Source of the DNA: a virus
Reading direction: 5' to 3' (one strand)
Virus record (IMG/VR): IMGVR_UViG_3300017605_000093
Span: 1-42,333 of that record
Length of the DNA: 42,333 nucleotides
A program made the position numbers and the translations under genes. The notes beneath the pieces are model-generated. The model was not told the DNA's origin and did not search any database. It saw only the letters and a list, made by a program, of their open reading frames with translations. The first letter of the stretch is position 1, and every line of letters begins with the position of its first letter. Of this stretch, positions 1 through 42,333 are shown in pieces.

Positions 1-78
1 CGCCAAGGTCCTTTGGGTAATCTGACCACCCCGCGCCCTCTGGGCGCTACCGCAATACAGCAACCACCGGAGCCCATC

Positions 79-378
79 ATGCTGACCATCGCCCATGACT
101 CTGATCTTCGCCGACAACTGATGATCGAGGCCCGCGCCCGCGCAATCGAGCAGGCCGGCCCGCAGGCTCATACCAAGGTGCTGGCGCCGATCCGTCTGGA
201 GCTTCACACCGAGGGCCGCTGCTGGTATGAGGCGCGCGGCAATACCCTCACGGCCACCACCCATGGCGAGAAGGTCGGCGAAGTGGATGCCCTGTTCGCA
301 GCCAAGGCCCGCAACCCGTCAGAAGCTGTGGAGATCCGCCGCGGGGCCATGGGCGGCAGCAACATCACCCTGTTCTGA
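79..378 (+). CDS. Hypothetical protein, 99 aa
   Basis: I do not recognise this family. The protein begins MLTIAHDSDL and is soluble, with a charged helical N-terminal half and a C-terminal half rich in short beta-prone stretches. ATG at 79 is preferred over the in-frame TTG at 13 because GGAG sits 7 nt before it. It is the first of three co-directional small genes (79-1068) at the left end, with a short gap to the next gene. The opposite orientation to the late operon ending at the right edge suggests a divergent promoter close to the window ends if the genome is circular. Confidence 0.6.
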   Translation: MLTIAHDSDLRRQLMIEARARAIEQAGPQAHTKVLAPIRLELHTEGRCWYEARGNTLTATTHGEKVGEVDALFAAKARNPSEAVEIRRGAMGGSNITLF

Positions 379-419
379 AACCACGCCCGGTGGATCCGGG
401 CAGACACTGGAGTATCAAA

Positions 420-641
420 ATGCCCAAGACATCGAAGCAAAAGCAGGCCGGCGCCTACGGGCGCGGACTGCGCAATCACTTCAACCGCCAGAACCTGAAG
501 CGCTGCAAGCGCGTCGGGTCGGCCGACAGTCATGGGGCCGTGACGCTGATCGGCAAGCCGCATCCGTACCAAGCGCCGAACCTGCTGCATGGCGGCAAGC
601 GCGTCTGGCTGGGCGGCATCAGCGCCCAGCGCGGCTACTGA
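420..641 (+). CDS. Small very basic hypothetical protein, 73 aa
   Basis: The product starts MPKTSKQKQAG and is strongly basic along its whole length, with many Lys/Arg, Gly and His residues, as in small nucleic-acid-binding phage proteins. GGAG lies 9 nt upstream of the ATG, which decides the start. No catalytic motif is visible. RNA or DNA binding is inference from charge only. Confidence 0.6.
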   Translation: MPKTSKQKQAGAYGRGLRNHFNRQNLKRCKRVGSADSHGAVTLIGKPHPYQAPNLLHGGKRVWLGGISAQRGY

Positions 642-720
642 TTCTCGCTGTCACACAGGGGCTGCGCATGCTGGGAGGCTGCGCGTAAGACCCGCCTATC
701 ATCTACTTGGAGCCGCGAAT

Positions 721-1068
721 ATGCCCGACCTGCACAAACCACTGACTGACCCGCGCGAGATCCGCAAACTGCTGCAGGATGTTGGGCGCGGTCGCGGGCG
801 CATCGACAGCCCTGACGACACGTGGGGCATGCAGAATGCCGCGTCATCGCTGATTCACATCGTGGATAGCCTTGCCTATCACGCCGGCCTGTCGGGCGAA
901 GATCACATGACGCTGCTAGCGTACCACGCGCTGCTGCAGCTTGAGCGCGTAATGGGCAAGTACATTGACATGGTGTCGATTGCACCGTCACAGCCTACCG
1001 TCATGCCGCGCGCATCGACCGCCGACGACTTCGAAGAGTCGGCCGCTGCCTCTCACTGCCGCTTGTGA
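721..1068 (+). CDS. Hypothetical protein, 115 aa
   Basis: A mostly helical soluble protein starting MPDLHKPLTD; the middle part (about residues 35-80) is a helical stretch rich in His, Leu and Ala. The ATG follows TTGGAG with a good spacing. Its stop codon directly abuts the stop of the minus-strand gene at 1069, so the two operons converge with no space for a terminator. Family not recognised. Confidence 0.6.
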   Translation: MPDLHKPLTDPREIRKLLQDVGRGRGRIDSPDDTWGMQNAASSLIHIVDSLAYHAGLSGEDHMTLLAYHALLQLERVMGKYIDMVSIAPSQPTVMPRASTADDFEESAAASHCRL

Positions 1069-1464
1069 TCACGACTCCAGGCCGCGCTTGATCCACTCGA
1101 TCGCGGCACCGCTCTTGATGGTGGCGCCCGTGACGACGATCACGCGCCATCCCATCAATTGAGCCTCGTTGCGCTTCTCCGCATCGGCTGCGTGGCCGGC
1201 TCCGCGGGTGTGTCTGCCTCCAGTGTACGTGCCACCATCTACCTCGATTGCCAGCCCCTCGCCGGAGGTGTTTCGCAGGCGTGTCTCGCTTGCGCTCCAT
1301 GTGGGGTAGGCAAAGTCGAATCTCCACTTGCGTGTTTTGTGAAACCTGAACTGCCGCTCAGGCTCAGGCAGTTTATGCGCGCGGATGGCCTGCAGAAGCG
1401 CAAGCTCAAGGCTCTCGCGCTTTGCTCTCGCCTGCTCTCGGGCCAATGTTTCGGCTTGGGTCAT
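1069..1464 (-). CDS. PD-(D/E)XK endonuclease-like protein (DUF559/Vsr type), 131 aa
   Basis: The order of conserved elements fits the small restriction-like endonuclease fold of DUF559/Vsr-type proteins: a helical N-terminus, then WRFDFAYP (about residues 47-54), then LAIEVDGGTYTGGRH (about 71-85), and a final MGWRVIVVTG strand. The Asp in FDFA and the Glu-x-Asp of IEVDGG are the candidate metal ligands. In phages such nucleases process recombination or replication intermediates or degrade host DNA; which one applies here is unknown. It is the last gene of the leftward early operon and overlaps the preceding gene by 4 nt. Confidence 0.65.
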   Translation of the reverse strand: MTQAETLAREQARAKRESLELALLQAIRAHKLPEPERQFRFHKTRKWRFDFAYPTWSASETRLRNTSGEGLAIEVDGGTYTGGRHTRGAGHAADAEKRNEAQLMGWRVIVVTGATIKSGAAIEWIKRGLES

Positions 1465-2279
1465 TCTGCGTAACGCCCGATACCCAACGATGCAAACTCA
1501 CCCCTGTGAAACGGTGACGGCTCGAATCTGCCCCGCGGTGTCGGACGGCGCTGCACGGCAATGCCATCAGGCCACACGACTTGCGCCATAGGCTTGCATG
1601 CTTTTGCTTCACTCGTAATCTCGCGATTGAACCTGCCGCCTTTGCGACTTGAGTATGCTTGTTCGTGGTTGTCTTTGTCCTGACTCAGCCTCTTGCTTGC
1701 TTCTTTCTTCGAGGCGGCTACATCTCGCGCAATTTGCTCTTGCATTTTCTTGGCGACATTTTGTTCATCAATTTTCCTACTAGCCTCGCTCATGTATTCT
1801 TGTGACGAGAACCAGTGAGTATTGTACTTTCCGCCACATCGCCAAGCCTTGCCCATCCCCTCAAGTGCAGCAAGCTGCACCCTGACATTGCCATCGGTGA
1901 TGCCAGTCTTTTCTGCAATTCCAGGCACGGCAATGCCTGCAGCGCCGACATCCACCAGCACGGCCAGCACGCGCGGCTGCCTAGATCGCTCAGTCAGCGG
2001 CCTTGGGTGCTGCTTCTTTCGCATTGGAGGCATGCCCTCCGGGTGCGACTCCATCCACGCAGTCATCGACTGCAGCGTCGCGAAGTACCATAGGTGATGG
2101 TGGTAGTCCACTGCATACACCTTGCCAGCGAGCTTGTATTCGCAGAGCAGATCGCGGATGCTCTGCGTCGGGCGGCCGGTGGCCTGGTGCAACATCTCGC
2201 AATCCATTGGCGCATGGCTGTGCGCCTCCAGAGCGGCCATGACTGCGGATCGCATGGTGGTTGGACGGCCTTTTCTCAT
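1461..2279 (-). CDS. DNA-binding protein with two winged-helix-like domains, 272 aa
   Basis: The start is the ATG at 2279, which overlaps the upstream stop (ATGA), rather than the longer in-frame extension. Residues about 8-70 and 95-155 each look like a winged helix: helices with the pattern of 'TGRPTQSIRDLLCEYKLAGKV' shortened and 'GITDGNVRVQLAALEGMGKA'. They are followed by a Lys/Glu-rich helical linker and a basic Pro/Arg tail. Such tandem wHTH proteins occur as phage regulators or replication initiators. With the O-like and P-like genes upstream in the same operon, a replication or regulatory role is plausible but unproven. Confidence 0.55.
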   Translation of the reverse strand: MRKGRPTTMRSAVMAALEAHSHAPMDCEMLHQATGRPTQSIRDLLCEYKLAGKVYAVDYHHHLWYFATLQSMTAWMESHPEGMPPMRKKQHPRPLTERSRQPRVLAVLVDVGAAGIAVPGIAEKTGITDGNVRVQLAALEGMGKAWRCGGKYNTHWFSSQEYMSEASRKIDEQNVAKKMQEQIARDVAASKKEASKRLSQDKDNHEQAYSSRKGGRFNREITSEAKACKPMAQVVWPDGIAVQRRPTPRGRFEPSPFHRGEFASLGIGRYAE

Positions 2280-2572
2280 TCTCCCAGCCCCATCAGACGC
2301 CTGGCGGATGCCTCTACAGCATCGCATGCGACCTTCGTCGCTTGATCTGCGTTCGCGCTCCTGGCCGCCATCGCCACTTTCGCAACCAGCGCCATGTGAT
2401 CTGCCAGTTCCTGCGCGTCCGATACGGCCGGCGCAATCATGTCAGCCATCCTGAGCTTTGATGCATCGTACTGCGCCATCTCGGCTGCGCACACAGAGCA
2501 GATTGCAGGGCCGCCGCATTTGGCTATGGCGCCATCCGGTCGCGGCGTCACGTGCCCATGGCCGCCGGTCAT
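2276..2572 (-). CDS. Small Cys-motif hypothetical protein, 98 aa
   Basis: It starts MTGGHGHVTP and contains CGGPAICSVC (about residues 19-28), a likely metal-binding knuckle, followed by an Ala-rich helical C-terminal half. Similar short phage proteins with a 'GGPAICPVC' signature exist, without known function. It overlaps both neighbours by 4 nt, so translation is probably coupled. Its C-terminal ALVAKVAMAAR...ASARRLMGLGE resembles the end of the neighbouring 487-aa protein (KKIDASAKRMLGIAS), hinting at a shared terminal motif. Confidence 0.6.
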   Translation of the reverse strand: MTGGHGHVTPRPDGAIAKCGGPAICSVCAAEMAQYDASKLRMADMIAPAVSDAQELADHMALVAKVAMAARSANADQATKVACDAVEASARRLMGLGE

Positions 2573-4032
2573 GATGCGATCCCCAGCATGCGCTTGGCGC
2601 TGGCGTCGATTTTCTTTACGACAGCGGCCATCGAAACCCAGTTCTCTCCATTGGCCGCCAAGGTGACCAACTCATCCACCGTTGCCATATGCTCTGCCAG
2701 CAAGGAGTCCGCATCGCGCGGCTCAGGCACCGCATGCATGAACGTCTCCGCTGCTGGTGCTAGGCTGGCTGCGTCGATGCTTGGCTCTTTTTTCATGGCG
2801 GAATCGATGGATGCGTCAAGCTCTGTCCCGTGGCACGAATCGTGTTTCCACTCGACGTAGGCCGCGTCTCCCCATGCGCGCAGCCATCGATAGCGCCCAG
2901 CGTCCGCCTCAAGCTCCGCAATGCGCGCCTTCGCGGCCTCCAGGCAGTCTTCGGCGTGCCGGGCCTGGGCGGTCAGCTTCGCGATTTCAGCACAGCGCGG
3001 CGTTCCGCCATCGTCGCCCGTGGCGTTGGCGCATTGTCCGGCGGACAACTTGAAATTATCAGCCTCCAGTACATCAACATACGCAAGACGCATTTTTAGC
3101 TGTGACTCAAGATCAGTAATGCGAACCTTCTGCTGCGACAGCTCGAAAGCCTGTCGTGCGAGTCTTGCTGCGTCGTCCGGGTTGCTGCCATCAAGGCGTG
3201 TCAGCGCGGCCACCTGCTCATCGCTCATGGCCATGATCTTGTCGCAATTGCTATTGATGGCGGTCTGCAGCGCCGTGTTCAACTCCTGGTTGCGGTTCAT
3301 CAGGTCCAACACCTCTTCGCCGCGCTCCCGGCGCATGTCGGCGATGCGGTTGCGCTCCTCCGCCAGATCGGCTTCGAGGCCTGCGATGCGATCAATGCAT
3401 GCAAGGTTTACATGCCTTCGCCCCGAAAGCTCAGCGTCATTCGCTGCCAGCGCATCAGCATTCGCCCGCATGTGCTCATCCCATCGCGCAGCCGTGGCGT
3501 GGTCCTGGTTCTTTCTTACGATCATGTCATGCTCTGCATTGGCTGCACGCAGTTCTGCGGCTGCCAGTGCTGCTTGTGCGTCGATCAAGTCCACCATGTT
3601 GACGACGGAATCGTACTTGTCTTTCGCGTAGAGCGAGCGCAGCAGGTTGTCCATGTGCTGCCTGTCATCAGCGTCGAAGAACTTTGGCAACAAAACGCCG
3701 GCAGATTCATGCCAATCTACACGGTACGCCAATACAGGCATTGCCGCATCGCCAGCCGGCGCAGCTACAGCCTGATGCACGGCCGCAAGCGTGGCGCAGG
3801 CCTGAGCGCTGCGGGCTCGCAGCCACGCATCGCTGTACTCTGGTGCCGCATCGCAAGTCGGCTGCGCCAGACCGCCCAGCGGCCGCACCTGGGCCTCGTA
3901 GTGCGCGTGCGCCTCTGCAAGCAGGTTCAGCACGTAGCCACCATTGTAATATTTGACATCGTGCCACGATGTGAGAATTGCCGGCCCCGGCTGGATCACG
4001 TTTTCAGGCTTGTATGGCGTGAGTTTGGTCAT
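2569..4032 (-). CDS. Coiled-coil protein, 487 aa, function unknown
   Basis: The N-terminal 100 residues form a small domain (MTKLTPYKPE..., then AYRVDWHESAGVLLPKFF, a motif seen in several small phage proteins). Residues about 150-370 are a long charged helical region with Asn/Glu/Leu/Arg heptads typical of a coiled coil. A WLRAWGDAAYVEW segment and a short helical tail follow. A multi-module early phage protein of unknown role is the honest call; it looks assembled from several short conserved phage modules around a coiled-coil rod. Confidence 0.6.
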   Translation of the reverse strand: MTKLTPYKPENVIQPGPAILTSWHDVKYYNGGYVLNLLAEAHAHYEAQVRPLGGLAQPTCDAAPEYSDAWLRARSAQACATLAAVHQAVAAPAGDAAMPVLAYRVDWHESAGVLLPKFFDADDRQHMDNLLRSLYAKDKYDSVVNMVDLIDAQAALAAAELRAANAEHDMIVRKNQDHATAARWDEHMRANADALAANDAELSGRRHVNLACIDRIAGLEADLAEERNRIADMRRERGEEVLDLMNRNQELNTALQTAINSNCDKIMAMSDEQVAALTRLDGSNPDDAARLARQAFELSQQKVRITDLESQLKMRLAYVDVLEADNFKLSAGQCANATGDDGGTPRCAEIAKLTAQARHAEDCLEAAKARIAELEADAGRYRWLRAWGDAAYVEWKHDSCHGTELDASIDSAMKKEPSIDAASLAPAAETFMHAVPEPRDADSLLAEHMATVDELVTLAANGENWVSMAAVVKKIDASAKRMLGIAS

Positions 4033-4271
4033 TTTGCAATCTCCATCAGCTTTTTGGCCTCTCCGAGCGTCACATCGTCGCCATTAGCGTAGAGGATGCA
4101 CGAGTCATCCCAGCCGCTCGGGAGCGCACCACCTGCCACCTCTACCTCGTCGGCGTGGTCTTCCCACTTTTCCACTTCACTCGCCAGTTCCAACGCCTTC
4201 TGCGGGTCTTCGGCGAACACGACGCCTTCATACACACGGCGCACGATGTACAGCTTGCGTTTTTCAGTCAT
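4029..4271 (-). CDS. Hypothetical protein, 80 aa
   Basis: A short acidic protein starting MTEKRKLYIVRRVYEG. The pattern of two beta strands, a helix (DPQKALELASEVEKW) and an acidic C-terminus is common among small early phage proteins. It overlaps the next gene by 4 nt. No function can be assigned. Confidence 0.6.
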   Translation of the reverse strand: MTEKRKLYIVRRVYEGVVFAEDPQKALELASEVEKWEDHADEVEVAGGALPSGWDDSCILYANGDDVTLGEAKKLMEIAK

Positions 4272-4279
4272 TCGATACT

Positions 4280-4816
4280 TTATGCGCCAAGCGCGTATTT
4301 ACCATGCCGCAGCGCTTGGCGCCACGCGTCCCTGTGGAATTGCCGCATCATGCAGCCGCTCTCAAGCTCTCCACCATGGTTCAATTCTCGGTCACGCATG
4401 CGCCATGCCCAATCTTTATTTCCTATCGGCTTTGCAGATGCAATATGCGCAATCTCTTGCGCGGCCTTGATCGCGGCTGCCGCGACTGCCGGGTCAGACT
4501 TTTGCTCATTCAGCATCACTGTCGGCGGGTCTGGCGCTTGCTTGCATATTGCCACAAACTCAGGCAGCGAAGGTGGGTGTGGCGGAAGATTGTCAAGGCC
4601 ATACCTGATCGCATGCGGTCTGGCCTTGAACTGGCTCAGCTTTCGCGCCCAGTGCAGCATCAGCCCTGCAACATGGTCGCATGGCTCAACTCCGGCCGGG
4701 CACTGCCACTGCCGGTCGAACGCCGCACCATACTCCCTGCGCATCTCCGCCCACAGCCGCTGCACCCATGGGGCCGGTGGAGGATCAACTGCCGGTGAGT
4801 CGCTGCTGCCCGACAT
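4280..4816 (-). CDS. Replication protein P-like (helicase loader), 178 aa
   Basis: Lambda P-type proteins bind the host DnaB helicase and deliver it to the phage origin. The segment WAEMRREYGAAFDRQW, the HWARKLSQFK helix and PSLPEFVAICKQAP (about residues 20-95) match the conserved core of P-like proteins, which carry a 'W..K L..F ... WPPSLPEF...C' pattern. An Ala-rich linker and a short C-terminal helix follow. GGGAGAGG precedes the ATG, and the start overlaps the upstream gene by 32 nt. Its neighbour 4785-5321 resembles the C-terminal part of O-type proteins, so these two are probably the replication-initiation pair. Confidence 0.65.
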   Translation of the reverse strand: MSGSSDSPAVDPPPAPWVQRLWAEMRREYGAAFDRQWQCPAGVEPCDHVAGLMLHWARKLSQFKARPHAIRYGLDNLPPHPPSLPEFVAICKQAPDPPTVMLNEQKSDPAVAAAAIKAAQEIAHIASAKPIGNKDWAWRMRDRELNHGGELESGCMMRQFHRDAWRQALRHGKYALGA

Positions 4817-5321
4817 CGTAGACCTCTCCCATGTCCGTAGGCTCCGGCAGCTTTCCGCCTGTCATCAGGGCAGCCGTCTCAAGCTGTCGATCAACTCTTC
4901 CTATCCGCGGCCCCCTCCCTGGCCCTGACGGCGCGCTCTTCGCGACATACTCCGCCTTGAAGCCGCGCCAAGATCTTTCGGCGCACATCTGCACCACGGC
5001 GCCGATGGTCATTCCGGCCGCCTCAGCCTCTCGCATCGTCGCATTCCATGCCGTGCGTGTCAGCGGCGCCTTGTGCTGCCGGCGCACGCGCAGCCAATCC
5101 TCAGCAGCCAGTGGGCACACGCCGTGCCGCATCATCTCGGCAGTGCTGACCGTCACAGCGTTGTCTACCGCGGCCGGCGCCTTCTTGGCGCGCTTCGGCT
5201 TGGCCTCTGCGCGCCCAGCCGCCATTCCCGCGCGGAAGACGGCCTCACAAGCTGCGTCTATATCTCCAGATGAGTTCATGAATGCAGCGCATGCGGCCTC
5301 GCGGATCTGTGCGTCGGTCAT
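4785..5321 (-). CDS. O-like replication protein C-terminal domain with N-terminal phage module, 178 aa
   Basis: Residues about 75-130 (WLRVRRQHKAPLT, AWNATMREAEAAGM, CAERSWRGFKAEYV) match the conserved C-terminal region of phage replication-initiation proteins that contacts the P-type loader. The usual N-terminal winged-helix origin-binding domain is missing. Instead the protein starts with MTDAQIREAACAAF...EAVFRAGMAAGRAEA, a module also found at the start of the 7399-7731 protein. The origin-binding role may therefore be supplied in trans, for example by the winged-helix gene at 1461-2279 (inference). ATGA overlap with the upstream ligase gene. Confidence 0.55.
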   Translation of the reverse strand: MTDAQIREAACAAFMNSSGDIDAACEAVFRAGMAAGRAEAKPKRAKKAPAAVDNAVTVSTAEMMRHGVCPLAAEDWLRVRRQHKAPLTRTAWNATMREAEAAGMTIGAVVQMCAERSWRGFKAEYVAKSAPSGPGRGPRIGRVDRQLETAALMTGGKLPEPTDMGEVYDVGQQRLTGS

Positions 5322-5905
5322 GCCGCAATTCCCTTCGGCGACTCATCCTTCTTGACCGTCTTTTTGAATGCTATGCCTGCCGCGGTGTGGTACAGCACGA
5401 CCCCCTCCGGATCCATGAACCCAGGCGCCGCCATGCTGCCGGTCTGCTCAATCTGTCGGATGTACTTCTCCATCACGCCGGGGAACATCGGTCCTTGGTA
5501 CAGCACCGGCACCACCTCACAGCAAGCTGGCCGGGTCGCGGCGTCTGCCCAGCGGACCGAGTTGAACAAGCTGAACCGCCTCACGGGCTGCGCGTAGTTG
5601 CGCTGCACGCCCTTGCCCCACCACTCGCCGAAGTGCTGGCCAGGACCCAACAACATCAGATCATCCTTGTGCTCGTGAGCCCAGCGAGCGAAGCCGTGGT
5701 TGTCATCCTCCGGCGTGATCCAGCGGGTACGCGAGCCGGCACGCATGGCTAGACCGCCATCGACGTAGATGATGCTCTTGTCACCGTCTGCGTAGGCGCC
5801 TTCAAGATCCTCGATGCAGATGCAAGCATTGGTGCCATCTATCTTCTCAGTGACCACGATGTCACGCGACCAGCGCGACAACTTCGGGAACGGGGTGAAC
5901 TCCAT
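5318..5905 (-). CDS. RNA ligase-family nucleotidyltransferase, 195 aa
   Basis: Covalent nucleotidyltransferases (RNA/DNA ligases) transfer AMP through a Lys in the motif KxDG. Here EKIDGTNA (Lys21, Asp23, Gly24) is motif I, SRTR (58-61) fits the Arg-containing motif that follows, HFGEWWGKGVQRNY (91-104, Glu94) fits motif III, DPEGVVLY (165-172, Glu167) motif IV, and AFKKT (179-183) motif V. All core motifs are present and no extra domain follows, so it is a minimal ligase close to the RNA_ligase (PF09414) group. GGAG lies 8 nt before the ATG. RNA rather than DNA as substrate is inferred from the family and from the tRNA cluster in this genome. Confidence 0.75.
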   Translation of the reverse strand: MEFTPFPKLSRWSRDIVVTEKIDGTNACICIEDLEGAYADGDKSIIYVDGGLAMRAGSRTRWITPEDDNHGFARWAHEHKDDLMLLGPGQHFGEWWGKGVQRNYAQPVRRFSLFNSVRWADAATRPACCEVVPVLYQGPMFPGVMEKYIRQIEQTGSMAAPGFMDPEGVVLYHTAAGIAFKKTVKKDESPKGIAA

Positions 5906-5956
5906 GCTTTGCTCCTGTCTGCGTCCGATTCGCCCGGCCGCTTCGCGTGATTGGCA

Positions 5957-6016
5957 CTATGCCTCAGACTTCATTGCTGTGGGATTGATATTCGCTATCG
6001 GATACTCGGCGGTCAT
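5957..6016 (-). CDS. Possible 19-aa micro-ORF between methyltransferase and ligase genes
   Basis: The ATG overlaps the methyltransferase stop codon (ATGA), the junction style of this operon, and the frame reads MTAEYPIANINPTAMKSEA before TAG. It may be a true peptide, a translational bridge to the ligase gene, or chance. Its DNA includes a half-conserved copy of the 40204-40222 palindrome (positions 5984-6002). Confidence 0.25.
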   Translation of the reverse strand: MTAEYPIANINPTAMKSEA

Positions 6017-6549
6017 GGGAGTGTGAACTTTCCTTGCCATGTCTTCCATGCAGCAGATACGGCGCCCGTTCCAGGGAACATGTCAACTAGATCATCTTCT
6101 GGCCTTGCACCAACCATCTCAAACGCCCAATGGCATACGGCCTCAGGCTTGGCTCCCGTAAGCCCACGCTTTAATGTTATGGACTCCTGAATCCAATCCC
6201 TCATTACAAGCCTCTTACTTACGACAGGCTTGCGCGCTGGCTTCACTATCACGGGCTCCCATGCATAGGCCACGCTGACGTTGCGCTTGAACGCGGCGAA
6301 TCCTTTTACCCATGACATCCACCTAGCGCCCGTCTTTGCCACCAAAGGCGCCAGCACGGCCATGCTGGTTGCGGTCGCAGACGCGTGTAGCACCCATCCA
6401 TCAAACTCACCTTGTAGGCGGTCTATAAGCGCAGTGTGGTCAACCTCACCTGCGTAATCCGGGTGGTCAGCGTAGAGGTGCGCGCAGCCTATGTAAGGCG
6501 GGTCGGCGTAGCCAATCTTTGCGTTAATAAGCTGTCGGTCTTGTGTCAC
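6013..6549 (-). CDS. DNA adenine-type methyltransferase, 178 aa
   Basis: The product carries GYADPPYIG (about residues 13-21), the catalytic DPPY motif IV of amino-group DNA methyltransferases, and near the end VDMFPGTGAV (about 157-166), the FxGxG SAM-binding motif I. The order IV before I is that of the beta class of N6-adenine/N4-cytosine enzymes. The GTG at 6549 is chosen because AGGAG lies 8 nt upstream; the longer in-frame extension to 6699 has no such signal. Likely role: modifying phage DNA against host restriction. No cognate restriction enzyme is present. Confidence 0.75.
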   Translation of the reverse strand: MTQDRQLINAKIGYADPPYIGCAHLYADHPDYAGEVDHTALIDRLQGEFDGWVLHASATATSMAVLAPLVAKTGARWMSWVKGFAAFKRNVSVAYAWEPVIVKPARKPVVSKRLVMRDWIQESITLKRGLTGAKPEAVCHWAFEMVGARPEDDLVDMFPGTGAVSAAWKTWQGKFTLP

Positions 6550-6669
6550 CCGCGTTCTCCTGTTAGTAGTACACCACTCTGGAATTGAATTCTGCTTTGG
6601 ACTGAAGAAAACTACACCCAATGCATGGAGAGTAAAGACAGTTCGGAGCGAAGCGAAGGACCGGGACGA

Positions 6670-6683
6670 CCCCCCAACCCCCC
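6670..6683 (-). other. Paired G6 runs on the minus strand
   Basis: The minus strand reads GGGGGGTTGGGGGG. Two adjacent six-G runs could form a quadruplex or slipped structure. The tract lies about 120 bp upstream of the methyltransferase start in the transcribed direction. Confidence 0.5.
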
Positions 6684-6718
6684 ACGCGTGATTGCACATC
6701 GCGTAGTTGGTTTAAGGT

Positions 6719-6730
6719 CCCGGATATCCG
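6719..6730. repeat. Perfect 12-bp palindrome
   Basis: CCGGATATCCGG is its own reverse complement. It lies next to the GTCCCGG arm of a longer inverted pair. It may be a protein-binding site; no direct evidence. Confidence 0.45.
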
Positions 6731-6874
6731 GTTATCGTGGCGGACTTTGATGCCCTCCGTGTCGATACTGCTGACACGGCCCCCTATCAGTGGCCCACGA
6801 AGAGCCCGCCACCGCCGCGCATGGGTTGCATGGTCCCCATTGCTGGGGGCGGCTGTCAGGCGCCAGACGTGGAA

Positions 6875-7031
6875 AAGCCCCTAGAACGTTTGCGGCGGGG
6901 CGTGACCCTGGCGTGGGCGATCTCGGCAGTTTGGGTGATCTCAGGAAGACCACTGCTTTCGACAACACACGCCCCTGCGCAAAAACTCTAGGGGCTTCGT
7001 TCCTGAGATCACCCGTCATGCCAAGGTCGCC
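6875..7031. repeat. Interleaved inverted repeats A-B-A'-B'
   Basis: A (6875-6894) pairs with A' (6978-6997) at 17 of 20 positions. B (6916-6947) pairs with B' (7000-7031) at 26 of 32, including 15 perfect pairs (6933-6947 with 7000-7014, core GGGTGATCTCAGGAA). Because the arms alternate, the two stems cannot form as simple nested hairpins: they are mutually exclusive or pseudoknotted. A switch, attenuator, recombination site or replication origin would fit. Confidence 0.75.
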
Positions 7032-7067
7032 AAACCTGACACGATCATCCTAGCACATTCTTGCGCA

Positions 7068-7397
7068 TCAGTTCAAGCTCTTCGCCCGCGCTTCCTGGTA
7101 GTGCTCGACGCTGCAGAAGCCCTGCCCCATCCACCCTTGATTCGATGGCCGGCCACAGAAGCACGTCGGCATTGGGTTGGCCTGGTTGGCATCGAACCAG
7201 GCTTGAGCCTCCTTGCCGTAGGGCGCGTCAGGGTCTGGAAGCAGCCCGGGGCCGGCCAGCGTGTTCACGATCCATTGCAGCGCGGCTTCGGCGCCCTTGC
7301 CGTGCTTCCACTCGACCAGCACGGACTGCATCACCACAAGCAGGTCGTGAAGATTTTCGGTGATCAGCTTCATGTGCTCGCGGTCTTTGTCGGTCAT
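7068..7397 (-). CDS. Hypothetical protein with C-terminal Cys/His motif, 109 aa
   Basis: AAGGAG 8 nt upstream selects the ATG at 7397 (MTDKDREHMK). The first 60 residues are helical (LITENLHDLLVVMQSVLVEW), and the C-terminus has CFCGRP followed by GFCSVEHY (about residues 80-103), a probable zinc-binding unit. Function unknown. It ends just before the non-coding island, so the leftward transcript runs into the interleaved repeats. Confidence 0.6.
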   Translation of the reverse strand: MTDKDREHMKLITENLHDLLVVMQSVLVEWKHGKGAEAALQWIVNTLAGPGLLPDPDAPYGKEAQAWFDANQANPMPTCFCGRPSNQGWMGQGFCSVEHYQEARAKSLN

Positions 7398-7398
7398 G

Positions 7399-7731
7399 TC
7401 ACTCTCCTTTCGTTGGCGCATGCATCACGGGCGGATCGGCGTATAGCGGAACATCATCAGGCAGCACCTTGCACACGGTGACGGCCAGGAACTTGAACCG
7501 AGCCGGCCACTTGAGGCGCCCGCCGTCCGTGCGCTCCTTGTGTGGAGTCTCGCCGCGGTAGGCCCATTCACGCATCCACGCCACCGGGGAAGTGTCTGGC
7601 GCAGGCTGGGCCTCTGCCCGGCCAGCCTCCATGCCAGCGCGGAATATCGCATCCATCCATGCGCGCGGGTCTGCGCCCGCCGCATCTTTGTACGCTGCGC
7701 GTACGGCTGCGCGGATTTCTTCGTCTGTCAT
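7399..7731 (-). CDS. Hypothetical protein sharing an N-terminal module with the O-like protein, 110 aa
   Basis: It begins MTDEEIRAAVRAAY, then WMDAIFRAGMEAGRAEAQ. This is closely similar to the start of the protein at 4785-5321 (MTDAQIREAACAAF, EAVFRAGMAAGRAEAK). The rest differs and ends with DVPLYADPPV, a short motif common in small phage proteins. A helical docking or oligomerisation module used twice is a reasonable guess. TGA and the next ATG are one base apart. Confidence 0.6.
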   Translation of the reverse strand: MTDEEIRAAVRAAYKDAAGADPRAWMDAIFRAGMEAGRAEAQPAPDTSPVAWMREWAYRGETPHKERTDGGRLKWPARFKFLAVTVCKVLPDDVPLYADPPVMHAPTKGE

Positions 7732-8003
7732 GTCGTTCCTTCGGCTGGTGAGTTTGGCCAGTGGATAGGCGCCCATGCCACGATACCTCGGCCATGGACG
7801 CGATCAAACGGGTGCTCGTGGCCGTCTGCAAAGCATACGCGGCCGACCATGATGCGTCTCTGCTTGGTGGCTGGATGCTCAATCGCCAGCAGCACCGGCT
7901 CGCTTCTTCGGATCGCCGGCACGGGCTTGCCGGCTAGCTGTAGCGGCGTGTCGTCCACCTCGACCATGGGCGGCGGGGATGAGATTGGGTGCCAGTCGAT
8001 CAT
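7728..8003 (-). CDS. Small DUF551-like protein, 91 aa
   Basis: The start MIDWHPISSPPPM, selected by GGAG and an ATGA overlap, resembles the 'W.P.s..P' opening of small phage and prophage proteins in the DUF551 group. Further segments (PVLLAIEHPATKQRRIMVGRV, then IVAWAPIHWP) match the conserved 'V....G......ITHW.P' layout of that group. No function is established for the group. Confidence 0.6.
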   Translation of the reverse strand: MIDWHPISSPPPMVEVDDTPLQLAGKPVPAIRRSEPVLLAIEHPATKQRRIMVGRVCFADGHEHPFDRVHGRGIVAWAPIHWPNSPAEGTT

Positions 8004-8536
8004 TCCGGACTCCACGAAAATATTGATGCCAGTGCCGCATGCTCGCGCCACGCCTTGCCGCGCCGGATGTCTGCCACCATGTCTGGATGCACCCCCGTGC
8101 GCCCTGCAGTTTGCAGATCGGTAAATCCCTCTGCCACGAGGCGCCGGCACTCTCGCGCTTGCTCCATGGTGTTCTTGGCCGTTGCGCGGCCCCTGGCGCC
8201 ATTCGTGAGCGAAACCAAGGTGGATTGCGAGTGGCCCGACAGCCCCATCTTCTTGCGCTGTCGGTGCGCGTCTCCGCGCTTGCCGAGCGCAAGGCACTGC
8301 ACGCAGCGGTGATTGCAGCACTTACGATAGACGATCTTGCCGGGCGGTATCGGGCCCTTGGTGTGCTCCCACACCAACCGCGCCACCGGCAGGTTTTCCG
8401 TGCGGCCGTTGATGCGCAGCTTCAGGATGGGCGTCACCTTGCATCTGCCATTGCCGTACGGTCCGCGCCACTCCATGCATTCGCCCACCTCATCGCAGTT
8501 GGCGAGGATGGCCGCAAGGCTTGTTTTGTCGCTCAT
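8000..8536 (-). CDS. HNH endonuclease-like zinc-binding protein, 178 aa
   Basis: Residues about 15-90 follow the phage HNH-type layout: CMEWRGPYGNGR, then ARLVWEHTKGPIPPGKIVYRKCCNHRCVQC with clustered Cys/His for metal binding. The C-terminal third is a helix-turn-helix-like segment (ECRRLVAEGFTDLQTAGRTGVHPDMV shortened) resembling the DNA-binding modules of homing endonucleases. It could be a free-standing homing-type nuclease or a zinc DNA-binding protein; whether all catalytic His residues are present cannot be settled by eye. Confidence 0.6.
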   Translation of the reverse strand: MSDKTSLAAILANCDEVGECMEWRGPYGNGRCKVTPILKLRINGRTENLPVARLVWEHTKGPIPPGKIVYRKCCNHRCVQCLALGKRGDAHRQRKKMGLSGHSQSTLVSLTNGARGRATAKNTMEQARECRRLVAEGFTDLQTAGRTGVHPDMVADIRRGKAWREHAALASIFSWSPE

Positions 8537-8664
8537 GGCCGGCCCCAGGTCATCAGGCGGAGCTTGCGTGCCCCAATCCTTTCGGACTCTACTTGGCTAA
8601 ACAAACGACCCCATCGAAACGGACGGAACCGCATCAGCCGCAGGGCATAGAGTGCGCGCTTCAT
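8533..8664 (-). CDS. Small basic protein, 43 aa
   Basis: This short frame fills the gap between its neighbours exactly: its ATG overlaps the upstream stop and its stop overlaps the next ATG, both as ATGA. AAGGAG lies just upstream. The product begins MKRALYALRLMRFRPFRWGR and is very basic. The tight junctions argue for a real gene; function unknown. Confidence 0.55.
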   Translation of the reverse strand: MKRALYALRLMRFRPFRWGRLFSQVESERIGARKLRLMTWGRP

Positions 8665-8861
8665 GATGGCTCCTTAGATTCGGCGTCCAGGTTCTTCTGC
8701 AGCGCGGCCCGGCAGCCCTGCAGCTTGGCCATCGAATCCGGCCGGCCGAAATGCCATGCGCCAGAGAGCACGCAACTCTCAATCAGCCCCAGCCACACGC
8801 CAGCATCGACCGCCGCCGCTGCGAGATTTGCAGGCTCGCCATCTTGCCACTCCGGTGTCAT
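8661..8861 (-). CDS. Hypothetical protein, 66 aa
   Basis: Starts MTPEWQDGEP and contains a hydrophobic, partly helical middle (AVDAGVWLGLIESCVLSGAW), too polar to be a sure membrane span. It is flanked by a 1-nt gap upstream and an ATGA overlap downstream. Family not recognised. Confidence 0.55.
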   Translation of the reverse strand: MTPEWQDGEPANLAAAAVDAGVWLGLIESCVLSGAWHFGRPDSMAKLQGCRAALQKNLDAESKEPS

Positions 8862-8862
8862 G

Positions 8863-9138
8863 TCAGTCTCCCATCACAATATCGTATTCGTCGGCCGTGA
8901 ACGTCGCCTCGAAGCATTGCACATTGTGCGCGCCAAACTTGCGCAAAACTCTTGCGGCTGTTTCGGCCGATTGTTTCGTGGCGAACAGATCAATCTCGGT
9001 GCCACTGTCTATGATGGCAGACACCAGCCAGCCGCAGTGATGGCGCAGGTACTGAGCGCGGTTATCGCGCGCCGCTTTGGTCATCCGCCTGGCGCCTTCC
9101 AGTAGGTCGAATGCGGCGCGCTTCTGCTTCTCGTTCAC
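8863..9138 (-). CDS. First gene of the leftward operon, hypothetical, 91 aa
   Basis: A GTG start (MNEKQKRAAFDLLEGARRM) with GAAAGA upstream. The protein is helical at the N-terminus and alternating at the C-terminus. As the first gene after the divergent control region it is expected to be expressed early. It has no helix-turn-helix signature, so it does not look like a classic repressor. Confidence 0.6.
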   Translation of the reverse strand: MNEKQKRAAFDLLEGARRMTKAARDNRAQYLRHHCGWLVSAIIDSGTEIDLFATKQSAETAARVLRKFGAHNVQCFEATFTADEYDIVMGD

Positions 9139-9156
9139 TTCGGCATTCTTTCTGAT

Positions 9157-9176
9157 TGCAATAGCAGATTATTGCA
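9157..9176. promoter_or_regulatory. Operator-like inverted repeat 1
   Basis: TGCAATA-GCAGAT-TATTGCA: perfect 7-bp arms with a 6-nt spacer, about 20 bp before the first leftward gene. It overlaps the AT-rich stretch expected for that promoter's -10 element. Confidence 0.5.
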
Positions 9177-9224
9177 CCAGTGATCGCACAGCAGAATGGC
9201 TTTTGCTATCTGCTGGCGCGCAGT

Positions 9225-9243
9225 CGATTGAGTAAATCAATCG
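9225..9243. promoter_or_regulatory. Operator-like inverted repeat 2
   Basis: CGATTGA-GTAAA-TCAATCG: perfect 7-bp arms with a 5-nt spacer, on the rightward side of the divergent region. The half-site differs from repeat 1, so two different proteins may bind here. Confidence 0.5.
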
Positions 9244-9295
9244 CGTGGCGGCAGGTGGCGGCGGTACAGTATGAGCATCAACAACGGAGCACCCA

Positions 9296-9388
9296 ATGAA
9301 GCACAAGCAAGCTGTCAAGATTTCTCGCCTCGCTGCGTACGAACAGGCTGTAGTTCTCAGCGTTCAGTCAGCGTCACCGACAGCGTGA
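9296..9388 (+). CDS. Short leader peptide or small protein, 30 aa
   Basis: The ATG follows GGAG at a good distance (MKHKQAVKISRLAAYEQAVV...) and the frame ends in a GTGA junction with a possible start of the next gene. It is the first frame of the rightward operon. Small size lowers confidence. Confidence 0.4.
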   Translation: MKHKQAVKISRLAAYEQAVVLSVQSASPTA

Positions 9389-9402
9389 TCAAAGGCATCG
9401 AG

Positions 9403-9639
9403 ATGCAAACCAGCATCGGGCCGCTTTCCATCGTCTTGGACTCGTACAGCATCACCGCCTACGAGCCGGCCATGCGCGACGTGTACCGGGCCACCGTGAC
9501 CGATTCGCGCGGGCAGGTGCCGGACTTCTTCAAGGATTTCGACAGCGAGAACGAGCGGAACGTCTACGCCCGCAACTTCGAGCGCGACGACGAACGCTTC
9601 AATGTGGCCGTGTCGGAGTTCCAAGAGCGTACCGCTTGA
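9403..9639 (+). CDS. Hypothetical early protein, 78 aa
   Basis: Starts MQTSIGPLSIVLDSY; AAAGG 8 nt upstream favours this ATG over the GTG at 9385 or the frame's upstream ATG at 9271. The product is acidic, with a C-terminal segment rich in Asp, Glu, Arg and Asn. It precedes the recombination genes. Function unknown; a DNA-mimic or modulator role is speculation. Confidence 0.55.
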   Translation: MQTSIGPLSIVLDSYSITAYEPAMRDVYRATVTDSRGQVPDFFKDFDSENERNVYARNFERDDERFNVAVSEFQERTA

Positions 9640-9642
9640 GGC

Positions 9643-10539
9643 ATGACGACCATGAGCAACGAACTGACGCCGCAGCAGGGTGGCGCACTGGCGCTGCGGG
9701 ATGATGATCTACTGGCGGTGCTTCGGTCATCGCTGTACCCGGGCGCAGCAGACGACAGCATCCGCATGGTACTGGGCTACTGTCGTGCGGCCGGCCTGGA
9801 CCCGATGCAGAAGCCCGTGCACATCGTGCCCATGTGGGACGGCAAGGCCAAGCGCATGCGCGACGTGGTGATGCCAGGCATCGGGCTCTACCGAACGCAG
9901 GCCAGCCGCACCGGGCAGTATGTCGGCAAGAGCGAACCCGAGTTCGGCCCGATGCAGACGGAGGTGATCGGAGGTCAGAAGATCACCTTCCCTGAGTGGG
10001 CGAAGGTCACCGTGCGGCGCGCAGTCGGCGGTGTGGTGGCCGAGTTCTCTGCAACCGAATACTGGATGGAAAACTACGCCGTCAAGGGTGGGCCGGAAAA
10101 GTCCATCGCACCGAATGCCATGTGGACGAAGCGCCCACGCGGCCAGATCGCCAAGTGTGCGACGGCGCAGGCTTTGCGCGAGGCGTTCCCGGAGCTGGGT
10201 TCGCAAGCCACGGCCGAAGAGATGGAGGGGCGGGCGATCCAGCCGGCCGACGACGAGCAAGCCGGGCTTCAGGCGCGCGAGGAGCTTTCCGCATGGATCA
10301 TCGCGGCCCAGGCCACCACCACGGACGATGAGGCCGCGAAGGTGTGGCAGGCCGGTGGAAAGGCGCTGACGGCCGCCAAGGACCGCGCAGGATATGACGC
10401 GTTCAAGGCGGCGGTGGTTGCGCACAGGACCGCACTCAAGGCAGCACTCGACGAACGCACTGTCGAGGCTGATGCGACTCCTGTTGACGATGACTTCGTG
10501 CGCGCCATGGATGCCGCAGAGGGGAAGGCCGATGAGTGA
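9643..10539 (+). CDS. recT: RecT/Bet-family single-strand annealing protein, 298 aa
   Basis: RecT/Bet proteins coat resected 3' ends and anneal complementary strands. The segment from LAVLRSSLYPGAADDSIRM through YCRAAGLDPMQKPVHIVPMW and VVMPGIGLYRTQASRTG (about residues 25-95) is the conserved family core. WTKRPRGQIAKCATAQALREAFPEL (about 165-190) is the second hallmark. The acidic C-terminal 100 residues are variable, as in other members. Its stop overlaps the next gene, an exonuclease of the kind RecT partners with. Confidence 0.9.
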   Translation: MTTMSNELTPQQGGALALRDDDLLAVLRSSLYPGAADDSIRMVLGYCRAAGLDPMQKPVHIVPMWDGKAKRMRDVVMPGIGLYRTQASRTGQYVGKSEPEFGPMQTEVIGGQKITFPEWAKVTVRRAVGGVVAEFSATEYWMENYAVKGGPEKSIAPNAMWTKRPRGQIAKCATAQALREAFPELGSQATAEEMEGRAIQPADDEQAGLQAREELSAWIIAAQATTTDDEAAKVWQAGGKALTAAKDRAGYDAFKAAVVAHRTALKAALDERTVEADATPVDDDFVRAMDAAEGKADE

Positions 10540-11776
10540 CATCATGTTCCGCTGCTCATCCATCGGCAAGCTGATGGGCGACCCGATGAGCATCGCAGCC
10601 GAGTTTCGCACGCCAGAGGTTGATGCGATCATCGCCAGCAAGAAGCGCAGCGACGATGAGAAGGCGCTTATTGCACGGCTCAAGGCCGCGTCACTGTCCG
10701 ATACCGCGAAGTCGCACATCCGCCAGATGGCCGCGGAGGCGATCTTCGGCGTTGACTTCACGGTGCGCAGCCGTGAGATGGACAAGGGCACACAGTGCGA
10801 AGAGCACGGCATCGCGCTGTACAACAGCGTGTTTGGCAAGTCGCTCACCAAGAATACCGAGCGGCGGCGCGACGAATACCTGTGCGGCGAGGCCGACATG
10901 CCAGACGTTGATGAAGTGGTTGACATCAAGCTGGCGTGGTCGGTCGCAACATTCCCACTCAGCGAAGACGACATCGCCGAGACACAGAGAAACCTGTACG
11001 AGTGGCAACTTCGCGCGTACATGCGGCTGTGGAACAAGCCGCGCGGGCGCATCGCCTACTGCCTTGTCGATACGCCTGAAGACCTGTGCAAGTGGGAGGA
11101 CCCGCGCCTGCACATGGTCGGCCACATCCCTGACCACATGCGCGTGACAACGTGGGCTTATGAGAGGGATTACCTGCTTGAGGCCCTGATGATTGACAAG
11201 ATAAAACGGGCACGCGAATACTACTTGCGAGTAGTCAGACAGTTCCACGAAACACACATTCTCTTCATGGGGCACGGAATGGAATCACCAGCAAAACGAA
11301 ACGACGAAGCCGATCAAGATGCGGTGCGCGCAGAGGCGGCCCGGCTCGCTGCCATCGCGCAAGAGCAGGAGGAGCGCGATGCGAAGGTGGCGCAGGCTCT
11401 GGAGGATGAAATTACCGAGGCCGTCATTCGCGAAAGGGCGTCTCTTGCTGCGGAGCTTGGGTTGTCTACTCCGGCTGGGGACTCGATGCCGCTCATTCTG
11501 GAAGGTGAGCGCCCAGCGGATCCGCCCGGAGCGCGCCAGCGGTTTGATGCGCTGGTTGCCGAAGCGCCGGTCGCGCAGCCTGAGGAAGCCACGCTCAAGC
11601 TCGGCGATGTGTGCACTCGGATCGGCGTCGCCATGTCGGAAGCGTTCGTGGCCGAGACGCTGGGCGTGCCGCGACGTGTGCAGGGTGGGCGCGCGATCCT
11701 GTTCTACCCGAGCGACTACCCGCGCATCATCACCGCCTTCATCACCTACCTGGAGAAACTTCGTGCAAACGCATGA
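10532..11776 (+). CDS. YqaJ/lambda-exonuclease-type alkaline nuclease with extra C-terminal domain, 414 aa
   Basis: Degrades one strand from DNA ends so that RecT can load. The core (about residues 1-235) shows the family order: FRCSSIGKLM at the N-terminus, GTQCEEHGI (conserved Glu), GEADMPD (conserved Asp), VVDIKLAWS (the D-x-K active-site strand) and LYEWQLRAYMRLW (the Gln motif). Beyond it lie a charged helical linker (about 250-300) and a final domain (about 350-414: LKLGDVCTRIGVAMS, FYPSDYPRIITAFI). Standard YqaJ proteins end after the core, so this looks like a fusion. GAGGGGAAGG precedes the ATG inside the recT 3' end. Confidence 0.85.
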   Translation: MSDIMFRCSSIGKLMGDPMSIAAEFRTPEVDAIIASKKRSDDEKALIARLKAASLSDTAKSHIRQMAAEAIFGVDFTVRSREMDKGTQCEEHGIALYNSVFGKSLTKNTERRRDEYLCGEADMPDVDEVVDIKLAWSVATFPLSEDDIAETQRNLYEWQLRAYMRLWNKPRGRIAYCLVDTPEDLCKWEDPRLHMVGHIPDHMRVTTWAYERDYLLEALMIDKIKRAREYYLRVVRQFHETHILFMGHGMESPAKRNDEADQDAVRAEAARLAAIAQEQEERDAKVAQALEDEITEAVIRERASLAAELGLSTPAGDSMPLILEGERPADPPGARQRFDALVAEAPVAQPEEATLKLGDVCTRIGVAMSEAFVAETLGVPRRVQGGRAILFYPSDYPRIITAFITYLEKLRANA

Positions 11777-11981
11777 GATCAAAAACGTCGTCAGCGAGCG
11801 CAAAGAGGTGACCGGAGGCGTGATGACGTGGACGGACTGCCGCGGCGTCGAGCGCACCGACCACCTGCGCATCGTCTGGGGCGACATAGGTTGGGCACTT
11901 CCCGTGGGCAGGCAGACGGCAGTAAAGGAGGAGGCTTTGCGCGTCGCGGAGGACATCGCCAAGGCGCTGGCTGGGTACTGA
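11763..11981 (+). CDS. Hypothetical protein, 72 aa
   Basis: A GTG start with GGAG 9 nt upstream, inside the end of the exonuclease gene (14-nt overlap). The product (MQTHEIKNVVSERKEVTGGV...) is predominantly beta-prone with a helical end. It overlaps the next gene at TGATG. Function unknown. Confidence 0.55.
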   Translation: MQTHEIKNVVSERKEVTGGVMTWTDCRGVERTDHLRIVWGDIGWALPVGRQTAVKEEALRVAEDIAKALAGY

Positions 11982-12190
11982 TGCCAAGGCCGCAGCAGCC
12001 AGAAGCAGTGCGCGAGGCAATCGTTACGATGTACCTCGACGGGCTCACCGTGCGGCAGATTGTTGCGGTCGCAAAGGTGCGTGTGCCGATTGTTGATCAT
12101 GTGCTGCTTGAGGCGGGCCTGACGCGCGCAGACCGAGGCAAAAGACTGATGGAGTTTTGGACGGAGCAGTACGCAAAGATCAATGTTTGA
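11981..12190 (+). CDS. Small helix-turn-helix protein, 69 aa
   Basis: MPRPQQPEAVREAIVTMYLDG is followed by LTVRQIVAVAKVRVPIVDHV, which fits a transposase- or resolvase-type helix-turn-helix. Translation is coupled to the upstream gene (TGATG). As a small DNA-binding protein in the rightward operon it is the best candidate for a regulator of the phage operators; that is inference. Confidence 0.55.
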   Translation: MPRPQQPEAVREAIVTMYLDGLTVRQIVAVAKVRVPIVDHVLLEAGLTRADRGKRLMEFWTEQYAKINV

Positions 12191-12202
12191 CTTGGAGCAA
12201 TC

Positions 12203-12793
12203 ATGAGCGACAGACCTGTAGCAACCGACGCCCTGGCAACGCTGGGCACCATCATCGACGACACGCAGAAGCGTGATGCGATCCATCTGGCCGTGTCTCC
12301 CACGGTTGCTGGTGAGCGCCTGGAGCCTGGCGAGCATGTATTCATCCGTGACGGCAAAGCCTACGGAAGCACGGGGGCGACCAACGCGCCGCCACTGCTG
12401 GGGATCGTTGATCCGTTCCTCACGGAAAAGGTGAACACTGGGCAACGTTTCTGGCTCGTGATCTATCCGCGCGTCATCACGTCGTTGCGGCACGTGTGGG
12501 CGCACCCGGCATTCCCGGATGAAGCCGGCACAGGCGCCATGCCCGCACCAGACCGCGCGGCATCCGAGGCATGGCTGCAAGACTTCTGCGCGAAGTCGGA
12601 TTGCCCGGACTACTACACCGTGCTTGCCGCCGCGACGAATGGAAGATCGTCATGGGATGCGGATTACCTGCACTTCGATGGCCGTGACGCGCACGGAGAA
12701 ATCCCGCCTGAATTCTGGGATCACGTGGAAATCGTGACGGGCCAGAAGATCGACGGCAGCGCGCGAGCCAAATACTTCTCGTGCTCCTGCTGA
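12203..12793 (+). CDS. Conserved phage protein of unknown function, 196 aa
   Basis: The N-terminal half contains ERLEPGEHVFI and LLGIVDPFLTEKVNTGQRFWLVIYPRVITSLRHVW (longer motif at about residues 60-98), a recurring arrangement in phage proteins of unknown function. The C-terminal half includes WDADYLHFDGRDAHGEIPPEFWDHVE. GGAG precedes the ATG. It lies between recombination genes and may be an accessory of DNA metabolism. Confidence 0.6.
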   Translation: MSDRPVATDALATLGTIIDDTQKRDAIHLAVSPTVAGERLEPGEHVFIRDGKAYGSTGATNAPPLLGIVDPFLTEKVNTGQRFWLVIYPRVITSLRHVWAHPAFPDEAGTGAMPAPDRAASEAWLQDFCAKSDCPDYYTVLAAATNGRSSWDADYLHFDGRDAHGEIPPEFWDHVEIVTGQKIDGSARAKYFSCSC

Positions 12794-12794
12794 C

Positions 12795-13247
12795 ATGCGC
12801 CGCACCGGGTTCAAGCGCAAGACCATCGAGCGCGTGCGCACCGTCCATACGCCTGGAACGGGCCGCGGAGTGCACGCGATGGCCGGCGATGAGGTGGTCG
12901 CGGTGCCGAAGGATGCGCCCATCCGCTCGGAGCCGTATCGTAGGCTGGTGGCATCGCTGCCGTGCGACCGGTGCAAGGTGGCCGGCTACACGCAGGTATG
13001 CCATGCAGACGAAGGAAAAGGCGCCGGCATCAAATCGTCGGATCTGACATGCTACCCCGGCTGCGGACCGCGGTACAAAGCGCCAGGGTGTCACTACATG
13101 ATCGGATCAACCGGCATGCTGACGAAGGAAGGGCGCCGACAGTATGAGGCCGAGGCCGGCGCACGCACGCGGCTCAAGCTGCTTGTGATGGCGCAGGATG
13201 ATGCGAAGGTCGCCAAGGTGCTGCGCGATGTGGGGCTGCTGCCGTGA
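12795..13247 (+). CDS. HNH/zinc-finger nuclease-like protein (Ref/DUF968-like), 150 aa
   Basis: Residues about 52-105 carry PCDRCKVAG, then QVCHAD, then CYPGCGPRY and GCHYMIG. This series of Cys/His pairs resembles the zinc-binding HNH proteins in ninB-type recombination cassettes (DUF968 and the RecA-dependent Ref nuclease). The basic N-terminus (MRRTGFKRKTIERVRTV) suits DNA binding. It overlaps the NinB-like gene by GTGA, supporting a recombination role. Catalysis is not proven. Confidence 0.6.
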   Translation: MRRTGFKRKTIERVRTVHTPGTGRGVHAMAGDEVVAVPKDAPIRSEPYRRLVASLPCDRCKVAGYTQVCHADEGKGAGIKSSDLTCYPGCGPRYKAPGCHYMIGSTGMLTKEGRRQYEAEAGARTRLKLLVMAQDDAKVAKVLRDVGLLP

Positions 13248-13678
13248 GGATCAACGCTGTGCTCGCCAATGCCCACCAAGGCCATGAGAAATGGCGCGAG
13301 CTGTGGGGCCACGCCAAGGGCGCGCTACTGTCCGGGCAGAAGCTACGCGTCAGCCTCGTGTCCGACACGCGCAGCACGGCGCAGAACGCGCTGATGTGGT
13401 CGTGTCTGTCCGACGTGGCGCGGCAAATCGAATGGCACGGCCAGAAACTCGACGAAGAGGCGTGGAAGGACATGGCCACGGCCGCGCTGAAACGCCAGCG
13501 CGTCGTGCCAGGGATCGATGGCGGCTTCGTTGTGCTGGGCCAGCGCACCAGCAAAATGACGATTGCAGAGATGACGGAGTTGATAGATTTTTTGCATGCC
13601 TTTGGTGATGGCAAGGGCGTGCGATGGGCGCAAACATCACTGGGGCGCGATGTGTCTATCACTGAGCCTGTGCGATAG
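13244..13678 (+). CDS. ninB: NinB/Orf-family recombination mediator, 144 aa
   Basis: Lambda Orf (NinB) binds single-stranded DNA and SSB and replaces RecFOR in phage recombination. RVSLVSDTRSTAQNALMWSCLSDVARQIEWHG (longer motif at about residues 33-65), DEEAWKDMATAAL and TSKMTIAEMTELIDFLHAFG are the diagnostic NinB segments, and the length is typical. It starts with GTG in a GTGA junction. Confidence 0.85.
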   Translation: MRINAVLANAHQGHEKWRELWGHAKGALLSGQKLRVSLVSDTRSTAQNALMWSCLSDVARQIEWHGQKLDEEAWKDMATAALKRQRVVPGIDGGFVVLGQRTSKMTIAEMTELIDFLHAFGDGKGVRWAQTSLGRDVSITEPVR

Positions 13679-13716
13679 TATTTCCCGACTGGCGCCCGCG
13701 AAGTTCGGAGCCCATA

Positions 13717-13890
13717 ATGATGACTCTTGCTAGGACGATTGGCACTCTGAAGACATCGCACAGGAGTCAGTCATGTAATCACCAACTGTTCACTTTCACG
13801 GGCGACCAAGCGACTTTCTGTTTTGCGATCCGCCGCGCCACCACTGTAGGCGGCCGCCCCACCCAACACACCGGAGTACACGCATGCTGA
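13717..13890 (+). CDS. Possible small protein, 57 aa
   Basis: This frame occupies the otherwise empty gap after ninB. CGGAG stands 7-8 nt before the ATG, and its stop overlaps the start of the next gene. The product starts MMTLARTIGTLKTSHR and continues CNHQLFTFTGDQATFCFAIR. No family recognised. The gap could instead be an internal promoter region. Confidence 0.4.
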   Translation: MMTLARTIGTLKTSHRSQSCNHQLFTFTGDQATFCFAIRRATTVGGRPTQHTGVHAC

Positions 13891-14648
13891 ACAAACCATC
13901 TCCACGCCTCCAGATTCTGCGCGCCGAGATTGCGCGTAATTCTGTCGATCTGTCTTGCGAGCGCATCATGTACGCGGCGAGCGCGCACCACCCGCGTGTG
14001 AGTCGTGCGTTGCCGCCAGTCGCCGACGACATGCCGTTGCCGCCGAGCTATGACGAGGATCTGGCCGACTGGCTAAAGAGCCTGGACAAGAAGGCCGCGC
14101 CGCTTGGCGATCTGCAGAAGGCGATCACGCACGCCCAGCCGAGCGCATCCGCATGGCGCCGCGGGACTGACATCCCGGTGGCCGAGCGCGTGGGGCTGTG
14201 GCATCACCGCGCTCCTGGAGCGGATACATTGGTCGAGCGCGCAACGGATTGCAGGCAGCTCGGATGGTATTGGGACACGGAATATTGTCCGGCAGCCGCT
14301 GGTGTTGAGCGAGGCGACCCCTACGACGAATCCCGCTATGCCACCGCAAGCCTGGCGCCCAGTTGCAGGAGGTGTGGCATCATGAAGTACCAGCGGTCAC
14401 TTCACGACGCATTCGGAAACAAGGCCGTAGCAGTCAAGGCCCGTCGGGCTGCGTTCGAGGTTTCTGACCGCGCTGACAGAGAGGCAGCCAGAATGATCTG
14501 CGATTTGAAGATGGTGGCGAAGCAGCTTCGCATCTACGAAGCTCATCACAGGGCCAAGGGAACCGTTGAGAACGATGCGAAGGACGACGTGAACGAGATG
14601 TTGGCGGCGCGGTGCGAGGAAACTATCAAACTGGTGGAGGCCGAATGA
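13884..14648 (+). CDS. Hypothetical protein, 254 aa
   Basis: CCGGAG precedes the ATG. The first 70 residues are basic-helical (PRLQILRAEIARNSVDLSCE); the middle (about 95-175) is Gly/Pro/Trp/Cys-rich and looks irregular (LGWYWDTEYCPAAAGVERGD, then SCRRCG). From about residue 170 a charged helical domain follows (MKYQRSLHDAFGNKAVAVKA...). The change in character suggests two fused modules or a frameshift in the middle. ATGA junction downstream. Confidence 0.5.
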   Translation: MLNKPSPRLQILRAEIARNSVDLSCERIMYAASAHHPRVSRALPPVADDMPLPPSYDEDLADWLKSLDKKAAPLGDLQKAITHAQPSASAWRRGTDIPVAERVGLWHHRAPGADTLVERATDCRQLGWYWDTEYCPAAAGVERGDPYDESRYATASLAPSCRRCGIMKYQRSLHDAFGNKAVAVKARRAAFEVSDRADREAARMICDLKMVAKQLRIYEAHHRAKGTVENDAKDDVNEMLAARCEETIKLVEAE

Positions 14649-14890
14649 GCGCAGAAGGCATGCCGCCGCTGCCGCCACCCAGCATTGAGTCGCGGCAAAC
14701 AGACTCCGTGATGCGGTCACTCGTGGTCCACTCGTACGACGCAAATGACATGCGCGCCTACGGCCGACTCGTGGCGCAGGCGTGCGCCGGGATTTGCCGC
14801 GACATGGCTTGCGGAGGCTCGGCGTTCAACAGCGCGGCGATGGCAATCGAAGCAGCGATACGCAAGCGGTTCAACCTGGAGCAGCCATGA
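14645..14890 (+). CDS. Hypothetical protein, 81 aa
   Basis: Starts MSAEGMPPLPPPSIE and ends in a helical segment (AMAIEAAIRKRFNLEQP). GGAGG lies upstream and ATGA junctions are found on both sides. Many phages carry a similar 'YA...E.AI...F' small protein, without known function. Confidence 0.55.
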   Translation: MSAEGMPPLPPPSIESRQTDSVMRSLVVHSYDANDMRAYGRLVAQACAGICRDMACGGSAFNSAAMAIEAAIRKRFNLEQP

Positions 14891-15336
14891 GCAGTAACAA
14901 AGGATGGATCGGCGTAGATTTTGATGGGACGCTGGCACTGTACGATCAGTGGCGTGGCGCCGATCACTGCGGCGAACCGGTGGGCGCGATGCTTTTTCGC
15001 GTCAAGAAGTGGATTGCAGATGGTCACGAGGTTCGCATATTCACGGCGCGCATCAGTCCTCTGGATACCTGCGTCAAGCCGTATGAGCGGGTGCAGATGA
15101 GCGATGCCGAGTCTTCGGCTGCGGCCCGCTCCATGGGCATTGACCCTGCGCGGTTTGATGATGCGGTGCGCGCCGTAACGGCTATCCGCATGTGGTGCCT
15201 GCATCACATCGGGCAAATGCTTCCTATCACCAACGTGAAAGACTACGCAATGATCGAGCTTTGGGACGACCGGGCCGTTCAGGTTGAGGCAAATACCGGT
15301 GAGCGAGTCGGATACAGCACGCGGGGCCTGGCATGA
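14887..15336 (+). CDS. HAD-family phosphatase, 149 aa
   Basis: GWIGVDFDGTLALYD (about residues 6-20) is the HAD motif I DxDGT, with the nucleophilic Asp followed by the acid/base Asp. VRIFTARIS (about 50-58) provides motif II (Thr), and the later DYAMIELWDDRAVQVE supplies the motif IV acidic pair. The small size and absent cap resemble phage polynucleotide or nucleotide 5'(3')-phosphatases. Because the genome also encodes an RNA ligase and tRNAs, a 3'-phosphatase role in RNA end healing is possible but not shown. Confidence 0.75.
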   Translation: MSSNKGWIGVDFDGTLALYDQWRGADHCGEPVGAMLFRVKKWIADGHEVRIFTARISPLDTCVKPYERVQMSDAESSAAARSMGIDPARFDDAVRAVTAIRMWCLHHIGQMLPITNVKDYAMIELWDDRAVQVEANTGERVGYSTRGLA

Positions 15337-15578
15337 TCAACCGCGATCCCATGCTTGACCGCATCCCGCCCGGCTATGTTGGGCCGGCCTACGCCAACCG
15401 CCGCGACGTGCTCGTGACTCGCTCGGGCCTGTGCATCGGCCTGCTGCACGAGCCGCAGCCGAAGATGGCTAACAGCGCGGAGGCGTTCGCTGAAGACATC
15501 ATCATGCACCGCGGCGGACCGTTCTGGGCGGCTCAGCGCATGGTGCTTGAGCTTTGCGGCGCAGTGGGGCGGCCATGA
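15333..15578 (+). CDS. Hypothetical protein, 81 aa
   Basis: Starts MINRDPMLDRIPPGYVG, followed by a short beta segment (VLVTRSGLCIGLL) and a helical end with MHRGGPFWAAQRMVLELCG. ATGA junctions on both sides. No known family. Confidence 0.55.
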   Translation: MINRDPMLDRIPPGYVGPAYANRRDVLVTRSGLCIGLLHEPQPKMANSAEAFAEDIIMHRGGPFWAAQRMVLELCGAVGRP

Positions 15579-16033
15579 TCGAGCGCTTCATCAGGCGCAC
15601 CACGGCTCGCCAGCCAGATCGCGTGATCGGTGGGCACGATGATCCCTACATGCTGCGCTGGTACATCCTGCCGCGCAACAGGCTGTTCAACGTCTACCTG
15701 CATCGCTTCCTTCGCAGCGATGATGACAGAGCGATGCACGATCACCCGTGGGCGAACTTCTCGCTTATCCTGCGCGGCGAGTACACGGAGCACACCATCG
15801 CGGCAGGTGGTGTGCATCACAGGCGCCTGATGCGGCAAGGTGCGTGGAGAGTACGTCATAGCGGCAAACTATCGCACCGCATCGAACTGCATGCCGGGCC
15901 GTGCTGGACCTTGTTCATCACCGGACCAGTCTACCGAGACTGGGGGTTTCACTGCCCTGGCGGTTGGGTACATTGGGAGCGGTTCACGGCACACGATGAC
16001 CGTGGGCAGATTGGCAAAGGATGCGACCAATGA
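15575..16033 (+). CDS. Cupin-like phage protein, 152 aa
   Basis: LHRFLRSDDDRAMHDHPW (about residues 43-60), followed by FSLILRGEYTEH and later SGKLSHRIEL, is the two-motif His-rich pattern of a small cupin; HDH and the later His could bind a metal. Similar proteins occur in phages and prophages without assigned function. ATGA start. Confidence 0.6.
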   Translation: MIERFIRRTTARQPDRVIGGHDDPYMLRWYILPRNRLFNVYLHRFLRSDDDRAMHDHPWANFSLILRGEYTEHTIAAGGVHHRRLMRQGAWRVRHSGKLSHRIELHAGPCWTLFITGPVYRDWGFHCPGGWVHWERFTAHDDRGQIGKGCDQ

Positions 16034-16143
16034 AACGAGGATCGTTAGAGGCCGTGATAATCGGATACTTGCTTGCATGCGTATTTTGCGTGCTGGCTGA
16101 CGTGATCAAGAAGCCATGGAGGCGCCATGAAACGCGCAAGTGA
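16030..16143 (+). CDS. Single-span membrane peptide, 37 aa
   Basis: Begins MKRGSLEAVIIGYLLACVFCVLAD: one hydrophobic segment between basic ends (KKPWRRHETRK). The start overlaps the cupin stop (ATGA), and its end overlaps the next small gene by 17 nt in another frame. Probably an inner-membrane peptide expressed early; function unknown. Confidence 0.5.
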   Translation: MKRGSLEAVIIGYLLACVFCVLADVIKKPWRRHETRK

Positions 16144-16252
16144 CTGGATCGCGGTCTACGGCTGGTGCCATGCCGTGTCGCTGGCCCTGCGGTATGGCGT
16201 GTATGCTGGCGTTGCCGGAGTGCTGGCGCTGGTGATTTGGAGAAACTCATGA
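16127..16252 (+). CDS. Single-span membrane peptide, 41 aa
   Basis: Reads MKRASDWIAVYGWCHAVSLA, then GVAGVLALVIWRNS: a membrane span near the C-terminus. GGAGGCGCC precedes the ATG and the stop overlaps the next start. Two successive small membrane peptides suggest an early membrane-directed function such as superinfection exclusion (inference). Confidence 0.5.
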   Translation: MKRASDWIAVYGWCHAVSLALRYGVYAGVAGVLALVIWRNS

Positions 16253-16428
16253 ACGACTACTACGGCATGACCGCCGCCGACATCGTGGCGGCAGACGAAG
16301 AGCGCGAGCATAGCAGCCAGTGCGCAGCCGAGCGCATGGCGCACGCCAAACGCATGGCGCGCAACGGCTCATCGACACACCCCGATCTGCGCGAGCCAGA
16401 CTACCAGGATGGCGACGATGAGCAGTGA
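16249..16428 (+). CDS. Hypothetical protein, 59 aa
   Basis: Acidic and His/Glu-rich (MNDYYGMTAADIVAADEERE...). GGAG lies 8 nt upstream. It overlaps the next gene by 11 nt. Function unknown. Confidence 0.5.
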   Translation: MNDYYGMTAADIVAADEEREHSSQCAAERMAHAKRMARNGSSTHPDLREPDYQDGDDEQ

Positions 16429-16636
16429 CGCGCCCTATCATCGTGTGGCGCCGTACCCGGCTGGCGACGTGGTGGGGCCATGCATCTGCGGCTCATGGCC
16501 AGGGGGTGAATGCTTGCGGTGCAGAACGCTTGAGTCCATCGCATGGGCCGCCTACAGCAAGGCGTGGCCCGAGGCGATTGGAATGGTGGTGTATACGGAG
16601 AAAAGGTTTCGCGATCAGATCGGCAAGAAGGCATAA
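16418..16636 (+). CDS. Small zinc-knuckle-like protein, 72 aa
   Basis: Starts MSSDAPYHRVAPY and contains CICGSWPGGECLRC (about residues 22-35), four Cys in two CxC/CxxC pairs suited to one zinc ion, then a helical tail ending KKA. It is the last protein gene of the rightward operon, 7 nt before the tRNA cluster. Confidence 0.55.
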   Translation: MSSDAPYHRVAPYPAGDVVGPCICGSWPGGECLRCRTLESIAWAAYSKAWPEAIGMVVYTEKRFRDQIGKKA

Positions 16637-16643
16637 TCACAAC

Positions 16644-16729
16644 GGGCGGCTGTAGCTCAGTCTGGGAGAGCAAGCGGGCTGTAATGAACCCCTGCTGTGC
16701 GATGGTTCAAATCCATCCAGCGCCCACCA
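16644..16729 (+). tRNA. tRNA-Tyr(GTA)-like gene with abnormal acceptor and anticodon arms
   Basis: Normal parts: D stem GCTC/GAGC (16655-16658, 16668-16671), T arm GATGG-TTCAAAT-CCATC (16701-16717), encoded CCA (16727-16729). Abnormal parts: the acceptor pairs as eight base pairs with one bulged G on the 5' side. The anticodon stem (16673-16678 with 16691-16696) encloses a 12-nt loop, CTGTAATGAACC, instead of 7 nt. The first seven loop bases, CTGTAAT, are a perfect tyrosine anticodon loop with U33 and GTA, as if GAACC had been inserted. It may be a pseudogene, an unusual functional tRNA, or a decoy. Confidence 0.55.
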
Positions 16730-17040
16730 AACAAAAGAACTGATGGGTGGCGTGTGCGCCTCCCTGAACGGCTGGCCTGGCAGTCAGGAAACGTAGCATG
16801 ATCGAGTAGGAGCATGCGAGACGGGAATGCCGGTGAACAGTGGGGCACATGGCAGGCCGGAAAGACGGCCAAGATTTCTTCGCTGTGACAGCCGCGCAAG
16901 TGGCGAGAGGGACGAATCCGGCGCAACCCGTCACTGGAGTATGCCGGCGCAAATTGCATGGCGGTAAACGCGGAGTGAGAAAGCCTGGGTCCAGAAGGCA
17001 ACAGAACGGCTTGACAGCTCGGAGAGACGGCACAGAATTC
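16730..17040 (+). other. Structured non-coding spacer between tRNAs
   Basis: There is no supportable protein gene. Inverted repeats are frequent: GGCCTG/CAGGCC (16774-16779 with 16853-16858), GCATG/CATGC around 16796-16817, GTGAC/GTCAC (16885-16889 with 16930-16934). A direct repeat CCGGCGCAA occurs near 16918 and 16943. It may be degenerate tRNA material or a precursor RNA scaffold. Confidence 0.35.
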
Positions 17041-17114
17041 GCGGGCTTGGCCGAGCGGTCAGGCAGCGCCCTTCCAAGGCGCCTAGTTCGGTTCGATTCC
17101 GAAAGCTCGCTCCA
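17041..17114 (+). tRNA. tRNA-Gly(TCC)
   Basis: A canonical 74-nt cloverleaf: acceptor GCGGGCT/AGCTCGC (one G-U), D stem GCC/GGC, anticodon stem GCGCC/GGCGC with loop CTTCCAA (anticodon TCC, reading GGA/GGG), T arm TTCGG-TTCGATT-CCGAA, and encoded CCA. Its regular structure contrasts with the two neighbouring tRNAs. Confidence 0.9.
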
Positions 17115-17206
17115 GAGTCAGGGAGCGCTGACGCAATGACATGCGTTTGCGCCTGAAGAGCGGCAACCTGCGGGTGGCACGAGGGCTAGTCTTTCGTGTC
17201 CGTAAG

Positions 17207-17306
17207 GGGCCGGTGCAAGCGGGTATCGAGGCGTCATCCTCGCTGCTGCGGCTGCGGAGCATGGGGATTCCATCCCATGTGGCACGGTGCAATCCCGTGA
17301 CCTGCC
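17207..17306 (+). pseudogene. Possible tRNA remnant
   Basis: A good T arm (CACGG-TGCAATC-CCGTG, 17283-17299) follows a 6-bp hairpin CATGGG-8 nt-CCCATG (17260-17279) placed like an anticodon or variable arm. A 5' segment GGCCGGT near 17207 could pair at 6 of 7 positions with ACCTGCC (17300-17306). No CCA and no proper D arm are seen. The last bases would overlap the next tRNA. Confidence 0.3.
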
Positions 17307-17379
17307 GCGTTAGCTCAGTTGGTAGAGCACCGTCCTTGTAGCTCGGTGGTCCAGGGTTCGAATCCTTGACGCGGCACCA
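17304..17379 (+). tRNA. tRNA-Thr(TGT) with weakened anticodon stem
   Basis: Acceptor GCCGCGT/ACGCGGC, D stem GCTC/GAGC, T arm CAGGG-TTCGAAT-CCTTG and CCA are all intact over a standard 76 nt. The anticodon stem CCGTC/CTCGG pairs at only three of five positions: the two pairs next to the loop are T-T and C-C. With an extra A-T at the base, the effective loop is 11 nt (TCCTTGTAGCT) centred on TGT. It ends directly at the stop codon of the convergent Rz1 gene. Confidence 0.75.
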
Positions 17380-17640
17380 TCACCTAGGCCACGCCCGAAT
17401 GATCGCCAGGCCCTGGGCATCGCACAGCCACAGCGCAGCCTCTGCGCGCAGCAGCCGCTCTTCAGCTTGGCGCACGGTCAGATCGGCGGGCGGCGCCTCA
17501 AGGCTGCACGGCACCCACATCGGAGCCGGCAGGGACACCGGAGGCGTCACGGAGCTTGCGCAACCGGTCAGCCAGGCCAGGGAGCACCACATCGCGAATG
17601 TCAACGCCTTGCGGGCATTGCAGAGGATCGGCGGGAACAT
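17380..17640 (-). CDS. Outer-membrane spanin subunit Rz1 (lipoprotein), 86 aa
   Basis: The N-terminus has a basic region (NARKA), a hydrophobic core (LTFAMWCSLAW) and the lipobox LTGC, so the mature protein is a lipoprotein starting at Cys. The start of the mature part is Pro/Ser-rich, as in Rz1 proteins. The gene overlaps the 3' half of the Rz gene in a different frame, the classic Rz/Rz1 arrangement. With Rz it would fuse inner and outer membranes in the last step of lysis. Confidence 0.75.
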   Translation of the reverse strand: MFPPILCNARKALTFAMWCSLAWLTGCASSVTPPVSLPAPMWVPCSLEAPPADLTVRQAEERLLRAEAALWLCDAQGLAIIRAWPR

Positions 17641-17866
17641 GGATCACCTCGCGTAAGACTTTGGCAGAGTGGCCGGCCATCGCTGCGTATTGAGCTTCAG
17701 CAACCGATCGACTGACGTAGTTGCGGGCGATGAATTCCGTTTGGGCGCGAGACTGCTGCGCCCGCTCTGCGTCCCAATCAGCCTGCACCGACCTGCGACC
17801 CATCAAGGCGCCGCCAAGGAACGCGCCGACGATGACAGCGCCGGCCGTGATCTGGCCTGGGGTCAA
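17498..17866 (-). CDS. Inner-membrane spanin subunit Rz, 122 aa
   Basis: One N-terminal membrane span (AGAVIVGAFLGGALMG, about residues 8-23) is followed by a periplasmic charged helical domain (VQADWDAERAQQSRAQTEF...). Length and topology match Rz-type i-spanins. ATGA junction with the upstream gene; the Rz1 gene lies nested and overlapping its 3' part. Confidence 0.75.
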   Translation of the reverse strand: MTPGQITAGAVIVGAFLGGALMGRRSVQADWDAERAQQSRAQTEFIARNYVSRSVAEAQYAAMAGHSAKVLREVIHVPADPLQCPQGVDIRDVVLPGLADRLRKLRDASGVPAGSDVGAVQP

Positions 17867-18063
17867 AACCCGTGCCCGCAGTCACTCGGTGCCGTCTGCT
17901 TGACTACCTCAGACGCGTGCTTGCGAGTCATCAGCGGCCCAAGCGAGGCGTGCTGCTGTACGGCGTAGTTTGCGGCCTCAGTCTCATCCGCGAACATGGC
18001 GTATGAGCCGTCCCGATGAATCACTGTCCGCATCACGTCCGTGTCCGCTGCCGTGTTTTCCAT
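17863..18063 (-). CDS. Hypothetical protein in lysis cassette, 66 aa
   Basis: Starts MENTAADTDVMRTVIHRDGSY. A small soluble alpha/beta protein without signal peptide. It overlaps the upstream membrane-protein gene by 31 nt and Rz by 4 nt. An alternative start is Met11. Unknown function. Confidence 0.45.
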   Translation of the reverse strand: MENTAADTDVMRTVIHRDGSYAMFADETEAANYAVQQHASLGPLMTRKHASEVVKQTAPSDCGHGF

Positions 18064-18353
18064 TCGCCGCCTCGCTTCGCTGCACGTTGCACACGTTCAG
18101 CAGCGTACAGCATTCTGACGGCCTGCGACGCTGCAACCAGCATCAAAACGAGGTGCACCAGATGCGCCTGCATGTAGAGCGACTCGACAACGCACCACGC
18201 CGATACCAGAGCCACGGCCAGCAGCACCACTGATTCTGCCGACAGCACGCGCCGCCATCCCTGGTATTCAAGCGCTGCCGCCAGCGCCGTTGATCCGGCC
18301 ACCGCGCCAAGAATGCCAGTCGCGACCGAAACCACAATTTCCCACATCATCAT
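18033..18353 (-). CDS. Membrane protein, holin-like, 106 aa
   Basis: Three hydrophobic stretches (VVSVATGILGAVAGSTALAA; SVVLLAVALVSAWCVV; LVHLVLMLVAASQAV) and a basic C-terminal tail (KRGGEWKTRQRTRT) match the topology of class I holins. The location between another membrane protein and Rz supports a role in lysis as holin or antiholin. Confidence 0.6.
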   Translation of the reverse strand: MMMWEIVVSVATGILGAVAGSTALAAALEYQGWRRVLSAESVVLLAVALVSAWCVVESLYMQAHLVHLVLMLVAASQAVRMLYAAERVQRAAKRGGEWKTRQRTRT

Positions 18354-18748
18354 CCACCCCCGCCCTGAGAACCGCCGCCCCGTCGATCAACCCACCGCCG
18401 CGCCGCTGCGGCCATCACCGGCAGCGCCCACCATCCGCCCAGCGCCAGAGTGCCGCTGATGGCCCACTCTGGGATCCGCGCCAGTGGCGCAGTGATCGCG
18501 TAGGCCGGGAACAGCGCCGTTGCAACGCTGGTGCCCAAGATGGCAAAGCCTGTGTAGGCCAGCACCATCCCCACCGCGGCCAGCGCCCAACGCCACGACA
18601 GCGTGACACCATCAGCATGCGAGACCCAAACACCGATCACAGCGCCGGCCACAGCGCATAGGATCACGCCTTGTGGCGGCAGGCTGGCAGCGGCCCCAGC
18701 GGCAGCCGTGGCAGATGCGGCCGTAGCCGCCGCAGTGATATCGCTCAT
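18350..18748 (-). CDS. Putative holin, 132 aa
   Basis: An Ala-rich N-terminus is followed by three to four membrane spans (VILCAVAGAVIGVWV; ALAAVGMVLAYTGFAILG; VATALFPAYAITAPLA; ISGTLALGGWWALPVMAA) and a basic Gly-rich tail (RRWVDRRGGGSQ). The ATG at 18748 overlaps the upstream stop. Such proteins sit in holin positions of many betaproteobacterial phages. Confidence 0.6.
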   Translation of the reverse strand: MSDITAAATAASATAAAGAAASLPPQGVILCAVAGAVIGVWVSHADGVTLSWRWALAAVGMVLAYTGFAILGTSVATALFPAYAITAPLARIPEWAISGTLALGGWWALPVMAAAARRWVDRRGGGSQGGGG

Positions 18749-19131
18749 CGCTCTGCTTTCTTGGCCGTCCAGACCAGCAACGCGAGCCACGCCACCACGG
18801 CCAGCCCGACCCCGTACCATTGTCCGCCACACAAGCCCTCTCCGGGCGGCGCGCGGAACGACGCATCCCGCAGCCGAGCGCAGCCGCACGTGACGATCAG
18901 CGTTTGCTCTGCCAGGCCCCACAGCGCGACACCGTAGAGCGCGATCCGAGCCGCCTGCGGCCAGTGCCTGCGGCGCTCCAGGACCACCCGCGGCGCCAGC
19001 GCGAAGAATGCCGCACCAGTGATTCCCTGGAAGACGTAGAAGACCCGTGTAGGCAGCACGCCCAGCAGATCCGCCGTGGGCTGATAGCCGTAGTGGCCAA
19101 TAGCTAGCAGCAGAAGCAGCGCTTCGAGCAC
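18745..19131 (-). CDS. Membrane protein in lysis cassette, 128 aa
   Basis: A GTG start is followed by LEALLLLLAIGHYGY, then FYVFQGITGAAFFALA, IALYGVALWGLAEQTLIV and VGLAVVAWLALLVW, about four spans. CGCARL and GLCGGQW add periplasmic Cys residues. It lies between a 50-aa gene and the holin. It may be an antiholin or an unrelated membrane factor. Confidence 0.55.
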   Translation of the reverse strand: MLEALLLLLAIGHYGYQPTADLLGVLPTRVFYVFQGITGAAFFALAPRVVLERRRHWPQAARIALYGVALWGLAEQTLIVTCGCARLRDASFRAPPGEGLCGGQWYGVGLAVVAWLALLVWTAKKAER

Positions 19132-19132
19132 G

Positions 19133-19285
19133 CTACTTCTCGACGCCAGGGCCGCCGCCGCCTAGCACGCGCAGCGTCGTGTCGATGGCGTCACGAGCCT
19201 TGCCGGGCGGCACGTAGGCGCGCACTCGGCGGGCGATGTGCAGGGCGGCGCAGTAGGCTGTGGCGGTTGTCAGTACTGTAAACAT
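19133..19285 (-). CDS. Small protein, 50 aa
   Basis: A strong AAGGAG precedes the ATG. The product reads MFTVLTTATAYCAALHIARR and continues VRAYVPPGKARD, amphipathic with a hydrophobic start. The next gene begins 2 nt after the stop. Its position right after the tailspike marks the first gene of the lysis cassette. Function unknown. Confidence 0.55.
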   Translation of the reverse strand: MFTVLTTATAYCAALHIARRVRAYVPPGKARDAIDTTLRVLGGGGPGVEK

Positions 19286-19299
19286 TCTTTACTCCTTGG

Positions 19300-21816
19300 T
19301 TAGGCGGCAATGGCCGCGTGACTCTTCCACGTCCCCGGCGTCCCACCGGTGACGCATCTTGTGCCCGGCACACCACCGGCTGCGGCGCCGAAGAACGTTA
19401 TGTCTTGCCCGACATGCCACGTGCCTGTTGTGGGCGCCGCCGTGAAATATCCAGTGACACCGCCAGATTGCATTCCAGAAAACGTATTATTCGGATTGAC
19501 AACGATATTTGTGGTAGTGCCGTTTATGCTCACACCCCACCGCTGCTTTGCAGTGTTGTCATAGACCGTGTTTGCGTCCATCCATATATTGTTAACTGTG
19601 CCACCTGACTGCTCAATGAATATACCGTCGTGAGTGTTCGCGGCTTGCAGCCCGCAGAATTGTATAAGGTTGTTTGACACCTTGATTGCGATGATCGTTC
19701 TTGTTGAGCCGCCTTCCTCTATTCTTATTCCGTTCCTGGAGCAATCGTTCATTTCATTGCCATCTACGGCAATTCCGCCAATTGTGTTTGATGTTGGCGG
19801 GGTCGTCAGATGCACGCCGTGCCTCGCCCATCGAATGTTATTCTGTCGAATGGAGCCCCTGTTTAGGTTTCTGACCACAATGCCGCTACCAACATCTTGT
19901 GACGCTGTGTACTTTATATGATTTTTTACGATGTCGATTAGCTGATTATTGGCGTCGTCTGACACGTAAATAGCGTCGCCATTGCTCATGTATATGATGT
20001 TATTGCTTACATTAAGGCGCTGGCCCAGCAGCAGCATCGCTTTAAAGCTGGAACTGGCCTCATGATTAATGATGTTCGCGGTTATATCCAATCCCTGACA
20101 GAACCAAGTAGCGCCCTTCGTCATCTGTATGCCATACCCGGTTTGCGTACCCATGGTGTTGCGCTCAATGTTCGAATCAAATAACCCTTGCAGAACAATT
20201 CCGTTTACTTTGCCCTTGATCGTGTTGTGATGGACCTTGAACTCGGCGCAATTGAAATCTACGCCGCCGCTCATATTGGTAGAGCTGATTACTATCGCAT
20301 CACCTGTGACAGCCCCAGCCTCGCCGCCATCGCTAACCGGCAAATTGGCGCCTACAATCGTATTGTCGTGAATAAGATTGCGATTTGAAACCCAGCGAAT
20401 TTCGATGTCCGTGCCGACATTGTTTGTAAACTGATTGTGGGCAACGATGCAGTGGTCAATCCCGTTGCAGCCATTTATGGCATAGCCGAACGAATTGCGC
20501 AGTAAGCAGTACGTGATATTTGAAAATTTGACTTGGCGCCACTTAACCAAGTTGAGGCCGGAATTCGACTGATTCGCCTTGTTCCCGTCCAAACACAGCT
20601 TGTGCAGGTGGCTGCGTGACTGCCCGACAGTGTCAGAGCCGTCAATGTTTGTACCAACATCAACGTTTCGAATCAGGGCCGAATTTGTTGGTGCCGATGC
20701 CTTTTGTTTCAGAACACTTTGTTCGCCGGCGCCGAAAATTGTTTGGTTCGGATAGTGAATAATCTCGTTGCACACGAATTCACCAGGCGGCACATACACG
20801 TCGGCACCATATAGCGATGCCGCATATGTCGCTGCGTTTATCTTTGAGGTTTGGTCAGTGCCGTCAGCAACAGCGCCAGCAACGTCATTCAACCGACTTG
20901 TTATGCTGAGCCAGGCGCCAGAGAACCATGCGCCGATTGTTCCTGCAACGTAGTTTTTCCCCTGATCCAAGTACACCATTCCAGCCGCATTGCTCTCGCT
21001 GGTGGGGTCGGCGAGTTCGCCGCGTAGCGCGTCCTGGGGCAGGCTGCGGCCGTAGCGGATCAGCACATTGTTCGACGCGGCGGCGGGGGCTGGCGTGATC
21101 GTGACGACGTTGCCGGAGAGGGTGTATTCGATCAGCGGGCGCAGCGTGGAACCAATGCCTCCGATCGTCACAGAAACATCCATGTTTGCGACGGCGCCAG
21201 GGTTGCGCAGTAGCGTGAAATTCTGGCTGCCGCCCCCCGCGCCGCTGAACACCTCTGCCTGCCAGTCGCTCAGCACCGCCTGCGTGAGCCCGAATGTGGA
21301 GCGTGCGAAGGCAATCACTTGGTCGCCGGCTGACAATGCTGCCGCCATCGTGATCTGCGCGACGCCAGTCTCGAAGTAATCCTGTCCGCTGATCTGTCGA
21401 ATGCCGTTCAGGTACACATCCAGGGCATTGCTGCCAGGCGTGTACACCGCGTTCGTCAGCGTGACAATGGCCTGTCCGCCCGATGCCGTGATCACGTCCA
21501 GGCCGCCGCCGCCTAGATCTACCGCCGTGACATTGGGCGCGTAGAATACCTGCCGGCCATTGCGATCCCGCACGCGCATGCTGTACTGGGCGCCCACAAA
21601 CACCATCGCCGGGGCACCATTGCGCGCCGGGTAGCCTGCCACCGTGCGAATGGGCTGCGCAGCCGGCTGCACGTTGGCATCGTCCCAGTAGGCGGCCAGC
21701 GGCTGCAATTCAGGATCTTGGAATGGCTCGCCGAACCAGATGTAGCCGTTTTCGAGCGGCAGCCCGTCCAGGCCGACGTAATGGTTGAATGGGTTTACGG
21801 TTGCTGGGGTTGCCAT
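19300..21816 (-). CDS. P22-type tailspike with beta-helix (receptor-binding/depolymerase), 838 aa
   Basis: Residues 1-100 (VNPFNHYVGLDGLPLENGYI, then GEPFQDPELQP, IRTVAGYPARNGAP, YSMRVRDRNGRQVFY) resemble the P22 tailspike head-binding domain. Residues about 105-260 form beta-rich linker domains seen in other spikes. From about 290 a pectate-lyase-like segment begins (NAATYAASLYGADVYVPPGEF), then a right-handed parallel beta-helix with many Asn-rich turns (NNVGTDIEI, NTIKGKVNGIVLQG, NNIRWARHG). A short C-terminal beta domain ends the protein. It should attach to the gp4/gp10-like tail and bind or cleave surface polysaccharide. The helix-coding DNA (about 19400-20900) is clearly richer in A+T than its neighbours, a sign of exchange. 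Confidence 0.85.
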   Translation of the reverse strand: MATPATVNPFNHYVGLDGLPLENGYIWFGEPFQDPELQPLAAYWDDANVQPAAQPIRTVAGYPARNGAPAMVFVGAQYSMRVRDRNGRQVFYAPNVTAVDLGGGGLDVITASGGQAIVTLTNAVYTPGSNALDVYLNGIRQISGQDYFETGVAQITMAAALSAGDQVIAFARSTFGLTQAVLSDWQAEVFSGAGGGSQNFTLLRNPGAVANMDVSVTIGGIGSTLRPLIEYTLSGNVVTITPAPAAASNNVLIRYGRSLPQDALRGELADPTSESNAAGMVYLDQGKNYVAGTIGAWFSGAWLSITSRLNDVAGAVADGTDQTSKINAATYAASLYGADVYVPPGEFVCNEIIHYPNQTIFGAGEQSVLKQKASAPTNSALIRNVDVGTNIDGSDTVGQSRSHLHKLCLDGNKANQSNSGLNLVKWRQVKFSNITYCLLRNSFGYAINGCNGIDHCIVAHNQFTNNVGTDIEIRWVSNRNLIHDNTIVGANLPVSDGGEAGAVTGDAIVISSTNMSGGVDFNCAEFKVHHNTIKGKVNGIVLQGLFDSNIERNTMGTQTGYGIQMTKGATWFCQGLDITANIINHEASSSFKAMLLLGQRLNVSNNIIYMSNGDAIYVSDDANNQLIDIVKNHIKYTASQDVGSGIVVRNLNRGSIRQNNIRWARHGVHLTTPPTSNTIGGIAVDGNEMNDCSRNGIRIEEGGSTRTIIAIKVSNNLIQFCGLQAANTHDGIFIEQSGGTVNNIWMDANTVYDNTAKQRWGVSINGTTTNIVVNPNNTFSGMQSGGVTGYFTAAPTTGTWHVGQDITFFGAAAGGVPGTRCVTGGTPGTWKSHAAIAA

Positions 21817-22346
21817 TATGCAATTACCTTGTAAGAGAACATAACACGATGTTGCGTTGGGCTTGTGCTACCGGCTGTATATGTGTAATACAACTTATCA
21901 CCTGTAGTATCTGCGGTCACAACCCCAACTTCGCTTGCATCACTTATGCCTTGGCCTGACGCGTCGTATGTGTTTGCGAAGTTTGATGCTACCGGCAAAG
22001 TTATCGCCAGTGTTGTCCCAGATGCTAGTGTTGGATCAATATCACATACAACATGACCGCTAACCAGGTCGTTGCTGCGATCATACCATGCGGCACGCAG
22101 CGTTACCGATGCAACATTAACAAAATTCGACAGCGTTGGAGTATATGTGGTTGCCGCCCCACGTCCTGTTGTAAGCCCCACCTGATTGATGGTATCTGCG
22201 GCCGACGTGCCAAGCGTAATAGTGCCATGTAACGTCGGCGACGTGCCAAGCAGCAATAACAGCGCATCAATCTGAGCCGTCGATGACGACCCAAGCGAAA
22301 CCAGAAGATTGCGCAATAGGTCAACGTTTGTGCGTGAATTGCTCAT
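21816..22346 (-). CDS. Tail-associated hypothetical protein, 176 aa
   Basis: An N-terminal helix (NVDLLRNLLVSLGSSSTAQI) precedes a Ser/Thr/Gly-rich beta protein (ITLGTSAADTINQVGLTTG...). It sits between ejection proteins and the tailspike, with ATGA and TAATG junctions. Composition suggests a virion component or spike accessory. Its DNA is also relatively A+T-rich. Confidence 0.55.
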   Translation of the reverse strand: MSNSRTNVDLLRNLLVSLGSSSTAQIDALLLLLGTSPTLHGTITLGTSAADTINQVGLTTGRGAATTYTPTLSNFVNVASVTLRAAWYDRSNDLVSGHVVCDIDPTLASGTTLAITLPVASNFANTYDASGQGISDASEVGVVTADTTGDKLYYTYTAGSTSPTQHRVMFSYKVIA

Positions 22347-24280
22347 TGTCTTGCCTTTGCCTCATTCAAGGCGTCAGATACGCGCTTGCGGACTTTTGCG
22401 TCCTTAACCTGCTGTGATATCACCTTCAGGCCAGTTAGTACAGGGATCGGCAACCCAGTGAGCGCGCCGGTCGCGCCCGACTCGGCCAGGGCTGCAAGTA
22501 GAACGCTGGCCGTATTGCTGGTATTCACCGTCCCGGGTGGCGTTGTCAGCACCACCTTTGCAATCTCGTTCAAATCGCGCACGGTTTGAGCGCCCTGCTT
22601 CGAAAGCACGAAATCCAGCTTGCCATCAGCCTCAAGCGCTCGAACCGCGTTGTTCAGCTTCGCCGCGCTGAAGAGCGGCACGCCGGCCGCATCGGTGCCG
22701 ACACCCTTGGTTGCTTCGTCGAGCAAGTGGCGCACGGTGGCGCCCTGAAGCTCGCGCCAGGCCTGCGCGCCCTGCTCACCACCAGCCACTTGAAGCGTGC
22801 GGCGCAGGCGCCCGAGCGATTCCCTGTCACCATTCAGCACGGTCTTGCGAAACACATCCTCAAGCGCTACTTGCCGGTCAGCCGTGCCGCGGCGGGTGCG
22901 AAGCAGGTTGCTGACGATAGCGTTATCTTCGAACAACTGCGCATAGCGGCGGCGGGATGCGCGGGCCTCCTTGTACAGGTCACCACCCAGGCCCTCGGTT
23001 TGCTGGTCGATCAGCTCTTTGATCTGCGCGCCCATGCGCATATTGGTAGCATTGTCAGGGGCCGCGTCCATGGCGTTGCCGACTTGCCGGCGCAGTAACT
23101 CCACTTGCCGCAGTGGCAACTCGCGCGCCACCAACCGGCCGCCCTCCATCTCGGCGCCACCAAGACGGATCAGTTCGCGCTGCGTGATGCCCAGCGAACC
23201 GCCCGCCAGCTCTGGCGCGTTGGCGGATGAGTTCTCGTCCAGGAAGCGCACGATTGCCTCCGTGGATACCGGGTCTTCCATCTGCCCGGCCCGCTCGGCT
23301 TCTCGGTACTTGGTGCGGTATTCGCTCTTTCGAGCGGCGGCAGCCTGTACAAGCGCCCGGTCAACTGTGCGACCGGTCTCGATGGCATTCGTCGCCCGCG
23401 CCCCGGTCTCATCAATCATGGCTTCGAAGTTGCCGGATAGCTGGCGGTTCTGCTCTGCAGAGCGCTCGCGCAGCGGCTGACCAAGGCGCGGATCCTTGGC
23501 TGTCTCGGCCTCGAAGCGCTGCTGCTCAAAATCGCGCGTGGCCTGTCCCTTGGTCAGCGTGATGGGCTGCGGCAGCGCCTGGGCTGTGGCCGTGCGCTGG
23601 TTTGCCATGTCGGTGGCGGCGGCCCCCACGCTACCCATGGTCCCGGCTGCCGGCGTGCCCTGGGCGCCGATGATGCCACGGTCCTTGAGTAGCTGCGCCG
23701 CCGCTGCGCCGCCATCTTGCAGAGCCTTGACAGATTGCGTGATGGCTGGCTCTGCTGCGGCGCGCACCATCTGCGCCGATGGCCGCATGGCGCCACCGAT
23801 GATGGCCGCCTCTGCGCCCAGTCCAGCCATTGGCGCCAGAGCCTGTGCCGCATCAGCCACATTGCCGGCGTATTCTTGGCCGGCCTCGGTGCGCGGCACG
23901 TACGTGAACATGCGGGCGCCCTCGGTGGCGGCCTGCTCCACCGACCTCGCCGGCTGGTAGCCCTGGCCCTCTGTTGCCAGGTGCGCGATATCAGCACCAA
24001 CCTGATTGAGTCCACCCAAGAAGCCGCCGACCGCGCCGCCAGTGGCGCCAGTGACAGCAGATAGCGCCGCTTCACCAGCTCCAACCACCTTTTCTCCCAC
24101 GCTCCGCGCCGGCTTGTAGTCGCCACGCTTCGCATCTTTCAAGTGGGCAATGATTTCGCCATCCGAATAACCAGATTTCTTCGCCCCGGCAGCATCAAAG
24201 CCACTCATCGACGCAAGATGAGTGGCGATCTCTGCATCGGTATATCCGGCCTTTCGCGCTGCCTCAACATCGAATGCCAT
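22343..24280 (-). CDS. Ejection (DNA transfer) protein, P22 gp16-like position, 645 aa
   Basis: The true start is the ATG at 24280 (MAFDVEAARKAGY), one base after the upstream stop. Two repeats of AGYTDAEIATHL / SGYSDGEIIAHL (about residues 10-45) form small helical units common at the N-termini of podophage internal proteins. A Gly/Ala-rich hydrophobic part (about 60-160) could insert in membrane, and the remainder is a long charged helical domain. By order it corresponds to P22 gp16, which enters the cell ahead of DNA. Confidence 0.7.
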   Translation of the reverse strand: MAFDVEAARKAGYTDAEIATHLASMSGFDAAGAKKSGYSDGEIIAHLKDAKRGDYKPARSVGEKVVGAGEAALSAVTGATGGAVGGFLGGLNQVGADIAHLATEGQGYQPARSVEQAATEGARMFTYVPRTEAGQEYAGNVADAAQALAPMAGLGAEAAIIGGAMRPSAQMVRAAAEPAITQSVKALQDGGAAAAQLLKDRGIIGAQGTPAAGTMGSVGAAATDMANQRTATAQALPQPITLTKGQATRDFEQQRFEAETAKDPRLGQPLRERSAEQNRQLSGNFEAMIDETGARATNAIETGRTVDRALVQAAAARKSEYRTKYREAERAGQMEDPVSTEAIVRFLDENSSANAPELAGGSLGITQRELIRLGGAEMEGGRLVARELPLRQVELLRRQVGNAMDAAPDNATNMRMGAQIKELIDQQTEGLGGDLYKEARASRRRYAQLFEDNAIVSNLLRTRRGTADRQVALEDVFRKTVLNGDRESLGRLRRTLQVAGGEQGAQAWRELQGATVRHLLDEATKGVGTDAAGVPLFSAAKLNNAVRALEADGKLDFVLSKQGAQTVRDLNEIAKVVLTTPPGTVNTSNTASVLLAALAESGATGALTGLPIPVLTGLKVISQQVKDAKVRKRVSDALNEAKARQ

Positions 24281-24281
24281 A

Positions 24282-25589
24282 TCAATATGCGCCAGTCGCG
24301 CCCCCGCCTGACTCGAACGACGATAGTGGCGGGCGCGCACCAGGCGCTGCCGGCGTATCTGGGGCGCTCAGAGGCACACCTGTGCGCTTGCTGATGCCTT
24401 CGCGAGCCTTTTTAATCAGGCGGGCCGTCTCATCGAGATTGGCGCGAAACTGCTTTTCGCCCTGTTTGCGGGACAGATTCTGCAATGACGCCTGCAGCTT
24501 GTCGCCCTCCTTTTCCGAAAGAGCGCCCATCTTCGCCATATTGGGTATCTGCGCGAGGAATGCCTGCGACCCGAGAGTATCGATCAATTCGATGGCATTA
24601 CTGCCTTCGTCGCTGAACACGGACGGCAAACGCCCCTCAATACTTCCCAACACATCATTCAGCGCCGGGTTTTTCTTGATGCGCTCCACTGTGTTCAGCA
24701 TGTTGTCGATGGTCGCGGCCCCAGATTCTGCTGCAGCTACATTCTCGCGGATCTTCTCGTCCCGCCCGCGCTTCGTCTCGTCGATCTTCAGCCGCAACTC
24801 ATCGCGCTTGAGTGCATTGCCCTCGCGCGCCGCCGCCGCCTCCATCGCCTTGATGCGGTTCGTTTCCTTCGCGATGCCGATGTCCTGCTCAATCTTGGTG
24901 ATGTCCCATTTTTTCTTGAGTAGATCGGCCACCGCCGCGGAGTCAGCGTACTTGGCTGTGACTGCCGCAACCTTGGCGTCCTCGCCGGCCTTCGCGGCCT
25001 TCCCCTGCGCCTCTTGCAGCGCCGCCGGGGCCTGCTCTTGCGCACGCGCCTCGCCGCCCAGCTTCGCGAACGACTCGGCGAACTTCTCGGGGCCCATGAT
25101 CCCGGACAGGGCGGCGCCAATCGTCAGCTTGGCATGCTGCGGGGAGGTCTCAATCAGCTTCGCCATCGTCTCAGATGCCTGCGCCTCCTTGTCGCGCCCG
25201 GCCTCTTTCTGAGCTGCCGCCTGCTGGCGCAGTAGCTGCGTGGCAATCTCGGGACGCTCGGAGTTGACGGCCGCATAGACCTGCGTCATGGACGACAGGT
25301 TGCTTTTCTGCGCCTCGGCCGACTGCATGTCATATGAGCGCTTGAGGTTCTCCGACAGTTGCGGGAAGCGCACGGACAGCGACGCGATGCGCTGCGGTGT
25401 GGGGTCCCGGGACGCCTCCAACAGCGCCGTGTTCATCTCCTGCGCTTGGCGCTGCTTCTCCGCCGCAGCGGCCTGCTGCGCCCGGTCGTCGCGCACCGCG
25501 GTGCCAAGCTGCATAGCCTGGAGCGCCCCAGCGAACGGGTTTTGAGCCTGCGCACCGAACGCGCCGGAGTAATCAAGCGGGCCGACCAT
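24282..25589 (-). CDS. Ejection (DNA transfer) protein, P22 gp20-like position, 435 aa
   Basis: Mostly alpha-helical and Ala/Glu/Lys/Gln-rich, starting MVGPLDYSGAFGAQAQNPF and continuing with QQAAAAEKQRQAQEM. Such N-terminal 'NPF' plus coiled-coil arrangement is typical of phage internal ejection proteins. It sits between the gp7-like and gp16-like genes, as P22 gp20 does. No enzymatic motif. Confidence 0.65.
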   Translation of the reverse strand: MVGPLDYSGAFGAQAQNPFAGALQAMQLGTAVRDDRAQQAAAAEKQRQAQEMNTALLEASRDPTPQRIASLSVRFPQLSENLKRSYDMQSAEAQKSNLSSMTQVYAAVNSERPEIATQLLRQQAAAQKEAGRDKEAQASETMAKLIETSPQHAKLTIGAALSGIMGPEKFAESFAKLGGEARAQEQAPAALQEAQGKAAKAGEDAKVAAVTAKYADSAAVADLLKKKWDITKIEQDIGIAKETNRIKAMEAAAAREGNALKRDELRLKIDETKRGRDEKIRENVAAAESGAATIDNMLNTVERIKKNPALNDVLGSIEGRLPSVFSDEGSNAIELIDTLGSQAFLAQIPNMAKMGALSEKEGDKLQASLQNLSRKQGEKQFRANLDETARLIKKAREGISKRTGVPLSAPDTPAAPGARPPLSSFESGGGATGAY

Positions 25590-26218
25590 CAGAATCCACC
25601 CTTGCCAGCGAACTGGCTGAACAAGAACGCCTGCGGGATGCTCTGCGCCACGTTTGAGAATGCCTGCCCGCGAGCCAGCGCGCTACCAGCCTGGGCCGCT
25701 CCTTGCTGCTGCAGTAGGGCCTGGGCGTTGTTCGTGGCACTCTGGGCGAATTGACCCGTTTGCCCGGCCGCGCCAAGTCCCATGGACGACAACCCGCCAA
25801 GCCGCGAATACTGGTCGTTGATGGTTTGTGACAACAATTGCGGCGCGAACTGCGCCAGCGCGCCCTGCGTGTTGCCGCCCCGCAGGCCACCCGTGGCCGA
25901 AGCGTTGGCAAGTATGGAATCCTCCCCCTGCTGTAGCTGCGATGTGAATATTTGGCTCTGCTGCAGCGCTTGGATGGCACGCGCCTGCGCGTCTTGCCCA
26001 TTCAGGCCAGCCAGGTCCTCTTGTCCGCCAAGCGCCTGCGCGCCAGTCTCGCGGTACGGGGCGAGCATCCGCTGAATCTCAGCAAACTGCCGATCACCCG
26101 CATCTATGCCGGCCTGGGCAGAGGCGGTCTGAGCGTCCGCAGCCCGCCCCGCCGCTCGATTGGAGGCAATGCCACCGATGACAGCGCCGCCGACTACGGC
26201 CGTGGCTACCCAGCTCAC
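25589..26218 (-). CDS. Ejection protein, gp7/'DNA transfer p32'-like, 209 aa
   Basis: An N-terminal hydrophobic stretch (VATAVVGGAVIGGIASNRAA) is followed by a Gln/Ala/Gly-rich helical protein including RMLAPYRETGAQAL and LRGGNTQGALAQFAPQL, motifs characteristic of podophage proteins annotated as DNA transfer protein. Overlaps both neighbours. Expected to be a minor internal virion protein. Confidence 0.7.
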   Translation of the reverse strand: MSWVATAVVGGAVIGGIASNRAAGRAADAQTASAQAGIDAGDRQFAEIQRMLAPYRETGAQALGGQEDLAGLNGQDAQARAIQALQQSQIFTSQLQQGEDSILANASATGGLRGGNTQGALAQFAPQLLSQTINDQYSRLGGLSSMGLGAAGQTGQFAQSATNNAQALLQQQGAAQAGSALARGQAFSNVAQSIPQAFLFSQFAGKGGF

Positions 26219-26637
26219 TGCAAAACCTCCGCGCTTTCGCGCATTTCGATTTGGGGCACGATCAAAGTGGCCTCCAGGCGCAGCAGATCCGTCTCGGTCG
26301 TGATGTGCACGTTGGTGCAGACCACCTCAGTCAGCGCGTGGCCGGCCCGCTTCATGCCCGGCCGGCACACCGCCTGGAATGGGGCGCGCACGTGCTGCGT
26401 GCCATCGTCGGTAGCCAGCAGGATCTCGCCACGTGAAACGATGAAAATGTGCTCAGTCGCGTGCACCTTGCCCGTCAGCGTGCAGCCGGCCGGAATCGTG
26501 ATCGTGCGCGCGTAGAAACCGGGGCCGAAAGTGTGTTCGGTCGGAATGTCAGCCTGCGGCATCTTGCGCAGCTCATCCTCCAGGCGGTGAATCTGCCCAG
26601 CGACTTCATTCGTCAGCAGCACTTCCGCGTTACTCAT
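26215..26637 (-). CDS. Cupin-like protein in tail module, 140 aa
   Basis: The ATG at 26637 overlaps the upstream stop (TGATG). FGPGFYARTITIPAGCTLTG, ATEHIFIVSRGEILLATDDG and CRPGMKRAGHALTEVV (about residues 37-105) form the beta-barrel pattern of a RmlC-like cupin, with His in both motifs. In podophages a similar gene near the ejection proteins is of unknown use. Confidence 0.6.
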   Translation of the reverse strand: MSNAEVLLTNEVAGQIHRLEDELRKMPQADIPTEHTFGPGFYARTITIPAGCTLTGKVHATEHIFIVSRGEILLATDDGTQHVRAPFQAVCRPGMKRAGHALTEVVCTNVHITTETDLLRLEATLIVPQIEMRESAEVLQ

Positions 26638-26876
26638 CACGCATCCCTCCGCCAGCACGGCGCCATGTACTCGACGCCTTCGTGTGTGAACACCATCCAC
26701 GCGACGGGATCTCCGCCTACTGAACCGGGCTTGTTGGCGCCCAGTGTAGGCGTTTGCGTGCCACCAGTCTCCAATGCATCGGCAATCACGGCACCATTCA
26801 TGATGGCATCGGCCGCAATCAGCGTCTTGGGGGCCTTGAATACCGGCGCCAGGTCGTTGCGCGTGAGCCTAGGCAT
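26637..26876 (-). CDS. Hypothetical protein, 79 aa
   Basis: Starts MPRLTRNDLAPVFKAPK; Ala/Gly-rich and ending with VAWMVFTHEGVEYMAPCWRR. It overlaps the gp10-like gene by 8 nt. Short proteins with a similar ending are common in tail modules. Function unknown. Confidence 0.55.
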   Translation of the reverse strand: MPRLTRNDLAPVFKAPKTLIAADAIMNGAVIADALETGGTQTPTLGANKPGSVGGDPVAWMVFTHEGVEYMAPCWRRDA

Positions 26877-28284
26877 TGAGCGGCTCCAGATCAGCTTCCA
26901 GACGCGCGAAGGCCATGTGCGACTTGCCTACCCCGCGGAATCGCTGCACGCGCCACAGCTTCATGCGGCCCTGCCGGCGCCAGGCCAAACGCTTTGCCAT
27001 CTGGCCGAACGTGCCGCCAGAAATGGCCTTCTCGTCGCTGTATTGCAAACCGTCGTCGGTGTAGCTGTTGAAAATGATTGGCGTGTCGCCCAGCGGGGCG
27101 CGCCCAGGCAGTCCGACAAGCTCCAGCGAGTGCACGAGCGCCCCTTTTCCCTCGTTGTACACGAGCGCTGCATCGAACCGATAGCCCATCGTCTCGCCGT
27201 ATTGGGTGGGGGTGGTGCTATCCACGAACCCAATGCGACCGTCTGCAGTATCGCCCACCAGCCACAGACCATAGCAGTAGCAGAAATTTCGCGCCCGGTA
27301 TGGCCCGAGGCAAGGAATGTCGGACGCGAGGCCGTACCACACGGATTTTTGCACTGCCTGCGATGCCGCCAGGTCATGCACAATCGTCCGGTCTGGCAAT
27401 TGGATGTAGATGAGTTGGTGCCCTTCCAGTGCCCTATATTCCAGCGACCCAAGCGACAACTCGTACTCGCTATATGAGGCGAGCACCTCATCTATCTCGC
27501 GCGTGCTCACCTTTTGAGCCGTACCAGCGCCAGCCAGGTACAGCGCCGGGGGCTCGCCGCGACCACTGCCCACGAAGGCGAATGTTTCACCGACGATAAC
27601 GCGCATATGCGTGCCAATGACGCCCTTGGGAATTTCTGCGCCGCGGATTGTGGCAAATGGGAATAGGCTTCCGCCCACATTCTGGAATGCCTCAATCGTG
27701 AAGCGATTTAGGACGTATGCCTCATTGCGCAGCTTGAACAGCGCCAACACCGGATCAGGGTCGAACTCGCTTGACCCATATTTGAGCGGGTTGACGCTGA
27801 ACGGGTCCGACAGGTCCGTCACCACGACGTTTTCGCCGTCAGTGGTCATGAAGTAGCCGCTCAGGAAGATGACATCCAGGACGACGCCTAGATCCGGGTC
27901 TGTCACCTGCGTGAGAGTCGTGCCGTCCCAGTAGTACAGCCGGCCACCCGATGCAATTGCCAGTCGGTCGAATGAGTAATCCATCGACACGCGGTCACTG
28001 ATGGCCACCGTGCCGATGCCAACATCCCCGAGCACATCAACCGTGCCGCCCTGGTTCACGCGCACTAGTTTCGTGCCCATGACACGATAGCATGCGTTTT
28101 TCCAATTGATGGCGCCGCGATCCTTGTCGGGCCCCTCCGCGAATTCCGTTATCCCATCTGCGGTGCGCAGGTATCCAGCCGACAGGCCGGTATCCTTTGG
28201 CACTGGCACCATATTCACAGGATATGACGTGCGGAAATCGCCCGTCAGATCGGTGAAGATGGACTGCAGGATCGGGATTTGCAT
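26869..28284 (-). CDS. P22 gp10-like packaged-DNA stabilisation protein, 471 aa
   Basis: Length and layout match P22 gp10, which with gp4 and gp26 plugs the portal after packaging. The start (QIPILQSIFTDLTGDFRTSY, then PVPKDTGLSAGYLRTADGI) matches the conserved opening of this family. Repeated beta elements follow (SMDYSFDRLAIASGGRLYYW, FMTTDGENVVVTDL), typical of its propeller-like fold. The order portal-scaffold-coat-gp4-gp10 is preserved, with small genes inserted before gp10. Starts in a TAATG junction. Confidence 0.8.
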   Translation of the reverse strand: MQIPILQSIFTDLTGDFRTSYPVNMVPVPKDTGLSAGYLRTADGITEFAEGPDKDRGAINWKNACYRVMGTKLVRVNQGGTVDVLGDVGIGTVAISDRVSMDYSFDRLAIASGGRLYYWDGTTLTQVTDPDLGVVLDVIFLSGYFMTTDGENVVVTDLSDPFSVNPLKYGSSEFDPDPVLALFKLRNEAYVLNRFTIEAFQNVGGSLFPFATIRGAEIPKGVIGTHMRVIVGETFAFVGSGRGEPPALYLAGAGTAQKVSTREIDEVLASYSEYELSLGSLEYRALEGHQLIYIQLPDRTIVHDLAASQAVQKSVWYGLASDIPCLGPYRARNFCYCYGLWLVGDTADGRIGFVDSTTPTQYGETMGYRFDAALVYNEGKGALVHSLELVGLPGRAPLGDTPIIFNSYTDDGLQYSDEKAISGGTFGQMAKRLAWRRQGRMKLWRVQRFRGVGKSHMAFARLEADLEPLNA

Positions 28285-29114
28285 TAGAGCGCGACCTCTT
28301 GCCCAGGCCGCGCCGTGAATGTTGGCGTGCCGGCGTCATTTGCCGTGCGTAGGCGCAAATACATGCCAGCAGGGACGACGCCAGAGAGCCGTGCGGTGCT
28401 GGTCTGGACCGTGTTCAAGCCGATGGTCAGGGTGCCGGTGTTGCCATTCGTGGCCCGCGTCACCTCTTGCGTCCCCGTTGTGCACCCACTGTCGGTGAAA
28501 AGCTCCAAAAATACCGTGCCCTGCTGTCCGCCGCTCAGTGAGAGCGTCGCCGCAATATCCACCGCATAGCTCACCATCACATCCCGCGTCGCACTCGCCT
28601 GGAAGCAGGTATTGACCGCCCGCGTTGTGTAGCTGAACCCGCGGGATGACACGCTGCCGTTGCCGGCAACGTACTGCGCCACCGATCCGGTTGGGATGGT
28701 CAGCTTGCCATCGAGCGCCGCCTGCAGACCGGTGGTCTTGCTGATCGCCAGTGACGGGATCCGCGCGTCAGCAAGCGTGCCGCTGTTGATGTCGCCGGCC
28801 GCATGCGTGTGCGCGCTCGGGGAGAATGTGGACGGGACTCCAGTCAGATCACCATAGGCGCCACTGAACCCGCCCGTAACACTGAGTGTCGTGCCGTCCC
28901 ACGAGAGGCCGGCCCCGATGGCGCCCTGTTTCGGCAGAGTCGTATTGCCGTCGTATACGATGATTGCGCTGGTGCCAGGCGCTGGCGACAACGGCGCCAT
29001 GCTGCGCGAAAACGTTGATGTGTCAGTCGAGTCGCGCTGGTTGATGCGCAACTCGTATGGCGCTGCGACGGCTGACACACAAACAAAACTGAGCAGTGCA
29101 ATCAATGCTTTCAT
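28284..29114 (-). CDS. Fibre-like protein with a Sec signal peptide, 276 aa
   Basis: It begins MKALIALLSFVCVSAVAAPY, a textbook Sec signal peptide with an A-x-A type cleavage site near residue 18. Residues about 80-140 include SPSAHTHAAGDINSGTLADA and IPSLAISKTTGLQAALDGKL, motifs of phage tail fibres. The C-terminal 120 residues are beta-rich (ATLSLSGGQQGTVFLELFTD, GMYLRLRTANDAG). A signal peptide is unexpected for a virion protein assembled in the cytoplasm. It may be an exported adhesin-like protein derived from a fibre. Confidence 0.65.
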   Translation of the reverse strand: MKALIALLSFVCVSAVAAPYELRINQRDSTDTSTFSRSMAPLSPAPGTSAIIVYDGNTTLPKQGAIGAGLSWDGTTLSVTGGFSGAYGDLTGVPSTFSPSAHTHAAGDINSGTLADARIPSLAISKTTGLQAALDGKLTIPTGSVAQYVAGNGSVSSRGFSYTTRAVNTCFQASATRDVMVSYAVDIAATLSLSGGQQGTVFLELFTDSGCTTGTQEVTRATNGNTGTLTIGLNTVQTSTARLSGVVPAGMYLRLRTANDAGTPTFTARPGQEVAL

Positions 29115-29118
29115 TGTG

Positions 29119-29289
29119 TCACCAAGACAGTATTTCTGCGCGCAGCCATGTGCTTGTTGCCACGCAAATGTAGAAGTAACTCCCGTCGTACGAGAATTGG
29201 CCCTTCACGCCCGCCGAGTTCGTTGCAACAGGAGGGATTGCGATGTACCGCAATAGGTCTGTTGGCGGTATCTGTGCAACTGCGTCCAT
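29119..29289 (-). CDS. Small tail-module protein, 56 aa
   Basis: It fills the gap between two virion genes, starting 1 nt after the upstream stop: MDAVAQIPPTDLLRYIAIPP. It ends with GQFSYDGSYFYICVATSTWL, then RAEILSW, the 'YDGsylYvCta.ntW.R' ending found in many phage fibre-associated proteins. Probably a structural or fibre accessory protein. Confidence 0.6.
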   Translation of the reverse strand: MDAVAQIPPTDLLRYIAIPPVATNSAGVKGQFSYDGSYFYICVATSTWLRAEILSW

Positions 29290-29290
29290 A

Positions 29291-29596
29291 TCACCAACCC
29301 TCGCCGGTCATTACCTCAAACGTTGTTCCTGTTGCAGAGATGTGGGCCAACTTGTCCTGGCCATCGGCTTTCGTGACCACAGAGGACATGTTGGGCAACA
29401 CACAGAAATCAGCAACAGACGCATTCAGCGCCCCGTCTTCGGTCTTGAATATACGGAAGTAGCCTTTGGCTGCGCCGCTGTTGACAACGCGCACCTGCTT
29501 GTCCGCTGCGCTGATCGTGATCGTGGCCGACCCGGCCGCAGGCGTCACCACCTGGTTCGATCCGTAGTGCGGGCTGAATGGTTGCTTGGCTGACAT
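29291..29596 (-). CDS. Hypothetical virion protein, 101 aa
   Basis: Beta-rich (MSAKQPFSPHYGSNQVV, ITISAADKQVRVVNSGAAKG). Similar short proteins accompany tail and fibre genes of podophages. The start is 2 nt after the upstream stop. Role unknown, probably virion decoration. Confidence 0.55.
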   Translation of the reverse strand: MSAKQPFSPHYGSNQVVTPAAGSATITISAADKQVRVVNSGAAKGYFRIFKTEDGALNASVADFCVLPNMSSVVTKADGQDKLAHISATGTTFEVMTGEGW

Positions 29597-29598
29597 GG

Positions 29599-30060
29599 TT
29601 ACCCTACCCTCACCCAGACGTGGAAAACCGCCTCATAGCGCAGGCGGAAGAATGCGTTCGCGGCCAGCGTGGTCGGGCCGCCATCGACGGTCGAACCGTT
29701 TGGAGTAATCGTCAGCGTGGTCACGGCCTGGTTGCAGGATACGAGGACCTCTTGCCTGTCAACGCAGTCGGCCAGCGCAGGCAGCACGATAGTACCGGCC
29801 GCAAATCCAGCCGTGGGCGTGATGCGCAGCCACACGTCGCCGCCATCCACAGTTGGCGCGATAGTCACAGAGAAGCCCGTCGCGTTCGGGGCCGAGTATT
29901 GTGTCTCCATGCCGTCTTGCGAAGTAAGCTGCTCCTGCATGTAAGCTGCCAGCGTGGTGACAGACACCCTGCGCGCATCACCCTGCGATGCCGAGTACAG
30001 CGGGAACTGATCGCCGGCAGCCAGCGAATCTACGGCCGACAGTTGATTGATTTCGGGCAT
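29599..30060 (-). CDS. Hypothetical structural protein, 153 aa
   Basis: MPEINQLSAVDSLAAGDQFP and YSASQGDARRVSVTTLAAYM (about residues 21-42) form an opening that is widely conserved in phage head-tail or fibre-adaptor proteins, followed by a beta-rich remainder (TIAPTVDGGDVWLRITPTAG). It lies directly after the gp4-like gene in an ATG/TGA overlap. Probably a virion protein attached to the tail. Confidence 0.6.
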   Translation of the reverse strand: MPEINQLSAVDSLAAGDQFPLYSASQGDARRVSVTTLAAYMQEQLTSQDGMETQYSAPNATGFSVTIAPTVDGGDVWLRITPTAGFAAGTIVLPALADCVDRQEVLVSCNQAVTTLTITPNGSTVDGGPTTLAANAFFRLRYEAVFHVWVRVG

Positions 30061-30545
30061 CAGTTGAACTCCAGTTCGCCATCTGGGCCAGCCAGCAGCG
30101 GATCAACAGGCGGGGCCAGGAATGGGCGCTGGTTGCCATTGCGCCAGCGGTTGCCGGCGCCGGCCGGCATCGACCCGGGAAGCTGCGTTTGCGGCGGCGT
30201 GGCCAGCGAGCGCGCAAGCAGCATGTCATAGCCGGCCTTGGCCGCTTGCTTGACCTCGCGCGACGGCACCTTGCCATAGCCTGGCGATATCAGGCATGCG
30301 ACATTCGTAGCCACAGCCATATAGGCCCGATCAGGCACGCCAGACTGCATGTTGATGTCGCTGCCGCCCTGCGTGGACGGCAGCACATACCCGATGCGGA
30401 TTCCATTCGAGTCCCACTCGGCCACCATGGCGTCCATGGTCGTAAGCGCGTCGTTCAGTTCGTCGCCGGTCAGATCGTATTCATACCCGGCCAGGCCCAC
30501 CATGCTGAACGCCTTGCCCAAAACCTCGCGCTTGGTCCATCCCAT
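30060..30545 (-). CDS. P22 gp4-like tail accessory factor, 161 aa
   Basis: P22 gp4 binds the portal and starts tail assembly. GWTKREVLGKAFSMVGLAGY, DELNDALTTMDAMVAEWD and IRIGYVLP (about residues 2-55) follow the conserved gp4-family pattern, as does LISPGYGKVPSREVKQAAKA further on. Length is typical. ATG at 30545 overlaps the upstream stop; a GTG three bases earlier is less likely. Confidence 0.8.
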   Translation of the reverse strand: MGWTKREVLGKAFSMVGLAGYEYDLTGDELNDALTTMDAMVAEWDSNGIRIGYVLPSTQGGSDINMQSGVPDRAYMAVATNVACLISPGYGKVPSREVKQAAKAGYDMLLARSLATPPQTQLPGSMPAGAGNRWRNGNQRPFLAPPVDPLLAGPDGELEFN

Positions 30546-30838
30546 CACGTCACCTTCGCGATCTCAGCGGCCAGCCGCGCATCAGACCAGCGGCCATCGA
30601 TGCGGAGGCCAAGCTCGCCGGCCCGCTGCTCCATCTCTGCACGCGTAGGCGGGGCGCTATCCACGGCCTCTGCCACGTCCGCCTTGCCGGCAACTGCCTC
30701 CGGCAGCGTCAGGAACCAGCCTGCGGCCAGCGCCGCATCAAGCCGGCCCCGATCGGCCACCGCGAGCCACCCATACGTGCCACCGGGCCTGGCGCAGGAG
30801 CCAGGGCACCGGTACACGAGCGTCGGGAACTCGGCCAC
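30545..30838 (-). CDS. Hypothetical head-module protein with HeH/SAP-like end, 97 aa
   Basis: The GTG start gives MAEFPTLVYRCPGSCARPGG. The segment GTYGWLAVADRGRLDAALAA is common in small phage head-module proteins. The end (PPTRAEMEQRAGELGLRIDG, then SDARLAAEIAKV) fits a helix-extended-loop-helix/SAP-like unit that may bind nucleic acid. It sits where head completion proteins occur. Confidence 0.55.
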   Translation of the reverse strand: MAEFPTLVYRCPGSCARPGGTYGWLAVADRGRLDAALAAGWFLTLPEAVAGKADVAEAVDSAPPTRAEMEQRAGELGLRIDGRWSDARLAAEIAKVT

Positions 30839-30841
30839 GCC

Positions 30842-31444
30842 TTACGCCAAGCGGTACGTGACGAAGGTATTGGCAGCCGTCTTGCGCGTGCGGAATCGGC
30901 CGCTCGTGGCGGTTGCCACGGCCGCGGTGCCCACGAGCGTATGGCCTGACGCGGCCGTCACCGTGAATGCATTTGCACCCGTGGCGATCACCGACCAGTC
31001 GCATGCATCGTTGACAGCCCATTCCGCGGCGGCATCCATCACAGTGCCGGTGGGCACCGTGCCGGCCACGGCAGCCGCGGTCGTCGAGGTGACGATGCCG
31101 CCCAGGATGGCAGCCGCAGACACCGCGCCGGTCACATCCACGGCAACCGGCGTGGTTTGAACGCTCGTGTCGTAAAACCATTTCACGATCGGCGCCACGC
31201 CGGTTTCGTAGTACACCGGATCGCCGCCAGCATTGATGATGATAGTGGCGCCGCTGGTGTATGGCCCGAAGACTGTCTGGCCATTCGCGACGGTGCCGAG
31301 GTTGCTGATGGTGTCCGGTACATTCGGATAGCCCAGCACGCGCTGCACAGTTGCGCCGCTGGCTCCATACGTGGCGACTGCAACGCTTTCGGTGGCGGCA
31401 ATGGTCAGCGTGACCTTGCCATTGGGATAGATTGGGAGAAGCAT
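30842..31444 (-). CDS. Hypothetical head/decoration protein, 200 aa
   Basis: AAGGAG precedes the ATG. The protein is Ala/Thr/Val/Gly-rich and beta-prone throughout (MLLPIYPNGKVTLTIAATES..., FGPYTSGATIIINAGGDPVY). Position right after the coat gene suggests a capsid decoration or accessory protein. No family recognised. Confidence 0.55.
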   Translation of the reverse strand: MLLPIYPNGKVTLTIAATESVAVATYGASGATVQRVLGYPNVPDTISNLGTVANGQTVFGPYTSGATIIINAGGDPVYYETGVAPIVKWFYDTSVQTTPVAVDVTGAVSAAAILGGIVTSTTAAAVAGTVPTGTVMDAAAEWAVNDACDWSVIATGANAFTVTAASGHTLVGTAAVATATSGRFRTRKTAANTFVTYRLA

Positions 31445-31460
31445 GATTACTCCTTGAGTA

Positions 31461-32768
31461 TCAGGTTTGCGAGAAGAGCATCAGGCCGGCCATCTCGGGC
31501 TGCAGCAACACCACGCCGAAGAAGATGTCCCACCGGTACTTGGTCTTCATGGTGTTGATGTCGTAGAACTTCTGCATCGTGATTTCGATGCCGTTCTCCG
31601 TGCTGGCGCGCATCACCTTCACGCCAGCATCCGTAGGCACTGCGTAGTGACCAGGCAGGAGCTCAATCGTGTCCTTGTGCCAGAACGGATTGATCGCGGC
31701 GGCAACGGTGTTCAGGAACACGATTGCGGCCGTCGCCGAGCCGGTCACGGTCACGTTCTGGTACTGCAACTCCGCATCCGTGCCGCCCTGGGCCGAGATG
31801 ATGGGCGGGCTGATGGTCATGGTCGTGGACGAGTCCACCGAAATGACGCGGAAGGTCTTCAACTGCCCCGTGTCGCCCTTGGTGACGTGGTGAACCGCAT
31901 TCACGCCCGCGATGGTGAAGCAGTCACCTGCTACCACGTTGGTGGTGCTGGAAATCGTCACGGTCTGATAGCGATTGTCCACATTGGACTGTTCGCCTGT
32001 GGAGGCAACGCGCGTCGCGGCGGGCGTGTAGTATTGGGCGCCAGCCACCAGGGTGTTGATCGTCAGGCCGCCGCCGCCAGCCGCCGCGGTGATGCGGTTG
32101 GAGTAGTCGAGCTTGAAGGTTTCGAAGCTGGAAACCTTGCCGACATACGCCTCTTCGTACGCCTTGTCCGACTTGGTGTTGCCGAACGAGCGCGAGGCGA
32201 CCTGCAGGTCTTTCGCCATGCCGTTGTAGTCGCGCGTGGACAGTGCCAGCTTGCGGTTGCGCGCCTGGATGCCCTGCTCATTCATGATCGCATCGCACTG
32301 GGCCACGTCATCGAAGCCGCTCGCGGCCGTCGTGCGCTTGACCACCAGCGTGCCCTGCCGGGCGGCAACGTTCATGACCGCGACGTTGATGTCGCTCGCC
32401 AGCTTCTCGGCAGCGGCCTCGCCCAGGCGCCCCTCCTGCAGCAGGTCACGCAGCTCGGTGGCGGTGAGGATGGCAGTGCTGTGCTTCTGGAAGCCAAGCC
32501 GCGCCGGCACGCTCAGTTGTGTTGCCTCGTCGAAATTGGCCGTTGCGTCGGTGCCGTCGTGCGATTGCGCGATGTATGGCATGGGGCGCCAAATCGTGTC
32601 CCCCGAGCGCTCCATTTGCACGGACTCGGTGTTGAACTTGGCGACGTTGCGCGTCAGGACGAGCTGATCCTCGAACGATTCGAGAACATTGTCGAAGCTG
32701 ACGCGCTCTTCTTTGCTGAATGCGTTGGACATGCTGAATTCCATGGATGAGTTAGACATTGCGGACAT
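31461..32768 (-). CDS. Major capsid (coat) protein, P22 gp5-like, 435 aa
   Basis: This is the P22-type HK97-fold coat. The conserved signatures are MERSGDTIWRPMPY (about residues 51-64), the LASDINVAVMNVAARQGTLV helix, and VDNRYQTVTISSTTNVVAGD with ITPP-like strands further on, matching the P22 coat layout including its inserted domain. Which Met starts the protein is uncertain: MSNAFSKEER at 32732 has GGAA upstream, while MSAMSNSS at 32768 is the longest. It follows the scaffold gene after a 78-nt gap. Confidence 0.85.
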   Translation of the reverse strand: MSAMSNSSMEFSMSNAFSKEERVSFDNVLESFEDQLVLTRNVAKFNTESVQMERSGDTIWRPMPYIAQSHDGTDATANFDEATQLSVPARLGFQKHSTAILTATELRDLLQEGRLGEAAAEKLASDINVAVMNVAARQGTLVVKRTTAASGFDDVAQCDAIMNEQGIQARNRKLALSTRDYNGMAKDLQVASRSFGNTKSDKAYEEAYVGKVSSFETFKLDYSNRITAAAGGGGLTINTLVAGAQYYTPAATRVASTGEQSNVDNRYQTVTISSTTNVVAGDCFTIAGVNAVHHVTKGDTGQLKTFRVISVDSSTTMTISPPIISAQGGTDAELQYQNVTVTGSATAAIVFLNTVAAAINPFWHKDTIELLPGHYAVPTDAGVKVMRASTENGIEITMQKFYDINTMKTKYRWDIFFGVVLLQPEMAGLMLFSQT

Positions 32769-32846
32769 GCCGCGGTGCTTTACTCACCCATGGGCCGGGC
32801 GGTGGCCAACGACTCACCAGGTTTGCGGGCCGGTGGCGCCCGTTGC

Positions 32847-33716
32847 TTACTTCTTCTTCGCAGCTCGCGAGGCCCTGAAATACTCGGTGTAATCACCCGT
32901 TTTCTCGGCCTTGGCAAGCAGCGCGTCGATCTTACCACTACTCACGGCAGCAGTGGCAGCCGAGGCGCCCTTTACGCTGCCCTCGGGCTTCGGGATGATC
33001 TTCTTCGGTGTCGTCTTCATGAGTGCCTTCGCCTCTCCAATCGCTACTGCAAACTCAACAGGGTCCTGAATTGCGGCCAGCTTTGCCAGCCTGGCTGGGT
33101 TCTTGCCAAGGGCATAGACCAGCGCCGCCGACACATCTTTCGCCCCCTGGAGAATGATCCCCTGTTGCACCACTGAAAGCGCCTCACGTGTCGCATCCTC
33201 CGCTATAGAGAAGTCCTTGACCTTGAGCGCGGCCTTGGCTTTGTCGTATGCCTGCACCTTCTGTTGCCACGCCTCGCCAGCCTTCTTTTCCGTGTCCTTG
33301 CGCTCCTGCTCTGCGCGCTCCTGCGACAGCTTGCGATCATTCCACTCGCGCCAGCGGGCCTTGAACTTGTCGGCATCGTAGTCAATGTCATCATCGCCCA
33401 TTTCCGGCTCTTTGCCGACGACTATGTGCGCCACATCGGCCGGGCGCTTGGCCTGGGCCTGCAGCTCGGCGTTCTGCCTGACCAGCTCACGGTTTCGCTT
33501 GCGAAGATCGCTCACCCATGGCGCCACGGTCGCCGGCTCAGCCTCGGCGGCCGCATCGTCGCCGATGGTGATCTCGACCTCTTCCGGCTCCGACTCAACT
33601 GGGGCGGATGCCTCGGCAGGCTCTTCGCCATCCGGCGCGGTCTCTTCTCCCTCCGGCGCAACAACCTCTTCCGGCTCAGCCTCGATCACTTCGTCTTCAA
33701 TGGTTTGTTCGCTCAT
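32847..33716 (-). CDS. Scaffolding protein, P22 gp8-like position, 289 aa
   Basis: The first 75 residues are extremely acidic (EAEPEEVVAPEGEETAPDGE), followed by coiled-coil helices (DLRKRNRELVRQNAELQAQA; RAEQERKDTEKKAGEAWQQ) and a basic C-terminal end (FRASRAAKKK). An acidic N-terminus, helical core and basic helix-turn-helix-like tail that binds coat are features of P22-like scaffolds. It lies between portal and coat, overlapping the portal by 4 nt. Confidence 0.75.
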   Translation of the reverse strand: MSEQTIEDEVIEAEPEEVVAPEGEETAPDGEEPAEASAPVESEPEEVEITIGDDAAAEAEPATVAPWVSDLRKRNRELVRQNAELQAQAKRPADVAHIVVGKEPEMGDDDIDYDADKFKARWREWNDRKLSQERAEQERKDTEKKAGEAWQQKVQAYDKAKAALKVKDFSIAEDATREALSVVQQGIILQGAKDVSAALVYALGKNPARLAKLAAIQDPVEFAVAIGEAKALMKTTPKKIIPKPEGSVKGASAATAAVSSGKIDALLAKAEKTGDYTEYFRASRAAKKK

Positions 33717-35824
33717 GCGCTTGCGGCCGGGGCCGGTGGTTGGGATAGCTCGTTGATGGCGCGAGCAGCCTCGATGGCTGCGGCGGCCTGACCTTGCGGA
33801 ATGGATGCCAGCGTTGCGGCCGCATCGGCGTGCGCCTTCTCGGTGTTGGCGATGGCAAGCCCGGTGTCAGCCTGGGCTTTCTGCGCCAAGGCCTGTGACT
33901 TATCGGCTTCGGCCATGAGGAATTCGGCGTTCGGGTCAGGCTTCTGATTGGCCTGCTCTTCGGCCATCTTGGTTTGTTCTTCCTTCGTCGGCTTGATGGC
34001 GCCAATGCGCACCAGCTTCTGACGGCTGTAGTCGCGCAGATCCTGCAGGCCCTCGCCCTCGACGTTCATCAGGATGGCATTGCTCAGAAGCTGCGTTGTC
34101 TCTGGGTCAACAGCGCCAGTGATCTGCATGACGCCCATGAGCGTACGCACGGTGCTGGCCCGCTTGCTGCTGCTGGTCGGGCCCACATCGCCGGACACAT
34201 CAAAGCGAGCGCGCGTCATATCGTTTTTGGCGTACATGCCGCGCTCGTCGTCATAGCCGTTCGTGTTGATGACCGTGCTGCTGACTGTATCATCCTCGGT
34301 CAGCATCTTCATTTTTCGATTCGGCTCTGCATAAATATCATTCGCCATGTGCATCCACACTACGCCCTCATACTCGACGGCCATCTTGTGGTTGTCCATG
34401 TAGATGTATGTCTGCATGTCCAGGCGGTTCTGCACCAGCTCCACGACCTTGCCGGAGATGTTTGGGTTCATCTCTTCGCCAGCTTGCTGGTTGCCGAGCA
34501 GGTCTTTCAAGTCCTCTTCGGTCAGTTGCAGCAGCGCGGCCAATGCGGGCGGAACGTTGGCATTCTGCGTGTACTGCATGGCCACACTCATCGGGTTGCC
34601 GTCCACATCCTTCGTGGAGTTCAGCAGTAGATACGGGTAGTCCTTGGTGTTGTCGTCGGCCCACATCTGGCTGAAGCCGGCGATCTGCTCAGGCGACACC
34701 ACCGGCTTCTGAACGCTCGACCTGGCAGATATATCGGCCAGCTTGCTGATGAGCATGTTTTTGAGCCGCTGCGCATCCATGGCAAGCTGCACGTGACCCA
34801 TGCAGCGCTCTACGCCATCCACATACCAGCGCTTGCCGTATGTCACGATGATGGGGATGTATTTCCCTGGGACGAAGCCGCAGTCTTCCAGCACCTTGCC
34901 GCCGCTCATGATGTACTTGCGGACCTTGCGAACCTTCTTGTTCTTCTTCTTCTTCAGCGTGAACCCGGTTGCCTCAAGCTCTTCGCGCAGCGAGGGCTCG
35001 GCCGGCTGGCCATCCTCTGGCGGCTCGGCCTCTTCCTCGATTTCCTCAGTGGTGTACTCGACCTCACCGCCATCCAGGCCGACCCAGCACTGATACTCTT
35101 GCTTTTTGCTCGTGACCTCGTAATATTCGGCCACGTAGATAAGGTTAGCCGGCGCCCAATCGAACGTGCGGCCGGTTGTCAGAGACTGCGGCCACGACGC
35201 CGGATCATCGCCGTACTCAGCCTCGTATGACTCGCGCGTCATCGACGTGAGCACCCAGCAGCGCTTGGCGTCGCGCTTGTCCTGGCGCTTGGCGTCCAAA
35301 TCGAAGAACACGCATGAGTCAGCATCGACGATAGGCTCCCATACGATGCGCTGCTTGCGGTCTTCGTCGGCCGCGTCGTCATCCTCTTCGCCGTCGATCT
35401 CGTCTTCGTAGCAGGAGCGCAGGCGCCAAGCCCCGATGCCGCCGCCGACGGCCTCCTCGAACGCATTGCCGCGAGCCTCCATGGCCCCGCTGTCGCGGGC
35501 GTCAGCCCGGTAGATGCCGTTGCATGCGTCCGCCGTCTCGTCCTTGTCGCCGTCCTTCGGCGAAAACGTCACCTCAACCCGGTTGTTGCGGTACTCGTTG
35601 ATAATGCGGATCACAGCCAGATGGACCTTGTTCAGCTCCATCATCGGCTTGTTTTCGAACTGCAGCCCCAGCGATCCCTCCCACTGTGCGCCCGGGATCG
35701 AGTAGAACCGCCGCGCCGCCAAGCACTGCTCGCGCACCTCGCGGCATGCGGCCTGCACGCGGTCAAACTCGATCAGAGCCGCCTCGTGAACATCGGCAAG
35801 TTTTGCCGCCTTGCTGCGTGCCAT
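33713..35824 (-). CDS. Portal protein, P22 gp1-like, 703 aa
   Basis: It forms the dodecameric DNA gate. Length (703 aa) is near the P22 portal (725). The conserved opening includes FYSIPGAQWEGSLGLQFENK and NKVHLAVIRIINEYRNNRVE; EVTFSPKDGDKDETADACNG and FEEAVGGGIGAWRLRSCYED follow. The C-terminal 120 residues are helical (AEADKSQALAQKAQADTGLA), like the P22 barrel. ATG at 35824, ATGA overlap to the scaffold gene. Confidence 0.9.
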   Translation of the reverse strand: MARSKAAKLADVHEAALIEFDRVQAACREVREQCLAARRFYSIPGAQWEGSLGLQFENKPMMELNKVHLAVIRIINEYRNNRVEVTFSPKDGDKDETADACNGIYRADARDSGAMEARGNAFEEAVGGGIGAWRLRSCYEDEIDGEEDDDAADEDRKQRIVWEPIVDADSCVFFDLDAKRQDKRDAKRCWVLTSMTRESYEAEYGDDPASWPQSLTTGRTFDWAPANLIYVAEYYEVTSKKQEYQCWVGLDGGEVEYTTEEIEEEAEPPEDGQPAEPSLREELEATGFTLKKKKNKKVRKVRKYIMSGGKVLEDCGFVPGKYIPIIVTYGKRWYVDGVERCMGHVQLAMDAQRLKNMLISKLADISARSSVQKPVVSPEQIAGFSQMWADDNTKDYPYLLLNSTKDVDGNPMSVAMQYTQNANVPPALAALLQLTEEDLKDLLGNQQAGEEMNPNISGKVVELVQNRLDMQTYIYMDNHKMAVEYEGVVWMHMANDIYAEPNRKMKMLTEDDTVSSTVINTNGYDDERGMYAKNDMTRARFDVSGDVGPTSSSKRASTVRTLMGVMQITGAVDPETTQLLSNAILMNVEGEGLQDLRDYSRQKLVRIGAIKPTKEEQTKMAEEQANQKPDPNAEFLMAEADKSQALAQKAQADTGLAIANTEKAHADAAATLASIPQGQAAAAIEAARAINELSQPPAPAASA

Positions 35825-35855
35825 GCTATCGCCCGATCATTGTCATAGCCGCATT

Positions 35856-37427
35856 CTACTTCCTGCCCCAGTGCGAAACCGTGGGGATGGCTTGCACCTT
35901 CGGCGCATCAGGCTGGCGGTTGTTCAGCTTCTCCAACATCTGCGCCCACTGCCGGAAAGAGTCCGCGCCCTCGGTGTGAATGTTCTTTACAGGCGCATCG
36001 GACCAGCATGCGAGTCGCTCGTTCCACTGCTTGCGGTAGCCTTCCAGGTGGGCCAGGCCCTCTTTCGTGGCCGCCGCATCGAACCACGCCTGCGAGAAGG
36101 CATTGCGCACAAGCTGTATGCCGTGCGTCAGTTCGGCCACCACTGGCACTATCTCCCACTTCCCAGCCATCCCGAGCTTCTTGAGCATATCCTCAGGCGA
36201 GGCGATTATTGTGCCCTGCTGCCGCTTGTGCTTGGCATCATGCGGCAGGTAATGCGTGCCCCAGATATACCCAAGCGCTTGCAGTTTCGCAATGTAGTAG
36301 CTATACGGCTCGCCCCAACCCTCCAGGTAGCCGATGAATCGGTGATCTAGCCCAACCTTCTGGTGCAGCCAGATGCCGGTGCCGTCGCTGTTACCAATAT
36401 CCCAGAATGTATTTACTGGCACGCCATCTGCATGCGGCACTCGCGTGATTCTGCCAGCCTTGCGCGCTGCCGCTATCTGTGCCGCGTAATAGGTGCCCTC
36501 GGTCGATACCTGGAACGCCTCTTCTGGCGTGCTCGGGTATTCCTGCCACATGCGCTCAGCGTCACCACCAAAGTCAGCGTCACGGGTGGCGATGTACCAA
36601 TTGCGCTGCTCAAGCGCAACTTTTACACCAAGAGTTGCCTCGACCCCATCGAAGTATTCGTGCTCCTTCTCGCTGATCGCCACGTGCCCGGATACTCGAT
36701 ATGCCGGCTCGTCGTACCACGGGAAGAAATGGAACCGATAGTCGCGCTCAGTCAGCTTGGATTTCGCCTCGGCATGCCCCTTGGCCCGCTGCGTCATCGT
36801 GTAGAACTCGCCGTCCCTGCCCTCGGCGGTGCTCTCGATCACGGCGATGCCATCCAGCGGCACGGCAGGCAGTGAGCCGGTCACCACCTCAGCCGCCTTG
36901 TCCGGGTACTTGGCGCAGATCTTCCCGAACTCGCTGATATGCAGCCGGTGGATGGTCCCGGAGCGCATCGACGTTGCCACGCGGATGCTGCTGTTGTTGT
37001 GGCCGAACAGCAATTCGGTCGCGCTGTCCCTGGCCAGCGGCATGGCCTGGCGCAGCGCCTCGGGCAGCCGCTGATAGGCCAGCTTCACCTTGTCGCGAAA
37101 GATCACCTCGGCAGCCTCGCGATCCTGGGCGATGATGCCGCAGCGCTGATCAGCGTTGAACAGTGCATGATCCAGCCACAGGATGGCGATCAGCGTGGTG
37201 AAGCCCAGTTGACGCGCCTTGAGGATGATGTTTCGGTGCCACAGGCGACGCATCAGGCGCAATTGGGCAGCGTTCGGCCGGAACGGAACGACGCTCTCGC
37301 CCTCCTCCGCATCGCTCTTGAGCATGATCTGGTACAGCGCCCCAGAGCACACGCGCCACATTGGGTCAGCCAAGCACCGCGCTAGGTCCGCTTGAGTCGT
37401 AGGCCTATAGGCAAAATCTATCGCCAC
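35856..37427 (-). CDS. Terminase large subunit, 523 aa
   Basis: The packaging motor. The ATPase domain has a Walker A-like KARQLGFTT (70-78), an adenine-binding region near FRPNAAQLRLM (49-59) and Walker B plus catalytic Glu in RLHISE (161-166). The nuclease domain begins FWDIGNSDGTGIWL (341-354, Asp343 as first metal ligand), with further acidic residues near the end (TEGADSFRQW). The likely start is GTG at 37427, without a clear ribosome binding site, so the exact N-terminus is uncertain. It follows TerS with a 56-nt gap holding an inverted repeat. Confidence 0.9.
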   Translation of the reverse strand: MAIDFAYRPTTQADLARCLADPMWRVCSGALYQIMLKSDAEEGESVVPFRPNAAQLRLMRRLWHRNIILKARQLGFTTLIAILWLDHALFNADQRCGIIAQDREAAEVIFRDKVKLAYQRLPEALRQAMPLARDSATELLFGHNNSSIRVATSMRSGTIHRLHISEFGKICAKYPDKAAEVVTGSLPAVPLDGIAVIESTAEGRDGEFYTMTQRAKGHAEAKSKLTERDYRFHFFPWYDEPAYRVSGHVAISEKEHEYFDGVEATLGVKVALEQRNWYIATRDADFGGDAERMWQEYPSTPEEAFQVSTEGTYYAAQIAAARKAGRITRVPHADGVPVNTFWDIGNSDGTGIWLHQKVGLDHRFIGYLEGWGEPYSYYIAKLQALGYIWGTHYLPHDAKHKRQQGTIIASPEDMLKKLGMAGKWEIVPVVAELTHGIQLVRNAFSQAWFDAAATKEGLAHLEGYRKQWNERLACWSDAPVKNIHTEGADSFRQWAQMLEKLNNRQPDAPKVQAIPTVSHWGRK

Positions 37428-37466
37428 TTTGTGTCAGCCCGCGATTCCTGAGACTTCGAATGGTTC

Positions 37467-37487
37467 TTGATAGTCTTCACCTATCAA
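37467..37487. repeat. Inverted repeat at the TerS/TerL junction
   Basis: TTGATAG-TCTTCAC-CTATCAA: perfect 7-bp arms with a 7-nt spacer, overlapping the TerS stop codon. The half-site TTGATA(G) recurs in the palindrome at 40204-40222. It may be a protein-binding site, a weak RNA hairpin between the terminase genes, or part of a pac site. Confidence 0.5.
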
Positions 37488-37945
37488 TCTTCACCGTCCT
37501 TCGCTACCGGCAGCACTGACTTGCCCATCTGCGACAGCAGCACCTGGATCGGGCCGCCGTCAGCGCCTGTCAGCTCGGTCTGCACCTTGTCACGCCACTG
37601 TTCTTGCTGGCGGTTCTTCAGCCAGAAGATGCATGCCGTTGTATCTGGCGGGTAGACCTTGCGTAGCTCGGTCTTCACGATCTGTCCTTCGATCACGCGA
37701 ATATCAACCTCATCGTGCTCGAACCCTGTAGCGCGCCGGTAAAGCGACTGCACCACCTTGTCATCCGCCTCGGCCTTCGGGATCTTTAGGGCGTCCGAAA
37801 ACGCCTGGTGCTCGACCTTCCACAGCGCCACCGTGGAAACGGCCACCTCGAAGAAGTCGGCCAGTTGCGCATCAGTGGCGCCAAGCCTGCACAGCTTCGC
37901 GGCCTGCACAGCGTACTCGGCCTTGTACTTCGTCGGGCGAGCCAT
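37484..37945 (-). CDS. Terminase small subunit, 153 aa
   Basis: Recognises the packaging site. MARPTKYKAEYAVQAAKLCR, then LGATDAQLADFFEVAVSTVA and LWKVEHQAFSDAL (about residues 20-52) form the N-terminal helix-turn-helix of TerS proteins. IFWLKNRQQEQWRDK (about 107-121) is a widely conserved TerS ending. The position just before TerL supports the call. A GTG three bases upstream of the ATG is an alternative start. Confidence 0.85.
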   Translation of the reverse strand: MARPTKYKAEYAVQAAKLCRLGATDAQLADFFEVAVSTVALWKVEHQAFSDALKIPKAEADDKVVQSLYRRATGFEHDEVDIRVIEGQIVKTELRKVYPPDTTACIFWLKNRQQEQWRDKVQTELTGADGGPIQVLLSQMGKSVLPVAKDGED

Positions 37946-37975
37946 CACTATGCCTTGGCTTGGTCGTATGCCATT

Positions 37976-38584
37976 TCAGAATCCACCGCTCTTGTATAGG
38001 GCAGATCCATCCTTTGCCCAAATAATCACCGATGCGCCATCCTTCGGGGCCACCTTGAGTGCTACGTCAAGGCCTTTGGCATCGTAATCAACTCCAGGCA
38101 ATAGGATTTCACCATCCACGGTCACGCCGCCGATGTTGTGCCCGCTGCGGGCAGCCCAGGCCAGCGTGTCGATGCCGTTGCCGCAGCCGCTATCCAGCGC
38201 GCAAGCCACCTCGACGGCCTCACGCGCTGTCTTGCCGAGATACATGGCGGCCATGGCGAAGTCCCGGCCTGAGCCGATGGCGCAGCACCGATCCTCGAAC
38301 CGGGACGGGTAGGGCGTGCGATCGTACTGCGATGGCGTGCCGTCTGCCTCGATCACGAGGATTGGCTGCCAGTCATCCTTGTCGCGCTGCATCGGCGGGA
38401 AATCTGCCACCGCCCGGCCGGCGCGCACCCATTCGATCATCTGCATGATCATGGACCGCGTCCCAGAGCCAGCAACAAGCAGATCGCCGATACGGAAAAC
38501 CTTCGTCACCGTGCGAATCATGCTGCCGTCTGAGCAGCGCTTGTCGGCAGCCAGGGTGCTGCCATCCCACGCAACGACGGTCAC
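37976..38584 (-). CDS. Proteasome beta/HslV-like Ntn-hydrolase, 202 aa
   Basis: With the GTG start at 38584 (GTGA overlap) the protein begins M-TVVAWDGSTLAADKR, so removal of Met exposes Thr as N-terminal nucleophile, as in HslV and proteasome beta subunits. D14 of LAADKR and K28 in VTKVFRIGDLLVAGSG correspond to the family's Asp17/Lys33 positions, and GSG-x-R fits the Gly after the second sheet. CCAIGSGRDFAMAAMYLGK (about 108-126) is the conserved central helix region. Predicted cytoplasmic peptidase forming rings. Located immediately before TerS, it could process head proteins or regulate host proteins; neither is shown. Confidence 0.8.
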   Translation of the reverse strand: MTVVAWDGSTLAADKRCSDGSMIRTVTKVFRIGDLLVAGSGTRSMIMQMIEWVRAGRAVADFPPMQRDKDDWQPILVIEADGTPSQYDRTPYPSRFEDRCCAIGSGRDFAMAAMYLGKTAREAVEVACALDSGCGNGIDTLAWAARSGHNIGGVTVDGEILLPGVDYDAKGLDVALKVAPKDGASVIIWAKDGSALYKSGGF

Positions 38585-39012
38585 GGCAGTTGCAACCTCT
38601 CCAGCGCGAAGCACATGTCATGGTGCGCCGCACGAATTCGCAGAGATTCTGCCTGGATGCGCTGCCCGAGGCCAGACGGTGCGGGCACCTCCGGATCAGC
38701 GGCCGGCGCGGGCTGCTGCGGCCCGAGCACTGGCTCAAGCCGGCTCAGCAGCATGCCAAGCATCTGCACAAGTCCATCCACCTCCATGCCGAGTGTTTGC
38801 ATCTGGCGCTGGATGTCGCGCACCGGCTCAGGCGCGGTGCCAATCGCTACGCCAAACTGGCATTGCCCGGCGCGCTGCTGCTCTTCCAGCATCCTGACTG
38901 CGGCGCCCTGGCCGATTGCGCCCCCGGCGATGTTGCAAGAAGCGGTGCGGGCCATGGCGGCTGCAGTGTCTGCCATGCGTTGCGCCACACCATAAGCGTC
39001 GCCGCTGCTCAT
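38581..39012 (-). CDS. Hypothetical protein, 143 aa
   Basis: Starts MSSGDAYGVAQRMADTAAAM; helical, with a central amphipathic segment (MQTLGMEVDGLVQMLGMLLS) and a Pro/Ala linker before a last helix (RIRAAHHDMCFALERLQLP). It lies between the H-NS-like and Ntn-hydrolase genes, joined by ATGA and GTGA overlaps, so the three are translated together. Possibly an oligomeric adaptor; no family recognised. Confidence 0.55.
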   Translation of the reverse strand: MSSGDAYGVAQRMADTAAAMARTASCNIAGGAIGQGAAVRMLEEQQRAGQCQFGVAIGTAPEPVRDIQRQMQTLGMEVDGLVQMLGMLLSRLEPVLGPQQPAPAADPEVPAPSGLGQRIQAESLRIRAAHHDMCFALERLQLP

Positions 39013-39392
39013 GCCGTCACCCTGAAGTCTTCGAGCTTGCGCCCGGCTGCGATGGCGGTGCTCAGCCACTTGGGCTGCAGTCCGCGCCCACTCCATGTGC
39101 CTTGCGGCTGCCCATCCGGGCCAATCGGACCAATGTACTTCATCGGGATCTTACGCCCGGCCAGCGGGTTGACACTGTTGCTGGCGCGCGGTGTCTTGGC
39201 GGTGCGGGCGCTCTTGCCGCGCGGGGCGCCCAGGTCTGAGAGCTTCACGCCGTGCTCGACCATCTGGGCCTTGATGGCAGTGATGATCTCGGCCTTCTCG
39301 GCGATGCGCGCGGCCTCGCACTGGGCGTCGATTTCTGCGGCCTGTTGCAGCAGAGCGGCTTTCTGCGCTGCGAGTTCTTGATACGTCGGCAT
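39009..39392 (-). CDS. H-NS-family nucleoid protein, 127 aa
   Basis: H-NS proteins bind AT-rich DNA and silence transcription. Residues 1-50 form a helical oligomerisation part (YQELAAQKAALLQQAAEIDA). The C-terminus has GPDGQPQGTWSGRGLQPKWL (about residues 92-111), the conserved H-NS DNA-binding motif with W-x-G-R-G-x-x-P-K-W. The start MPTYQEL is chosen by homology of its opening; an in-frame upstream extension is possible. A phage copy may counteract host silencing or regulate the late operon. A candidate extended -10 promoter lies just upstream. Confidence 0.8.
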   Translation of the reverse strand: MPTYQELAAQKAALLQQAAEIDAQCEAARIAEKAEIITAIKAQMVEHGVKLSDLGAPRGKSARTAKTPRASNSVNPLAGRKIPMKYIGPIGPDGQPQGTWSGRGLQPKWLSTAIAAGRKLEDFRVTA

Positions 39393-39433
39393 GAGTTTGT
39401 GAGATTGGTTGCGCAGCGGTTTGCTGCGTGCAG

Positions 39434-39442
39434 ATACTATCA
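39434..39442 (-). promoter_or_regulatory. Candidate extended -10 promoter before the H-NS-like gene
   Basis: The minus strand reads TGATAGTAT, i.e. TG-n-TAGTAT, about 42 nt before the H-NS-like ATG. A very similar TGATACTAT stands before the gene at 39688-39885. No strong -35 box is seen. Confidence 0.35.
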
Positions 39443-39679
39443 CTGATTCCGCTGCATCAACAGGCGGATTGTGTCACGCAGGCTTGCATTCTGCCTTGCA
39501 TAGTCCATGCGCTCGGCCTGCACGTTATCGAAGATCGCCTGTGCGGTGCGCATATGGTCGCGATCGTCCACCGTCACCTGTGGATGCAGGCACGCCAGCA
39601 GACTCAATGCCTCGTTCAGGCTCTGGATCTCTGCGGCGCACTGCCCGTGCGGATCTCCATCCGGCTCTTCGTCGAACAT
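39440..39679 (-). CDS. Hypothetical protein, 79 aa
   Basis: AAGGAG precedes the ATG at ideal spacing. Acidic start (MFDEEPDGDPHG), then helices (EIQSLNEALSLLACLHPQV) with coiled-coil potential to the end (ARQNASLRDTIRLLMQRNQ). Function unknown. Confidence 0.55.
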   Translation of the reverse strand: MFDEEPDGDPHGQCAAEIQSLNEALSLLACLHPQVTVDDRDHMRTAQAIFDNVQAERMDYARQNASLRDTIRLLMQRNQ

Positions 39680-39687
39680 GGTTCTCC

Positions 39688-39885
39688 TTATGCGATTGCT
39701 TCCAGCACGTCCCTGACTTCCTGCGGCGCAGCCTGAGCGCCCACGACAACGGCAAACCGCTGCACGCCACCCGCACGCATGCGCTCAGCGACAGCGCGCT
39801 CAATCTGAGCGATCATTTCGCGAAATGCGTCGTCTGGCTGACCGCTGCACATCACATCGATTCGGACTTTCTGCACCTCACGCAT
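39688..39885 (-). CDS. Hypothetical protein, 65 aa
   Basis: AAAGGAG upstream selects the ATG at 39885 (MREVQKVRIDVMCSGQPDD). A helix (FREMIAQIERAVAERMRAGG) lies between two beta strands, a small alpha/beta fold. It is the first gene after a candidate extended -10 promoter. Confidence 0.55.
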   Translation of the reverse strand: MREVQKVRIDVMCSGQPDDAFREMIAQIERAVAERMRAGGVQRFAVVVGAQAAPQEVRDVLEAIA

Positions 39886-39914
39886 GATCGCACTCCTTTC
39901 TGTATGTGGCGCGT

Positions 39915-39923
39915 ATAGTATCA
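39915..39923 (-). promoter_or_regulatory. Candidate extended -10 promoter
   Basis: Minus strand TGATACTAT (TG-n-TACTAT), ending 30 nt before the ATG at 39885. It nearly repeats the element at 39434-39442, which supports a real regulatory motif. Confidence 0.35.
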
Positions 39924-39941
39924 CAGTGTGGTTTGTGTCGG

Positions 39942-40145
39942 TCAGATTGCAGCCAACCTGGTGGTATTAGCCCAGCTAAGTGAATTGCTTGGCGCATCCC
40001 ATGCGACCAGGCACCCGGGCGTATTGTCCGTTTCCGCCTCAACCACAACACCCGTGGCGCCGCGGTCAAAGAACGGCGCAGAGCCAGAGACGCAACGCAC
40101 GCGGTCTCCGACCTTGAGTGTGTACTCGTATGTTACTTGCGCCAT
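39942..40145 (-). CDS. Small SH3/KOW-like protein, 67 aa
   Basis: GGAGAAAG precedes MAQVTYEYTLKVGDRVRC. The pattern 'KVGDRVRCV....APFFDRGATGVVVEAE' is that of small beta-barrel (KOW/SH3-like) domains, which bind RNA or proteins. A related layout is seen in the 79-aa protein at 41736-41975. The gene follows the structured element at 40226-40378. Confidence 0.55.
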   Translation of the reverse strand: MAQVTYEYTLKVGDRVRCVSGSAPFFDRGATGVVVEAETDNTPGCLVAWDAPSNSLSWANTTRLAAI

Positions 40146-40203
40146 GATCTTTCTCCGGTTGCGTTGTCGATGGCTGATTATGCTTCGCGCAAGCCGCCGC
40201 GAC

Positions 40204-40222
40204 ATTGATATTAGCTATCAAT
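40204..40222. promoter_or_regulatory. Operator-like palindrome
   Basis: ATTGATA-TTAGC-TATCAAT: perfect 7-bp arms, 5-nt spacer. It has the same 7-5-7 architecture as the 9225-9243 repeat but another half-site. It lies 3 bp from the end of the structured RNA element and about 60 bp before the 39942-40145 gene. Confidence 0.55.
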
Positions 40223-40225
40223 GCA

Positions 40226-40378
40226 GGTGGTTTGTGGTGGCGGCAGGACTCGAAACCTGCTTGTCGCCCCTTTCCAGTAGCCCGCATGTGGGCATCAAAC
40301 CTGGCCAGCCGCCTACCATGGGGCTCTCGACTGGTTGGCTGTCGCGTTTCCATCAACGCCGCGCCACCACAAACCACC
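40226..40378 (-). ncRNA. tRNA-like structured element closed by a 17-bp helix
   Basis: The ends are a perfect 17-bp inverted repeat (40226-40242 with 40362-40378; minus strand 5' GGTGGTTTGTGGTGGCG). Read on the minus strand, the inner seven pairs GGTGGCG/CGCCACC act as an acceptor stem. A D-arm-like GCGT-TGATGGAA-ACGC follows, then helix CAGCC/GGCTG with ACCA/TGGT inside, then hairpin CCAG..GCCC-ACATGC-GGGC..CTGG, and finally a T arm GCAGG-TTTCGAGT-CCTGC. It is about 50 nt too long for a tRNA and has no normal anticodon arm. The bases after CGCCACC-A are CAA, not CCA. No such RNA is known to me. Confidence 0.6.
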
Positions 40379-40384
40379 CACATT

Positions 40385-40504
40385 CTAAGCCGGTGTGGGC
40401 GGGTGGCGCCTGCTAGTCACCATTCTCCCGCCCACCAGTTTTCCGGCGGCTATCTGGCAGATTCGTCGTCGGTCGCCATCCGCCGAGAAAGTTGCCGTGC
40501 TCAC
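40385..40504 (-). CDS. Possible small protein, 39 aa
   Basis: A GTG start in a GTGA junction with the preceding tiny frame; the frame reads MSTATFSADGDRRRICQIAA, then GKLVGGRMV, and ends just before the structured element. It contains a 9-bp hairpin (40395-40403 with 40427-40435). Coding status doubtful. Confidence 0.25.
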   Translation of the reverse strand: MSTATFSADGDRRRICQIAAGKLVGGRMVTSRRHPPTPA

Positions 40505-40581
40505 GCGTCGCGCCCTCGGAGCTTGCGTGCGACTGCAAGCGCCTGGGTGATGGTCGTGCGGCGCCCATCTGCCATGGGCAT
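40501..40581 (-). CDS. Possible micro-protein, 26 aa
   Basis: Reads MPMADGRRTTITQALAVARK and ends LRGRDA, a helical pattern that looks like protein rather than noise, but the ribosome binding site is weak. An overlapping 72-codon frame (40413-40631) is the alternative. Treat this 40379-40596 stretch as unresolved. Confidence 0.25.
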   Translation of the reverse strand: MPMADGRRTTITQALAVARKLRGRDA

Positions 40582-40596
40582 GTGATCAGTTGCCGG

Positions 40597-41013
40597 CTAC
40601 CATTCCGTCGCCATGTGCATCGCCCCGCCACGCGGCCCAGGAATCCAAATTAACCGCTGGTGCCCGATGAGCACCGAAGCCGTGGCCAGCGGCAGCACAG
40701 GCGCCCTGCGGTAGCCCGTGATCGCGCCGGCCGTCAGGTCGAGCGGGATGCCCAGCGGCTGCACGCGCCATGTCTGCGACAGGTGCGCCGACGTGCCGCC
40801 TTCCGAGTTGCGGAGGATGCCAGCCGTGAGCCCATCAGCGCTTCTTGCATACAGGCCGGGCGTCCAAGACCTGAACCCGCCTGCCGCATGCGCCGTGACG
40901 AGATTCAGGCCCACGATTTGCGCCTGGGCGCCCGGGCTCCAGAATGCAGCAGCCACCGCGGCGGCGCAGATGGCGGCAGCGATTGCCAATTCTCGCAGGG
41001 TGCGGCTGGTCAT
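40597..41013 (-). CDS. Exported protein of unknown function, 138 aa
   Basis: ATG at 41013 (ATGA overlap) gives MTSRTLRELAIAAAICAAAV, then AAAFWSPGAQAQ: a Sec signal peptide with A-Q-A cleavage. The mature 107 residues show alternating beta strands with many Gly, Ser, Thr and aromatic residues (GGFRSWTPGLYARSADGLTA, PLDLTAGAITGYRR). This is reminiscent of a small outer-membrane or periplasmic beta barrel. It may modify the envelope or exclude other phages (inference). Confidence 0.6.
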   Translation of the reverse strand: MTSRTLRELAIAAAICAAAVAAAFWSPGAQAQIVGLNLVTAHAAGGFRSWTPGLYARSADGLTAGILRNSEGGTSAHLSQTWRVQPLGIPLDLTAGAITGYRRAPVLPLATASVLIGHQRLIWIPGPRGGAMHMATEW

Positions 41014-41390
41014 AGCTCTACCTCGGCACCAAGTTTGTGACGAACATACGCACGCATGGCCGCAATCAACGGGGTTGCGCCTATGCTCTTGTCGAAATTT
41101 GACTTCGTTCCAGGGCCAGCGGCAAACCACAGGCCCTCTGCTGGTCTCCCGCTGTACGGCTCAACGCCGCACCAAACGCCGATCCGCTCGCGCTCGATGA
41201 TAGGCCCGGCGTCAGCCCATTTTTCGGATGGCTGGAATATCGCCCTAGTGGGCGATCCTTCATCGCCTGTGCGGTATACAGGAAAGCCCAAATGTAGACC
41301 GAACTCCTTCCACACTTCCCACCCGAGACTTTTTGCCACAGCCGCATCAAGCAGCGCGCCCTCAAGTTCTGCGACTTGGTACTTTGTCAT
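41010..41390 (-). CDS. DUF2591-like phage protein, 126 aa
   Basis: MTKYQVAELEGALLDAAVAK is the characteristic opening of DUF2591-type phage proteins (the 'L.GalLD.aVA...G' motif), followed by PSEKWADAGPIIERE and a C-terminal ATPLIAAMRAYVRHKLG that also matches. Function of the group is unknown. ATG at 41390 overlaps the upstream stop. Confidence 0.75.
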   Translation of the reverse strand: MTKYQVAELEGALLDAAVAKSLGWEVWKEFGLHLGFPVYRTGDEGSPTRAIFQPSEKWADAGPIIERERIGVWCGVEPYSGRPAEGLWFAAGPGTKSNFDKSIGATPLIAAMRAYVRHKLGAEVEL

Positions 41391-41542
41391 ACCTTGAACT
41401 TCTTCAAGTCGCCGCAGCGCTTGCATTGCAGCACATAGGTGACGTACAGGCCTTTGATCGTTTGCAGTTGCACCCATAGATGATCACACGGCGTATGCTT
41501 GGCGAACGCGCGCCGGAAGAAATCGATCAGTCTGCGCATCAT
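41387..41542 (-). CDS. Small zinc-ribbon-like protein, 51 aa
   Basis: MMRRLIDFFRRAFAKHTPCD, then HLWVQLQTIKGLYVTYVLQC and KRCGD: C-D-H near residue 19 and CKRC near 40 form a zinc-ribbon pattern. It overlaps both neighbours. Function unknown; similar 50-aa Cys proteins are frequent in phages. Confidence 0.55.
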   Translation of the reverse strand: MMRRLIDFFRRAFAKHTPCDHLWVQLQTIKGLYVTYVLQCKRCGDLKKFKV

Positions 41543-41739
41543 TTCTCGCTCGCTTTCTGCAGTGCGTCAATCGTGATGCCAATGCACTGCACTTGGGCAT
41601 ATAGCGTGATCGCCTCCGACACCATGCGATATCGCTCCTGCTGCAAGCGATGCTCGGATGCCTGTGCGTCGGCCTGGGCCTGCATACGGGCGATCTGTAG
41701 GCGCCGGTATTCCCGCTCAGTGAGAACGTCGTCTCTCAT
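41539..41739 (-). CDS. Coiled-coil small protein, 66 aa
   Basis: ATG at 41739 overlaps the upstream stop (MRDDVLTEREYRRLQIARMQ). Gln/Ala/Arg-rich helix to the end. Probably oligomeric; unknown role. Confidence 0.5.
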   Translation of the reverse strand: MRDDVLTEREYRRLQIARMQAQADAQASEHRLQQERYRMVSEAITLYAQVQCIGITIDALQKASEK

Positions 41740-41975
41740 GCCAACGCCCCCATTGACTCGTCGATATGGATGCCAGTGCGCGGATAGTTGATTGGCATCA
41801 GGAACCGCAGCGGCACCTCCCACGTTATGCCGGGCGGCACTGGGCATGGGTGGCTCGGAAACAGCACCTCGTGATCACCATAGCTGTCGAGCGGCCCGAC
41901 GATCTCGCCAACGGCCCCCATCGGTGGCATGTAGCCATCCGTGCCAATGAGCATGACAAGCTGCCCGATCTTCAT
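41736..41975 (-). CDS. Small SH3/KOW-like protein, 79 aa
   Basis: MKIGQLVMLIGTDGYMPPMG, then AVGEIVGPLDSYGDHEVLFP and WEVPLRFLMPI show a small barrel pattern with Gly turns, similar in plan to the 39942-40145 protein. ATGA overlap with the 27-aa gene upstream. Function unknown. Confidence 0.55.
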   Translation of the reverse strand: MKIGQLVMLIGTDGYMPPMGAVGEIVGPLDSYGDHEVLFPSHPCPVPPGITWEVPLRFLMPINYPRTGIHIDESMGALA

Positions 41976-42055
41976 GACAGCACCCCCAACCAGCACGCCC
42001 AGGCAGTCAGCACAGCCGCTGCGGCGCAGGCAATCAGTGCGATGGAGCGGGTCAT
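41972..42055 (-). CDS. Membrane micro-protein, 27 aa
   Basis: MTRSIALIACAAAAVLTAWA, then CWLGVLS: a single membrane span. GGAGGG precedes the ATG, and it overlaps both neighbours by ATGA, which argues for a real gene despite the size. It may be a small inner-membrane or signal-anchor peptide. Confidence 0.5.
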   Translation of the reverse strand: MTRSIALIACAAAAVLTAWACWLGVLS

Positions 42056-42297
42056 GATGAACCCTCCTGAGGGTTGTCTATCACCTCAGCGACGAGAATC
42101 AGGAAGGCTCTGCGCTCGCAATCAGTGAGGTCGGCAAGCAAACCATTCACTGGAGATACGTCGCCCAACCCAAGCAATCCCACCGCCGCATGCCATGCCG
42201 GGCTACCGTAGCGTATCCATGAGGCCAGCATGTACGGCCATGGCTGCGGCGTCGGCCCTGCCGCTGCCGCGCGCAGAATGGCTGCGGTGGGGCTCAT
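42052..42297 (-). CDS. Hypothetical protein, 81 aa
   Basis: MSPTAAILRAAAAGPTPQPW, then PYMLASWIRYGSPAWHAAVG and a C-terminal helical part with DCERRAFLILVAEVID. No membrane span is certain. Overlaps both neighbours. Unknown. Confidence 0.5.
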   Translation of the reverse strand: MSPTAAILRAAAAGPTPQPWPYMLASWIRYGSPAWHAAVGLLGLGDVSPVNGLLADLTDCERRAFLILVAEVIDNPQEGSS

Positions 42298-42333
42298 GAT
42301 TCACCTCGCGCCTTCAGCATTGCATCCGCGATC
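42294..42333 (-). CDS. Partial CDS at right edge (C-terminal end only)
   Basis: The minus-strand frame ends IADAMLKARGES before TGA, which overlaps the start of the next gene (ATGA). The start is outside the window. If the molecule is circular the frame stays open across the junction to an ATG at position 80, giving about 39 residues. Confidence 0.4.
   Translation of the reverse strand, partial: IADAMLKARGES

Follow-up and report, generated by a model that had tools for sequence, protein, structure and literature searches.

A discrete insert with a perfect terminal RNA helix in an untranslated gap of a phage genome: a possible IVS-like RNase III processing element

The segment at positions 40226–40378 of the window, i.e. 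of the complete 42,333-nt viral stretch analyzed here (IMG/VR record IMGVR_UViG_3300017605_000093), is a structured, discrete insert with one probable relative elsewhere, and a previously proposed likeness to tRNA is rejected. The account we favor, tentatively and at slightly less than an even chance, is that the element would be an mRNA-borne, RNase III-type processing insert working like the intervening sequences (IVS) of 23S rRNA, with the helix as its functional part and an expendable interior.

The window is a phage whose P22-type head genes (portal, coat, large and small terminase) lie on the minus strand and whose closest named matches, for the large terminase only, are Burkholderia and Pseudomonas phages. 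The gap that harbors the element is bounded by the minus-strand genes 40597–41013 and 39942–40145. The element occupies the stretch 75–240 nt ahead of the next gene's start, and the ribosome-binding site of that gene is outside the helix. On the same strand, the small terminase gene lies ~2.3 kb downstream of the element. An intrinsic terminator (stem followed by a U-tract) was not found on the minus strand between 37400 and 42333, nor was a promoter-like site near the element. Other genes of the window include one similar to the HslV/proteasome family and to a peptidase PHROG (37976–38614, minus strand), which adjoins the small terminase gene, and an H-NS-like gene at 39009–39443. Searches with the neighboring proteins yielded two syntenic relatives, L099 (IMGVR_UViG_3300035121_000009) and L101 (IMGVR_UViG_3300006854_000010, also cited as G002), and the comparison set consists of these three related phages. 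The features of the site are as follows:

40597–41013, minus strand: upstream gene, 138 aa, unassigned function, 65% identical in L099
40441–40596, minus strand: conserved non-coding stretch upstream of hairpin H1; blocks of 37 and 33 nt are invariant in the three phages
40386–40440, minus strand: neighboring hairpin H1, GGTGGGCGGG..CCCGCCCACACC, directly upstream of the element
40220–40384, minus strand: whole element as RNA, 165 nt, a 23-bp terminal helix closing a 119-nt interior (helix score 55.0; MFE z −5.8)
40362–40384, minus strand: 5′ arm (RNA sense), AATGTGGGTGGTTTGTGGTGGCG, including the TTTGTGGTG common to the G002 element
40243–40361, minus strand: variable interior, 119 nt, containing the hairpins that had been taken for D and T arms (z −0.91), with no similarity to the G002 interior
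40220–40242, minus strand: 3′ arm (RNA sense), CGCCACCACAAACCACCTGCATT
40226–40378, minus strand: segment absent from both syntenic relatives in the alignment with L099 and L101, with TG at each edge
40203–40223, minus strand: palindrome with an 8-bp stem and a 5-nt loop, CATTGATA-gctaa-TATCAATG, overlapping the outermost pairs of the element
39942–40145, minus strand: downstream gene, 67 aa, from an ATG after GGAG, with weak SH3_12 similarity below the Pfam cut-off

The original prediction described a 153-nt segment closed by a perfect 17-bp helix, and this was recovered exactly: the inverted arms GGTGGTTTGTGGTGGCG/CGCCACCACAAACCACC lie at 40226–40242 and 40362–40378, 119 nt apart. With G-U pairs allowed in RNA of the minus strand, the helix grows to 23 bp (40220–40384; 21 Watson-Crick and two G-U pairs, zero mismatches) and scores 55.0, as compared to a best score of 48 among 60 shuffled windows. 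Read from the plus strand, the same stretch scores 46, the two G-U pairs turning into A-C mismatches. When the whole window was shuffled 100 times (first-order Markov), the longest perfect arm measured 16 nt and was seen once; the terminal helix is far above chance. Folding z-scores on the minus strand amounted to −5.1 (153 nt) and −5.8 (173 nt), and for the interior alone to −0.91, with 39 of 200 shuffles folding equally well. Thus, the significance of the fold resides in the terminal helix. When the window and G002 elements (the latter described below) are taken together, all five non-Watson-Crick pairs are G-U on the minus strand and none is A-C, a bias of n = 5 pairs that corresponds to ~1 in 32 (one-sided) and makes RNA of the minus strand—i.e., the strand of the flanking genes—the better-fitting molecule. 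The top three minus-strand helices of each genome comprise this element and two helices from one conserved non-coding region. In sum, a non-random, RNA-type structure in a non-coding gap of the late strand, as had been proposed, is borne out by a helix that beats its shuffles and by a gap between minus-strand genes.

On both sides of the element, the flanks match the window at 87–88% (L099) and 83–89% (L101) at the DNA level, and the element is missing in both relatives. These read ...GCTTA(G/C)TGCGCATCGATAGC..., and the window has GCTTAGAATGTG, the 153 nt and TGCATTGATAGC. Removal of the 153 nt and one flanking TG from the window leaves GCTTAGAATGTGCATTGATAGC, the counterparts being GCTTAGTGCGCATCGATAGC in L101 and GCTTACTGCGCATCGATAGC in L099. 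The TG dinucleotide at both edges is a possible 2-bp target duplication (chance expectation 1 in 16), and the collapsed target, AATGTGCATT, is itself palindromic. The presence/absence difference is clean at the borders of the arms, and since two relatives have homologous flanks without exactly this segment, the alignments indicate a discrete insert or cassette. Among three phages only, a gain in the window would be simpler than a loss in both relatives, and is not proven.

The same comparison separates the element from its surroundings. The 19-bp palindrome that had been reported to flank the element is indeed an inverted repeat, but actually an 8-bp hairpin with a 5-nt loop, and it also occurs, with one pair broken, in L099 and L101; as these lack the element, the palindrome belongs to the host site. 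All three phages have hairpin H1 in the same position, its arms differing yet remaining self-complementary (GGTGTGCAGAC/GTCTGCACACC and GGTGGCGGG/CCCGCCACC in the relatives). Given this retention of H1 with changed complementary arms, along with the invariant blocks upstream of it, the entire gap has the look of an RNA-level site. Behind the shared leader and the same ribosome-binding site, the window carries the SH3-like 67-aa gene (39942–40145, minus strand) and both relatives an unrelated 65-aa-type gene (L099 6438–6635), which points to a gene swap at the conserved leader.

An inverted-arm scan of G002 returned a look-alike at 17603–17754 with arms TTTGTGGTGCGCTC. As minus-strand RNA, it spans 174 nt (G002:17592–17765) and is closed by a 25-bp terminal helix of 22 Watson-Crick and three G-U pairs without mismatch (score 57.5; fold z −5.55), its interior alone being unstructured (z −0.22). 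The arms of the two elements have the motif TTTGTGGTG...CACCACAAA in common, with TTTGTGGTG as the longest common substring (9 nt; permutation p 0.013, composition kept). Their interiors are unrelated, the local alignment score being matched by 395 of 500 shuffles. Among the loci compared, TTTGTGG and CCACAAA occur within 300 nt of one another only in these two elements, and in 50 complete viral records the arm motif was restricted to G002 and one chance pair. The site of the G002 element is a non-coding region conserved on both sides (window 6577–6695 and 6814–7057), where the window is without the arm motif. We consider the two elements likely but not certain to be homologous, because the arms are G/T-rich and the relationship rests on the 9-mer; as a family, they are provisional, with two examples only. 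The refuting condition named earlier, a helix that compensatory changes do not uphold, could be examined on this one sequence pair only, in which many positions differ and both helices are fully paired. The kept property appears to be a mismatch-free 23–25-bp helix in RNA of the transcribed strand, with an interior that need not be kept. A MAFFT alignment of the two elements was not meaningful.

Elsewhere, a conserved non-coding region on the minus strand (window 6650–7080; G002:17856–18034, L109) carries a promoter-like TTGAAC-18-TAGGAT (TTGAGC-18-TAGGAT in G002). After it follow two interleaved ~30-nt inverted repeats (7031–7000/6947–6916 and 6998–6968/6904–6874), which are paired in G002 with changed arms and have no Rfam match. 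Their B1-A1-B2-A2 order is suggestive of hairpins that exclude one another or of an antisense-type phage RNA.

The element had been described as tRNA-like, with acceptor-, D- and T-arm parts, and this portion of the original prediction did not withstand scrutiny. An Rfam scan at E ≤ 10 over 40000–40600 on both strands gave no tRNA (RF00005) or tmRNA match, and the element, in an Rfam search of the kind proposed at the outset, matches no family. ARAGORN in default, intron and tmRNA modes called nothing at the element, and lowering its threshold to 50–60% produced scattered low-score calls only. What the element has in common with tRNA, tmRNA and phage tRNA-like RNAs is its terminal helix plus a hairpin whose loop bears TTCGA. 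However, the loop of this T-arm-like hairpin (GCAGG-TTTCGAGT-CCTGC) measures 8 nt, as opposed to the 7-nt T loop of the tRNA cloverleaf, such hairpins are expected by chance ~0.9 times per genome (both strands), and the arms are not kept in the G002 look-alike. Lacking covariance-model and default ARAGORN support, and with an interior at chance level, the element was rejected as a tRNA or tmRNA. The three Rfam tRNA matches of the window fall at 16.6–17.4 kb, away from the element. This small plus-strand cluster (16646–17380) comprises tRNA-Gly, tRNA-Thr and a weaker tRNA (16646–16725), with tRNA-like remnants between genes. Two further candidates were discarded. A DicF-like match in Rfam, on the opposite strand and at 22.4 bits where the gathering score is 48, was attributed to chance. 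The minus-strand ORF 40066–40383, which extends across the element, was not accepted as coding: neither Pfam nor PHROGs gave a match for it, the part matched in L099 by tblastn lies outside the element, and both relatives lack the segment.

Long mismatch-free helices are the kind of structure that RNase III cuts in bacteria. The IVSs of 23S rRNA are extra stems of 100–200 nt that are excised by this enzyme (PMC8708148); that of Coxiella has terminal repeats of 28 bp, and IVSs are usually inserted at the tips of helices (PMC4990558). The mRNAs of T7 and lambda are also cut by RNase III (PMC8708148, PMC5371410). As the element combines the build of a 23S IVS with the RNase III substrate type, we propose an mRNA-borne, IVS-like insert. 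It would reside as a discrete insert within the untranslated gap of the minus-strand (late) transcript and, on transcription, its ends would pair as a perfect helix some two turns in length. Host RNase III would then cut both strands of the helix. The upstream mRNA, with the 138-aa gene, would thereby be parted from the downstream mRNA, which runs from the 67-aa gene to the terminase, and the interior would be dropped as a short-lived RNA, as is the IVS of bacterial 23S rRNA. That the site is transcribed, that RNase III cleaves it and that the phage benefits are inferred here. Among the functions listed with the original prediction (decoy, regulator, processing guide or packaging signal), processing agrees with the IVS-like account.

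The parallel to the 23S rRNA IVS extends to size (an insert of 100–200 nt; here 165 nt with a 23-bp helix), a long terminal helix, a variable interior, a predicted RNase III substrate and a sporadic distribution among close relatives at a homologous site, the element being absent in L099 and L101. It differs in lying between phage protein genes, in an untranslated gap rather than at a 23S rRNA helix tip; in such an mRNA gap there is no rRNA continuity to preserve, and excision is without obvious need. We class the element as IVS-like in its working and not as an IVS, because a location in 23S rRNA defines that class. Like the RNase III stems of phage mRNAs (T7 R1.1, lambda sites), the element offers a roughly two-turn helix between genes on a phage transcript; in contrast, those are compact hairpins, whereas the element closes a 119-nt interior and is missing in close relatives. 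A literature search found no IVS-like element in phages among the papers available to it. A broader version of the proposal is possible though rather doubtful: a phage-specific family of movable 'helix cassettes' of ~150–175 nt, with TTTGTGGTG-bearing 23–25-bp helices and unrelated interiors, that would occupy various intergenic gaps in related phages and remodel operons through RNase III cutting.

Searches for further copies bear on the nature of the insert. The window contains one copy only. BLAST searches with the element returned short chance matches or none in phages, plasmids and E. coli genomes, and the exact 17-mer arm had 13 matches in viral contigs, none with the element and most in coding sequence or G/T repeats. 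A comparison of the large-terminase neighbors at 80 loci revealed no common gene order upstream, and an upstream-protein search of genome contigs found no relative. Two other structures came to light. An unrelated AT-rich phage contig (L054 3768–3920) has an intergenic 29-bp terminal helix over 153 nt, similar in build and with no common sequence noticed, and a terminase-related contig (L009 5161–5247) has a 25-bp near-perfect hairpin (CCCCCCCTTCCAATTTGACA...).

A rather unlikely alternative is a DNA element like a MITE (miniature inverted-repeat element), i.e. a non-autonomous element with 17–23-bp terminal inverted repeats that would be mobilized by a transposase in trans, the RNA helix being a by-product. 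It would account equally well for the empty sites and the common ends: the element is short and non-coding, its presence/absence polymorphism has clean borders at perfect arms with TG at both edges and a palindromic collapsed target, and a look-alike with a common end motif is found at another locus of a related phage. It does not account for the unrelated interiors, as MITE copies are normally alike throughout, or for the G-U pairs that favor one RNA strand. Furthermore, the arms have only 9 bp in common, the 2-bp duplication is weak, and no exact 14-nt-arm copy was present in 84,980 bacterial and archaeal genomes, the inverted 10-nt-arm pattern giving a single AT-rich chance match in viral contigs.

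We also regard it as unlikely that the helix stays intact as a cis-acting mRNA-leader element, be it a 5′ stabilizer against RNase E or exonucleases, an attenuator or a protein-binding site. The short distance to the next gene would suit such a role, as would the position beside H1, which the three phages retain with markedly different arms, and RNase III-trimmed hairpins can stabilize E. coli transcripts (PMC5371410). Against this, two relatives with the same surrounding leader lack the element, which is therefore not needed there, the minus strand of the region has no U-tract terminator, and the ribosome-binding site is not enclosed by the helix. A leader or stabilizer role and the IVS-like account are separable by experiment only.

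It is quite improbable that the element encodes a stable small RNA acting in trans (decoy, regulator or packaging RNA) with the interior as its business end. Phages do carry such RNAs, and the element has a discrete size and, on paper, a hairpin-rich interior; this interior, however, folds at chance level, as does that of the G002 look-alike, with which it has nothing in common, and there is neither an Rfam match nor a promoter-like site nearby. Most improbable is a DNA-level site for cruciform formation, replication, recombination or packaging. The inner 17 bp do form a perfect inverted repeat at the DNA level, and the small terminase gene lies downstream on the same strand, but the outer part of the helix is free of mismatches only when read as minus-strand RNA, and both relatives keep the neighboring genes without the element at this site.

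Together, the three phages offer a clean pair of filled and empty sites for testing gain versus loss. IVSs are best known in rRNA genes, where they are regarded as selfish passengers. If the element behaves like an IVS, the same type of passenger would live in phage mRNAs, where it could serve as a ready-made switch for processing between the two halves of an operon.
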